DNA of 64,000 bases from Eunapius fragilis (lineage: Eukaryota; Porifera; Demospongiae; Spongillida; Spongillidae), in assembly GCA_963681505.1 (NCBI GenBank), contig OY811986.1, positions 2,423,554 through 2,487,553 of the forward strand, read 5' to 3'. Made by a program: the position numbers and the translations under genes. Under the pieces are notes generated by a model, which saw nothing but the letters and a program-made list of their open reading frames with translations, ran no database searches and had not been told where the DNA came from. Below, piece by piece: positions 1-64,000 of this stretch; positions within the stretch are counted from its first letter, which is position 1; every line of letters begins with the position of its first letter.

Positions 1-90
1 ATGATTGCGCAAGTTGACGTTTTTGCTACCTGATTCTATACGTTTTAAGAACTACATACAACACCAAATCCACCAGAAAAATATAGGAAA

Positions 91-357
91 CAAATAATAA
101 AAACATTCTCTATACGAGAAGGTTGGTGGAATATAGGAATCAAACGTTATGGTGGTGTAAAATGCAAGGGAACAAGGTTTCTGATTGAAAAGGAAAAATG
201 AAATAGACCTATATTAGCATGCACATTTATAAATATAGGTCTATTTCATTTTTCCTTTTCAATCAGAAACCTTGTTCCCTTGCACTTTACACCACCATAA
301 CGTTTGATTCCTACATTTCACCAACCTTCTCATACAGAGAATGTTTTTATTACTTGT
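91..357. mobile_element. Palindromic MITE, copy 1
   Basis: A long imperfect inverted repeat: the left arm reads from TAATAAAAACATTCTC and the right arm ends with its reverse complement, GAGAATGTTTTTATTA. Arms of about 110 bp face each other across a short centre near 225, giving a foldback structure without coding capacity. The same terminal motif, the internal GGTGGTGTAAAA block and the central ATAGGYCTATTTCA motif recur at 25568-25863, so this is a dispersed family. The target duplication could not be settled because the flanks just outside the arms are A/T-rich. It abuts the 3' end of the decayed integrase gene. Confidence 0.8.
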
Positions 358-362
358 AGGCA

Positions 363-1440
363 TTAGATATCATACCAAACATCTCTCCTATAAGGATGTG
401 GTAACAAATGATTACTGGTCAGCACAGCTACATGTACTAGTAAATCATTTGGTATGTAGATGTAGTGCAATGCAGATAGGTGATTTTCATTGATGGGATC
501 CAAAAGGTCATGTTGTTCCATGTAGTAGAAAAGCCAGTACAAAAAAAGAAAGTTGCACAACGATGGCTGCCCTTCCGTAATCGTTCTATTCATTGATTAT
601 GCACAGAACTACCTACAATGACAGAGATCCTGTTAGCCCCTCGGTTTCATAGCATGTGTCGTGCGACTTGAACATTTTCTCTGCCTTGGTCAGTCCTCAC
701 CCGTGAAGGAAAGACCATATTGACCAACTGCACCAAGAAAGAGGTCATAAACAGTGCTGGCACGGTTATTTGTTGAACACTGGAGAAAGAGGATTAGTCT
801 ACTAAATCCATCGATTGCCCCATGTGTGACCATCCGCCAACGAATCAGTTTATGGTACCTATTTGTAGGGTGTATACAAATTGCACACATTATTAAAGGT
901 ATGAGCAAGCCTTAGGTTACCGATTTCTACTTCAGGTCATAGTTAAAGTGAGTGCCCACTGCCACTACAGTCCCTATTGTTACAAACTAAGCCTAAGATC
1001 TCAAACATTACATAACCACACCGAAAAGAGTGTCCATATGACAGTCACTTTATTTGCCAGTCATGCATACATATCAAACAAAAGCCAAAAATAGCTGCCA
1101 AATCCACGTGTAAATGTTACACAGTGTGTATGCTTTACCTTACCTATATGCCACAAAGAATTGGGTCCAGGTACAGAGTATGTGCGCCTGGCAGATACTT
1201 CTCTCCATCTCGAAGCATTATTGATTGGGTCTGTGTTTCTTATTGCTTCTCGCACTCTCTCCCTTGTGACACGATAACCCATAGATCACAGTGTATCCCA
1301 AACCATCGTCTGACCTAGTGATGGGGAACTCCTTTGAATTTGTTGAACAACCAATTTCAACTCACCATCATCAATGTTGTCACCCACACTTTCAATATGT
1401 CCAAATTCTCTTCGTCGACAAAGATAGTCATGCATGACAC
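363..1440 (-). pseudogene. Decayed integrase-core (rve-like) domain gene
   Basis: Three reading-frame blocks on the minus strand resemble a metazoan transposon-derived protein with an RNase H-fold integrase core. The N-terminal block (about 1440-1125) contains REAIRNTDP and RRTYSVPGPNSLWHI. The middle block (about 850-720) contains [20 protein letters not shown] and [10 protein letters not shown]. The C-terminal block (593-363) contains FYYMEQHDLLDP and SALHYIYIP. A stop codon sits in frame just upstream of the SMGYRVTRERV segment (near 1285). A plausible splice donor follows LWHI near 1134, but the best acceptor near 852 does not restore frame. Sequence expected between the middle and C-terminal blocks is disrupted. 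Recognition is by memory of the family and no catalytic triad can be assembled, so this is a non-functional relic. A MITE lies immediately downstream. Confidence 0.7.
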
Positions 1441-2921
1441 CTCCAGAGGTGCCACCTGCAGAGGATCAGGCTCTTTGTCTCGTCTTCTTCCAGAAGCGGT
1501 TCATCCTCCTGTGGCAGCACAAGCTCCTCTGCTTAGCTCAACCCGCCTCCATTGCCCTCCAGAACGCTTAAGCTTATGAGGGAGAAATGTAGTGATTGTT
1601 GGCTCCCAGACAGCTGGGCTGCTGGAATATTCTAGAAGTCTGTGCACATGAACAGAGTTCCATATAAGGCTGTGTGCATGTCTTGGTGTGGAGGTTGGTT
1701 GATTCTAGCTTTCCGCTGCCACAGCTTTCCCAGTGTTACCGAGCGCTGTGCGGAGCGAATACTACACATGCACTAGCACACAGCGTAAATTTTAGCAGAG
1801 GCCTTGAGTTTGTAGTCGCATCGAAAGAGAAAATACATATCGTACATAATGAAGGAAGAATGAAGCTCAGATACTAGTAAGAAGGGACTTAAGACAGATA
1901 GAAGTGTCTATGGGTCTGACTGGCCTCAATTGAAATTAGGCAGAACAAACACCAGCTGATGATTCATCTTCATTTTCTCTATTTATGACTTAATTATTTC
2001 AAAATTTCAGGTCATTTAACCCTACCTTGAGCGAGGAAAAAAAAAACTATATTAAATATAGGCAACGTAATTGTTTCGTTTTGGCACGAATTACATGCCA
2101 TAAGACCATGTATTAATTAATATTTACATGTGTAAAATAAACTCATAGAAATATCAGCATGATCCCTCTCATATCATTCGATTGGTATACAACACTAGGA
2201 GCAACCATTGAATGTAATACAATATTCTATCGTTATGCAACCCATATATGCGGAGTTAAAGCTATTTTGTACAGTATACACATTCATATATACATACATG
2301 CACACTGATTACAGTCTTCTCACCATGTGGTTGCTTTCCCAGTCTGAGCACGTGACACATAGATTTCTTTGTGGGCTTGAATACGATCCTTTAGGGAGAC
2401 ATAAATCTTCCTCTTTGGGGGTCTCTCAGTTGTCAGGTTCAACTTCGTAGGAGTGGTAGAATGAACTTCTATCCCAGCACTTTTGAGTAGTTCATCCCGT
2501 ATGATTTCCATCGCAATGAGCTGATCTATTTTCTTCTTCAGATCTCAACGATCACCTGGATTGAATATGTAAATAAAGTAGCTTAAAAGGATACATAACA
2601 AATGTTACAAACTGCAGCAATATATTTACTCTAAAACTTAGTGCAGGTAGAATGCATTTTTTCTTTTCATATCTGTATACTCAGTATCATCCGTTGCATT
2701 TGATATGATACTTATTTGATCGATCATTAAATGCATGTTCACGAGTACAGTACGTATGATTTACAGATCTAGCTACCCATGATATTTAGTTGGTCCTCGC
2801 GTGGAGTCTTATGAGAGCTGGCAGCTCTTTCGCTCAGCTAGTCACAAAAATTTGCATGATTTTGTTTTACTCCAATGTACCTTAGATATGCATATATTTT
2901 TTAATGTCCAGCAGATACTAA
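1441..2921. other. No recognisable gene
   Basis: AT-rich sequence without a convincing coding signal. A 63-codon minus-strand ORF at 2320-2511 is lysine-rich and contains KLNLTTERPPKRKIYVSLKD. It could be an isolated exon, but I recognise no family and see no supporting neighbour exons. The remaining short ORFs look like chance. Confidence 0.4.
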
Positions 2922-3703
2922 TTCATACAGTAGTCTCGGCCCCAGACCCAACGGACGCAGCTGCAGATGGATTACATTGATCACTGCCACACATCAGTAG
3001 GGTCTGGTGACACTGGCAACAAATTTGTGGCCAACCAGGTAGGAATTTCATCCTGCCAATCAGATTGCAGCAATGCACTAATTAGCATTCTTCACGTGAC
3101 TGTCACGCACTTGCAATGAATCAAGACGTAATCACCCTAGCTGCTAGAGACCTTGGATACGAAGACGTGTCTTCCAAACAGTGCTCAGTTGTACAAGCCT
3201 TCTTGGACGGTCATGATGTGTTTTTTTGCCTCCCAGCCGGTAGTGGGAAGTCTTTGTGCTACTGGATACTTCCCGAAGTATTTGATAGGTTGAGAGGGCT
3301 TGATAGCTATAGCATTGTGGTTGTTGTTAGTCCTCTGAAAGCTCTGATGAGGGAACAGGTAGAAGCACTTAAAGGCAGAGGATCAAGAGTAGTATGTGTG
3401 GGGGACACTTTATACGAAGAGCTAGTACACAATGAAATACAAGGTCGCTATCAATTCCTTTTTTTTTGCAGCTGCCATGCAGCTGTATTCGTCACGCATG
3501 ACGAATCCATTACGATTATTCACCAAGTCACAAATGTATTCACCCCTTTATGCGCGTGACATGCGTGTGACTAATTGTTAATTATGGCATTCCTCGGACC
3601 ACGAATTTGTTGCCAGTGTCATCAGACCCTACTGACGCGTAGCGGTGATGTAATCCATCCGCAGCTGCGTCCGCTGGGTCTGGGGCCGAGACTATTCATA
3701 CAG
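2922..3703. mobile_element. Mutator-like (Pack-MULE-type) element 1
   Basis: The element proper is 2931-3694 (764 bp). Its left end TAGTCTCGGCCCCAGACCC and the reverse complement of its right end match closely. Inverted similarity continues for about 110 bp and more weakly to about 180 bp, stopping just before the ATG at 3116. It is flanked by an exact 9-bp direct repeat TTCATACAG (2922-2930 and 3695-3703). Long terminal inverted repeats plus a 9-bp target duplication are typical of the Mutator superfamily. No transposase is present. The interior holds a fragment of a RecQ-like helicase, so the element looks like a non-autonomous gene-capturing copy. A second element at 16505-17407 has related termini and its own 9-bp duplication. 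Confidence 0.8.
3112..3480 (+). pseudogene. Captured RecQ-like helicase N-terminal fragment
   Basis: The ORF starting at 3116 reads into the first helicase motifs of a RecQ-like ATPase. It has a motif-0-like segment with a glutamine (SSKQCSVVQAFLDGHDV), a Walker A variant LPAGSGKSLCY, and the motif Ia-like VVSPLKALMREQV. Family-like sequence ends at GRYQFLFF (about 3468), where relatives continue into motif II. The following residues read into the element's right inverted repeat. The DEAH box and all later motifs are absent, so it cannot be an active helicase. The ATG lies just inside the left inverted repeat, so transcription would have to start in the element. I infer a captured first exon; a full-length host paralogue would be elsewhere in the genome. 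Confidence 0.75.
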
Positions 3704-4200
3704 TACTTGCCTACACACATATGAAGTACCAACCCAAGGTACGTCAACACTTCCGTTTCCGTCAATGCGCGCAAACATTGTTGCGTATTCTTACCAGATC
3801 TTGCAAGCCCCTCTCCTTCATAAAGCTTCTTCTCGCACCATCTAAACTGTGATATAGCTTCCACATAAGTTTGACCACCTTGCTGCACACTTTTTTCAGG
3901 AATGACGCTCAGGATTTCATCTTCAAGCCATTATACTAGGACAAAACGTGGCCACGGCAGCGATGTCATTGGAACTTCGTTCTGCTCTCACCACGCCGAT
4001 CGCAAGAGAAAATAAAATAAAATAAAACATGTGCAGCATCACGTGCTCGTGTTTTTGTTTTTTTTTTTTATATGGTGGATGCATACGCAACTCCATCCAA
4101 TTTGAGTTTTCAGATCCACTGTCAAAACTTGCGACAAGCAGAACCACACGCTACAGGATAAATAAGAAACGGCGTTGTGTCGCGTCTAATGGGGAAGCTA
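3704..4200. other. No recognisable gene
   Basis: A minus-strand ORF over 3622-3888 overlaps the end of the Mutator-like element and gives no recognised domain. A poly-T/A stretch near 4060 and ordinary AT-rich DNA fill the rest. Codons around 4140-4235 on the plus strand may be the degraded N-terminus of the transposase relic that follows. Confidence 0.35.
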
Positions 4201-4235
4201 GTCAAGCGTTACTGCAAATCCAGACAGTCAGTGTG

Positions 4236-7200
4236 TAAATCATGGTTCTGTTCTGGAACACGTAGGATGTAATGATATAGATGAAAGCATTGAAACCGTG
4301 ACAGAAGAGCCAATCAACGTTCCTGAACATGATATGATGTTGGAGCAGGATTTTGTGCCTATAGTGCCAGATTTAAGCCTATTACCAAGTGATTATGATT
4401 TAAATCCAAGCAATTTCTCTGAGCGTTTAGCCAATGATGATTCGCCCATTGAGACAAATTTTATATCAGAAGTGTTTCATGATGAGCAAGTTCATTTAGC
4501 ACCATTGATTTCCGAACCTTCAGATGTCTATATACTCCTAATGCAATACACCGTGCAACACAATTTAACACAGGAAGCAGTATTAGACCTTCTTAACCCA
4601 TATTTTTCATGCCAAAAATTGACTTGCCATCATCTGTGCATATATTCAATTAACCTTTTATAGCGATGACCTTTCCTCTTGCTTTTCATTATTTTTGTAA
4701 CAACTGTATTCAAGATGCATATGTTTCCAAAGATACACAACACTGTCCTAAGTGTAAAGCCACACTACTATCGATGGGATCAAGATCGACATTTGTAGAG
4801 CTTCCATTGGAGTTGCAATTTCAAAATTTAGACATCACATTTTCGTGCAGGATAGAACATAAATTACAGTATACATGTATGCACATTTCACTAATTATTT
4901 CTTTTGCATTGTAATCATGATCTATAGTGCATGCATATAAATAAATAATATTATTATTATTATCTTATTACAGGATGTTGGGAAGATATATCTCAGACAT
5001 CGGTGTGAAAGAAGAAGTCAGTACTGTGATGTGGAGAAAGAAGTCAGTGCTGGGATGTTGTACAATGGTGCTTTAGTATCGTACACTAATTAAGGCCAGC
5101 TGGATTCCTAAGCAACAAAATTGTTGTATCATTAACTCTTAATGCAGATGGTATTCCAGTGTTTCTTCTCATTGTGGCCAATCTACCTTCAAGTAAGTGA
5201 GCCTCCTATTTTAAAAAGGTAATATATAGTACAGCATTAATTAAGAGTCGATCGGTATGTACCCTATATATTATATACATCAATTCTATAAATTGTAAAT
5301 CATTCAGATCAATTAGTTACATCTTCATACAGGCACTTAATAGAGAACAGACTGGTAGCTGGTCTCTGGTATGTAAAGGGAAACCAGAGATGGCTTTTGT
5401 ATTAAAATGTTTAGGTAACACTTTGGCAAGGTTATACTCTGAAGGTAATAATAATTAAATGTTTGCATATTGTACATGGTTCATACCATTATTATAATAA
5501 CTTTAAGATGTACATACCATACGCATGGTAATATTAATATTAGTACAAGGTCATGAAGGACTAAGTTCCCTTGCCAGGATGGCTCACATGTACTGCATGT
5601 ATACATGCAGCTTGCAGGTGTTGAAGTTACTTTAAGAGATAATCACTGTTTCAGAAGTCAAGTAGTGCTTGTAGGCTGCACGTGTGATTTACCAGCAAGA
5701 GCTCAGCTCACAAATGTGGTGCAATTTAATGGCTATTATGATGCCTGCGTTGCACTAAAAAAGGTCACTAGTATACAGTTTTGCAAAATTTTAAACTTGC
5801 ACTATTTTTTATTAATTAAAGAGCAGTAGTTAAAACAGCAAATAATGGACAAGTGATGACATTTCCATGTAAACTTGAAGATCCAACTGGACCATTAAGA
5901 ACCTGCGAGCAATACTGGCAAATGATGCTGTACTTTCTGGATCTCCTGTGGGTGGATTCAATGTATATCATTATGATTATCCAGTTAATTTTTTTCTATG
6001 CACTACTTTTACTATATACAGGTCCTTGGTATAAATGGGTCTTTATGGTTGGCAACAATTCCACAGTTTAATATTATTGTGGGTGTGAGCTCTGATTACA
6101 TGCATCTACCCAGTGTCTCTTGGAATAATTCTACTTCTACTGCATCTTTGGTTCAATTCAAAACATTCTAAGCAACCATGGTATCTGCAATGTCACATTG
6201 TGCCATTACTCCATCTGATGAAATATTAAGAGCACCTATAGAAGTATTGAAAGAACCTTAAAATATTGGAAAGGTATATACAGTGCATTGTTCATGCATA
6301 TATATGTACCTATATTGCCTGCATGTGTGCATTTATGCATATATTTTTATTCACTGTAGCGTACGAACTACAAACATGGTTACTACATTACAGCCGTGTA
6401 GTACTGCAAGGGTTTGTGAACAGAAATTATTACCAACACCATCTCTTACTTGTGCAAGGCATAACTTGCTATTGAAAGACACTGTGGAGGAAGGAGACAT
6501 CACAAAGAGTGGAGAATTAGTAAAGCACTACACTATCTATTTCCGGTTTTGTATGGTAACCATTTTCATGCATGCAGTATATAAAATACTAGCATTTATA
6601 AATGCTTGTATGTGTTCTTGTGATAGATGACAGATACTGTTCAATGAATATCTGTGGACTTCTACATCTTCCAGATGTAGTGAAGTCTTTGGGCCCACTT
6701 TGGGCTCATTCATGTTTCTGCAAATGGTGAACTGTAGACAGAACAACGTGTGTTGAGAAGCAGGTACATCCTTTATTAGTATGTTATAAACATAGTTAAT
6801 TATTACAGCTTGTTTATAAATCAGACTGCCAATCGTGTTGGAGTGATATCAATGTTATCACTGCTTGGTAAAAAATTTGCTACTGGTAGCAAAGAGGAAG
6901 AACTTTTTTGGAAAATGTCTTGTTCTATTGGAAGGAGTAAATAGTAATATTGTTTGAAATGTACTTTTTCATAAATGCATGCACAGCATCTGTTTTTTCA
7001 TGCAGTCATTGCAATTTCATATCCGCTGACATCTGTGTCCATGGAAAACCATTGGCACTCGGAGCACATTGCTGTATTTACCAAAGAAGGTTTTTCAATC
7101 CCAGCCAATGATCTTATGGTACTGTACTCCAAAATACATTTCAGAAGCACTGGCAGAATAGCTAAGAGTAAAAGAAAGTTACGCGCAGGCCTTAGTAATA

Positions 7201-7280
7201 ATTTGGGAATTGTATTCTGTGCTCAAGCTGTCATAATATGTTACGGAGAGCTATTATTTACATGTGTGAATTGAGCAATA
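4236..7280 (+). pseudogene. TNP2-like (CACTA-type) transposase relic with introns
   Basis: Successive plus-strand blocks match, in order, a widespread metazoan transposase-like family related to plant TNP2. They are: an acidic N-terminus with YTVQHNLTQEAVLDLLNP (4300-4600); a zinc-ribbon-like CNNC...CPKC block and STFVELPLELQFQ (4690-4840); LTLNADGIPVF (about 5140); AGLWYVKGKPEMAFVLKCL (about 5365); VGCTCDLPARAQLTNVVQFN (5660-5740); EDPTGPLRT (about 5878); FNIIVGVSSDYMHLP (about 6070); GLLHLPDVVKSLGPLWAHSC (about 6655); and a C-terminal block after 7000. GT-AG-like junctions occur, for example GTAAGTGAG near 5193. A +1 frameshift near 4605 and several stops mean no intact product. The family assignment is from recognition of these motifs; no CACTA ends were located. 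Confidence 0.7.
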
Positions 7281-10200
7281 CAATTATACTCCTTACATTC
7301 CGACAGAAGAAATGCTGAGTAATGATTGTACCATTGACCAGCACATTACAAAGCTACATCTACCTTATGTTGATACATGAATTATTTATGCACATTATAC
7401 TTTTACTGTGGAAATATTTTCATTTTAAATATGCAGTGCAATGACTGGAAGCTTGAAGTGCATACCTATGAATTTTATCAAGGACAAATGCATACTGATG
7501 AGTTACAAAGAAAAGAAATAGAATAGATATGCAGTTTGAACAACATTCATGTTCTGCATGACATAAGATCGAGTCACTTTTTTCTCTTTGTGTTCCTCGG
7601 TGACAGCTTTCACTCAACATGTAATACCACGTCTTTACCCTATTCCTCATTGCCCAATCGTTCATATCTTTATCATTCAAATAGCCAATTCAAAAGCTAT
7701 CCTGGGCTGTGGTAAGGAATTATATGTAAAACATCTGCGCATAGATGCCTTGCACGCAGTTTCTGCTCATGTATACATAATGAAGGTAATGACAACTAAG
7801 AACATGCAGACAGAGCTGAAGAGTTGCAAAATATTTTATAATATAATTTATAACAAGCGTGTGAAGGCTATTTTCTGTACAAACAATGGATATGCTTATA
7901 TAGTAATGCATCCATGACAACCTCACAACCAATTAATTAATAGACATATGCATGTGTATGAGATCACTACAACAATATGACAAGCTTGTCATTAACTGCG
8001 TAAAATCTCGCAACCAACTGCAACCTTCTACAACCAAATGATAAGCTTGTCATAAACTGCTTTGACAAACTTACAACCAACTACAACCTATCTGCAACCT
8101 TCAAAAACCATTCAAGAAGCATGTTTATCTGACAAGGTTGTAAACAAGGTTGCCGCAACCATGTGGCAGGCCTATCACAAGCTGTTCATTTTTACTTGGG
8201 ACGCTTTGATGGTTACAAAACAAAGTCGATGATTCCATGGCCTTGCGGATTCTGAATGGGTTGAGCTCCTACCACAAAGCAAAGGGGTTTTTCACCCTTC
8301 CAGAGGGTTAATATTCCGCCTTTGAATGCCGTGGCAGAGAAGTACTTGTGTATATTGCGCTCATCTCTGTGTAAACAAAGCCATGTGCAGCAGATTTTAA
8401 TAATAAAACTGATTTGTTATGGCGGAACCGGTGTCAGAAGGTGAAAGAGTGTTTTGCACAGCACTTACAAGTGAGAAATAACACTTTGTAACTATTTCGT
8501 ACCACATTCTGCAGTTTTTCATTGTGAGGTCTGAAAACAAAGCTTTGCGCAAAGATGAAGCTAGGCTATTGAGACATCGTCAATTAAATGCGGAAGCATC
8601 TGTCGTACGTTGAGGTGCTTGTGATTGATGATCCTTCCCACACTGACTCTCAGTGAGAGTACACATTGCGTTATTAACCGTTGGCCAATGCTGTGATAAT
8701 TTCCTTGTTCTTATATAGGGGATGAAAAATTAAAGTGATGTATTCCAGACTAGCGGAGACCTTTATGATGAGAAGCTACATGTATTCTGAATCTGATTTA
8801 GATGTTAAACATGAAACAGGCAAGCTAATTGACTGCATATCTGTGTATGATGGTATATGGCTACAGACAATGAAGTAAGGTTTAGGGACTCGCTGATTCA
8901 TCGCACTGAAAACCATTATCCATTTCCAAGCGGGATTTCTCCGTACCATAAGCAGATCATACCAGGTCTGATATCGGGCTGTATTATATTATGTGGGCTG
9001 GTTTGTAATAGCTAAATATACTCAGTCACTTGACTAGCCGGATGATATTTATTGTACACAAAAAGGTTATTACATAATCATATTACTCTAGTGTTCAAAA
9101 ACAAGCCTTGACATTTCATTTTCTTCTCTTTCTTGTGTGAACTTGCACATTTCTTTCCACAAACTTACATGCTTCCTCACCTTCATGGACAATGGAAACT
9201 GCTGCAAGTATGTTGCTGCTATCCACTGAGAGGATGGGTCGTGCCAATGAGAACAATGGACAGTCAAACCCATTCAAAAGTGGTGTTCTATCAGCCAGAA
9301 CTATTGCTTTGAACCCTCGCATGAAGCACATAGTTGCACCACTAGATGTTAGCTGGCATGTTGTAAGGAGTTGACCATACATGAACTAGAGGTACATAAA
9401 ATGCATTGCGTATTTTGCAGACATGATCATTGTACTGCTGCACGGAGTTAACTTAACATAATCACTGCTCATTGTTGTGATAAACCATTGCTCTGCACTA
9501 CAAAACAGCCTGATGACGTACATCACTAAAGTCCAGGCCGAGTATTTGCAATGGAGGATCCTTTGTAAAAAGTTGGCTGAATGTTACTAATGAGAAATCT
9601 TGTATCAATTTTGACTAATCAACAGGTACAACCTTTTAGGAAACCTGTGAAGGGTATGGATGTGCCCCATGACTTAAAGTGCTATACAGTTCAAACCTTT
9701 CATCCTAGCCTGATTCATAGAGATTTGTTGTATTATTTAAAACTTTTATGGGGACAGAGTTGAAGAATTGTTGATCTGCATTTGTGTTGTAGAGCTCACG
9801 AAACTCACTGCCACATCTAAAAAACAGCATATTATTTTTAAACAAAACTATTACAATAATTACTGTTCATTCATGCTGAAGAGGCCACGTTCACAGATAT
9901 AATGAATGTGATCCACATGAGCCAAAGTGGTTAGCTATATCTCTGCTGGGAGCAAGTTATTCCCATAGATGTTCTGTAGCCAAACCATAGAACTGAATGA
10001 TTCACACGACATAATAAAATATATTAGACAGGTTATTAATATACATTCTTTACCATTCTGCACTAAATGCAGATAATGGCCCATAGTCAAGCATATAGAC
10101 AACCAGATGTAGAAGGTAGTGTGTTTTTTATTTATGGACCAACTTTAGCATGTGAGCCATGCAATAATTATCCATATACTCTTGGCAAATGTGCCACAGT

Positions 10201-11172
10201 GTTCGGCTTGTGATGGCTCAAAATGGCAACAGTATGGCACATGAAATACCTGCATGAACATAAACTTAAAACTGAGAACACTCATTTACCATGAAAGGCT
10301 CAGCTGCACTTATTTTGGCCAGAAGATAGATATGGATGGAGAACGAAATGGCCATTTGTGCCCATACCTTATAATCTCTATCAAAAAATGACTTGTAATA
10401 TCTGCACACATTGCCATGCACTTTCACACTAAATCCAGACATGTTAAAAGTAGATACTCGTGTGAGCTAGGGGAACTTGCAGTTTATGTGTTTTTGACAA
10501 CGTAGGCATCATGGCTCAAGAAATATTTGCATGCCCCCAGTAACTTCCACAGGAATGCATCTGTAAAAATAATTAATGTATGTGAATGTTTTGTTACAGT
10601 TATAATTTACAGCTAACTTAGGTCTGCTTGGATGTAAAGGAATGAATTTGGGACATCCCTCAATCCTACCTCAGTGCTCTACTCAGATTTGTCCTTATCT
10701 GTAGACTGGGATTATAATTCCTGTATTTGCTGCAAAGACTTTTCCCTAGTTCTTTCTTCACAGATTGAACATGGTGTAGCATCTGTCAACCTAAATAAAA
10801 TTTTCTTATTAACCCATACAAATAAATTTCAGCTGCACACACCATGCGAAAAACTGCAGTATTTATTTGCTGAGCTCCAAAGATGGTTAAGCAGTCGAGA
10901 TGCACGAGGGTTGTCACATGAGGTAAGGAAGAGAAGCAATCACAAAACTGTTTCCTTGTAATACAAGTCATAAACCATGAGGCAATCAAGTTCAAGCTGT
11001 TGCAGTTGTTGTGCAACACAATCTGTCATATCAAGCACATCCATAAGGTCCCAAAATGAATGTTAGTAATTTCATGCATTGGCAAACCAGCTAGCATAAT
11101 GTATCAGCATTCAAACTTATGCCACTTCTTACATTTATTACGATGCTCTTACAATCCTGGCAACCGTAAAGG
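7281..11172. other. No confident gene; one short tandem duplication
   Basis: No coding region could be supported. Around 7978-8108 an approximately 62-bp unit (AAGCTTGTCATWAACTGC followed by CAACCAACTRCAACC) is present twice in imperfect tandem. An ATG at 8419 opens a 20-codon frame, MAEPVSEGERVFCTALTSEK, that could be a first exon but has no visible partner. A minus-strand ORF at 9116-9382 (88 codons) is the longest here and might be another transposase C-terminus. I could not tie it to a family. Confidence 0.35.
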
Positions 11173-11449
11173 CAAGGGCGGATCCAGGAATGTTGGATGG
11201 GGGGAGGGGGGGGGGGGGGGGGGGGGGGGGGCACCAATTATAAAAAGTCACAATGAAGTGGAAAATGGGCGTGTTCACCGAAAGGGGGTAGGTGTGGGAG
11301 GGGCCCTCCCGCGCGAAGTGCGGAGTCTTTTGGTAGCTATACGTTCATTATGCAATTTAAAATGCTATATTGCGCAGCTATGAATATATAATAAGACGAA
11401 CGAATGGAATGGGCTAGTGCCCCTTCCCTCCCCCCCGGATCCGCCACTG
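11173..11449. mobile_element. hAT-like MITE with internal poly-G
   Basis: The left end CAAGGGCGGATCC pairs with the right end GGATCCGCCACTG, a terminal motif common to small hAT-type elements. A short direct repeat AAAGG flanks both ends, shorter than the usual 8-bp hAT duplication, so the superfamily call is tentative. The interior contains a G-rich homopolymer tract (about 11198-11231) and no coding sequence. A related left end (CAGGGGTGGATCCAGGA) appears near 61609. Confidence 0.55.
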
Positions 11450-11999
11450 AAAGGGTTGAATTTGCCATCATTACAGTGTGTATGGTTTACCTGTAACAAC
11501 CACAACTACTTACCGTAAGAGGAAAATTACGGGAACGTAATGGGTCAAATTTTTTGGTTGTATATGGCGCGAATCGTTTGCTCTGCTCTTCGCGTGATAC
11601 TTTTTGCTGAAATACACGGCAACACAATGTATCCCTTCACTAGAATACTCTTTTTTTTATTATATAGAAGCTGATCTCATTTCCAACTAGCCTACATTGT
11701 GTGCGAGTAGTCGTTATGATATCGGAAGTCTACGGTTAGTGAATCTTGATCGATCCTGTGTTTTTTGTTCATCCTCACAATGAGGCTATAACCGTTTGCA
11801 ACCGATTTCTGCCATTCACAGATGATGAGCTATATACAAACATGATCTGTTTTGCGTAGGCCTAGGGTATTAAACAGGATAAATAGGTTTCAATAGAGCG
11901 GTACTATCGTCTGGAATTCGAACCCGCCTGGTATAACTTTGTAAGTTCAGTATTTTTTTTAGGTATAAGGGTAAATGGCTGTGCTCAAATTACTAATTA
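11450..11999. other. No recognisable gene
   Basis: Ordinary AT-rich sequence. A minus-strand GGGTTCGAATTCC at about 11911-11928 resembles a tRNA B-box, but no cloverleaf can be drawn. Confidence 0.4.
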
Positions 12000-12174
12000 G
12001 GGACTCTCCATAAAGTACGTCACGCTTTTTTTGACCATTATGTACTCCCCCCTCCTCCCTCGTCACGCATTATCCCATACTGATGGTATACTTAATGTAT
12101 GCATCTTCACGCTGACTGAGACCCCCCCCCCCCCCCCCCTCCCCTTGCGCGTCACGTAATTTATGGACGGCCCC
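12000..12174. mobile_element. Short MITE with GGRC-CATAAA-type ends
   Basis: The left end GGGACTCTCCATAAAGTACG and the right end (reverse complement GGGGCCGTCCATAAATTACG) form an imperfect terminal inverted repeat continuing through GTCACGC. The interior is about 120 bp, including a poly-C run near 12122-12139. The flanks are AT-rich and a TTA-type duplication is possible but not certain. It is non-coding and too short to assign to a superfamily. Confidence 0.6.
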
Positions 12175-14537
12175 TTATATAAGTTACGTTCACGCCATAT
12201 TTGACCGGTTGGCCGGTTAAATATCCTAAGTACTTTTACGCAAGTAAATATCAAACCATAATTATTCAAACTTGATGCCATGAGTTCGATTCCTATTATG
12301 TTTTTTTTTTCTCCTTCACACCGTGTTACACGTAGTAATAATGTACATGTAACTTCTGGCTTGAATTGGTGTAGAATTTTAAAATATAGCACTTCTACGT
12401 GACCTAGCAACTCGAACGTATATTCCGGCATTGCTATTATCCCGTTTAGTGGTTTAGAAACGGATGGTACACATGTGCATGTGGAACTATACTCTTCAGT
12501 GAAACTGCAGGAACTACAGCAGAATATAAATGCAACCTGAACTTATTGATGCCATATGCGAGGGACAATTTGAGTACCACCTAAACATTTTGGTTCAGCT
12601 ACAAAGCCAGCTGTAGCTCCCCTGTCATCTGTGGCTCCTCAATGTAGCTTCTGTAACACCGGTAAGACGGTGAACCTCTCAATTGTCAACCCTGTACTCT
12701 ACACCAAGGTTGCATGTCTTCCCAGTTGTTAACTCTAGCAATAAAGTCATACCAAGTTTTTGTACAATAATGGCATGCTTGCTGCGTTAGCATCCATTAA
12801 CGCATACCATATTTTTAGACTAACCTGCATGGTGTTCACCCATTGTCATTGTACAGTACTAGTAATTTTCCCACACATATCTAGTACTAGTGCATGTGCC
12901 ATATCTTGACAGTGTTGCTTTTAATATCTTTGAATTCCCTCTGACCAGTACTCATCATCCTTCATAGTGTAAGCTCTTCTTGCTTACTGTCTTATAGCTA
13001 TTCAGTCATTGCTTTGAGCAAAACAGAGGCACCATATCTTCAGCACAACACAATAACTGCTCGGCAAAGCTCATCGGTCGAGAGTGTGACCTACCAGATC
13101 ACTGTAACAATGCACCATCACATGTACACAGACCATCACCTACACACTATCGCATACCAGTACACCTCACACATGTAGATAGTGTCAAAATAAAGACCAA
13201 ATGGCTGGATGTTATTATATGCACAGGCATCAGCATTGCTACACAGAAACTTTACCAACAGGTCCTGTTTGTAAAGAGGGAGGGAAAGGTTTACGTAAAC
13301 ACCCACAATTAATCATGAATATGGTTCTTATCTAAAAGTCCAGGCCTCCTGTCTGCTTTCAACGAGTCCACCATTGTCCATAGTTCCAAACCAGCACCTT
13401 CTCTAACTATCCATATCTGTCACATGAACACATCATACATTACCACATACTAATAATTTAATGCCATGCACACCAACACATAAAGTCTGCAGAGCCTTGT
13501 AGCTACTCAATGATCACACAAAAGCCTGTGATGTCCCTTCTATTTCAGTTATTGTTGCTGAAGCTTTTTTTAATGCTGGCTGTATCATATTGACCATTCA
13601 GCCATCTAGGAGAGCATTTCATGTAGGGTAGGATAAATAAATAAATAGAAACTGTTAGCATCCTATTGATCACTACCCATTTATGTGGGGCAGATAACCT
13701 CTGATAAGGGTTATTAGCTAAAGAACACAGATACAGTGGTAGATTTCACTTGAAGAGCATAGTAAACGAATGGTATAATGGTATACATGTAAATAAAAAT
13801 TTATACACCACAAGAAGACGTGTCAAAGTGACAAGACAGAAGAAAAAAAGGACATTCAAGCATCAAGTTACAAATTTCAATGTTCGTGTATAAGCACGGA
13901 TCACCATATTAGGCCTACACGTCAAAATTTATGCGCTCCCAACTATATGGCTTATGTGCAGTACTAAATTCAGACAGTACGAACGAAGATTAACCCCAGA
14001 AACTACTAGTATTACGTAAGCATACATCCGCCACTACAGTAACTATATGCCATTATGCACTTAGATACTTGGCAATTATACATAACTCACTTTACAAAAA
14101 TGTGGTTGGTAGTCTATATGCTAATTGATGTGCATCCACCCCTCATCGGATGGCATGGGGTGGGGCTGAGGTGCCGTGCATGGTAACACGTGATCAAATG
14201 GAAAGGATTTATTAATGAGTTGCTGCTTATTGTTGTTATTGAAGCTAACGGCAGTGTTGAAATTATAATTACCTAAGTTAGTAATTAAATTTTTATCTTG
14301 ATTTTTGCATAACGTTGCTTAATTATAACACAGTGAAAAATACAATTCAAATTCAGACCAATTTTTAGTATTTTTTGAGTTCATTTAGACTTCAATTTGA
14401 AATAAAATGCAAAATGACCGCCGATGTATGGGCCATGTCTCCTTATGATGAGCAGTGTTTTCCACGTTATCGACACGGAACTCCGTTGGCGTGTATTGTT
14501 GCGTATTATGAAAACACGGAATATTGAATTTCGTACC

Positions 14538-14540
<3 letters not shown>
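12175..14540. other. No recognisable gene
   Basis: No ORF with a family signature and no clear inverted-repeat element was seen in this stretch. It is AT-rich with scattered short A/T runs. Confidence 0.4.
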
Positions 14541-14568
<28 letters not shown>

Positions 14569-15354
14569 CATACATATAAACAGACATACATATGCAAAAA
14601 AGCAAGTAGTGGCACGATATGTACGTGCACTTACAAACTGCCTAAACATGGGAGGGATATAACATACAAAAGGGTGAAAGGTCCACAGATCTAAGTCGGG
14701 TACGAAAAACTGTAATGTTCAATGAAGTGACAACATTTTGGGGTAAGTGGTTCCATATAGGTATCACACGTTCAGTGAAAAAATGCGCTCGGAATGCATG
14801 ATGGGGTAAATGTTGGATCGCAGGATACAAGGATGACCTCGGATGGAATACGGCCTAGCCGGTTTGGCGAAAAAACTCTCAAAAGGTAAATCAACCAGGT
14901 TATTGTAGATCTTGTAGCACATGACAAGGTCGTAGAAGACTCTCCTGTACTCTAAGGACTGTAAACCCAGGTTCGCAAGGCGATCATCATAATCCATATA
15001 TGGTATACCAGCACGTTTGATAATGGCACGAGTGAAAAATCTCTGAACACGTTCAATACATTGAATATCTTTATGGAACCTTCTGAACTTCAACACGCAA
15101 TGCAGGTTTCGCTGAAACCTACCCCGAAACCCATGCACCACGCAGCCGAAGATAAAGTTGTGACTGGTTAAATACATAGAAACACTCCCTGGTTCATAAG
15201 ACAAAGCAGCAATACTCTCCCTTATATGAGTACGCGTGAGTACAAAGCTATTTGTATCCACATTGTTTGCATACATGTCCGGATACTTAATATGGTTGTT
15301 TTTGTATTTTGCAAGGTTGCGCATAAAATGGCTCGAAACTAAAACCTCAAACAA
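14541..15354 (-). pseudogene. Non-LTR retrotransposon 3' end (CR1/Jockey-like)
   Basis: The minus-strand ORF 15354-14764 (196 codons) matches the region downstream of the reverse transcriptase catalytic core in CR1/Jockey-type LINEs. It includes IERVQRFFTRAIIKRAG, YDDRLANLGLQSLEYRRVFY and LVMCYKIYNN. After a frameshift near 14800 the match continues at 14830-14642 with FFTERVIPIWNHLPQNVV and the terminal FRTRLRSVDLSPF. The minus-strand 3' end is followed, after about 70 bp, by a (CAAT)n tract (14541-14570), consistent with a simple-repeat LINE tail. The catalytic RT motifs are absent, so this is a 5'-truncated dead copy. Confidence 0.75.
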
Positions 15355-16495
15355 TAGGTTGAGGTAATGAGTTTAAAGACGCCGTTTTAATTTTGGGCTG
15401 TAATCCACTATTGTCTGACTCCATTGAAGCGTGTGTCAAAAAGACCAAGGCCCAGAAATTTTGAAATGGAAAATCTATTCCTAGCAACAAAATAGTCACA
15501 TCCAAGCAACGTTAGAATGTGAGTTAGTCCACTTTACTTGAACGCACTGATGGCAACAGCAGTGCAATTTTGTAAGTTCCAAACTGTCCTCTACCTGTTT
15601 CAGTAGTGTTATGATGCCGCTCATACTGTGTAAAATAGGTTATCATATACTGTTAGCAGCGTATAACGTATGTGTAACGGTGCGTATGGAGACGTCATAC
15701 GCAATAGTCTCCATACACACTGTGCATACAGTAACGTACAGCAATTCTTTTTAAAAGTGTCAAATGCCACACGAGAAAGGACAGACGCATGTCTCGCGGT
15801 AGTCATGCATTTTACTTGTTCGCTTGGGCACTAACTCCAGAAGTTTTGTAGCCTTAACGAATATCTGTCTAGTACTGTGGATGAACTTAATATTTTAAGG
15901 TTTCATGAGCTGGCTCTAATATGTTTCAATCAGTGCTAACAGTATGTGCGTGCACCTAGCAACTCGGTCGAACTTTGTAAATTTGGTCAATGACCAACCT
16001 GGGTTTGAAGCAGATCATTGGTTGGGCGTTGAAAACATGTTAGTTAAGTGCTTTCTGTTTAAAATTCCTTATTATCTCGGCATGCTTTAGTACATAATAC
16101 ATATACGTTGGTAAGAGCAGCTAGCTTTTCTTTTTCTCAAGTAACCCTGTTCATTCATTCATTTTATTCCAATGTGTATGATAATCTTCTTTTTTTTTTT
16201 TAAGGCAAGGTCCTGCTTCCATTAGGAGATCAGATACTTACTAAGGCTTCTGATCTCTTTGCACAAATATGTGCAGGTATGTCATTGCAGGTAGACATGG
16301 CACGGCTGTAGACAAGGTTCATGTGAAACCATGGTACAGTGTACATGAATTGACTGATGTAATAATATTGTATATGCACCTATTCTTCCCCAGTTGACGT
16401 CAGTCTCTAGAATCAAAGAAAGCTGCATCTATTCAGTGGACAGCTGGCAAGCATGCACTGAATTCGGCACAGCTGCCCTGGATGCAACCATGTAG
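15355..16495. other. No recognisable gene
   Basis: No coding or repeat structure could be supported apart from short poly-T runs (for example near 16190). Confidence 0.35.
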
Positions 16496-17416
16496 TTTGA
16501 AGGCTAGCAACGTCCCCAGGCCCTTTTTTATATTAGTTACAGGAGCGAAAAATAGAGCCTGGTGTACACTGCCAGGGTCCTAGCGCGCATGCGCTAGCCA
16601 TTACCAAGAAACTTGGTAATCGTATACTTTCAAAAAAGCTACAAGGAAAGTATTTCTACAGTTGTAGTCAACTATGGCTGCCACATAGTCAAGGTCTTGT
16701 AGGATATGTAGCAACGTTGTTACTCCTACACATTCAGGGTTTCTTTGGCATCATGCTTACAGATAGGCTCAGCAGGGTTGTTGATGTCCCAGTAGCTGCA
16801 GATGATGGTCAGTCAAAGTTCATCTGCAGGAGTTGCAAACATAAGTTTTTGTCAGCTGAGTCATTTAGAACCACAGCCAAGGAAAATTATCAGAAGAATA
16901 ATGGCTCTCTCGAGCTCTTTCTCTCTGGCACCGGTAGAAAGAGAACAAGGGATACCAGTGGCCTGGGGCATCTCCTCACACTAGCCAGTGTAGACCTATG
17001 GCCAAGTGCCTGAACTCTTGTTTGCTTGTGGAGCAGTGGTGCGCTTCAGTTTGAAGTCAATCATGAACGGTAGGAGTTGGAAGCAAATTGACTCAGTCCC
17101 GTACCCAGTTGGAAACCAGGCGAACACATCTTGGTCAATGTACAGATGGAAAAGAGCTTCCGCCTGATTATCCTTCAGTGTAAAGCTTTGAAGGTGAACA
17201 CACGACAGAAATTAAGCCACCACTTCTCGGAACTCAACAGAATACACCATCGCGAAATAGAAGTTAGTGTATGAAATGGTGTCCAAAATAATATACAAAT
17301 AAAGTAAAAATATAAAGTTTCTTGGTAATGGCTAGCTAGGACCCAGGCAGTGTACACCAGACCCTCCCCTAACTTTAATATAAAAATAGGGCCTGGCGAC
17401 GAGGCTATTTGAAGGC
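16496..17416. mobile_element. Mutator-like (Pack-MULE-type) element 2
   Basis: The element proper is 16505-17407 (903 bp). Its left end TAGCAACGTCCCCAGGCCC and the reverse complement of its right end (TAGCCTCGTCGCCAGGCCC) match. The inverted repeat continues through a GGTGTACACTGCC block and GCCATTACCAAGAAACTT, about 110-120 bp in all. An exact 9-bp direct repeat TTTGAAGGC flanks it (16496-16504 and 17408-17416). The outermost pattern (TAG...CCCCAGRCCC) resembles that of the element at 2931-3694, suggesting one family. It carries no transposase. The interior holds a captured zinc-finger-associated-domain-like fragment and, in the right half, a poly-G-rich run near 17468 lies just outside the element. 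Confidence 0.75.
16717..17013 (+). pseudogene. Captured ZAD-like cysteine-pair fragment
   Basis: The ORF begins after a splice-acceptor-like CATTCAG and reads DRLSRVVDVPVAADDGQSKF followed by ICRSCKHKFLSAESF. The CxxC pair with downstream aromatic and leucine spacing resembles the second half of a zinc-finger-associated (ZAD-like) domain seen in many sponge and cnidarian nuclear proteins. The first cysteine pair is missing and the frame runs into unrelated codons after RKRTRDTSG. It sits wholly inside the inverted repeats of Mutator-like element 2, so I infer a captured exon fragment, not a gene. Confidence 0.5.
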
Positions 17417-17562
17417 ATAATACCGTGCAGATGCAATATGGCTGTTTTACTGTTTGGCCAACTTTTTGGGGGGGGGGGGAGGGGGGGGTTGCTGCAGTTG
17501 GTGACAGGTGCATAACCCTAGGCCTGCTCGGCATACATGATATCATTGTGACAGGAATCACA

Positions 17563-17922
17563 ATAGACCCCTTTATGTGACGTCAAAGATCACATGAAAA
17601 TTAATTTAATGAAATTCATTTAAGGTTAATTCAATTCATTTCAATGTCTGCCATCTTGGTGCTCAAGTTTCTGTAGAACGGTATGGGCAATGTACAGTTT
17701 TTTATGCGCGTTTTGGGACTTTTATATTCTTACCATGGAATGAGTACCCACTGTAAAAAAAAAAACAGACTCATAATCGCTAACTGTGAACGTACAGTAA
17801 TAACCAAAAGCGTTGCGTTGCCCATACCGTCCTATAGTAACTTGAGCACCAAGATGGCGGACAACATTGGATTTTAATTTCAATGAAGTCATTAAATCAC
17901 GCGATGAAAAAGGTCCATTAAT
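17563..17922. mobile_element. Inverted-repeat MITE
   Basis: The left arm (17563-17690) and right arm (about 17805-17922) are imperfect reverse complements sharing CGCCATCTTGGTGCTCAAG-type and CGGTATGGGCAA blocks, with outer ends ATAGACC.../...GGTCCATTA. The central about 110 bp contains a poly-A run. There is no coding capacity. The superfamily is undetermined because a target duplication is not obvious. Confidence 0.6.
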
Positions 17923-18756
17923 GTAAGATGCATGGCGTGATGAGCTCAGTACACAGGCATTCCAAGTTTTAATTCTGAACCACGCATGCATGCACAGTGG
18001 TTTAAGAGCAGGACATTGGGTATGGGTATGATGCATTTTTTTGTGCATAAACATTGTTGTAACTGATTGAAGTGTTACATTTTTATTAGTAAAATAAAAA
18101 ATAGAATTTTTTTTTAAAGCTGTGCACATCGAAAGTGAATTTGATGAGCGTTTTTCATTTCTGCTTACTTGAATTTTATCTGCTTTCCAAAATATATAAA
18201 TTTGCAGTTTAGTATGTGAGTAAATAGCTTTTGTTGTGCTATTTCCAATAATACTAAACTCATAGGTATTTGCTTCAAATGCGCGGTAATATGTTCCCTT
18301 TTGTACGTAAAAAAACAAAAAAAAAATCGATGTACCAACTTCAAGCATTTTTCTACACGATTCTAGGACCGAGCAAGCAATGAGTAACGACCAATCGAAT
18401 CTCCCGTGCATTTCCAATCCTCCAACGTAGCCGACTCCAACCGACTTTCCGTTTAGTGCTGCAACTAAGGTTCAAACGCGCGACATAGCGATGACTGATT
18501 AATTAATAATTATTTTAATAACTGTTTAGATGAGCCGTATCCTATGTGACGATTGGGTTCTTTTGTGTGCTGCTAGCTCCAGACAACAATAGCAGGCTAC
18601 GGCAGTACCGCCTTTGTTCTTTTATGGAGGATTTGCGCTGTCTTTGTGCTCTTTGTGTCGTGCACGCATGCGTATATCGTATGCATACCTGTATATAATG
18701 ACTTATGTGTGCGATTATATATACCGTCTCTTTTTCTATATGCGAAGTGTGTTTGA
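17923..18756. other. No recognisable gene
   Basis: A 231-codon minus-strand ORF spans 17722-18417, but it overlaps the preceding MITE, has no family resemblance and lies in A/T-rich low-complexity DNA. I treat it as chance. Upstream of 18757 may lie further degraded transposase sequence that I cannot recognise. Confidence 0.35.
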
Positions 18757-19430
18757 TTGCTATTTGGTTGTTCGAAGCTGGTCGGTGACATTAGCGTGCT
18801 ATTGCAGTTTGATTTCAAAGGTTTTATGGCTGAAAAGGGAAAGTCGATTTCCAACGCGGATGCTTACGACAAATACATAAAGAGGTTTAAAAGCGATTGG
18901 GAGGTTTCAGGGCACTTTATTAGCGATGAAAGCTTACTTTCTGAGAAAGATCAAAGTAGCAAGTTAAAGAAACATTGGTCTAATCGAATGGCCCTGAATC
19001 AACCATGCATGAAATTCTTGCACATTCAGCAGCATTGATTCATGCTAATGAGTCAAAAGGCTTAGGTACACTTTCTGAAGAGCCATTGGAGCATAATAAT
19101 AAAAATCTTCGTGCATATCGTGAAAGATTGGCTCGAAAAACAACGCAACAGGCGAACCTAACAGATGTGCTAACTAGACTGTGGATCAAGTCAGATCCAA
19201 TAGTGAGGAGTTATCGACGTGTGGTTAAATGTTCATTTTGCAATGGACCACACAATGTTCGCTCCTGCCCCCAAAGATTGGAGGTCACTAGTGGGTGTGT
19301 ATCATTTGAAGATCACTTGGTCTTTACTACTGGGGAGGGAACGGATCAAGGTGTACACATGGAATATGATGAAAATACTGCTATAGCCCAACAACCTTCA
19401 ACTCACATGGCATCTGGTGGTAGTATTTAA
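18757..19430 (+). pseudogene. Transposase-derived C-terminal fragment, frameshifted
   Basis: Two overlapping frames join into one family-like sequence. The first (18757-19035) reads FMAEKGKSISNADAYDKYIK to NRMALNQPCM. The second (19005-19430) reads MHEILAHSAALIHANESKG, then LGTLSEEPLEHNNKNLRAYR, RERLARKTTQQANLTDVL and RLWIKSDPIV. The H.LL.HG...LSEE..E..NK..R..R...ARK signature is that of a transposon-encoded protein common in cnidarians and sponges, whose superfamily I cannot name. A one-base shift near 19005 breaks the frame. A zinc-knuckle-like CSFCNGPHNVRSC follows before the stop at 19430. The N-terminal catalytic part is absent. Confidence 0.55.
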
Positions 19431-19691
19431 ACAGTGGCGTTTAAATTGAGTTCTCATTAGATTTGTAGTAATAACTAAACTTTCTATTGCATTGAACTGC
19501 AGTAATCTTAAACTTGATTACATTGGTTTGATTCTAGTTAATTAATTTGTATTAATAAAAATTATGTTATTCCACCACTTGTTAACGGTGAATAAAGAAA
19601 TAGTTATGTATAGTTAACTACTGCAGGGTATCTTGTTATTCAGTTTTAAAAGCAGTACTTTTAATCTTGATTATGTTGGTTTGATGTTATG

Positions 19692-19816
19692 TAACATAAA
19701 ATACAAAACAGATATTAATCAATGTACACTAATTCATAACAGCTGTGGTAGTATTACTACCACAGCTGTTATGAATTAGTGTACATTGATTAATATCTGT
19801 TTTGTATTTTATGTAA
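19692..19816. repeat. Near-perfect 125-bp palindrome
   Basis: Two arms of about 62 bp are essentially exact reverse complements around a single central base near 19754 (context GGTAGTATTACTACC). Outside the arms similarity ends abruptly (ATGTTACATAA against ATGTAATATAAT). It lies about 260 bp downstream of the transposase fragment and has no coding potential. Such a spacerless palindrome is expected to be unstable, so it is either recent or an assembly artefact. Confidence 0.8.
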
Positions 19817-20399
19817 TATAATATTAGAATCCAATGGCCCTGAAACATTGGTCTAACCTAACCCTAACTCTATTAGACGTAACCCCATTTATTCTGTTCT
19901 CACTGTATTGGGAAGTAAGTCTCTCAATCTCAGGTGAGCACTTAAATTCCTTACCAATACCATAAACAAGGGTATCTGTATTTGCACGAATTACAGTTGT
20001 GTAAGGAAGTCATCTATGCACAAGGTGAAGCCCTGTGTGTAGCTACTGTGCGTCCCGATTGTTCGAAAAAATTCTCAGAACAGTACCTGGAGATAATGAG
20101 CTTGATTGAAGGTTGATGAATGTAATTAATAAAACTTCACTAGCGTCTGGAGGGACAACGGAGAAACGGATCGCTTATCTCTTTATCGCGATGGAATGAG
20201 AGCACAACGACCTACAGTTCTACGTTGGTTCCGTGTCATAAAACGGTGTGGTTATAGAGAAACAAACAATTTCCTGTTTCTCGTGCCCAGTCCTAAAATA
20301 ATTCTTGGTCGTCGTCTTCTTAAGGCGTTTCTTCACTAGCAACCGCAAACCGGATCGATCCGGATCGGGGGTGCGTCTTCACTAGCTAAAGGCGTTTCT

Positions 20400-20541
20400 T
20401 CACTAGCAAAGGCAAACCGGATCGATCCGCATTGTGGTCAATGAATTTAATCAGTGTATATGGATCAATGTACTCACTGATTAAATTCATTGGCCACAAT
20501 GCGGATCGATCCGGTTTGCCTTTGCTAGTGAAGAAACGCCT
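20400..20541. mobile_element. Inner Harbinger-like MITE nested in the outer element
   Basis: A 142-bp foldback sharing the outer element's terminal motif (AGGCGTTTCTTCACTAGCAA) and the ACCGGATCGATCCG block, with a short unique centre. TAA flanks both ends (20397-20399 and 20542-20544). It interrupts the left inverted repeat of the outer element: the sequence left of it (CACTAGC) and right of it (ATTAGCATTCATCGACC) is contiguous in the outer element's right arm. This gives the insertion order directly. Confidence 0.75.
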
Positions 20542-20602
20542 TAATAATTAGCATTCATCGACCAAACCGGATCGATCCAGTTGGGGCGTAACCCATGACA
20601 AA

Positions 20603-20769
20603 ATGGCCGCTGTGCAACTACGGAGTAACGAGGAAACTAGAACGTTGGTGGGAATTAATCTGGGGGGCAGCTGACGTTCAGCGACAGCTGAACGGCGTTG
20701 TACGAAATAAGTTGATTTATCAGCGGATATGTACTGCTCACAACGAATATATACTTGAATACTAGGAGA
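20603..20769 (+). pseudogene. Myb/SANT-like DNA-binding domain fragment
   Basis: From ATG at 20603 the frame reads MAAVQLRSNEETRTLVGI. After a frameshift near 20655 the next frame reads IWGAADVQRQLNGVVRNKLI, then YQRICTAHNEYILEY and a stop. This is the N-terminal two-thirds of a Myb/SANT-like domain of the type carried by the accessory protein of PIF/Harbinger transposons. The conserved WEQCRTKIKNL region expected next is missing. Its position inside a Harbinger-like element suggests it descends from the parental element's Myb-like gene and not from a host gene. Confidence 0.55.
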
Positions 20770-21279
20770 TGTATTCAATACGCTAGGAGATGTATTCAAT
20801 ACTTGAATACATCTCCTAGCGCTTTGCCCCGACGTTTTTTTTGCCCTTTTTGTGCGATTTTGGAGGTTTCTTTTTCGTAGCTGGAAGTAGGCCGCTAAGG
20901 CTAAGCAAGCATATACCAGTTGCACAGCTGCCATTTTGTCATGGGTTACGCCCCAACTGGATCAATCCGGTTTGGTCGATGAATGCTAATTAGCTAGTGA
21001 AGACGCACCCCGATCCGGATCGATCCGGTTTGCGGTTGCTAGTGAAGAAACGCCTTTATTCTTAGGAAGGTATAACTCGAGCTACGAACGGTTTTGAAGA
21101 ACGGCAAAAGTACCAATCGCTTCGAAATTTATATAGACACATATATATCAAGTTCTGTATAATAATGATAAATAATAGATTTTTATTAATAATTTTTGGC
21201 ACTCTAACCTGCACTAAATTTATTGATGTAGTTTATTTGTCGTTACTTTGGCTAGTGAAGTTGTTTTAATATTCTAAAA

Positions 21280-21670
21280 ATGCCTTCGTGTAATCAAAAG
21301 AAGAGATCAAAGCAACGAGCGGAATACCTCCAAAAGCAAGACGAGAACAAAGCTAAAGACCGAGCGCTCTGCAAGGCCAATCCCGAAAAAAAGAAGGCCT
21401 CTGTACGCGACAGCTACAAGGCCGATCCCGAAAAGAAAATGGCCTCTGACAACTGCAACGCACTACCTAACGCGAGGAGAACCGTGCTGCTAAAAGGCGG
21501 CGATATGAAGAGGACCTCGAGGGAAACCGCGCTGCTAACAGGCAGAAATACGAGGACAATTCAGTTGCCATTAAAGCATCTAAAAGGAGTATGACCCCGC
21601 TGTCCGATTGGCTAAGTGTGCTTCCGAGAGTACGCGGTACCGCAGGGGTCACAGAACTACCACTACCACC
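21280..21670 (+). pseudogene. Lys/Arg-rich 'NPEKKKASVR' repeat protein, frameshifted
   Basis: The ORF from ATG 21280 begins MPSCNQKKRSKQRAEYLQKQ and then has degenerate repeats: CKANPEKKKASVRDSYKADP and EKKMASDN. A frameshift near 21470 moves the family-like sequence to another frame: ENRAAKRRRYEEDLEGNRAA, then NRQKYEDNSVAIKASKRS, ending around LPRVRGTAGVTELPLPPK. I associate proteins with long arrays of these basic repeats with demosponge genomes, where they precede helicase- or transposon-related regions. Only the N-terminal repeats survive here. The remainder of the family's length is absent, so a product is unlikely. Confidence 0.6.
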
Positions 21671-21951
21671 CAAAGGTATGTTATGGCATGTTGTATTAAA
21701 AAGCTGTGCATGCAACATTTGTACAGCTTAGTAGGGCCACGTTTGGTCGGGCTTGTCGCCCTGCTACCTGACCAAACGCGGTAGTAGGGCCCGCCCAACT
21801 ATGTACAGCACGGATCTGCACAAAACCATTCACTTCACATGTAAAGCATGCATGGTGACTCAACTGTGTGTACACTAGTGTCTATTGTTTTAATCTTATA
21901 AGACTTCCTTACTTATCGATCTACACTGAGCCATGTAGTTCACTCCAGCAC
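21671..21951. other. Spacer
   Basis: A small inverted repeat (GTAGGGCCACGTTTGGTCGGG against CCAAACGCGGTAGTAGGGC-type sequence) lies at about 21730-21795. Nothing else could be supported. Confidence 0.3.
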
Positions 21952-22537
21952 TACAGTGGAGATCGTGATAGTTGAACGAAAAAAAATTGGCATTGATTTA
22001 ATGTTTACTTGAATTTAAAACAATAGCCACATGTGATATTGAAAATCTAACTGCACAGTTGCACAGGCTAAACACTTGTTAACATGTGGTCCAAAAAGTG
22101 GTGCATCACGTGATTATCACGTTCTACCACTTTCGTTTTCAGTGACCCCGGTCTTGTCAACTGATTTTTGCTCCGTATCTTCACTCGGGGATAACGGATC
22201 AGGATGATTATTGGGATGTAGCTTAAGTACCAACCCATAAATCATTTGGCCGAGCTAGATTCTGAACCCGGTAAAACGTTTGTGTTTTTTCGACCGATAC
22301 GTAGCTTTTTAAGACTAAAAGTATTAGGCTTTTTTTTTTTCGAAGCGGTCGGTTCATGCTATACAAAGCACTCAGTTGTTCCAAACAATGATTAGTGCAT
22401 CGTTTGGACCTATATTTACAATGTAACAGCTCATTTTTCTACTAGAATTCTCATTGCCAAACATCAGGCTTAAAAAACGCACCATTTTCAGATGAATTTC
22501 ATTAAAACGATGCCGTTATAGTCAGTTATTATTAGTT

Positions 22538-22842
22538 ATGGCTGAAGAAGTGGGCGGTGATAATACTGAAACGGAACACAGTTCTGTTCAAATCTCTGAA
22601 ATCCAAGCATCATCGAGCAGCGAAGGACGGCGGAGAGCAAGCAAAGGCGTAGAGCGTACCTGGGCATCGCTGCAGAAGAGAAAAGCTCCGAGGGGTAACC
22701 CCAGTGCTGGTGCCTCGGCACAGTGGTCGTCATTGAGCGAAGCTAAAAAGCACTGCAGGAGGACCAGCGGTACGATTTGTGAGAGTGCAGCAAAGGAATT
22801 GGAATCTCTTGCCGCACATATGCTAAACTTGCCCGATTCAGT
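22538..22842 (+). pseudogene. Truncated transposase N-terminus in the left arm
   Basis: This is the inverted copy of the first about 100 codons of the transposase at 24170-22743 (MAEEVGGDN, then RRRASKGVERTWASLQKRKA). The two copies differ by several substitutions and small indels. It diverges from the right-arm gene after NLPD (about 22840), which marks the inner end of the long inverted repeat. It has no catalytic region. Confidence 0.75.
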
Positions 22843-24170
22843 AGCATCCTTACTGTGGTGCCTGTAACTGGATCCGTATGGTTGTACCAGCCCATTTGAG
22901 TTAGAATTGGCTGTGCTCCACCATCAGTCTTATTCATACTACTTGATGTCAAGGCACCTTTCCTTCTTGCTACATGGCTTGGAGCATTGTCATATGTAAG
23001 TAGTAATTGATATTCTGGAAACTGGGCCTCAAACTGATCAATCACTTTACTTACATTTTGCATAATGTTCTCATGATTCCAAGTCCCATCTGTTTTCGGT
23101 TCTACTGTTTCGAGGCCCAACCAACCATGACAAGCAGCAGACACACCACTCACCATAATGCTGGTTCCTTCTCCTTTGGGCTTCAGATGATAGCTGTCAT
23201 TCAATACCCATGCAAATCGATTACCCTGATTTGCATATACAATGGCTTCATCGTGATTTCCATGGAGAAGTGGTCTCTCGCCTGCTGGAAGATTGGGCCA
23301 CTCTGGTTTTCCAGTTGTTTCATTAAGCACTGGAAGGCGAGGTTTTAATGCCAGCATTGCATCAACCCACACTTTACGATATGCAACCACATCTTCATCT
23401 TCATGTCGATCGCAGAATGGTGCTGCTGATGAGTCAGCCCACTTAAATCCAAGTTTATGAACCCATCGAAGAGCTGTCATACGTGACACTTCACGAGAGT
23501 GATATCTTTCTTCGTGCATATCGAGTATTTCAACAGGTACAATGTCTTCATCATTTAAGAGTTCGTTGTTTATGTAATCCTGAACTTGCTGTATAGTTAG
23601 ATAGCCGTCTTTGTGTTTGCCACCCTGTGCTAATCTCTGCTTGATCCAACATTTCAGCTCAAAAACAAGATCAGGACAAGATAAAAGGATTGATGGATCG
23701 CTTTCATGATTTGAGCTACGACCATCCAGCAAAGCCTCTTCTCCAGTGCTTTCCCACAATGTAACCCACCTCCGTACTGTTGTAGGACTCACAAGAAACA
23801 TCTGGTTTACATTGGTCTCGGCATCACCACAATGCATTCCGTTCGATACTTCGATGTAGTACATTCGAAGTGCGAGTGTTCTTGCATCAGTATCGGGCAA
23901 GTTTGGCATATGTGCGGAAAGAGAATCTAATTCCTTTGCTGCACTCTCACAAATCGTACCGCTGGTCCTCCTGCAGTGCTTTTTAGCTTCGCTCAATGAC
24001 GACCACCGTGCCGAGGCACCAGCACTGGGGTTACCCCTCGGAGCTTTTCTCTTCTGCAGCGATGCCCAGGTACGCTCTACGCCTTTGCTTGCTCTCCGCC
24101 GTCGTTCGCTGCTCGAAGATGCTTGGTTCTGAAAAGAACCGTTTGTACCACCGCCCACTTCTTCAGCCAT
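22743..24170 (-). CDS. DDE transposase, C-terminally truncated
   Basis: A 475-codon open frame. It has a basic, serine-rich N-terminus (residues 1-70), then a helix-turn-helix-like region (QMFLVSPTTVRRWVTLWEST). A second DNA-binding-like segment contains MTALRWVHKLGFKW. The catalytic core begins with HDEAIVYANQGNRFAWVLND and continues through PKGEGTSIMVSGVSA to LLTYDNAPSHV. These match a large fungal and metazoan DDE family related to IS630/Tc1 transposases, whose later region carries the third acidic residue near an FHCELN-type motif. That region is absent: around residue 435 the frame crosses into the left inverted arm and the last about 40 residues are antisense of duplicated sequence. The product probably binds ends but cannot catalyse cleavage (inference). 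The ATG is chosen because both arms share it. Confidence 0.75.
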   Translation of the reverse strand: MAEEVGGGTNGSFQNQASSSSERRRRASKGVERTWASLQKRKAPRGNPSAGASARWSSLSEAKKHCRRTSGTICESAAKELDSLSAHMPNLPDTDARTLALRMYYIEVSNGMHCGDAETNVNQMFLVSPTTVRRWVTLWESTGEEALLDGRSSNHESDPSILLSCPDLVFELKCWIKQRLAQGGKHKDGYLTIQQVQDYINNELLNDEDIVPVEILDMHEERYHSREVSRMTALRWVHKLGFKWADSSAAPFCDRHEDEDVVAYRKVWVDAMLALKPRLPVLNETTGKPEWPNLPAGERPLLHGNHDEAIVYANQGNRFAWVLNDSYHLKPKGEGTSIMVSGVSAACHGWLGLETVEPKTDGTWNHENIMQNVSKVIDQFEAQFPEYQLLLTYDNAPSHVARRKGALTSSSMNKTDGGAQPILTQMGWYNHTDPVTGTTVRMLLNRASLAYVRQEIPIPLLHSHKSYRWSSCSAF

Positions 24171-25087
24171 AACTAATAATAACTGATTACAACAGCATTG
24201 TTTTAATGAAATTCATCTGAAAATGGTGCGTTTTTTAAGCCTGACGTTTGGCAATGAGAATTTTAACAGAAAAATGAGCTGTTACATTGTAAATATAGGC
24301 CCAAACGATGCACTAATCATTGTTTGGAACAATGAGTGCTTCGTATAGCATGAACCAACCGCTTCGAAAAAAAAAAAGCCTAATACTTTTAGTCTTAAAA
24401 AGCTACGTATCGGTCGAAAATACACAAACGTTTTACCGGGTTCAGAATCTAGCTCGGCCAAATGATTTATGGGTTGGTACTTAAGCTACATCCCAATAAT
24501 CATCCTGATCCGTTATCCCCGAGTGAAGATACGGAGCAAAAATTAGTTGACAAGACCGGGGTCACTGAAAACGAAAGTGGTAGAACGTGATAATCACGTG
24601 ATGCACCACTTTTTGGACCACATGTTAACAAGTGTTTAGCCTGTGCAACTGTGCAGTTAGAATTTCAATATCGCATGTGGTTATTGTTTTAAATTCAAGC
24701 AAACATTAAATCAATGCCAATTTTTTTTTCATTCAACTGTCACGATCTCCACTGTATCCATCTATTGCATGTAGGCTGCACCTCTATGTTTAGATGGGAG
24801 CATTTTTACTGGATCAAATTTGACCAATAGATTTTTAGCACAACTGACGCACATACACCCCTTCCCTCCCTGTCAATTTTATGATGGAATTGGACCAATA
24901 GATTTTTAGCACTGCAGTCTACACACGTGTTAAGGCTTTGCAAGGTATAAAAGTCACTCACCCGCTGAATAGTGCACTTTGCAAAAAGAGGTAAAAATTT
25001 AATACTATGTTGATTTTAGGCTTTGCACTTTGCTTGAAAAAAGAAAGAGGTAAAAATTTAATCATACTCTCTGTCACGTACATGTAG

Positions 25088-25480
25088 ATGGCAGCTGAAG
25101 ACCTCAGAGGTTTTTTCACCAACGAGGGGTTGGAGGAGGGAGAGGATGACTACATTTATCCTCCGACTCTTCTCCCCTTCACCTCGCCACCTCCTGAAGC
25201 AGCGCTGCCCCCGCCACCACCACCAACGCTGCCCCCACCACCACCATCACCAGTGCTGCCCCCACCACCACCACCAGTGCTGCCCCCACCCACCACCACC
25301 AGTGCTGCCCCCACCCGCCACCACCACTAGTGCTGCCCCCACCACCACCACCAGTGCTTCCCTCCTGGCTTGCATGGCCACTGCCACACTGGCCCGCCTG
25401 GCCAGAACAAGCATGGCAAGGAGGCTGGGGAGGAGGATGTCCCCGAAGAAGAAGAGGGCACGGGCGAGGACATATCATCA
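25088..25480 (+). CDS. Hypothetical proline-rich ORF
   Basis: It opens MAAEDLRGFFTNEGLEEGED directly after an acceptor-like TGTAG and then becomes (PPPP)n-rich through a degenerate CCACCA repeat. The 80-codon frame stops at 25330, but a neighbouring frame continues into a basic tail with SPKKKRARAR, so an indel in the repeat may have split one longer protein. No domain is recognised. Proline codon runs can arise from simple-repeat expansion alone, so this may not be a gene. Confidence 0.3.
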
Positions 25481-25567
25481 TACATTCAACTAATTCTTAT
25501 AAAAATAATAAAAATAATTAAAGATATTGGATTATTGACTGCGATACTGCTGACAAGGCGAAAAAAA

Positions 25568-25863
25568 CTTGTAAATAAAAACATTCTCTAACGAGAGAGT
25601 TATTGGTATATAGGATTGACCAATGGTGGTGTAAAAAGCACGGAAACAAGAGTGACAGAAATTTTACTGGAAAATTGAAATAAGCATATATTTAGCACAC
25701 TCACAAAATAACAGCGCATGCCTGAGTAATGGGCTAAATATAGGCCTATTTCAATTTTCCAGTAAAATTTCTGTCACTCTTGTTTCCGTGCTTTTTACAC
25801 CACCATTGGTCAATCCTATATACCAACAACTCTCTCGTTAGAGAATGTTTTTATTTACTTGTA
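25568..25863. mobile_element. Palindromic MITE, copy 2
   Basis: A second member of the family at 91-357. It has the same terminal GTAAATAAAAACATTCTC motif inverted at both ends, the same GGTGGTGTAAAA block and the same central ATAGGCCTATTTCA. Arms of about 120 bp are nearly exact reverse complements, with about 30 bp at the centre. Arm-to-arm identity looks higher than identity to copy 1, so the family is diverse and each copy forms a strong hairpin. Confidence 0.85.
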
Positions 25864-28159
25864 AAAATAGAAGTCCTGCAATTAACCTAGAGTGACTCTG
25901 CTTATATTTTTATAGCAATCTTTCATTGGCTCTGGCTAGCGTTCTGTTCACTCTGCCGAACAGTGCTTGTGATCTAGGTATACTGAAGTCTTCACAGCAA
26001 GTCACCGTGTATGCCAAACCACCGTTCGCACCCATCTTTGCTCTCTAATGCTGCTCCGTACGCGTGACTTACGGGGCCACCGTATATTTTGCTCTCGGAC
26101 CGGACGTATTTTTGCTCCCGTACCTACGCAATTGTGCAGTCGGACCGTACGCATTTTCTCTCAAACCATCGTACGCGCGACCTACGGGGTCACCGTACTA
26201 CGTAGTTTGGGTAGCAGACTAATGCTCCGGTCTGCATGTGCCTATAAAGAACTTATTTCGCTAATTACATTTAGACTTCAGAGGCCAGATGTGTTTGCGC
26301 ACTTTGTTTACTACATGATTTCTAACAATATATATATAACAGCGTGGGCAGACCGTGATTATTGCTTGGGTGGTCACGTTTCATCTATGAATAATTGGAC
26401 TGCGATGTTTGCTTGTCATTAATGGCTTCTGTATTTTTAAAAGTTGTTAACAGATCAATTTTGCAAAGCTCATCCGTGGTTAGAACAAAAGGTCTGTACT
26501 AGAGCCGTTAATGAAGATAGTGCAGCTGCACTGCTTGTGCTAATAAAATATCAGATAGTTTTGACATTCTAGTTGATAATGCTGGTTCAGAGCCTTTCTT
26601 CTATGGTGTTTCTTACAACCCCACAAGGTGAAAGGGGAGGACAAGCTGATGTGGTAATGGCAGTGGCCCGGGAGCTAGGATGAGCCTGCGGAGAAAATAA
26701 ATTGTTTTGTGTACAAGGATTCTAAAAATGTTTATTTAAAAACCGGCCTTCCATGGGTGTTGCAGGAAAAACAGATACCGATATCAAGAGGAAGTAGGGG
26801 AAATCTGTGCTAATAAAATGCAAGAGCAAAAAAATATCTCTAACCTTATAGTTTCTCCTTAACAATGCATGCATGGTGACTCCAATATTTTTGGATAGGT
26901 CTTGCTCCTTGGTGACCTGATCTGGTGAAGGTCATTGATCTTATGTATATATGGCTTCGTGTTTTAACATATAATGCATTTTGTATGCATGTTCTTATGA
27001 ATTCAGGCACATAGTGCAGTTGAAACGTCTTATATTGCCAATAAGTCCTATTTGGAATAAAAATTATGAGAATGATTGCAACCATCTTCTTCTCCCATAG
27101 CTACACCTGTGTGAACCCAATTCTCATATACATACCAACAGAGCATAATGGTGGTCTAGAGAAAGCTATTCTTAGGGATACCAAACTATTTTAAGTGAAG
27201 CGAATTGTGCCTTTTGCTTTTGTTACAAATAACCCATGGCTAGCTCAAAATGTTAATTTTTTTACTATAATAGGCCACGGCGCACACATGAATACAGGCA
27301 AAAATCCATTACATGCTAACACACACTTGTACATGTACAACCCAATCCTCTATATACAAGCATAGAGCCTCAGGTACACACAGTGTAAATGTACAAACTG
27401 GTCTTTTGATGTGCAGCTATGATAAATGGTGCGTGGCCTTTCCTGTGCAATAAGGACTGTATAGAATACTTTTTTAATGGTTCTAACATTTGATATCATT
27501 GTGTACTTTAACACATTTAGGTTTTAAAAACGTTCAGAGAATTTAGCGTTACATAAATCCTGATTAATTGGATGAACCCATACTTCATTGTTCTATATAA
27601 GCAGCATGTCTACTATATTACATTAGGGGATGACAAACACCAGATGTAAATCAATTTTTTCCTAATGATTTTTTATAATTTTTCCTAATGATGAGAAGGC
27701 ATGCTCCACCTGCTTCACCTACCACTCTCCAGCTCCCCCTGCTCTGACAACATTACATCTCGAATTTTGAAGCAGCAAGATGGGTTGGGTTGGGGGAACT
27801 TACAGATGTAGTTCAATACATGCATTGTGTACTTGCTTCGTCGATTCTGGATGGCCCAACCTCGCATCTGCAGGGCAGGTTTGGATAAATTAATAGATTT
27901 ATTAAGAACTGGTAAATTTAATATGAGCCAAAATAACACCATTCAGAAGCTTCGGAACTGGAGTGGGGAGGACATAGGCTACCATAACAACTTGCTCATC
28001 AATATTCTGATTTCAACTTCAAGTTCCCTATATTATAGCGTCCATACATGTTACAAATCAAATATAAATTAGTTACACCTTATTGTTCCGATCCATGGAA
28101 TCTATAACAAAAACATGATTTGTAAGTTTAGATTGTTTCATTGTACTGTATTGTGAAGG
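25864..28159. other. No recognisable gene
   Basis: A short imperfect repeat of a CGTACGCGYGACYTACGGGG motif lies at about 26055-26200. The rest is AT-rich without a supported coding region. The short frame at 27827-28072 has no family resemblance. Confidence 0.35.
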
Positions 28160-28515
28160 CTTTCCAAATATACCAACACTGATGACAATTCACGTCTTGA
28201 TATATATGTCAGGGGTTCTTGGAATATTGGTCAGGATGCATATTTTGATATAAGGGTTTTCCACCCTAATGCTTCAAGTTACCATTCCATGGATTTACCA
28301 GCAATATACCACAGACATGAATCAGAAAAAGTGGTGACAGTAATGGCTTGTGAGTGTTCAACTGTTTACAGGCATTTGGCTTACATGGTCTCCACCATGC
28401 AGGACAGACCCTATTCCCTTGTAGTGAGCTGGCTACGTGCACAACTCTCCTATGCTTCCCTTTGTGCTGGTGTCCTGTGCATTTATGGTCCAAGCACACC
28501 ACCCTATTTATGAAC
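28160..28515 (+). pseudogene. Retroelement-associated fragment (post-RT domain)
   Basis: The plus-strand frame reads DDNSRLDIYVRG, then DAYFDIRVFHPNASSYHSMD and IYHRHESEK. It jumps to YRHLAYMVSTMQDRPYSLVV and ends SWLRAQLSYASLCAGVLCI. This matches the C-terminal region that follows reverse transcriptase in a widespread class of metazoan retroelement proteins. The D...FDIRVF...K arrangement is compatible with a restriction-like nuclease fold (inference). About 25-30 residues expected between the ESEK and YRHLAYM blocks are missing, so there is an internal deletion. It is not functional. It lies about 1.5 kb upstream of RTK1. Confidence 0.6.
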
Positions 28516-29973
28516 ATGACCTTACCCTTGCCACTGTTGAGGGTAAGATGCCATCCCCGGTCTAAATTTTTGTTCTAGCACTATTCGTGTTTTTGTTTAT
28601 TTTTTTATCAATATAATATTATGAATGGCAAGATGTGCTCCCTCCCTTGGCCTCCAGGATATCTTTTGAATTTTTCTATGTAATGTGTTATATACGTAAG
28701 TTTAAATGTATTGTTATTTTAAAAAAGTAACATTTCATCACAAAAAAACTGAACAAAAGTACAGTTTTAAAAATGCACGTGCAATGAAAATTCAAGCCCC
28801 CTTGTCTACTAATGGACATATCAGCCAGTTAAATGGATACCCCCAACCCTATTCCAGATTGAGATGGGCAATTTAAACAATTCATCATTTTATATGGAAC
28901 TAATACTTCTGAGAATCACTGCCCATTTTTGAAACAAAAAAAAATCACACATAGGAAGATATTTCGATTTGCTTCAATTCAAGCTTGATGCATGTAAAGA
29001 ATGTGGATATGATGCTAAAGTGTATTATTGTACTCTAAACAAAGGTTGTTAGCATCAGAAATAGAAGAAAAGCTGGAAGAAATACTTACTGATTATATTT
29101 TTTGTGGTACACCCATTTAGAAAATTCATTCTAAGTATGCTTCTTGACAACTCAACTTTTCTACTCTGATCCGAGTTCCAAGTTTCTTAGTGAAGCCGAA
29201 TAAATTAAGTACCTGTTTAAAATTGCGAGATGTCTTTACAGAATAGTTTGGTCTTTCTATATAAGAATTCACGATCTCCTCATTAATCTGACTGGCAGGT
29301 TTAAAGTAGTGCAAGCTCTTACCTGAATCAGTTTTTATATATAATAAAAGATAAATCTGAGGTATGTATTGATAATGCATACATTTTCTTCAAAAAATGA
29401 AACAGATTAAATAAATGGTCTTGCCATCGATCACATCTGCGTATAGTCGAGGCGAGTCCATCATCGTGTGCAGCGAGTGATAAAAATTAACATGGCAATT
29501 TGACACCTATCTATAAAAAGGCTCAATGTACACTATCCTCCAGAAGGCAGTAATGCTGTAGTAGCACACTGCATATAGTTTTAGTGGGCGGGGCTCACAG
29601 CATATGTTCTTTTTAGGCATCAACTCCTACATTTCATCTACAACTCTTACTCATCATCTCCTGATCCTGCATGCTTCTGCTCCTTATTCGTAATATACTT
29701 ATAACCCCTCTATTAATACACTTTACTTTATGTCTCGAATGTCATTTGTACAGTGACTATGGCAATGCTGCTTCATAGACTTAGAAACAATAGCAATATT
29801 GGAAACTATTGTTGGAGCGATGCAACCGCATAAGGAACAAATTTAGTTACGCCATGTGTGAGCCTTGCGTTGGCGGTACGATTTAATTACAAATCTATTA
29901 AATATTGACTTCCGGTAGGTGCAATTCTTTATATAAGGCATGACTCCTAAGTTCTTGATAACGGGGAAAGAAA
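28516..29973. other. Intergenic DNA upstream of RTK1
   Basis: No gene is supported. It presumably contains the RTK1 promoter, but I see no diagnostic core element. A GGGCGGGGC box lies near 29587, about 390 bp before the chosen start codon. Confidence 0.3.
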
Positions 29974-32900
29974 ATGTATGCACATGGGTTGGTCCTGATG
30001 CTGTTCCTCTCCGCGCCAGTTGCACTTGGCGAGTCCTATTTGGAAAACGTGCTCACACAAGAGTCGTGCCAGCTCGCAAGTAACGATACGCTGAGGCAAA
30101 TGTTCCAGCGTGCTGTCAGAATGGAGTACCCGAATGCTACCACTACTCTGACGGATAGTAAGCTATGGTAGTGATAGAAATTCACATCACAAACTCTTAC
30201 CTTTGCAGACAGGTACTCCCGCTTGTCCATAAACACGCTTGGCATCACGAAATGCTACTCATCTTGTACACGTGTCGCACGGGCGAATGTGACGTGGTGT
30301 GCTCACTTCTACCACCCAGCCGAAGAGGTGAAGGTTTGCCTCAATGACAGCGGCATTATCAGCTTGACTCCTGCGGCAGCCTCACTGGGTCTGGACACTC
30401 AGTTGAGCGTAAGGATTGCAGTTATAGTTGTACTCGAATGCCATTCATGTCTCTCCGATGATTGTCTCGCTTAGATTTGCGACTCAGGAGGTAGTTTGTG
30501 TTCGAGTTACACTCCGGCGTACATTAACCGTGCTTACCTCGTGTGCGCCGTACGGACCAACACGTGCAGCGACCGAACATTCATCGAAGCAAGGGTTGAT
30601 TGTAAGTTTTTGTTTTCAATCCTGCGTGGATCCAGATGTCAATTCGATTCCTTCTTCGTACGCAGCAAGCAGACCCGGTGTGAGAATTACGGATGTTCCA
30701 GTTTCTCCCACCAATATCACTCTGGGAACGCGTGCGGTCCTGCAATGCAGTGCCACAACCAGCAGCTCCCAAGGCCTCGTACAGTGGTCCCGTGGAGCGA
30801 TAGAGTATTACCCGATTGTAGAGAACCCCTACTGCGTTTCGTCGGAAAGCTATAACGTAAGTTAATGCAAGCGGGTCGGGGTGGGGCTATACTACTAAAT
30901 GTGCGTAATCATGCATCACACCTACATGCAGTGTACGCGAGATATGTCACTTGTGGCCAAGATTGCCAGTCTCGAACGGGTCAGAACCTACATCACCTAT
31001 CCGTTGCACCCGAATTCCATCTGCGGTGGGAACCTCTTGAACATGGTCAGCTACCTCGTAATCGATAACGTGACCGAAGGCGACGGAGGATTGTATTACT
31101 GCAACGTGACGACCAAGATAATCGTTCCTCCGGCTATGAAGTCAGAAAGCGTTTTCCTCGTCGTAGGTATAGTGCTAACGTGTTGAACGCTACAGATATA
31201 TAGGGGAGGCGCACCGTTGAATTATTTCCCTCCCCAATGCAGTAGTCGGCAGACCGATGCTAAGCAACGCAACAGATACCGCTACCCTGGTGGCTACAAT
31301 GCCCACTGATGTAGGGGGTTCCGGTAAATATTTGCACGGATGCATTAATTCCTTATCTATATGCTCTGATAAATCTCATTTCACTTTATATAGGCACCTC
31401 GCTCGCGATAGACCAAACAAACCCAAACATTCTTGCAATATGGATTTCCCTTCCTCCTTCTCTGGTTCTGGCGCTTTTTATTATTTTTTCTGTACTCCTC
31501 GTGGCACTGTTGCGAAAGAAACAAAGGATGAATAAAAGAATCGACGCCAGTAACATTGTAATCTCAGAACAGGAATTCTATGCTAGTGCGCAAGAATCAT
31601 ATTCTATCCAAAAAGACATGATTGCTGGCGTGCACCAACCGGATCCTTGGGAATTTCCCAGAGAAAATCTCAGCATTCAACACAACAGATTGCTAGGTAA
31701 AATAAAGTGTGCATCTAGGCAATTTGCTTAGCTGAATATAGATGCAAAGTTAAACAATGGTCTCTCCTCTACAAGGAATGGGAGAGTTTGGCAAGGTCTA
31801 CAAAGGTCAAGCTAGGGGAATTATTCCTAATGCTCCAGAGAGAAATGTGGTGGCGGTAAAGATGGTGAAAGGTGAATCATAGACTAGTTCAAATAAATTT
31901 GCAGATGTCAAAAGACCACCCCTCTCACAGACAATGCTCTGCCACAAGAAATCAGGGATTTGTATGATGAAATAGAAATAATGAAGAAGATGCAACCACA
32001 TGAAAATATACTGAACCTGTTGGGATATTGCACCACACCTGGTCAGTCTGCATTTACATTTCTGTAGTGGTACATTATGCATGAATGCATGATATTTGGT
32101 GCTTCACCTCAGGTGGTCCCCTGTGCATCATCATTGAGTTTGCAATGCATGGAAGTCTGCGGAGCTTCCTCAACACGTGTGAGGAAGCGGTGCTCAAGCT
32201 GAACCACCAGCCCATCATCACCAGAAAGAGGTCTCGCTTTGGATCATCGTCAAGCACATCCTCCACGCACAACTTACTGAGTGCCAGGGTCCCCACTAGT
32301 GCAAACACTCCTTCCGACTCAAAGATGCACTTCACGTTCCCTCCAACAGCTGAGTCAGGTGGAGAGCTTTTGCCTGAAGAGTACAGAGTGGCCCATGCTG
32401 GTGTGACTGCCACACCCTTTGCGCACACTGTTGCCCCTATCACCACCGACTACGTCAACTGTAGGGGTCTCATACATATGGAGGATGTGCAGAACTTTGC
32501 ACTTCAGATAGCGTCGGGGCTGAAGCACTTGGAAGCGATGGATGTAAGCCAATGTCCGCTACACACACCATGGATAGCCCGCTTTACTCTTGCAATAACG
32601 TACCGTCACAGGTCGTGCATTGTGACCTTGCTGCCAGAAACATCCTGATAGCTGAAGGCTTTGTGCTGAAGATATCTGACTTTGGAATGGCACGAGATAT
32701 TAGTGGGAAGGAGTACTACAGGAAGAGCCCTAAGGTTTGTGGTACAGATAAATGATAATGAGACGTAGCTCATGTGTGGTCTTTCAAGGGACGGGTACCA
32801 GTGAAATGGACAGCTCCTGAAGCCTTAGAAGAACACCTCTACACGTTCAAGAGCGATGTGTAAGTAGGAGCTACTGTTTGTTGGTTTCCTTCAATACGTG

Positions 32901-33555
32901 CTTTCTCCAAAGGTGGTCATTTGGTGTTGTTCTATGGGAGATCTTTACATATGGTAATAATTTATATTTAATCATTTGAAAGTGTGCATTACATGCAAAT
33001 TGAAAATGTTTGGCATCACACCAAACAACTTTCATCCCTGCATTTTTAGGCCACTCTCCTTACCCTGACATTGAGATACAAGCCTGGGAGCACTTCATCC
33101 AATTCCTGAACTGTGGGAACCGGCCTCCTCTTCCCCCAGGCTGCCCTGAAAACATGTAAGCACAGTGCCCTGCCTCCATCCCAACAGACAATATTATGCA
33201 ATTGTATGGCTGTTTTGCATTTCTGTGGTTGAATCACTGTACTGATGGGTAAAGCAAACAGTATAACAGAAACACCATAACGCCATATGACATCTACTAT
33301 AGGTATGAAATCATGCAGAAGTGCTGGCAGCTAAATCCTGAGGAGCGACCATCGGCCAGTGGTCTGATAGATTTGCTTATCCCCAGATGCATTGAAGAGG
33401 AATTAGATACGTCCCTATCTCAAGGTGGCTGCACACAGGTAGAGCAGGTGTGTGTGCGTGTTTGTATGTATATGGGGTGTTTTTGTATATTTATATACAT
33501 ATGTAAACGAGTTTTATCTCTCCAGGATGATCTACAACGATATATTGAGAATTAA
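29974..33555 (+). CDS. Receptor tyrosine kinase with Ig-like ectodomain (RTK1)
   Basis: Sixteen exons with consistent phase: 29974-30157, 30209-30408, 30475-30601, 30666-30856, 30932-31166, 31243-31323, 31394-31696, 31776-31871, 31931-32041, 32113-32543, 32612-32734, 32789-32859, 32913-32953, 33050-33155, 33303-33438, 33526-33555; 821 aa predicted. In order: signal peptide (1-19), cysteine-rich region (to about 170), one Ig-like domain with VLQC, VQWSR and GGLYYC (171-312), short stalk, transmembrane helix (about 352-379), juxtamembrane [10 protein letters not shown], and split tyrosine kinase. The kinase has the glycine loop G441-x-G-x-x-G, Lys469 in VAVK, helix-C Glu in YDEIEIM, an insert with [12 protein letters not shown] (656-663, Arg replaced by Cys), DFG (676-678), Tyr688-Tyr689 in the activation loop, and APE. 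A plasma-membrane receptor; its ligand is unknown. Paralogue of RTK2; the start is chosen by the signal peptide. Confidence 0.9.
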
Positions 33556-35869
33556 ACTACATTGAATATTCAACTGAGAAGTTCCAATCTATTTCGCTAC
33601 GAATCCCGCATTTTTGAATTCAGTCTTTGTCAATATTACTGTTCTCTGTGTTCCCCCTTTTTTGTTATCAGTATTTTCAAGCAAAAAATGGATTTTATCC
33701 GAGGGTTCATCGCCTGTTTAGCGTAGCTCTTTCCTGGTGCGCACGAATTAATAGTAATCTCGATACAGATTCTAGTAAATAATCCAAAACATGTGCAAAC
33801 GAAATATATCATTTCATCATGCATATGGATGCATATAAAAGCATGTATGTTTCATCTTCAATTAATACATGCATGCGGCGAGGGGAAAAGAATATGCATG
33901 GTGATCAGTAGTAGAAGTCCCTTCCAAATTGTGCCGATGTGTATAATCTAGCTTCACTGTTTAGTTTATAAGCGCAAAGACTAAACAGACCATTACACCT
34001 AGACAGGTGACTCAGTTGCATCCGAGCGTTATAACAAATGTACCGGAGGCTGTCAACCGAGAAGTCTGATATGTACTGGCAACATCCTACGTTTAGTCTA
34101 GGGGAAAATCAAGTTAACCGTCAGAACACAAACTTTCCCCTCCCGTCTAGTTTTCGCACCCCTTATGCCAGGCCTATAAGGTGAAGTGCTAAGGGAAACA
34201 GCATACACATGCATGCATTCCTACAACCGGCGCTTTCATGCTGCATATATATACAGGTACTGTATATATGGCAGTTTGGTACTACAATATATCCGTATTC
34301 ATGTACATGCGTGAATGCATATGCATGGGACTTTAAATGTCTTTTACATGCAATGGGACCGGGTATTAAACAAAATCCGAACAAAAGCCGATCACCTCGA
34401 TATAATATATACCTATCCACCAGGGTATATCAGGTTTTGCACCAGCCGCTTTGCTGCATTAGTTCAGTGCATTACCATTCGCGCATGCAATCACTCCCTG
34501 AGACGATGCAACCCACCCAGTATGGAATTTTCATCAGTCTGATAAGCACATGCTATGTGTGGGTACTGAGTATACTTGTACATGACTTATTAATACCTAC
34601 CCTTCAAGGTGTGCGTACAGGCGTATACGTACGTGCTAATTGTACGCCATGCATCATGATGTTTATTTCAGTTAATCTACATGTACGGAACGATACAAAC
34701 GTATGAGCTATAGGAATCCTGCATTTATATAAATAAATGCATCATGCGGCCGTATCTCGCGCGGACTGATCACGTCCGCGTGGCACGTTCACGTTTACTG
34801 TGCATGCATTTCCGTGCGTGTATATTTCAGGGTGCGTATGTGAATGTGGTATTGATATATGATATGTTTGTATATGATTGCACTGAAGAATTCGTACGTG
34901 AATCCAATAATAGTTAAATTCGGTATGGTACAATTATACGACACCCCCCCCCCCCCCCCCCCCACCCCCCACCCCTGAGTTGCAGGTTGTTCAAGAGCTG
35001 AAACAACAAAGGAGCATAGCACCACACAGAGGGAAGCCGCATGACTGCTTAAAGATTTACATGCATGTTATACACTACGCATGTCCTATGTAGCTGAAAT
35101 GCAAACCTCCGAAATCTGCGGTGATTGGCGTGGTCGATAAAAGGGCCATCAATTACAGCATCCTTCACGCAAACCTACTTGCACTGCCAAGTGTGGTGGG
35201 AGGCGAATCCGTAAGAAATGTGTTGTGTAAGGTATCTTCCCACTTCCCGACACATCCATCGAAGGTGCAAGTTTTCTGAATGCTTTCATGCTGTATTGAG
35301 CATGTCCTTAACATGCAGCTTGGATATTATAACTGTGTAGGGGGTATCTGCAACGCATGCATGTCGAGTGCGCTGTAAACAGCGCGAGAGGAATGTAAAC
35401 ACTGCACTGTGGTACTTCATACGCTGATTAATTGTTTGATGATTAATATTTCTGGGCAACTTTGAACTTGATCCCGTCAGCCGCTATCGTTGTGGTTTGA
35501 ATCAGGAATATATTGTATTACATGAGCGTTTTCTAGAGGAGCGCCACATTAAGGATTGATGTGTGTGTGGTTATTTTATCATATATGCGACTGGTACCGT
35601 ATACGCTATTGTATTGTATATGGGACACTGAATTTATAATTAGCCATACATTTCAATTCAAACGTTACTTTTCCTAGTGATAAAGTATCATAAGGGTGAT
35701 TTTGCTGGACACTTGCTGTTCCATAATAAAAATAATATATAGTAAGATATTGCTTGCTATATCCATTGATCGTATGCGATTGTGCTACTTGAATTTAGCT
35801 TCACGTTGCCAAATGCCAACGTGTATGCATAATGCATGGGACTGGCTATTGTGCACATCACAATGATGA
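33556..35869. other. Intergenic DNA with a poly-C tract
   Basis: No gene is recognised. The RTK1 3' UTR should begin here; AATAAA-like signals are present in the AT-rich sequence, but none is decisive. A C-rich homopolymer with a few interruptions lies at 34943-34977. The many short ATGCAT motifs have no evident role. Confidence 0.4.
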
Positions 35870-36040
35870 ACGGACCCCACGACTACGTCGCTGTATACGT
35901 TAATGTTTAAAAATGCATATGGCTCCTTTCAGCATATGGATGTAGGTGTGTCGTAGGATGTATAACCAGTATGTCATATACCGCAAGGAGCCATATGCAT
36001 GTAAAAATTGACTTATACGATGCAGTCGTGGGTCTATTGA
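35870..36040. mobile_element. Inverted-repeat MITE-like hairpin
   Basis: Imperfect arms, with the exact core ATGCATATGGCTCCTT in the left arm and its complement AAGGAGCCATATGCAT in the right, are extended outward by GACCCACGACT-type blocks. The centre is about 55 bp and non-coding. Target duplication was not identified. Confidence 0.55.
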
Positions 36041-36484
36041 ATCGTATGCGTAGTCTGGGACTGACTAGTCATGTATGTATAAACACTGCTGCAGTGTCAG
36101 TTGTTTTATAACAAACTGCACCTATAAGCAAGTGTATAGCAGGTGGGCATGTTATTTATTTATTCTGTTCGGATTGCTTCTACGGCTTCGTCTAGCTCAA
36201 TCCCACTCCAGCACCTATACCTTTTAGGCCTTCCCGTGCCCCCCCCCACAACTGTACTCATAGCGCACGCATGGCATAGAACCCTCTGGCGATCGCTTTA
36301 AGTTCTCCGCGAATTTTCTAAACGTTTGGTTAGTATGGATTCAAACATGCAGCATGCCTGGCTGATTTTTTATTCCACTTCAGATACAAAATGGCATTAC
36401 TTTATTCATTCATGCCGGCATTCGGCAACCGCCCCGTCTAGCATCTTCATCTGTAAATAAGTACTCTTACTCCCACACACTATA

Positions 36485-37010
36485 CGGGGTGTCCAAGAAT
36501 GAACCGACAGTAGCATAATGCAGGGTTAAAATTAATATTCATGTCATTAGAAAAATACTGGTTAAGTGATTGTATCAAAAACCCTAAGAAATCATCATTC
36601 AAGACCTTACACTATCAAAATTATTGGAGATTAAAGTTATAAATAATTGATATTAATAAATAGCACAAGATATTGGTTTCAAGCTACTAAGTTTAATAGT
36701 TAGAAGCATAATCTGTTTTAACGTTAAATCTGTTGGTGGATAACTAATTTTAATAAGTGCATCTAATTGGTCCATTATGAATTGAAGTGTTTTTAAATTC
36801 AATTATGCAATAGTGAGCTATTGAAACTCAAAGTTCATTAAAATTGCAGTGGTCTACTTATGTATTCAAGTTTGATTTGTTGTTTGAATATTAACGACTA
36901 AAACGTCAATACAATATCATAACTTTACAAACTTCCATAGACGTTATTCAGCTGTCACGCTGCTGTTTCTCTATTGGTAAACGTTGGTGCACATTATTAT
37001 GGACACCCCT
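36485..37010. mobile_element. TA-flanked MITE (mariner-like ends)
   Basis: The left end CGGGGTGTCCA and right end (reverse complement AGGGGTGTCCA) are short inverted repeats flanked by TA on each side. The interior of about 500 bp is very AT-rich and non-coding. GGGTGTCC-type ends with TA duplication are common among mariner-derived MITEs, so that superfamily is likely but not proven. Confidence 0.5.
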
Positions 37011-37593
37011 TACTTAATTTGTTGATGATTAAAGATTAGCTAGCAATACTTTGATTTTAAAATATGTAAACAAATTTGTCCAAACCCTGACCTTAGTTTC
37101 AAAATACTAGATTTTTATTTTAGTATTATAGCAATTTAGACTATGGTACCCCAATATGTTGAGTCTGAATAAAAAGCATACATTTAGGTTGGGGGTAAAT
37201 ACCAGTACAAGGGGTTAATTAGTCAGTATGGACTTAAATCCGGAACAAGTCTGAACAACATTCTATAGTGTAAATCATTACCTAGGGGTTGATAGTATGG
37301 GGAAAAACCTGGCAAGGAAATGTTTAGGCTTCCTTTCCCCAGCACTCATAGGGTTCCACCACAACGGGGTACACCCCAGGTCCCTAATGATTTACAACAC
37401 CGTACACACCACCCCACTACCTTGTTATAGTCGTCACATGCAGTAATGTGGTTACATGTATGCACAATAGCTTTGTAAATAAATTTTGATATTTTGATTA
37501 GATAGTGAATATGATTGGTATGCATATCAGTGAAATTAGGTTAACTGCAAGATTATATATAAGGTGATCAATTAGTGTTTTTCTAGAGGTCCT
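37011..37593. other. Spacer, possibly including gypsy 3' sequence
   Basis: It lies just downstream (minus strand) of the integrase relic and could include its 3' untranslated region or LTR. A short inverted pair GTAAATCATTACCTAGGG / CCCTAATGATTTACA occurs at 37270-37395. No second LTR copy was found in the window, so I do not call an LTR. Confidence 0.3.
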
Positions 37594-38415
37594 TTAGCTA
37601 TAGAATAGATTGGATCCAGTTCTCCATTGTAGTGGTGAGGTGACTGCTAATGAGAAGTTACGCCACACAAAATAAGCTACAGTTGTAGTGTCAATATTGG
37701 CAATAGGAAATGCCTCCATCCATTTTGTAAAATAATCCCCCAAAACTACGATGTACCGATTCCCTCTTCTGGAGACAAGCAGTGGTCCCAGGATATCCAT
37801 AGCAACACGCTCAAATGGGCCCATTGGAAGTTTCTGTCTGTAATACAGCCCTTTGCTTCTTTATTGGAGATTTACGAGACGCACAGCATTCACATCCAGC
37901 ACACCACTTCTCCACATCACACCATTGACCTGGCCAATAAAAACGAGAATGTACCTTCTCCCAGGTCTTTGATACTCCTAGATGACTTCCAGCTGGTGCA
38001 TCATGTAGTTGCTGCAATATAGTGCACACTGTATGTTGTGGTGGAATGAACTGCAAACATTTACCCATACCTTTACCCGGGACATCCTCTCACTGTCTAA
38101 ACAGGATCCCATTGTCTACTACCAGATAATCATGCTGAGTCCACAAGGTTTTACCAAATAACTGGCAGTATTGGGGAAAGCAGATGGAATAGATTCATCC
38201 TCTATACACTGGATAACTTGTGCAAGGTCAGCATCACCTTGTTGCAGGTTCTTCTGCTCGTCATGTGACAGGTTTGGAAACCACACAGCTGCGTTTACCC
38301 CATTAGAACTGCCCAATGTTTAAAACCATGGAAGTACCCTACCAGGCTCAACACCACACCCATCATTCAACCCACATTGCTTGCATGGCAGTCTGGACAG
38401 GGAGTTAGCACTCCC
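37594..38415 (-). pseudogene. Ty3/gypsy-like integrase region
   Basis: Minus-strand frames give, in order: a linker with SANSLSRLPCKQCGLNDGCG (about 38412-38350); NLSHDEQKNLQQGDADLAQV (about 38265-38220); the HHCC zinc-binding region LHDAPAGSHLGVSKTWEKV and CAGCECCASRK (38010-37860); and the start of the catalytic core with FERVAMDILGPLLVSRRGNR and DYFTKWMEAFPI (37815-37700). The core degrades before the second catalytic Asp. Frameshifts separate the pieces and no LTR is identified. The matching RNase H region lies about 10 kb away at 48687-49016 on the same strand, so this is the downstream half of one split element. Confidence 0.75.
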
Positions 38416-38624
38416 ATGTTTCTGGCCCAAACTTTAGTCACTCTAACTTAGAACGCGGTGGGAGGCAGCGCCTATGGTGCTAGTGCCAAATTGTATTCAT
38501 GTGTTATATATGGCCCAGGTAGTTAGGAGCAATTGCCCTAATCCTTTTCACTGAGAGGGGCGACCCCACCCCACCCCACCCATCTTGGGATTTGTATCCT
38601 ACACCACAAACCAATTACACACAC
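38416..38624. other. Degenerate junction between gypsy relic and microsatellite
   Basis: No coding match. A short CCCCACC-type tandem lies near 38561-38581. Confidence 0.3.
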
Positions 38625-38762
38625 ACTGACACACATACATTACATACATACATCCATACATACATACATACATGCATACATACATACACAATACACACAT
38701 GCATGCATACATACATACATACATACATGCATACATGAATACATACATACATACATACACAT

Positions 38763-38835
<73 letters not shown>

Positions 38836-39008
38836 TACATACATACATACATACATACATACATACATACATACATACATACATACATACATACATACAT
38901 ACATACATACATACATACATACATACATACATACATACATACATACATACATACATACATACATACATACATACATACATACATACATACATACATCATA
39001 CATACATA
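38625..39008. repeat. (ACAT)n/(AC)n microsatellite
   Basis: An almost uninterrupted (ACAT)n tract, with an (AC)n core at about 38780-38830 and variant units at the left edge. The long six-frame ORFs over it (alternating Met-Tyr-Val-Cys or Ile-His-Thr-Tyr) are products of the repeat. It borders the 5'-truncated LINE that follows. Confidence 0.95.
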
Positions 39009-41120
39009 ATACATACTGATCCCTGTGAAATCAGAGAACGCTGGAAAAACCATTTTGATAAAGTGTTTAACGTTTCCACCTGTACTTTTAACAATAGCAT
39101 TCTTCCTATCATTCCTCAACAACCTGTATTTGAAACCCTTGCCTTACCACTACAATCACTGAAGTGAAGGAGGCTCTGTCTCGGATGAAATGTAGAAGTG
39201 CTGCTGGCAAAGATGGTATATCAGCTAAGCTTCTTATATTTGGTGGAGAGGGTGTTACTGTTGCTTTACACTCCCTTTTCTTGGAGATCTGGTCATCAGA
39301 ACATGTCCCCAAACAATGGGTGGACTCTGTCATTGTACCCCTTCCTAAAAAAGGTGATCTCCACCTTTGTGACAACTGGAGGGGAATTTCCCTATCTTAG
39401 TGTTGCAGGAAAAGTGTTTGCCCGTCTAATAGCTGACCGCATTTCCAATACATCAGAATCTATCATCGATGAAACACAATGCGGTTTCCGCAAACAACGT
39501 GGAACAGTTGACATGATATTTGTCGCACATCAACTTCAAGAAAAAGCTCGAGAACAAAGCTGCCAACTCTTCATGTGTTTTTTTGACCTCAAAAAAGCAT
39601 ATGATTCTGTTCCGGGGATGCACTATGGTGCTTGCTTGGTAAATGGGGATTCCCTGCTAAAATGGTCAACATCATTAAACAACTGCATTTTGGTATGGAG
39701 GCTTCAGTACGTATAAATGGTGCATTATCGGAACCCTTCTTAGTCTCAAATGGGCTAAAACAAGGCTGTGTGTTAGCACCCTTCCTTTTCAACCTTTATT
39801 TCAATAAAGTGATGCAAGATGTTTTGAAGGATTTTGATGATGGTGTCCAAGTCAGTTACAAGATGGATGGAAAGCTTTTTAGACGTTCTGGGACAAGGCT
39901 CCCGATGTCATTTTCAATTTGTGACCTTAGATTTGCTGATGTTATCATGGCAAGTTGCCATGATGATGTTTCACTACAGGATATTATCAATCGCTTTTCT
40001 ACTGCAGCTCAAGAGTGGGGTCTATGTGTGGGCACAGACAAAACAAAAGTAATGATCCAATCTTCACCTTCTCATCCTACAAATGAATCACCTGTCTTCC
40101 ATATAAAAGGAAACAGTCTCTTCCTTTAGATATCTTGGCAGTATATTGTCATCAGATTCATCTTTATCCTCTGAAATAAACGCTCGTATTGCCAAGGCTG
40201 CTTCAGTATTCAATGGCCTAAAAAATAGGGTGTGGGAAAATTCCAATCTTTCCACCAAAACAAAACTTGCTGTCTACAACGCAACCGTTTTACCAGCAAT
40301 GCTCTATGGAGCAGAAGCTTGGTCCACCACTGCCTATAATCTTCATCGAATCAACACGTTTCATATGGCCTGTCTTCGTCAAGCATTCAACGTCAATCCT
40401 TTTCATCATGTCTATTCTTAGTCGGACTCAGTCCATTAGAGCTTCCACTCTCATTAGCCAGTTTAGATTGAGGTGGCTAGGCCATGTTTGGCAGATGGAA
40501 GACTACAGACTTTTTTGGTGAGTTATCATCTGGCAAACGTCCACAACACAGGCCAAAGCTGCGATGGCGGGACTGTGTATCCAAAGACCTGCAGGATTTT
40601 ATGATCCAACCTAACTGGCATGTTTTAGCAATGTCCAGAACTAGATGGCGAGAAGTGCTCAGTGAGGGTGCCAAAGCTGTTGATGAGTCTTTAAATAACA
40701 AATACAAGATACGTCATGCATGTCAGATGGGTCTGTCCTCTCCATCGAAAAGCAAGTGTAATATATATGCAATAAATTCTTCACAAGTGACCGTTACTTG
40801 CGTAGTCACTTCACACAGAAACATGGCTCAAACAGTCTGTTCGCCAGTTCATTACTTTCTGTTCAAAAATGTTTCTCTTGTCCAATCAGGGGATGTACAT
40901 TTACATCAGAATCAGAAAAGGGCATTAAAATTCACACAGGCCGCATCCACAAACAGATTACATGTACTATGAATGACGAAAATATTCCACCTATCAACAT
41001 TGCACTTCTACATCATGTCAGGTTGTCCTTTTACATCTAACTCCATCAAAGGCATCAAGATACATCTTAGGAAGTTTCACAAATGGTCGAAGTCAGATGT
41101 CAACACCAAATTAAATCCTT
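39009..41120 (+). pseudogene. 5'-truncated LINE with C-terminal zinc fingers
   Basis: Plus-strand frames, broken by several frameshifts, read through a non-LTR reverse transcriptase. They show the entry segment RSAAGKDGISAKLL (about 39190), LPKKGDLHLCDNWRGISL (39340), motif A CFFDLKKAYDSV (about 39580), motif B NGLKQGCVLAPFLFNLYF (39750), and the motif C region, degenerate as LRFADVIMAS (39930). A post-RT region contains AMLYGAEAW (40300) and FRLRWLGHVWQMED (40470). C2H2-like fingers follow: a shifted C..C...RSHFTQKH near 40755-40830, CPIRGCTFTSESEKGIKIH near 40880, and a third to about 41085. The endonuclease domain is absent. The motif C Asp-Asp has become Asp-Val. A dead copy; the 3' end runs into (ATT)n at 41218. 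Confidence 0.8.
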
Positions 41121-41217
41121 AACCTAGCAGTTGTGTTCATGTTTTCAAACTAGCTGGCTATACTCACTTCGCATTTTCCCTTCCCCCAAACGTGTTACAC
41201 ATGTGTAATGCGATTGC

Positions 41218-41218
41218 A

Positions 41219-41260
<42 letters not shown>

Positions 41261-41261
41261 A
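41218..41261. repeat. (ATT)n tract
   Basis: An uninterrupted ATT trinucleotide run separating the LINE 3' end from RLE-type retrotransposon copy B. It is the first of several such runs in the array that follows. Confidence 0.95.
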
Positions 41262-41380
41262 TACTTTAAGATATAACAGAGTATAGATACACGAATATAC
41301 AGCAGTAAGGTAATTAAATGCACCCTACTATAGGTACTAGACAGGGACAAAACACCTGGAGAGGATGGCTGTGGCATTGT
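41262..41380 (-). mobile_element. RLE-type retrotransposon copy B (3' end only)
   Basis: About 120 bp. The minus strand encodes NATAILSR and a short tail, matching the extreme C-terminus of the longer copies (ANATAILSRWLPS in copy E). It is bounded by (AAT)n on both sides (41381-41402 and 41222-41261). A 5' truncation this extreme leaves almost nothing but the 3' end. Confidence 0.6.
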
Positions 41381-41402
41381 TATTATTATTATTATTATTA
41401 TT

Positions 41403-42957
41403 TCATTTTACAACATTACTGCAATGACACACACAAACAATGTCAAGTCACTAGATCTGGTGCTCCCTTGCCAGGATGGCTCTGGCAATGGATCTAGCCA
41501 AAGTGATATTCAACCTGCTGTAAATGTCTGCCAAGATGGAAGGTTTGGGAGAGGACATGCTGATGGCAAGGTGGGATGCCAACCTAGAGAAAGTGAGGTG
41601 AGCCTCCTTACCCCAGTTGCAGAAGGTCTCCACCGGTAAGGGAATGCAAGTCCAGCCCAATTCCTGACATTTGGGGCCATTGCTGAGTAGCTTACGGGTC
41701 TCCGCTGCTGTAGAAGCTGCATCAGACATTCGACATGAATCCCTCAGTATGGCTGGGCAGAGAGGTGACGTTACTGTGACGTCAAATGTTGCAGGCTTTC
41801 CTCTGTCCCACCCCGCAATGAGCACATCAGCAGGCTGGTGTGGTTGTGGTCCTTGGTAAGACCATGGCCCTTCTCCACGGTCACAAGTAGATGAGCTCGC
41901 CGAGAGAAATCGACAATGACATCACACAAGTGATTATGCCTAACCACCACATCTCCCCCATGCCTGCATGTTGCAGCATGGTGACCCAGGGGATCAAGGG
42001 CAACCTCTGGGCAAAAGGGACACACAGATCTACCAACACCCACACCTAGCCACCACCTCATTGCGATCTGGAACTCATTGGGCTCTATATGTAAACCTAA
42101 GCCCTTGGAAGGGACCACTGACAGCCATGAAGGTGAATGAGGGGCTGATATAGACAGCAGTCAGGCCTTGCTGGCTGGGGAGGATGCTTCTAATAAAGAT
42201 TTGAATTGCTCCTCATCGATCTTGCTGGAAAGCTCTCTCTGAGGAATGGGAGAAGCAAGGACAGACTCAACCGTGATTGCGTTATGTCAGGCGACTTAGG
42301 AGTTATAGGCCGTAACTGCCTGCTGAAGATGGAGATTGTGCAATTTGCCCAGGCCTGATGAAGAAAGTGAGGATATGAAGGCGGCAGCAGCATGGCATGA
42401 GAGAGAACGAAGGCCTAAGCCCCCGAAAAACTAAGCTGAGCCTGTCACCAGGCCGTATCTGAGACTTCAATGGCTGAGCTGAGCACAAAGCACAGCCTCA
42501 CATCTTCATCAAACAACACTAGGGCATCAGAAGCCAAACTAGGAGGAGTGACCCTGGTTATGTGGACCATTTTGCAAAACCCTCCACACATGCACAGTAA
42601 TGTGAATGCCACCTGGAGATCAACTCCAGCCACATCCACCAGACTTGAGAGTAATTTCTTGGATTCAGCGCACTTGTCAGCTATAAATTTGGAACAGTGT
42701 AAATAGTCGCCAACAGGAGCACCAAGAATGTCCATATTTGGTAGAAGGGAGAACTTTACAACTGGTGGGATAGAGGTGTTACCTTTAGTGCTGAAGAGCT
42801 CACACTTGGCAAAGTTGATGTGCAGACCCAGACCAGGTCCCATCTCTTCAATGATGTGCATGGCCCGCAACACAGCTGGGCGGTCTCCAGCTAAGACACC
42901 ATCATCAAGATACCATGCCTGGTAGAGGAGGTCCACACATTCATCATCAGCATCTAC
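41403..42957 (-). pseudogene. RLE-type retrotransposon copy A
   Basis: The minus-strand frame pieces start at the RT active-site region with AWYLDDGVLAGDRPAVLRAM (42936-42870) and continue GLGLHINFAKCELFS. They then show LHIEPNEFQIAMRWWLGVG and the zinc-binding CPFCPEVALDPLGHHAATC (42110-41960). Next come GKPATFDVTVTSPL (41800) and a C-terminus KCQELGWTCIPLPVETFCNW to RSIARAIL (41460). Frameshifts occur near 42400, 42120 and 41830. The 5' boundary is an abrupt join to (AAT)n at about 42957. The 3' UTR of about 45 bp runs into another AAT run at 41381-41402. Confidence 0.8.
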
Positions 42958-42995
42958 ATTATTATTATTTTTTTATTATTATTTTTTATTATGAT

Positions 42996-43206
42996 GATAT
43001 AAAAATTAATTATAGAGATATACAAATACACTGATATATAAACATATACAACTAGACTACACACAATGTACACAAAATGCTAACTATATTTACCCTACAT
43101 CACTTTGACTGATGCTACGGGCAAGGATGGCAATTGCATTAACTCGTACCAGGTGAAGGTTCAGCCGCCCGTAGAGTACAGTAAGAACCACTAACTTTGC
43201 CTTGGA
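42996..43206 (-). mobile_element. RLE-type retrotransposon copy C (3' end only)
   Basis: The minus strand reads a few C-terminal codons (YGRLNLHLVRVNAIAILARS with frame slips) followed by a 3' UTR. (AAT)n-rich sequence borders it on both sides (about 42957-42995 and 43207-43230). Confidence 0.6.
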
Positions 43207-43230
43207 TGAGCAAGTATTATTATTATTATT

Positions 43231-43727
43231 ATTATTTATTTTTTTACATACTTAACATTTTATTTGGAATACAAGATACAAGAGAATACATGAAATACAC
43301 ATATTATTATTGAACATAGATTACATGTACAACGAAATAAAGCCCCTAAGTAGTGTACAGCACACCAAAAAGACCCACAACACCCGAAGAACACCCACCC
43401 TAACCCACATGTCTCAATTAACCCCCGTCTACTGACTGCAACAGCCTTGCATGGGATAGCATGGCTCTTGCATTACAACGGACTAAGGTCAGGTTAGGTC
43501 TCTGGTATATGGTCGTTGTGGCTTTGGACTTGCTGCACTGTAACTGCAAAGCCAGGCGGGCTGCAAGGCAAGAAAACGAACTATGTGCTTCTCCCCCCCA
43601 GCACCCATAAGACTCGACCGCTAAGGGAATGCAGACCCACCCCAGCTCCCTGCCCTTAGGGTCGTTGGCATTGTGCTTGCGCACTTCGGCCTTGCCCGCT
43701 GCTGACCCACTTGTAGCTTCCGCTTAT
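43231..43727 (-). mobile_element. RLE-type retrotransposon copy D (3' end only)
   Basis: The minus-strand frame 43727-43418 reads RKHNANDPKGRELGWVCIPL, AVESYGCWGGEA and LTLVRCNARAML, the C-terminal segment of the family, then a long 3' UTR. The 5' junction is directly on (AAT)n at 43726-43753 and the 3' junction on the run at 43206-43240. Confidence 0.7.
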
Positions 43728-43754
43728 TATTATTATTATTATTATTATTATTTA

Positions 43755-43894
43755 CTGCATGGCTTAAGCGTGCCACAAAGAATTATAAGGTACATGCATG
43801 CAGTTACATCTTATGACTCAAAATGCTAGGCCTACCTAAATGCTGAATAAATTTTGTCTTGCAGTTAATAATATCATTATTTTTTTTTTTTTTG

Positions 43895-43930
<36 letters not shown>

Positions 43931-43935
43931 TTTAT
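43755..43935. repeat. Unassigned spacer and (ATT)n run
   Basis: About 110 bp of unassigned sequence (43755-43875), then poly-T and (ATT)n (43878-43935) that form the 3' border of copy E. Confidence 0.6.
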
Positions 43936-44288
43936 TTATATATACAAGAGAATACATGAATAGGAATACAATATTTAGGAGGAGAAATAACATGCATGAA
44001 TTATTAATAACTCATGCTACAGTTCAATAAACTTTAAGATGGGAGCCACCTGGAAAGGATTGCTGTCGCATTTGCCCTCACCAGATGCAAGTTGAGCCTG
44101 CTATACAGGTCAGACAGCACAACCGACTTTGGTTTGCCCGATATGATGGCAAGACGGGAGGCAAGCATCTTAAACGAGTCCATGGCTTCCTTTCCCCAAG
44201 CACCATAGGACTCCGTGACCAGAGGTACACAATACCAGCCCAAAGCATTGCATTTGGGGTCATTCTCATTAATTATTCTAATAAATAA
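43936..44288 (-). mobile_element. RLE-type retrotransposon copy E (3' end only)
   Basis: The minus-strand frame reads NENDPKCNALGWYCVPLVTE, then SYGAWGKEAMDSFKMLASRL and LHLVRANATAILSRW, the family C-terminus, and a 3' UTR. A/T trinucleotide runs flank both sides (44286-44300 and about 43895-43935). Confidence 0.75.
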
Positions 44289-44299
44289 TAATAATAATA

Positions 44300-46262
44300 T
44301 ATATACATAATACACACCAACATGTTATTATTATTTAACTAAAGTCAGAAGGGATCACAGTCCTAGCCAGTATGGCCCTTGCTATGGCTCTCACCAGGGT
44401 GATATTCAACCTTCCAAACATGTCACTGATCACCCTGGCTTTACGAAATGAGGAAGAGCCAAAGGCCAAGCGTGTGGCCAGTAGAGCAAAGGTTCCTCTT
44501 GCTTCCTCACCCCAATTGCAGTAAGTTTCTACTGCTAGAGGCACACACCTCCAGCCTAGTTCAGCACATTTAGGGTCATTGGCTGTGTGCTTTCTGTTTT
44601 CTGCAGCTTCAGCAGCAGCACCCACCCTCCTACTTGCCTCAGCCAAAATAGCAGGGGTAAGAGGAGATGTGACCGTGATGTCAAAGGCCGCCGGCTTGCC
44701 TTGAGCCCAGTCCCTCACTAGCACATCAGCTGGGCGAGCGCGATCCAGTCCTGGAGTGAGGCCACTTCCAGCTTCTAACCTTGCTGCAATGTGGGCTTGG
44801 TGGCAAAAGCTCAGAAAGACATCACGCAACCTATTGTGACGTATAACTACATCGCCACCACGCCGGCAGGTAGCTGCATGATGGCCTAGAGGGTCCAATG
44901 CCACATCAGGGCAGAGACCACATGAAGAGCCTCTGGAGGTGTCCAAGCCCAACCACCACTTCACTGCTATCTGAAGCTCATTGGGATCTAAATGTAGCCC
45001 AAGACCTATAGAAGGCACAACTGAGAGCCAAGAGGCTGCATGGGGTGCAGATGTAGAAAGAAGACGTGCTTTGTCTGCGTCAGTTGCAGCTGCAATTACA
45101 AGCCCAAAAGAGTGGTCATCCAGCCTCTGAGACAAGATTCTCTGTGGGATCGGGGAAGCTAAAATAGACTCCACAGAGATGCCATCTGGAGGTGAGACCA
45201 AACCATTGTACTTGACAATTGACCGCATCAGGTGAGGGTTGTCAGCACTCCCCAGGCCAGAAAAGCTCAGTGATGCAATGTATGCCGCACAGGAATGGTG
45301 TGAAATTGAGCGCAGACCAAGGCCACCATAGCTCAAGCCAAGTTGAGCCTGTTTCCAGGCTACATCAGAAATGTCCGTGGCTACACAGTTTGAAAAACAC
45401 ATCCTGACATCCCTGTCAAAGGACTCCAGGGAGCTAAAGGCAAGGTGAGGGGGTGTTGTTCGAGCCACATGCACCATTTTGCAGAAGCCACCACACAAAC
45501 GCACGAGGATAAGAGCTACCTGAGGATCAATACTGGCAACCTCTTCCAATTTAGAAAGCAGCTTTGAGGCAATCTTGCGCCTAGAAGCAATGAACTTTGA
45601 GCAAAACAAGAAGTCACCTATGGGGGCCCCAAGTATCTCCAAATGTGGCACCTGAGAACTCTTTATCATCACCGGGAAGGTGCTGCTCAGCTCATTACGA
45701 CTATACAGCTCACATTTGGCAAGGTTGATAAAAATACCAAAAGGAGGACCCAATTCTTCAATCAAGTGCATCGCTCTAAGTACTGCAGATTTAGGGCCAG
45801 CCAGCACCCCATCATCCAGGAACCATGCATTGAAAAGCATCTCAATGCATTCAACATCCACATCGACTGCGGAGATGATTTTTTGGAGCACGAGAGCAAA
45901 AAGTAAAGGGCCTAGTGGGTCCCCCTGCTGAACCCCTGATTCTGAAGACACACGGCCCATCGGATGCCACAGTACTGAATGTGTACCATAGCACCATAAT
46001 ACCCAAGGTAGGAGTTCAGGGAAGAGAGAAGCGCATTCATCCAGGATGGCTTGCCTTGAGACCAAGTTGAAGGCGTTCCTCATGTCTACCTTGAGCACCA
46101 CGAAATCCTCATCATCCCAGTGGTCCTCAATGCACTTCCTCAGGCCATGGATGATCTTCTCTGATCCTGCACTACATGCTACTCCAAACTGAAGTGGGTG
46201 GAAAAGCTCAGATGCCTTGTCCTTGATGACAGCACACAGGCATTTCCCCGTCAACCTCCTTA
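44300..46262 (-). CDS. RLE-type non-LTR retrotransposon copy F, long open frame
   Basis: The open frame 46254-44335 (639 codons) begins inside the reverse transcriptase and is otherwise uninterrupted. Motif A is VLKVDMRNAFNLVSR, motif B is SGVQQGDPLGPLLFALVL and motif C is AWFLDDGVLAG (Phe-Leu-Asp-Asp). After the RT comes LHLDPNELQIAVKWWLGL, then a CxxC...H...C zinc-binding block, CGLCPDVALDPLGHHAATC. A PD-(D/E)XK-like segment follows, RPADVLVRDWAQGKPAAFDI. The C-terminus is KCAELGWRCVPLAVETYCNW to LVRAIARAILA. RT then CCHC-type finger then restriction-like endonuclease is the layout of R2/CRE-group elements (family knowledge); assignment to that group is inference. The N-terminus and 5' UTR are missing: the 5' edge joins (AAT)n at about 46270. 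It is not autonomous but is the best-preserved copy. Confidence 0.85.
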
Positions 46263-46361
46263 ATGTCTCCCCATTATTATTTTATTTTATTTTTAAAGGA
46301 TAAACACAATTACTTTATTATAAGAGTAACTAACTTACAATTATTATTATTATTATTATTA
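46263..46361. repeat. AT-rich and (ATT)n border
   Basis: ATTATT and TTTTATTTTATT sequence at 46273-46300, and (ATT)n at 46338-46361. It separates copy F from the next short fragment. Confidence 0.7.
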
Positions 46362-46548
46362 TGATCTTAATAACAGTAATAAAACTGTATAAAACAATAC
46401 ATAAACAGTAATAAACGCACATTTATTATCACTATTATAATAACCTTAAAAATCAGTAGTATAAGGTGAAAAAAGTGTTCCTAGGATGGAGGCAGCATTG
46501 CCCCTTTGTACAGCCACTGAAAGACGTTGGAGCAGATAGCTGTATATA
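46362..46548 (-). mobile_element. RLE-type retrotransposon copy I (3' end only)
   Basis: The minus strand reads YSYLLQRLSVAVQRGNAASI LGT-like codons, a divergent version of the family C-terminus (YGRLNLTLVRANARAIL in other copies), followed by 3' UTR. It is flanked by ATT runs at 46549-46574 and 46338-46361. Confidence 0.55.
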
Positions 46549-46574
46549 TTATTATTATTATTATTATTATTATT

Positions 46575-46675
46575 GATTATTGAGCAAGAAACAATAGTAC
46601 ACCACTCACAAGAACAAAGAACTAACTACATTACACTACACTACACACAATTATTATTATTATTATTATTAATAC
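46575..46675. repeat. 3' UTR-like remnant and (ATT)n
   Basis: 46577-46647 resembles 48250-48295 (GTACACCA...AAGAACTAACTACA...ACACTACACTA), i.e. 3' UTR-derived sequence of this family. (ATT)n follows at 46650-46672 and forms the 5' border of copy G. Confidence 0.5.
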
Positions 46676-48240
46676 ATGATGATGGAGTCCTTGCTGGAAC
46701 CAGTTTTTCTGTCAGAGCTGCCCTGGATGTCATTTCATCATTGGGTCCTTCTCTTGGGCTATACATCAACTTTGCAAAATGTGAGGTGTTTGGCAAGGCA
46801 GAGCTATCTGCATTCCCATCTGAGATCACTAAACGATATCACACTCCTCAACTTGAAATTTTGGGTGCACCAATAGGTGATGAGGAATTTTGTAATAACT
46901 TTGTGATCAACAAACAGTCAAGTGTTTCTTTCCTTCTCCAGCAGTTACAAGTGTTGGAAAACCCCCAGCTAGCACTTGCATTGTTACGAAAGTGTGCAGC
47001 ATTTTGCAAAATGACACACATCTCACGTGTTACCCCTCCAACCTTAATAAAGTCATCATTGTCTGAATTTGATGATAGCATTCACCACTGTTTCACAGAG
47101 TGCTTGGCCCTCAATCTGTCACCACAAAGTTCAGGTTGGAAGCAAGCCTGCTTAAGCCTTAGCAGAGGAGGGCTTGGTTTAAGATCAGTAGCTGTTCACT
47201 CCACAGCAGCATATCTAGGCTCAGTTAGTTCCTCTTCCCCAGACTTGGCATCTAGCCAGTATGTTATAGATGCACTTAACCTGTTCAATCTCCAAGTTTC
47301 TGCTGAGGATACTGTATCTATTCCGTTGCCAACGAACTCTCATTTTCAGCATGATTTGTCACAACGAATTGAGAATTGCCAATTCCATGCACTGTATAAC
47401 TCTGGCAGTCTGGCCGATCGGGCCCGCTTACTCTCAATTTCATCGGTGCATGCCTCCTCATGGCTTCAGGTGGTTCCCTCCCCTAGGCAGGGCTGCGACT
47501 TGACTACAAGCGAAATGCAGTGGGGCATCAAATGGTGGCTTGGTCTTCCTCTAACACCTGAATTAGGGGTATGTGCTTATTGTCCAGACAAAGCTCTGGA
47601 TGCACACCATGCTGTTACTTGCAAGTTTGGGGGAGATGTAGTGGCGCGCCACAATGCTCTGCGCAATGCTATTTTTGATTTTTGCAAGCGAGCCCTTCTG
47701 AACCCAAAATTGGAAGCAGGTGCAGGTTTGGGTCATGAAAGGAGACTAACTAGACCTGCAGACATACTCATCCCAAGCTGGTCCAATAGTGATAAGCCTG
47801 CAGCCATTGATGTGTCCATCACCTCTCCGCTTAAATCAAACATTTTGTCTGAAGCGGGTGTGGTGGCAGGTGCAGCAGCAAGGCAAACAGAAGAGAGAAA
47901 GCATATATCCAATGATACTATCTGCGCCGAATTGGGAAGGAAGTGTGTACCATTAGTGTTGGAGACGTTTGGTGCTTGGGGAAGAACTGCAGGCCAGTTT
48001 TTTGGAGAACTCGCATCACGACTTGCGGCTCAAAGCCATTCCTCAAAGACTATAATGTTGAATAACATCTATGGGAGACTAAGCCTCACACTAGTTCGAG
48101 CCAATGCCCGTGCTTTCAATGCTAGGGTGGCTACAACAATGGACTTGCTTGAAGGCTAGGGTAGTTTTATGCAAGTTCGTGTGTAGCAACGTGTATATAT
48201 GTGCATTTATTTTATTGTTTATTATTTAATCATTAAAAAA
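46676..48240 (+). CDS. RLE-type retrotransposon copy G (plus strand)
   Basis: The only copy in the plus orientation. The frame is open from within the (ATT)n run to 48159. Family sequence starts abruptly at the RT active site, HDDGVLAGTSFSVRAALDVI, then LGLYINFAKCEVF, EILGAPIGDEEF and MQWGIKWWLGLPL. The finger is CAYCPDKALDAHHAVTC, followed by RPADILIPSWSNSDKPAAID and VSITSPLKSNIL, ending LTLVRANARAFNARV. The protein is clearly diverged from copy F. The ATG of the open frame lies in flanking repeat, so it is not a genuine start. No RT motifs A or B are present. The 3' end is A/T-rich at about 48203-48240. Confidence 0.8.
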
Positions 48241-48412
48241 AATAAAAATACATGAATAGTACACCAAAGAACTAACTACAATACACTACACTATTGTAAA
48301 CTAAACAAAAAGTCTATTCATGAGCTAACTCTCTTCCCATGATGGCCCTTGCCACAGACCTCACCAGTGACAGGTTGAGGCGTCCATAAATTTCAGCAAC
48401 CATTTTGGGTTT
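48241..48412 (-). mobile_element. RLE-type retrotransposon copy H (3' end only)
   Basis: The minus-strand codons PKMVAEIYGRLNLSLVRSVA to RAIMGRELAHE (48405-48314) are the family C-terminus, followed by a 3' UTR to about 48245. The 5' edge joins a short ATT run (48416-48423), then the (ATGT)n microsatellite. Confidence 0.7.
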
Positions 48413-48487
48413 GATTATTATTATGTATGTATGTATGTATGTATGTATGTATGTATGTATGTATGTATGTATGTATGTATGTATGTA

Positions 48488-48520
<33 letters not shown>

Positions 48521-48680
48521 ATGTATGTATGTATGTATGTATGTATGTATGGATGCATGTATGTATGTATGTATGTATGTAATGTATGCATGCATGCATG
48601 CATGTACGTACGTACGTACAGACAGACACCAGACACACACACACACACACACACATACACACACACACACACACACCAGA
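48413..48680. repeat. (ATGT)n and (AC)n microsatellite
   Basis: (ATGT)n with a GTGT core (48424-48600), a (CGTA)n/GACA transition, then (AC)n (48629-48677). In the plus orientation it is the complement of the (ACAT)n tract at 38625-39008, so the two face each other across the 9.4-kb nested block. Confidence 0.95.
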
Positions 48681-48686
48681 TGGGAG

Positions 48687-49016
48687 CCATTACCAGCTCG
48701 ATGATGCACTGTGAAGTCATATTCTGACAAGATCTCGAGCCACCTAACAAACTGTCCATTAGGATCTTTAAAATGACTCAGCCAACACAGTGCACTATGG
48801 TCTGTCCAGATCAAAAATGAACGGCCCCATAAATAAGGCTTAAAATGCTGCACTGCCCACACCAAGACTAACATTTCCCTATGGGTGACACAATACTGGT
48901 GTTTGGTTTTAGTCAGTACCCAGCTTGCATAGGCTACCACCTGTCTATCATTGTCCTGAGAGAGAACAGCACTAATGCCCTTCTAACTAGCATCCGTGTC
49001 CAATGTGAATTCCAAA
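48687..49016 (-). pseudogene. Ty3/gypsy-like RNase H region
   Basis: The minus-strand frame shows EFTLDTDAS (near 49010), a stop codon one position later, then KGISAVLSQDND, VVAYASWVLTKTKHQYCVTH, REMLVLVWAVQHFKPYLW, FLIWTDHSALCWL and ILSEYDFTVHHRAGNGSH. These are the Asp, Glu and Asp positions of a retroviral-type RNase H as found in Ty3/gypsy pol. Coding stops at the (AC)n tract (48680), and the following residues of the polyprotein resume at about 38412. Upstream the frame is cut by a TTAA-flanked insertion and resumes for a few codons beyond 50378. RT and protease are not found. Confidence 0.8.
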
Positions 49017-50377
49017 TTAATGTTTAATCTCCCGCAATCCTTATTTAAGGATGGCCATCCTTAAATAAGGATGATGACCACTTTCTAAAAGAATGATGTA
49101 CTCTTGATGCTTTGTTTTATATTAGTGATTCACTAGATTCAAGATCATGCAGATCAGTGATACTGCCGCGATTAAAACAGGTTTGGCTTGCTCAAAAACC
49201 GGTATTACAGTGTAAATACGGCGAAACCGCCATTTGCCGCTGGCGATATAGTAGTGAGCAAATTAACTCAAAGCGACGTATGGCAAGGAAGGACAGGTTT
49301 CTGGTAGCTCTAGGAGTAGAATATACACTGACAGATGGATCTGTGGAACAATATCCACGGCTTCAACAATCTACGCTCACGTACCGGCCATGCAGTATAC
49401 TTCCAAAGATCGAAGCGATTGTATAACTCGAAAGCGTCAAGCTAAGTAACCCTGCTTAGATACCGAGGGAGCCACAGAAAGCGACGGATGTAGTTCCTCA
49501 ATACGGATGGATGACATACATGTAGGCCCAGATGACCAAAGCGGCAGCACTGCATGATTCGTCAAATGACAGTGACAGCGACGGCAACAGTAGGCCTAGG
49601 CAATATGGCGTGGTCTCCTCGAGTCTAATTAATTGGGACTAAGCTACACTAAGCTCGAACACATATCGTATGCCAATTGGCAAATGGCAATGCTTCCTAG
49701 ATCTCCCGACCCCCCTTCAATGCACCATTGTATATAGTACCATAGCTCTATTATCTATGATAGTACTGTACTCAATGATTGAACTAGAAAGCACACCGTT
49801 CGATGGAGCGGCGGCAGAGCACTCAGATGCAGTGCACGTGGTTTCGGTGAGGCTAGGGTAGGTCCATGCTGGCGTTTGAGCAGAAGCAAGCATCTACAAC
49901 AGTACTACACGTCATTATACCAGAGATAATATATAATTATCTCTGATTATACAAATGCTTGATATTAATTTTTAAGAGTTATGGTGTAAAAAAGCATAAC
50001 TTATTAACCACAAGTTATTTCTTCGACGAATCAGGTTGTGAGTATAGCTGGATCAACTGGCTATCAGAGAAAATCAAGAGTTTTAAAACTATTATGGTTT
50101 TATGGTCAATAATCTTTACTGTTGTGATCCTTATTTAAGGATGGTGTCAATCCTTAAATAAGGATGTGCCACTTCCTCCCTGTTTTACCACATGGACATT
50201 GATCATATTGACATCATTTAAAGTTCGTTATGGAGGCTAATCAGTATACAATTGACCAATAGCATTTATTTTATCTTACTTACTTGGTTAGCAAAAATAT
50301 GCAGTGTAAAAGATGATCCTTATTTAAGGATAATGACATCCTTAAATAAGGATTTTTCCCTGGAGATTAAACATTAA
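49017..50377. mobile_element. TTAA-flanked element with paired palindromes
   Basis: TTAA lies at both edges (49017-49020 and 50374-50377), followed inward by TGTTTAATCTCC and its reverse complement. A pair of palindromes ATCCTTATTTAAGGAT and ATCCTTAAATAAGGAT separated by 4-7 bp occurs just inside each end (49038-49073, 50314-50352), and a third pair lies at 50128-50166. A 104-codon ORF (49112-49426) inside has no recognised domain. Excising the segment with one TTAA rejoins the gypsy RNase H frame (SFN/LEFTLDTDAS), so it is a real insertion. TTAA targeting suggests piggyBac-like mobilisation (inference), although the terminal sequence is not a familiar piggyBac end. Confidence 0.65.
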
Positions 50378-50409
50378 AGGAAGTACTCAAAGCATACTTA
50401 ATTCCATCT

Positions 50410-51030
50410 TTCAACCCTTAGACATAAGTGTGGTGAGAGGTCATCGTTTTCCGGGAGGTTTATAGGAGAGCCGGAATGATAGCACAAGCCAATTTGTTGA
50501 GTCTAAGATCAAAGAATGGACTGCAAGTATCATCACACTGAGCAAAGTGATCAAATCAATGTACCCTCATGCTGCTTTTGCTGCTTTGTCAAAATCCCTA
50601 CAACTTGAGTGGACCAGCATATCTGCAAAGGGTAGTGCCTGATTGTGGGGCTGATTATGCTCTATTTGGGATGCTCTGAACCAGTCTTTTTAGTCAGCTG
50701 TATTTGATGGAGCTATCTCTGAAACTGAAAAGCAGTTTATTCACACTCCCTGTTCGAATGAGTGGTATGGGAGTACACAGTCCAATTGAAACAGCTGATG
50801 TGAAGTATTCAAACTCATGGTGGCTTAATCTATATAGGAAATAATGTATAGTTCGCAATTCAAAGTTAGAGTCAATAAATTCAGTTGCGAAAAAAAGGCT
50901 GTTCCAAAAGGAACTGAATTTAGATAGTGTTCGGGCAGCGAACATAAAAGGAATTAGGTATGCATGCATGCGGCATGTGCATGATGAAATTTACCGTTAC
51001 TACCTGAAGCTTGAGGCAGTTACAGGAGAA
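50410..51030 (+). pseudogene. Retroelement fragment (post-RT region)
   Basis: Plus-strand frame blocks match the same retroelement protein class as the fragment at 28160-28515, but a more N-terminal part: SKIKEWTASIITLSKVIKSM, YPHAAFAALSKSLQLEWTSI, then FTLPVRMSGMGVHSPIETAD and VKYSNSWWLNLYRK. Several stops and frame changes separate the blocks. It lies about 0.36 kb upstream of RTK2. No catalytic RT motif is present. Confidence 0.6.
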
Positions 51031-51386
51031 TGAATATAAGGGAGAATTTAGCATTGTTATAAAGAAGAAGCACCTCTATATTCGATTTTTCTGCTAGGAA
51101 ACAAGCTCAATATTCACTCAGTAAAGCCCTAGTGAACACTGTCCGGCTTTTTAAGGGGAAGCAATTTTTGCTTGTATACACCTCCTAGAATATTCGGATC
51201 GATCAACATTGGGAAATAAAAGATAGTGCATGGCGAAAGGGATGCATATGGTTATGACTACCATGGGACCGAGAATACTGTATATATGTCACTTCCGGAA
51301 TGCATATTTATGTATATTTTATATATATATATATACTCTCGGCGCAACTGAATTTTACAAATAATAGTAATAAGCTAGCATTAGCT
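51031..51386. other. Intergenic DNA upstream of RTK2
   Basis: It contains a (TA)n run (51323-51336) about 50-60 bp before the chosen start codon. No other promoter element was recognised. Confidence 0.3.
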
Positions 51387-54300
51387 ATGCGTGGAGTCAG
51401 TCTGCTGGTTCTCGTTTACTTAGCCGTATTAGACAGAACTCGCTGTGCGGACCCTGCACATGAATTGACTGCAACTGCTTGTCTTTTGCGCAAAAATGAT
51501 ACCTTAAAGTCGCAGTTCCAGCGGTCAGTCAAGCTGCAGTACAACGTCACGAACAGTAACAGTAAGTGCAAATATATTTAGATATATACGATCTGTTTGC
51601 GGCGCTGCCTCTCTATCACCTCGATTAATTGCAGATCGCTTCGCTGTCGTCAAGTTGAATCAGTTAAACGCAGTACGGTGCTATGCAGCAACGTGTGGGA
51701 ATGCAACGATATCCGATGTGACGTGGTGTGTGCACATCTACCATCCTACGCAAGAGGTTCGCATGTGCCTCAATGAGAGCGGGGTCGTCAGCCAGACTCC
51801 CTTGGCCGCTGCTCTGAAGCTTGATGCACAGTTCGACCTTAGGAAGGTACGCTACCAGCTCCTGCAGTAACGTGCAAGAGAATGCATTATTATCCGTTTT
51901 GGATGCGCAGGATTGCGATCTCTTTAAGTCTCCGTACGGATGCCTGTGGACGACGAACACACAGTTCTATTTGAACGCTGCCTACTTCGTTTGTAGTGTG
52001 GAAACTTATAGCTGTGCCGATCGTGCCTTTGTTGAAGTGATTGTGGACGGTGCGCTCGTATTCATTATTGTAGAACCTTTATTCAAATATATTTGTTTTT
52101 CCTTCTTCTAATTATCTAGCAAGCACAGCAACAATCAGAGTAACAGAGCTCCCAGAGTCTCCTACAAGTATTACTATAGGCCAAAGTGCTGTTCTGAAAT
52201 GCAACGCCACTGTCACCGCTTCTATCGGATACATGGAATGGTCGCGCAACGGAACTGGTTATGACATGATTATGGAGGATCCGTACTGCATCCCTTCGGC
52301 CAACACTACAGTAAGCGTCCAGTGTTTATGCGTTTTCGTACTTGCTCGCTCATTGGTGGGCTTTTTCAAAGTGCGACGTAGACAATACCCTGACCGCTGC
52401 AAAGGCAAAGCTTCAGAGGGTGCGGCCATATTTGGTGAGGTACTCATACCCGCTCTGTGGCGGAGTGCAGGTAGACATGGTGGCCTATCTCGTGATCGAT
52501 AATGTCACCGCGACAGACGCGGGAGAGTACAGTTGCTCTGCAACATATTTCCTCCGTGCAAGAGGTACTTCAGAAACGTATTACGTGAATATTACTACAG
52601 GTATTTGTTCGCAATTTGATCCAGAGGTGTATGCATTGACTTTGATCATCTGTTTAGTTCTAAGTGCTAAGGGCACGCAAACGCCCATACCCACTGTGCA
52701 CTCTGTTGAAGGTATGAACGTGTGCGTGTTTGTTGACCGGTTCCTGTAAATTAAGCAAATGATTGCACCCTCTGCTTAACACCAGATATGGTTGCTGTGT
52801 CGTTGGCACCAGGTGAGTCCAATATAGCACCCTTGTCACTTTAGATGCCATTAATGGAGTTGCATCTCCTCACAGTGCATGACAACCTCAATGCAGTCTA
52901 CATATCTGTCCCGATCTCCATGATGTGTTTGATACTGCTGCTGATATGTGTCATCGTGTTAGTCCTGCATATGAAGAACAAGAAGTCAAGTAAAAGGATA
53001 CAGGCAAAGGATATTGTAATTTATGAGAAAGAACTGGGCACCTTCTCGCATAAGATGAATGTCCTTCAAAACGACTTGTCTGGTATTCCAGACCTTTGGG
53101 AATTTCCTAGAGAGAGGCTCCATATCCAAAGCAACAAATTGCTAGGTGAGCCAGTTGTGAAAGACTACTTTGATTAGCCTTAGTAAATTGCTGCACTGTA
53201 ACAGTGTACCGTTAAACTCATGGACTAGGCTCATGGACTAGGCTCATGGACTAGGCTCATGGGCTAGGCTCATGGGCTAGGCTCATGGACTAGGCTCATG
53301 GGCTAGGCTCATGGGCTAGGCTCATGGGCTAGACTCGTGGGCTAGGCTCATGGGCTAGGCTCATGGGCTAGGCTCATGGGCTAGGCTCATGGACTAGGCT
53401 CATGGGCTAGGCTCATGGACTAGGCTCATGGGCTAGGCTCATGGACTAGGCTCATGGGCTAGGCTCATGGGCTAGACTCATAGGCTAGGCTCATGGGCTA
53501 GGCTCATGGGCTAGGCTCATGGACTAGGCTCATGGACTAGGCTCATGGGCTAGGCTCATGGACTAGGCTCATGGGCTAGGCTCATGGACTAGGCTCATGG
53601 GCTGGACTCGTGGGCTAGGCTCATGGGCTAGGCTCATGGACTAGGCTCATGGACTAGGCTCATGGACTAGGCTCATGGGCTAGGCTCATGGGCTAGGCTC
53701 ATGGGCTAGGCTCATGGGCTGGGCTCATGGACTAGGCTCATGGGCTAGACTCATGGACTAGGCTCATGGGCTAGGCTCATGGACTAGGCTCATGGACTAG
53801 GCTCATGGGCTAGGCTCATGGACTAGGCTCATGGGCTAGGCTCATGGACTAGGCTCATGGACTAGGCTCATGGACTAGGCTCATGGGCTAGGCTCATGGG
53901 CTAGGCTCATGGGCTAGGCTCATGGGCTGGGCTCATGGACTAGGCTCATGGGCTAGACTCATGGACTAGGCTCATGGGCTAGGCTCATGGACTAGGCTCA
54001 TGGACTAGGCTCATGGACTAGGCTCATGGGCTAGGCTCATGGGCTGGGCTCATGGACTAGGCTCATGGGCTAGGCTCATGGGCTAGGCTCATGGGCTAGG
54101 CTCGTGCACTAGGCTCATTCCAACTCATGGGTACTTACTTATGGAGTGTTTCCATTCTTAGGGAAGGGTGCATTTGGTAAGGTCTTCAAAGCACTTGCCA
54201 ATGGGATTAATCCTGACACACCAGAGAGGAACACTGTGGCTGTAAAAATGGTCAAAGGTACAGCCGGGACCACAGCGTCTCTCTCAGTGAGCCATAGAGA

Positions 54301-56133
54301 CCTTTTCCTTCTCCAGATGACGCCTCCCCACAAGAAATCTTAGACCTGTATGATGAGATGGAGATAATGAAAAAAATGGATCCACACGAAAACTTGCTTA
54401 ACCTCCTAGGGTACTGTACCACACCAGGTCAGGTTCCACTCCCCCATATTACCAAGTACCGCTAATTATGCGTGTAATGGCACCCCACGCTTCACCTCAG
54501 GTGGTCCCCTGTGCATCATCATTGAGTTTGCAATGCATGGAAGTCTGCGGAGCTTCCTCAACACGTGTGAAGAAGCGGTGCTCAAGCTGAACCACCAGCC
54601 CATCATCACCAGAAAGAGGTCTCGGAGCGGTTCGTCTTCCACCTCCAGCGTCTCCTCCACCAAGCACCTGTTGGGCTGCGCGCCGCGGGTGCCTCCGACC
54701 GTTGTCGCCGGTGGCAACGGCACAGATGGGCGTGGCCACTCTGCGTCCTCGGAGCTGGCGTCGCACGACAGTGGGTACAGCAGCGGCTCCTCCCCCCTCC
54801 CCGAGGATTGCGGGAAGGCCCACACCAAGGCGGAGGCAAGGAGCCTCGCGCCCACTGCTCACATCACCACCGACTACGTCAACTGCAGGGGTCTCATACA
54901 TATGGAGGATGTGCAGAACTTTGCACTTCAGATAGCCTCGGGGCTGAAGCACTTGGAAGCGATGGATGTAAGCTAATGTCCGCTACACACACACCTAATG
55001 GATAGCCCGCTTCACTCTTGCATTAACGTACCGTCACAGGTCGTGCATTGTGACCTCGCTGCCAGAAACATCCTGATAGCTGAAGGCTTTGTGCTGAAGA
55101 TATCTGACTTTGGAATGGCACGAGATATTAGTGGGAAGGAGTACTACAGGAAGAGCCCTAAGGTTTGTCCAACTAAATATTTTAATGTGGTAGATGTCAG
55201 ACCCAAGTTTGATTTTGGCTGCTGCTCTGACCTCACTGGGTACCTTCTTACAGGGACGGGTACCAGTGAAATGGACGGCCCCAGAAGCCTTAGAAGAGCA
55301 CCTCTACACGTTCAAGAGCGATGTGTGAGTTATAGAACACTTTTACATACTGCTCCTGCTACATGTTGACATGATGTCTATCTCCTTCAACAGATGGTCG
55401 TTTGGCATTGTGCTATGGGAGATATTTACATATGGTGAGAGCTGTTTTTGTTTTTTGTTGTTGTTGTGTGGAAGTACGCATTTGTACATGGACGACGTGC
55501 CTGAGCATATTTGGAGGCAACATATTATGTTTCCGCGTGGTTTATTCTAGGCCACTCCCCTTACCCCGACATTGAGATACAAGCCTGGGAACCCTTCATC
55601 CAATTCTTGAAGGATGGAAATAGGCCGCCACAGCCACCCGGCTGCCCAGAAAACATGTAAGGGACCCATATACATGTTGCTGACTCATGTCCCCCTTAGG
55701 GGCCGCCTGTCCCTCCCACCGTAGACTACATTGTGGTGTTCTGCATAGCCAATGTGTATTGTGTGGCTGGTGTATTGGCGCGTGTTGCATAGCCTCCGCT
55801 TGGCTGATGTGGCAACACAATTCAGACAACCTTGATATCTTTGTTATTACATTTTTTTTTTATTTTTTTTTATTTTAGCTACAGTGTCATGCAGAGGTGC
55901 TGGGAGCTAGACCCCCTCCAGCGTCCTTCGGCTGGTCACATGGTTGAGATGTTTCTTTCTAAATGTGAAGATGAGGAGGTGGATGGGGAAGCGTACACGC
56001 CCGTATTTCAAGATGGCTGCCGGCACCACCTTGAAGCCTTGCAGGTATTTTCCCAACGCAAGCATTTTTGTTTTTCAATGCATATTAATTCCGTTGCAAT
56101 TTGCAGGAGGATCCGGAAAGATACATAGTGTGA
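51387..56133 (+). CDS. Receptor tyrosine kinase with Ig-like ectodomain (RTK2)
   Basis: Seventeen phase-consistent exons: 51387-51561, 51635-51846, 51911-52049, 52120-52310, 52372-52600, 52658-52711, 52786-52812, 52876-53145, 54162-54257, 54317-54427, 54501-54967, 55040-55162, 55254-55324, 55394-55434, 55551-55656, 55879-56044, 56107-56133; 834 aa predicted. The architecture follows RTK1: signal peptide ([15 protein letters not shown]...), cysteine-rich region, Ig-like domain (VLKC, MEWSR, AGEYSC), a stalk encoded by two tiny exons, TM helix (about 350-374), and split kinase. Kinase landmarks are G433-x-G-x-x-G, Lys461, HCDLAARN (660-667), DFG (680-682), Tyr692-Tyr693, a serine/glycine-rich insert with TTDYVN, and the C-terminus EDPERYIV. 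The start ATG is chosen over the upstream ATG at 51300 because it begins the signal peptide. Intron 8 holds a large minisatellite. Same intron phases as RTK1, so a tandem duplicate. Confidence 0.9.
53215..54117. repeat. 13-bp minisatellite in RTK2 intron 8
   Basis: About 69 tandem copies of CTCATGGRCTAGG, chiefly alternating GGAC and GGGC variants with rare GGCTGGG, GACTC or CTCGTGG units. A higher-order duplication of about 208 bp (16 units) is visible: the rare CATGGGCTGG variant and its neighbours recur at 53713 and 53921. It occupies nearly all of the intron before the exon encoding the kinase glycine loop. RTK1 has a 79-bp intron at the same position. Confidence 0.95.
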
Positions 56134-57600
56134 AATACCCAACACTGCACTCATCCTATCATCACCACTACCACCACCACAATGAAATCCATCTCCCATC
56201 AGCATACCTCATGTGTGCATGTGCACACTGGTACTTCTTATCCTTTTTTTTTTTTTTTTGTCATGCATGTTCCAAACGCGAGTACACATACTGAACTGAC
56301 AACAAACTGTGCAGTCCACACAACTATGCCCTTTTGTTTTTGTTCTTGTGACCTTGGTGACATGTTCTCTGTTGGTCCCCTGTGATGTAAACTGTGTTAT
56401 AAGCTGAGCATATTCACTATGGCGCGCCACAAAGGAATATCAATAAACAGCAGCTTGCATGTATTGTATGAAGTTGTCCCACACATGTGGTTAAATGGGT
56501 AGGCAAACCACCTAGCTGTCACACTTGGCTTTGTCCAAACAGCATCACCTAACAGCTCATTCTAGGAAGTGTATGATGATTATAGGAGGCTTGATGTGAT
56601 GTCATGTAATATGCATTCATCAGTGCAACCTCTCATCCTGTAGTTGGATTTGCGTGTTAGAGAATGAATTTGTCCACATATGTGTGCTTGCAGTGATCAT
56701 CTTATTTGCTCAGTTGCAAGCACATGTAAACATATTAGATCCATTTTTTGAAACACACACACACACACACACACACAAACAAACACATGCACACTCTCAC
56801 AAGGAAGTGCTTAGTAGTATCTCAGGACTGATGGTGCAATGTGTAACTACATGTACTGCAGGTGTGTAGTCAACCTGACCTGCCATGAACCATGTCCCAT
56901 CACTATGCACAGTTGAATGATAGCGACAACCATACTATTTGGAACACAACAATCAGTTGTCAAAAAGACGGTGCAGCCAAACTGACAATGCTTATGTGTC
57001 GTACATGACTCTGCATGGATTGAAGCAAAGGGTTATCTAGTTTTCTTGATGGTTGCAAAGTTTCACTTCTACAGTAATGTATGCTTCATGCCTCAAGATT
57101 AATGACAGTACACCCTTCCCCCCTCCCCTCTTATAAACAGCAATGCTAATTCATTGCATTTGTCACATGAGAATCTCACTTCTTAGACTTGCCTGCAATG
57201 TAAGCATCCCCCATTCCCTCTAGTTAAGCCATTCCCTGTAGTTAGGCCACTCCCTCTAGTTAGGCTTGTGATAAAGATGCATATAATGGCACACTTTGTA
57301 ACCCTGCACATAGTATACCTATAATATACTGCATCTACAATGATCAGTGTGATGTTGGTGTGATGGGTGGACCCTACCTGCTCACAGCTACATGCATACG
57401 CTTCACTTTGCTGCTTGCCTTTGTAACATTCAAAACAAGCCATTCCCTCTGGTTAGTCCATTATGTCTAGGGATCGTGTTTTGTCCAGATGCTATTGAAC
57501 ATTTGGGATCTTGTTCATAATATGCCCATACAGTGTCACCTGCTTCATGTTGTACTGCTGTCTACTATGAGAAGCTGTAATTAGAGGAATAGCCTAACAA
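56134..57600. other. Intergenic DNA downstream of RTK2
   Basis: It contains the presumed RTK2 3' UTR, a poly-T run at 56245-56260, an (AC)n run (56753-56775), and a few degenerate CCATTCCCTSTAGTTAGGC units (57205-57265). No gene is supported. Confidence 0.4.
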
Positions 57601-57601
57601 G

Positions 57602-57778
57602 AGGGAATGGCCTCACTGGAGGGAATGGCCTCACTGGAGGGAATGGCCTCACTGAAGGGAATGGCCTCACTGAAGGGAATGGCCTCACTGGAGGGAATGG
57701 CCTCACTGAAGGGAATGGCCTCACTGGAGGGAATGGCCTCACTGGAGGGAATGGCCTCACTGAAGGGAATGGCCTCAT
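57602..57778. repeat. 18-bp minisatellite
   Basis: Ten copies of GAATGGCCTCACTGRAGG, differing mainly at one G/A position. The minus-strand ORF with repeated Arg-Pro-Phe-Pro is a product of the repeat length being a multiple of three. Confidence 0.95.
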
Positions 57779-59178
57779 AGCCCTGTACATGATGCTCGTG
57801 GAGGACTTTGTTTGGTGTGGATGATGGTACCCTGGATGCATCTCATCTTAACCATTGTACCTCAAATTCAATTTAAAAAATAGCCAACACAGAAATATGA
57901 TACCTTCCCTCCACATCCTAACTCTTATCCGGCCTTCCTTTGTAACACGAGTAGACAACAAATGGATGTCAAGTAAACAGGACACCTCTGTTGTGTGCTC
58001 AATGCTGCACACTACAGAGAGACCACAGAGCAAAATCTGTTTTTTTTTTTTTTTTTGAGACAAACCATACGTGATCCAAGCATGCTATTGAAGGTCTGAT
58101 ACAATTAATATGTATTCAGCTTGCAAATGAGGGTGCCCAAATATCAGCCCACATGTTTAACAGTCTGTTAATCCATCTATACGCAACAGCTCTGCTTTGC
58201 AGGATGCTAGGGACACCACAGCTGTAAGGAAGGCTGAGATTAAAAGTGTTTTAAAGCATTACAGCACTATGTCTTCTCTTGTATTCAACTAGGTACCATT
58301 TGTGGAAAAAAGGACAGGATATAACAAAGGAAGCATGATATCCCACTGAAGGACAGCTTCAGACTATTCATTCTGGTCCCAAATTTTTGGAATCAATTGT
58401 GGCACTTAATTCACTTAAAATGTTCTGTGCAAAGGCTTCTAACCAGAACCCGACGACAAGGCAGGCAAAACCTCTGCTGCGGCACAACATACTAATTAAC
58501 CATCCTCAATGGCACCACCCAAACCACACTTGGCAAGGGATGTAGCCTGTTTGGTCAGAGCAAATGACATTAAAATGTGCGGTGTTGAAGTAATGGACTT
58601 CAAAGATACCTGATCAACACTAGAGACTGATCAATGGTAGAGAGCAAAACCAGCTCAATTTTGTCCATGGTTATCCACCATAATCACTTTTATTTGTGAT
58701 TGTCCGTTAAATTGACAAAGTGGAAATGGTTGAAGAACATAAGCTCTTGTTAAGTTGCTCTCAAATCCAGTGCATCATTTTCAAGTTTCAACCCACAACT
58801 GGGGCAGTATGCAGTGTAAAGCCGATGCCCTGCATGCGTCCTTGCTTCAGTGCCTTTGTCAGCTCATCGCATATCGCCCTCGAACACCGATTCATAAGTT
58901 CGGTATCAAAACAGTATAACATAAACAAAAATTAGATCCGCATGCCTCGAACAATTTTCTGAACCATTTAGCAATTGGTCTCATCATAGATGTTAATCTG
59001 TGGTCTCATATGCTGTATAATATTGCAATGATGCAATAAATCATATAATAGCTGCATGTCAAAAAACTTGCACCCCAGCGCGAGGTATTATGGACATAAA
59101 CTGAATGGACTTGGTATGCAATAACGTAAACGTGTGTACTTATACTTTTAATTTAACCCCCTTACCGCGAAATCGCAG
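57779..59178. other. No recognisable gene
   Basis: A poly-T run lies at 58039-58056. No coding family was recognised. Confidence 0.4.
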
Positions 59179-59305
59179 GTCGGAAATGTATGGCGGTTGG
59201 TTACATTTGTGGTGGGCGGGTCGCTGCTCGTCCGTGGCAAAGATAAGCAGCCCTACTGGTGCACAAGAATGCCTTAGACTATGTCGGAGATGGAACCACG
59301 AGACG
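59179..59305 (+). other. Candidate isolated exon, possible PAN/apple-like fragment
   Basis: 127 bp between an acceptor-like AAATCGCAG and a donor GTGAGTG, open in only one frame: SEMYGGWLHLWWAGRCSSVA, then KISSPTGAQECLRLCRRW. The C...ISSPTGAQECLRLC spacing recalls PAN/apple or related cysteine modules. No adjoining exon could be found, so this is speculative. Confidence 0.25.
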
Positions 59306-59534
59306 GTGAGTGTATGGCTTGTATTAAGCCTGCGAGCGTTTGCCCACGTGACATCATGTAGACACATGGTATGTTACCCCCTCACCCTCGCACACGTTGG
59401 CAAAACAAACAGATCTAGATCTCATTTAAATAATGCTCTGGTCATTTTTGTAAGCCTGTAAGACCAATGGAATCAAATAGAGTCAATCTCATTTACATAC
59501 AATGATTTCTTTCACAATTCCTTGGTAAATTAAG

Positions 59535-59535
<1 letters not shown>

Positions 59536-59574
<39 letters not shown>

Positions 59575-59740
59575 ACACCACACACATTCACACACACGAA
59601 CACACACAACAAACACACATGCACACAAACACACACGCACACACACATACACAAACACACAACAAACACACACACACACGCACACAAACACACACACACA
59701 CACATACACACACACACACACACACACTCACACACAAATG
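59536..59740. repeat. (CA)n microsatellite
   Basis: A degenerate CA-dinucleotide tract of about 200 bp with AACA and CGCA interruptions. The long cysteine/valine ORFs over it are artefacts. Confidence 0.95.
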
Positions 59741-60004
59741 CACGCAATTGTAACCATTCACTAAATAGTTTGATATACCTGTTGGCAAAAATACATGCAA
59801 TCTTGGTAATTGACACATGCACATAATATTTAATTAAGAGGGCTGGTGCCAACTTTCTTCTAAATTATATAAACAGTCTCTGCTTGTATAACCACAGTCA
59901 GTTTGGTGGGCAGTCTGTACTCAGTGGTGTTGATACATGTGTTGCCAAGCTGTCAAGCATTCTAAGAAGTCAGCCCAGGAGCTGCAAATCAAAATTTTGC
60001 CAAC

Positions 60005-60075
60005 CAATATGGTCTTTTAAATGGTGCCACCCAATGGAGTCGCCTTCTAAATGGTGCCATCCAGTTGGTTTGGCA
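60005..60075. repeat. Dispersed 'TCTAAATGGTGCCACCCA' repeat, site 1
   Basis: Two to three imperfect units of TTCTAAATGGTGCCACCCAA ending GGTTTGGCA. The same units and the same ending recur at 61385-61475, so the two loci share an origin. Confidence 0.7.
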
Positions 60076-60686
60076 ACTTCTATAAGTACACAAATGTAGT
60101 GGGAATTATGCTATACTGTAATTTACATCTGATAAAAACAGAGTTAAACAGCACACCTACCATATTGATTTGTCTGTAGTCTGTGAATAATAGCATTCCT
60201 TGATCAAGATGTTTGTAGGGCACTGAATGTGTGTACTTACTGCCACTGCCCAATGTGTACATCATATACCTGTACAGAGTTCCTTATATGTACATGTACG
60301 TATGTGTCAGCTTGAATGTATGTTTGTTTGCAGTGTGCACGTGCACCCTTGTGCGTTCCAACCATATACTTTGCACATGAGCACTAGTGTGTCGCCGCTG
60401 CTCTGAGAACTTGGCAGTGTGTATATGACTTATGGCCAAGTAAGGAAATGGTCAGAAATACAAACTTTGCACATGTCATTGTGTGGTGGAGCTCCATCTG
60501 TCCATAGTCTGCACAATTGATTTCATCAACACTAGTGAAGTAATTGGGGCATTGTGCATGGCATAGAAATTGCATTTTAAATTCGCTGTGCAATAGCATT
60601 GCAGCAAACAAAACTCGACTGCTTCATCGTGTCATTAGAAATTGTTGATACGAATGTTAGCCCTTACTAAAATTGTACATATATTG
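60076..60686. other. No recognisable gene
   Basis: Nothing beyond short chance ORFs could be supported. Confidence 0.35.
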
Positions 60687-60840
60687 CACCTCCCATTGGT
60701 GTAAGTAGGCACCTCCCATTGGTGTAAGTAGGCACCTTCCTTTGGTGTAAGTAGGCATCTCCCTTTGGTGTAAGTGGGCACCTCCCATTGGTTTAAGTGG
60801 GCACCTCCCTTTGGTGTAAGTGGGCACCTCCCATTGGTGT
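60687..60840. repeat. 23-bp minisatellite
   Basis: Six full copies and one partial copy of CACCTCCCATTGGTGTAAGTRGG, with CTTTGG/CATTGG variants. Non-coding. Confidence 0.95.
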
Positions 60841-61384
60841 TCCCATGAAGGTGTTCGTCTACCACCATCCCCCTGGCTGTGGTGCACATCGGGTAACCAG
60901 ATGCATGCTAATTATCACACGAACACTCCACCATCCCCACATACGTTCTGTGCAGCTGTAAGTCTTCTCCAGGCACGTGGCGGCCTTGGCTACTGGTCGC
61001 ACTAACTTCAGAGCCAAAGGCTTAGAGGGGTGCAATTGCCTTAAGCCAACCCCCACTCTCCCACCTCTCTATGATTAGCACAGTGTAACTTTGTACAGAA
61101 CATGGCCCTGTAATGGGTACTATTATGCAACTTAAGTATACAATAACTATGCTAGTACCTTATGCATCCGGAGATTTGTCTAATGCAATTGGTCATAAGC
61201 TACATACAGGATATATTTTAATGATCGGGGACTGGAGGAGTGAGGTCAGTAGTCGGCTAATCATTTGGTGAATAAGGTGACTGCTGATGGCCCTACAGAG
61301 GCCTAGGTATGAGGGCAGACACTCACTTGGTCAGCCAAGGAGCCCAGGAGAATGAAACTATCCCAGTGGGGGGGTCTATTTCTA
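60841..61384. other. No recognisable gene
   Basis: Nothing could be supported in this stretch. Confidence 0.35.
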
Positions 61385-61475
61385 AATGGTTGTCACCCAA
61401 TAAAGTCTTCTTCTAAATGGTGCCACCCAATTTGGTTTTCTTCTAAATGGTGCCACCCATTGGGTTTGGCAGCTG
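61385..61475. repeat. Dispersed 'TCTAAATGGTGCCACCCA' repeat, site 2
   Basis: Three imperfect units (TTCTAAATGGTTGTCACCCA, then two TCTTCTAAATGGTGCCACCCA-like copies) ending GGGTTTGGCAGC, matching site 1 at 60005-60075. Confidence 0.7.
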
Positions 61476-61604
61476 GAACAATGAACATGTCCCCTTGATG
61501 CACACACTGGCTGGATGTGTTGCATGCCACTCAATAGTGTTGTAGAAGATGTCATGGCTGGTTAATTAATGTTAGCCGGCTGTTTATACGTTCATTTCAC
61601 AGGG

Positions 61605-61720
61605 GTGGATCCAGGATTTCAGGGCGGGGGGAGCAAAGTGATACAAGGGTGGGGAGGGGAGGGAGGGAGGGGGCATCCCCCATCCAACTAAGGGGGGGGG
61701 GGGGGGGGGGGGGGGTGCTG
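61605..61720. mobile_element. Partial hAT-like MITE end with poly-G
   Basis: Begins CAGGGGTGGATCCAGGATTT, related to the left end of the element at 11173-11449, then G-rich sequence and a poly-G run (61692-61715). No matching right end was found, so it is truncated or the homology is limited to the end. Confidence 0.35.
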
Positions 61721-62017
61721 TGTTGCCCTAGAAACTTTGCTTGTTTAGGTCAGATAAGTATTTCATAAGCTTTTTTAACCTTAGGGAGTGGGATGTAGGG
61801 ATGTACCCCAGTTGTTGCCCACCCACCCCCTTCTATATTGCTGCTATTCCTCTCACAAGGGGCTGTGTGCAGTGATGGGTTATCAATCCTTGGCTATAGA
61901 ACAAACATTTCACTCTCATAAGGTGTGGTATCATCCAGTTATGTCTCAGCTCTCTAAGCAGTAGGTGTGTTGTTAAACGTTTGGTGGGGCATGAGAGTGT
62001 GGAAGTTGACGTTTTGC
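61721..62017. other. No recognisable gene
   Basis: Unique-looking sequence without a supported feature. Confidence 0.3.
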
Positions 62018-62250
62018 ACACTGCCTTGTTCCCTGTAGCATGGCTACATAACACTGCCTTGTTCCCTGTAGCATGGCTACATAACACTGCCTTGTTCCCT
62101 GTAGCATGGCTACATAACACTGCCTTGTTCCCTGTAGCATGGCTACATAACACTGCCTTGTTCCCTGTAGCATGGCTACATAACACTGCCTTGTTCCCTG
62201 TAGCATGGCTACATAACACTGCCTTGTTCCCTGTAGCATGGCTACATGAC
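62018..62250. repeat. 33-bp minisatellite
   Basis: Seven nearly identical copies of a 33-bp unit (CACTGCCTTGTTCCCTGTAG then CATGGCTACATAA). Because 33 is a multiple of three, open frames run through it on both strands (plus strand repeat TALFPVAWLHN). The flanking codons have no coding character, so I regard these as repeat artefacts. Copy-to-copy identity is near complete, indicating recent expansion. Confidence 0.95.
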
Positions 62251-62701
62251 GTGATGCTCGTTCTGTGCAAGCTGGTACTTGCAAAATTATGTTGCTGTGG
62301 TCTGGGCCCCAGACTGTTGCACCTCTATTTCATCTCGTTTACACCTCAGGCCCAGCTCATGGTTACATTAGCCTTAACAGAGGTGTTAATTGTGCGTTGA
62401 CTTGTTGGGACATCCAGGCCAGTTGACACTATGGCTGGGCTATGGGATGGCTACAATGATGACAATCGGCATGCCTGGGGATCAGTAGGGGGAGGGGCTT
62501 GTAGTGGGCATGCACCTTTGTTAAGGCGCCACTGTTGCTCCCACGCTGACACTTTAACCACTGCTAACCAGTGTTGACTGATGGTAGCCAAGGGCTTTCT
62601 TTGACCTGTGTTAGCTGTTGGCTGGCTGCATCTAGGTAGGAATGCAGTGAAGTTTATACTGTGGTGATTCTTTACATGTGGTGCGGATGTGTGTACTGTG
62701 C

Positions 62702-62733
<32 letters not shown>

Positions 62734-62877
62734 GGGCATGTGTGTGTGTGCTGGTTGTGAAGGCTTGTGGTACTTTGATGTCTGGAGCGGATTGCTTTAG
62801 ATCTACCGACAGGGACTTGTGCTAGAGACGCAATACATGTGTCTGCTCACCCACGCACACATGCACACACACACACG

Positions 62878-62918
<41 letters not shown>

Positions 62919-63841
62919 GCATGTATCTGCCGTGGGTGCATGCGGATGAATGTACATTTTGCAGTTGATGAGGGTACGTGCATATAATGTGATGTGATAT
63001 ACGAGCTTAGGTCTGATGCAGCAGTAGCTAGCGTCTCACACTTTTGAAGTATGCATGTGCATGTACACATACACGTACATATGAGCTCCCACTCTTTGAT
63101 GCAGCCGTGCAGTCACCAGTATGCTTTTGTGCACATCTGACTGGTAAATATTATAAACATGTCCAGGAGCCCCTCAGCAGGTTTGCACATTACAGCTTCA
63201 GGGTGTTGCTGAGATCACTGGCCCACAAATGGTTATTAGTAATTATTGATAAACACTACACTCAGATGGCTGTTTTTCTAATTAAAATAAAAACTACGTG
63301 CGTACAGTCAATTGCACAATGCTGTACTTTTTTTATTTGAAATAGCATGTGGTAAACACAGACTCACCCACCCTGGCCTCGATGCGTATAATGGCATCTG
63401 AGATGTACGCATTTGTATGGGCTAACTTGCTAAAATAAAGCAACTGGATACTGTTGTGATCTTCCTGGTGTTTAGTAGCACTTGTTTTAGAAGCCTCCCC
63501 ATGTTAGTAAACACTGGTTAGCTCCCATTAGGATGTGTGGGTGGGGGGGAATGCAAGCTGTAGTGCAGGAAATAATATAATATCATTTGTTATTTCCTTT
63601 TACATCACTACTGTGCCATTGTGCTGTGTTCTGTGCACATGTGTGTTGTGTCGTTGGGAAAGGCAATGCACGTATTTATGTTGTTGCCATAACAATGGCC
63701 ATTTTCATGTGCATCGGGTGAAACTGTTAGCAGGACCTGTTTATCTAGCTAGTTAGCCAGTTATAGTTGACGTTATGGTCGTCTTTCCTAGCTTACTAGT
63801 GGGTGCTATGCAGCTTTGGACTTTGGGCTACTTAGCCAAAA
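62251..63841. other. No recognisable gene; TG and CA microsatellites
   Basis: (TG)n at about 62706-62732 and (CA)n at about 62855-62914. Short ORFs have no family resemblance. Confidence 0.4.
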
Positions 63842-64000
63842 CCCTAGAATGCTGTGGAGATGTCCTAGAATGCTGTGGGGATATCCTAGAATGCCGTGGA
63901 GATATCCTAGAATGTTGTGGAGATATCCTAGAATGCTGTGGAGATATCCTAGAATGCTGTGGAGATATCCTAGAATGCTGTGGAGATATACACAGTTGTC
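63842..64000. repeat. 21-bp minisatellite at window edge
   Basis: Seven copies of CCTAGAATGCTGTGGAGATAT with point variants, ending about 10 bp before the window edge. Confidence 0.9.

What the first reader, a model, noticed from the sequence alone, without database searches (positions are those of the whole stretch)
41218..48423. Chain of 5'-truncated retrotransposon copies, almost all bounded by (ATT)n/(AAT)n on both sides
About nine copies (B, A, C, D, E, F, I, G, H) of one protein family lie side by side, eight of them on the minus strand. Each stops at a different 5' point, and nearly every 5' and 3' junction falls in an A/T trinucleotide run. A tail repeat alone explains the 3' ends but not the 5' ends. 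The simplest reading is that the element targets (AAT)n, including the tails of earlier copies, and so grows a head-to-tail chain. Microsatellite targeting is known for Dong-type (R4-clade) elements in TAA repeats.
Basis: partly seen in the sequence, partly recalled or inferred. Interest (0 to 1): 0.75.

Follow-up and report, generated by a model that had tools for sequence, protein, structure and literature searches.

The report
Sponge retrotransposon chain in AAT microsatellite
In what looks like a freshwater-sponge genome, a family of self-copying DNA prefers to land in the short repeat AAT, leaves AAT on both sides of a new copy, and so builds chains of broken copies; the kind of target is known from other animals, but here unoccupied sister sites show what such a spot looks like before a chain grows.

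Summary
Window 41219-48421 holds ten minus-strand pieces and one plus-strand piece of a non-LTR retrotransposon family with an R2-like reverse transcriptase and a restriction-like-endonuclease (RLE) motif. Ten of the window's eleven AAT/ATT runs of four or more units lie among them. Best genomic matches of six pieces range from 93% to 100%, so the chain formed by several insertions.

Decisive test: the repeat end bordering the array on the left has nine genomic copies. Four run on without a family member in the 250-900 bp seen; five carry one inside (TTA)n, all in one orientation. AAT was there first. The window site holds 248 nt of such runs; the longest empty site 33.

Targeting is a preference: 26 of 60 young truncated copies have at least 9 nt AAT/ATT within 60 bp 5' (controls 0.5% and 2.1%); 34 do not. 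AAT beside 3' ends is no fixed tail: AAT at 15 places, ATT at 10, of 132. R4/Dong membership could not be tested. The RT motif is Y/FLDD in 28 of 35 aligned sequences, F/YADD in none.

The parts
40387..41218 (+). left host flank: end of another repeat family (9 genomic copies of its last 179 bp), ending ...GCGATTGCAA before the microsatellite
   Evidence: 79% identical to L040 over about 900 bp; nine genomic copies of its end
41219..41259 (.). (ATT)13.7, outer left part of the target microsatellite
   Evidence: same place as (TTA)11 in the empty site L040
41260..41379 (-). copy B: last codons + 3' UTR
   Evidence: 100% over 93 bp to L017 and L018
41380..41402 (.). (ATT)7.7 between copies B and A
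41403..42957 (-). copy A: RT C-terminal part, CCHC, RLE motif region, 3' UTR; best genomic match 95%
42958..42992 (.). imperfect (ATT)n
42993..43214 (-). copy C: C-terminal end + 3' UTR; best genomic match 93% over 187 bp
43215..43236 (.). (ATT)7.3
43237..43723 (-). copy D; best genomic match 97%
43724..43752 (.). (TTA)9.7
43753..43898 (.). 146-nt stretch of unknown origin between two AAT runs
   Evidence: no family match
43899..43936 (.). (TTA)n, about 10.7 perfect units
43937..44271 (-). copy E; genomic match of 100% over 327 bp
44284..44299 (.). (AAT)5.3, opposite strand to the other runs
44300..46275 (-). copy F: open frame 46275-44338 (646 aa: RVT_1, CCHC, RLE motif) + 3' UTR; 99% identical copies elsewhere
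46276..46340 (-). copy I2: 3'-UTR-only piece
   Evidence: 87% to L047 over 46 bp
46340..46362 (.). (ATT)7.7
46363..46546 (-). copy I: last codons + 3' UTR
   Evidence: 96-97% to L056 and L009 over about 120 bp
46547..46574 (.). (TAT)9.3
46575..46649 (-). copy J: 75-nt 3'-UTR-only piece
   Evidence: 88-89% to L032, L033, L035
46650..46671 (.). (ATT)7.3; 5' flank shared by J (minus) and G (plus)
46677..48245 (+). copy G: opposite orientation, open to its stop codon; best genomic match 98%
48246..48412 (-). copy H: last codons + 3' UTR, 3' end facing G's 3' end
48413..48618 (.). (ATT)3 then (TATG)n: right-hand remainder of the compound microsatellite

Best explanation
A non-LTR retrotransposon family with an R2-like RT and a restriction-like-endonuclease motif, in what is probably a sponge genome, prefers to insert into (AAT)n/(ATT)n microsatellites that are already present. 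In the window, copies of several lineages inserted one after another, mostly as 5'-truncated cDNAs, into one compound (TTA)n(TATG)n microsatellite at the end of another repeat. Insertions left AAT on both sides, so the AAT between copies became the next target and a chain grew. Shown: the target pre-exists, it is hit repeatedly, one orientation is favoured, the copies differ in lineage, and the occupied site holds more AAT than empty ones. Inferred: RLE nicking of one strand, target-primed reverse transcription with frequent early termination, and gain of AAT units by a staggered second cut or by slippage.
For: Sister sites: of nine copies of the left-flank repeat end, four run on with no family member (L040 over 900 bp; L118, L120, L123 over about 250 bp seen). 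Five carry family members in the microsatellite (window, L117, L119, L121, L122), all five with the 3' end towards the flank. Second host repeat: all eight copies fetched (L109-L116) carry an (AAT)2-4 stretch at, or about 15 nt before, the places where F copies L073 and L066 join 5'. Junctions: 26 of 60 young truncated copies have at least 9 nt AAT/ATT within 60 bp 5', controls 0.5% and 2.1%; at least 12 nt in 22 of 60, controls 0.1% and 1.0%. Microsatellite-centred: 17 of 22 (AAT)9 runs (all of C1, and C2 to 5.72 Mb) have family sequence within 900 bp. Strand: at >=12 nt AAT 17, ATT 3 in lineages F, X13 and X09. Best genomic matches: A 95%, C 93%, D 97%, E 100%, F 99%, G 98%. RLE motif (relaxed) in 30 of 35 aligned sequences, 0 of 7000 shuffles; R2 proteins are the best solved matches of the profile.
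Against: 34 of 60 young truncated copies have no AAT/ATT run of 9 nt 5', and in the nearly identical X13 lineage 7 of 15 lack it, so decay does not explain the misses. In 19 whole copies, AAT at the 5' and 3' ends is only weakly associated (7 both, 1 5' only, 6 3' only, 5 neither; p = 0.15; this count includes the duplicate pair L069/L070 and the 3'-cut copy L068). Only 24 of 132 3'-end words are followed within 30 bp by (AAT)4 or (ATT)4. Many copies of the A lineage show no clear AAT at their ends. The strand preference has exceptions outside G (L029, L045, L046, L065, L090). The occupant of L122 is known by its 3' end only, and the L009 copy with the same 3' UTR is just 29% identical in protein to copy F, so it may be a distant relative. 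The endonuclease is inferred from motifs; its stretch of the profile matches R2 with no significance, and a structure prediction could not be run.
Confidence: 0.85

Rival explanations
1. [quoted passage not shown]
For: The order 3' end - AAT - truncated 5' end is what template jumping would leave, and RTs of LINEs jump templates (passages of PMC6895275). In 6 of 19 whole copies AAT is at the 3' side only. Some 3' ends run from A-rich sequence into AAT. Of the 26 AAT-flanked junctions, 20 have some family-like match in the 120-900 bp upstream, part of them perhaps only the A/T repeat itself.
Against: Empty sister sites already hold the AAT. Repeats behind the 3' word occur in both orientations, 15 AAT and 10 ATT. 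Pieces of one chain have best matches from 93% to 100%. 6 of the 26 AAT-flanked junctions have no family match in the 120-300 bp upstream at hand, nor do L039 and L015 in 900 bp.
Confidence: 0.07
2. The family has a general preference for A/T-rich DNA; AAT runs are only the most visible part of it, and A/T-rich flanks attract later insertions.
For: 5' flanks are A/T-rich in all four lineages (mean 0.76-0.86 over 30 bp, window background 0.59), and 34 of 60 lack AAT runs of 9 nt.
Against: AAT enrichment is about 20- and 80-fold over the two controls at >=9 nt and larger at >=12 nt. Five of nine sister microsatellites are occupied, all in one orientation. F, X13 and X09 favour the AAT strand 17 to 3 at >=12 nt.
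Confidence: 0.2
3. The chain was put together by recombination or segmental duplication between dispersed AAT-flanked copies, not by repeated insertion.
For: AAT tracts could serve as exchange points; some copies elsewhere are duplicated with their flanks (L069/L070, L102/L103).
Against: Copies A and F of the chain are 65% identical over 570 bp, and the sister sites carry different copies. Recombination would still need copies already flanked 5' by AAT.
Confidence: 0.06

Closest known systems
Dong (R4 clade, Bombyx mori), which targets (TAA)n
   Same: Same target motif (PMC2887409, passages); an R4-lineage element tested with TAA repeats as its 5' flank (PMC3774820, passages).
   Different: Clade not tested here; targeting here is a preference; chains of truncated copies of several lineages; Y/FLDD RT motif; no HDV-like ribozyme match in eight loci.
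HERO families and Togen (fish, (TG)n) with microsatellite specificity
   Same: RLE elements with microsatellite targets (PMC4640811, passages).
   Different: Togen has a different motif; the motifs of the HERO families and the RT phylogeny were not compared here.
MoTeR telomeric retrotransposons of Magnaporthe oryzae
   Same: RLE elements (PMC12857005, passages) that form multi-copy arrays with truncated copies and tracts of the target repeat between them (PMC7367193, passages); closest match in how the chain looks.
   Different: Target is the telomere repeat at chromosome ends, where breakage and repair also shape arrays; here a microsatellite inside a contig, and copies of several lineages.
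R2 (28S rDNA)
   Same: Best solved matches of the family profile, E 3.6e-12, in the RT part.
   Different: R2 inserts at one 28S rDNA site (abstract of PMC3774820); the C-terminal match to R2 is collinear but not significant.

Membership tests
RLE-type non-LTR retrotransposons | one ORF with RT and no APE endonuclease | tested here: met
   1151-aa homologue P0045 with RVT_1 as its only Pfam match; RVT_1 also in window copy F and L013; no endonuclease family in the N-terminal frame of L015
RLE-type non-LTR retrotransposons | C-terminal CCHC followed by RHD/N - E - R/KPD - D/E motif | tested here: inconclusive
   relaxed pattern (R-PAD allowed) in 30 of 35 aligned sequences, 0 of 7000 shuffles; the strict printed pattern matches 0 of 35 (pattern from PMC12857005)
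non-LTR retrotransposons at large | F/YADD catalytic motif, printed as found in all of them (PMC3774820, passage) | tested here: not met
   0 of 35 have [FY]ADD or [FY]VDD; 28 of 35 have YLDD or FLDD
R4/Dong clade | insertion in TAA/AAT repeats (Dong) | tested here: met
   as a preference:
R4/Dong clade | RT phylogeny groups with R4 | not testable with these tools
   no named R4, HERO or NeSL reference proteins were at hand; the matches in the PDB are R2, L1 and more distant RTs
R4/Dong clade | HDV-like self-cleaving ribozyme at the 5' end | tested here: inconclusive
   no Rfam ribozyme match up to E 5 in 8 loci; in L015 the ATG follows the AAT run by under 20 nt
R4 element | 13-bp target-site duplication (PMC6895275, passage) | tested here: inconclusive
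   20 whole copies searched (L070 a duplicate): 17 without a shared word of 8 nt or more with two G/C, 3 with words of 8-9 nt at unlike distances; duplications made of A/T only, as in (AAT)n, were not looked for
HERO clade | RT phylogeny; some families microsatellite-specific | not testable with these tools
   no reference proteins at hand

The most novel reading that the evidence does not exclude
The family makes its own niche. Insertion into (AAT)n multiplies (AAT)n, so occupied sites become larger targets, chains grow by positive feedback, and the family keeps up most of the genome's long AAT microsatellites. Lineages have also divided the target by strand: G inserts in the opposite orientation to most F, X13 and X09 copies.
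Probability: 0.35. Interest if true: 0.68.

Novelty: new variant of a known kind. Interest (0 to 1): 0.5.

Why it matters
A transposon that leaves more of its own target behind with each insertion has a built-in way to concentrate itself at a few places. One paper (PMC2887409, passages) argues that elements inserting into existing simple repeats would not increase those repeats; at this locus the site holds 248 nt of AAT/ATT runs, against at most 33 nt in empty sister sites. The nine sister sites, partly empty and partly filled by different copies, are a natural experiment for target choice, strand choice and 5' truncation in RLE elements.

Tried and rejected
Considered and rejected: local duplication (A and F only 65% identical); chance; AAT as a fixed tail (both strands found; target present in empty sites); decay as the reason why some 5' ends lack AAT (7 of 15 nearly identical X13 copies lack it).

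Led nowhere: Rfam search for a 5' ribozyme (19 matches, none a ribozyme and all below their family's gathering score); target-site duplications; association of AAT at both ends (p = 0.15); papers on this family or on AAT chains (searches: nothing of the kind in the titles and abstracts listed; open-licence full texts only). No RT tree with named clades was built, for want of reference proteins.

What the counts rest on: lineage hit lists are the 40 best-scored of 236-956 first-look candidates. Truncated hits examined: F 28 of 28, X13 15 of 15 at 99% or more, X09 9 of 10 and G 11 of 17 at 96% or more. Dropped from the 63 before one search's count: L050 (upstream continues as coding), L070 and L103 (duplicates). 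L072 was dropped for masked letters. Of 36 distinct (AAT)9 runs in the listed part, 22 were examined; the other 14 were not requested, to save letters. Random control stretches were drawn but not requested; the controls are window DNA outside the array and the element-rich loci L009-L028.
Full report
What is there. The window lies in a 219-Mb assembly of 24 contigs. Among the 120 listed relatives of the encoded protein the named ones are Ephydatia muelleri proteins, so the host is probably a freshwater sponge; this is inference. Between 41219 and 48421 lie eleven pieces of one retrotransposon family, ten minus and one plus. Copy F has an open frame of 646 aa with RVT_1. A homologue of 1151 aa (P0045) shows the whole plan: a Cys-rich N-terminus and a zinc-finger-like motif, RVT_1, a CCHC knuckle and an RLE-like motif (one search lists the conserved columns). 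The RLE pattern, relaxed to allow R-PAD, matches 30 of 35 aligned sequences and 0 of 7000 shuffles; the strict printed pattern matches none. The RT active site reads Y/FLDD in 28 of 35 and F/YADD in none, although PMC3774820 (passages) speaks of F/YADD in all non-LTR elements. The profile's best solved matches are R2 proteins in the RT part (E 3.6e-12); its C-terminal stretch lines up with R2's but without significance.

Not chance, not duplication. Ten of eleven AAT/ATT runs of at least four units in 64 kb lie in the array (P = 2e-10). Copies A and F align over 570 bp at 65% identity; other pairs align only over 50-161 bp at 67-80%. Best genomic matches are A 95%, C 93%, D 97%, E 100%, F 99% and G 98%. 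I take this as several lineages that inserted at different times.

Empty sites. L040 carries the same left-flank repeat as the window but runs straight from (TTA)11 into (TATG)n; the window's flanks, joined, align to it across that point, so the 7.2-kb array sits inside this compound microsatellite. The flank's end occurs nine times in the genome. Four have no family member: L040 with (TTA)11, L118 with about seven interrupted units, L123 with three, L120 with about one (read by eye; about 250 bp were seen of the last three). Five are occupied: the window, L117, L119, L121 and L122, all with the family's 3' end facing the flank. L117, L119 and L121 match in protein and the window's B copy by its 3' end. 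L122 matches by 3' UTR and 3'-end word only; the L009 copy with the same UTR is just 29% identical in protein to copy F, so L122 may hold a distant relative. AAT/ATT runs of at least four units in the window array sum to 248 nt, against 33 nt in L040, the longest empty site. By eye, L042 has a similar end and (AAT)10(CATA)n with no copy, and the A copy in L015, which reaches its ATG, lies in (CATA)nCAT(AAT)5.

A second host repeat. F copies L066 and L073 lie in a high-copy repeat (1285 first-look candidates, 40 scored). All eight other copies fetched (L109-L116) show an (AAT)2-4 stretch there. L073 joins at it, L066 about 15 nt after it. L090 (lineage X09) appears to lie in the same stretch in the opposite orientation; this was seen by eye and not tested.

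How strict it is. Sixty truncated copies of four young lineages were scored (F 26, X13 15, X09 9, G 10). A run of at least 9 nt of AAT/ATT lies within 60 bp 5' in 26 of 60 (controls: 108 of 20000 stretches of the window outside the array, 421 of 20000 in element-rich loci). At 12 nt it is 22 of 60 (22 and 198 of 20000). By lineage at 9 nt: F 10 of 26, X13 8 of 15, X09 6 of 9, G 2 of 10. Mean A/T content of the last 30 bp is 0.76-0.86 by lineage, against 0.59 in the window. From the microsatellite side, 17 of 22 (AAT)9 runs have family sequence within 900 bp and five do not (and L015).

The 3' side. The word CATGTATTCTCTTG marks many 3' ends: 132 in the genome, 2 for the word read backwards. 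It is followed within 30 bp by (AAT)4 at 15 distinct places and by (ATT)4 at 10, one place being in both lists: 24 of 132. Both strands occur, so this is not a fixed tail. In 19 whole copies AAT at the two ends co-occurs only weakly (7, 1, 6, 5; p = 0.15, with the duplicate pair L069/L070 both counted).

Orientation. At 12 nt, lineages F, X13 and X09 have the AAT strand 17 times and ATT 3 times; G has ATT in both clear cases among the 60, and also in the window, L038 and L044. Fisher p = 0.011 with three G cases, 0.001 with five. The window, L038 and L044 were not part of the 60 and were met through AAT runs, so this is a lead. Other lineages show the ATT strand at L029 and L045.

Mechanism. 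Shown: target present beforehand, repeated hits, favoured strand, 5' truncation to different extents, more AAT at the occupied site. Inferred from R2-type biology: one strand nicked by the RLE in or beside (AAT)n, its 3' end primes cDNA, synthesis often stops early, and a staggered second cut or slippage leaves AAT on both sides. R4 makes a 13-bp duplication (PMC6895275, passage); one of that size in AAT would add about four units and be invisible. That step is inference.

Known or new. Dong targets (TAA)n (PMC2887409), some HERO families and Togen target microsatellites (PMC4640811), and MoTeR elements form arrays with truncated copies and telomere tracts between them (PMC7367193); only passages of these papers were seen. 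The combination here, chains of several lineages in an internal AAT microsatellite with empty sister sites and a lineage of opposite orientation, was not seen in the searches listed in Tried and rejected. I file it as a new variant of a known kind; clade membership is open.

Noticed in passing
L013:6205-8205 (minus), window 44338-46275 and their homologues (alignment A1): RT catalytic motif is Y/FLDD in 28 of 35 aligned sequences and F/YADD in none, unusual for a non-LTR element.
   Followed up: partly
L066:1-285; L109-L116: A high-copy repeat with inverted halves (1285 first-look candidates; the 40 scored are 95-100% identical) that carries a short AAT stretch used by at least two insertions.
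   Followed up: partly
window 43753-43898: 146 nt between two AAT runs with no match to the loci fetched, apart from a weak 32-nt hit.
   Followed up: no
L044:839-980, L038:863-1033: Very short G-lineage copies (roughly 100 nt of the 3' end) with ATT on the 5' side, as in the window's G copy.
   Followed up: partly
L009:1091-3409: Two A-lineage pieces joined in opposite orientation, resembling an inversion.
   Followed up: no
L009:6455-7171 (minus): A copy only 29% identical in protein to copy F, whose 3' UTR matches the occupant of sister site L122: perhaps a distant lineage with the same target.
   Followed up: no
window 48314-48982 (minus frame): Frame that reads like the RT/RNase H part of an LTR retrotransposon beside the (TATG)n tract; identified by eye only.
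   Followed up: no
window 53217-54118 and 62018-62247: Long tandem arrays: a 13-bp unit about 69 times, and a 33-bp unit 7 times at 100% matches.
   Followed up: no
window 38629-39016: (ACAT)n array of about 98 units near the left of the locus.
   Followed up: no
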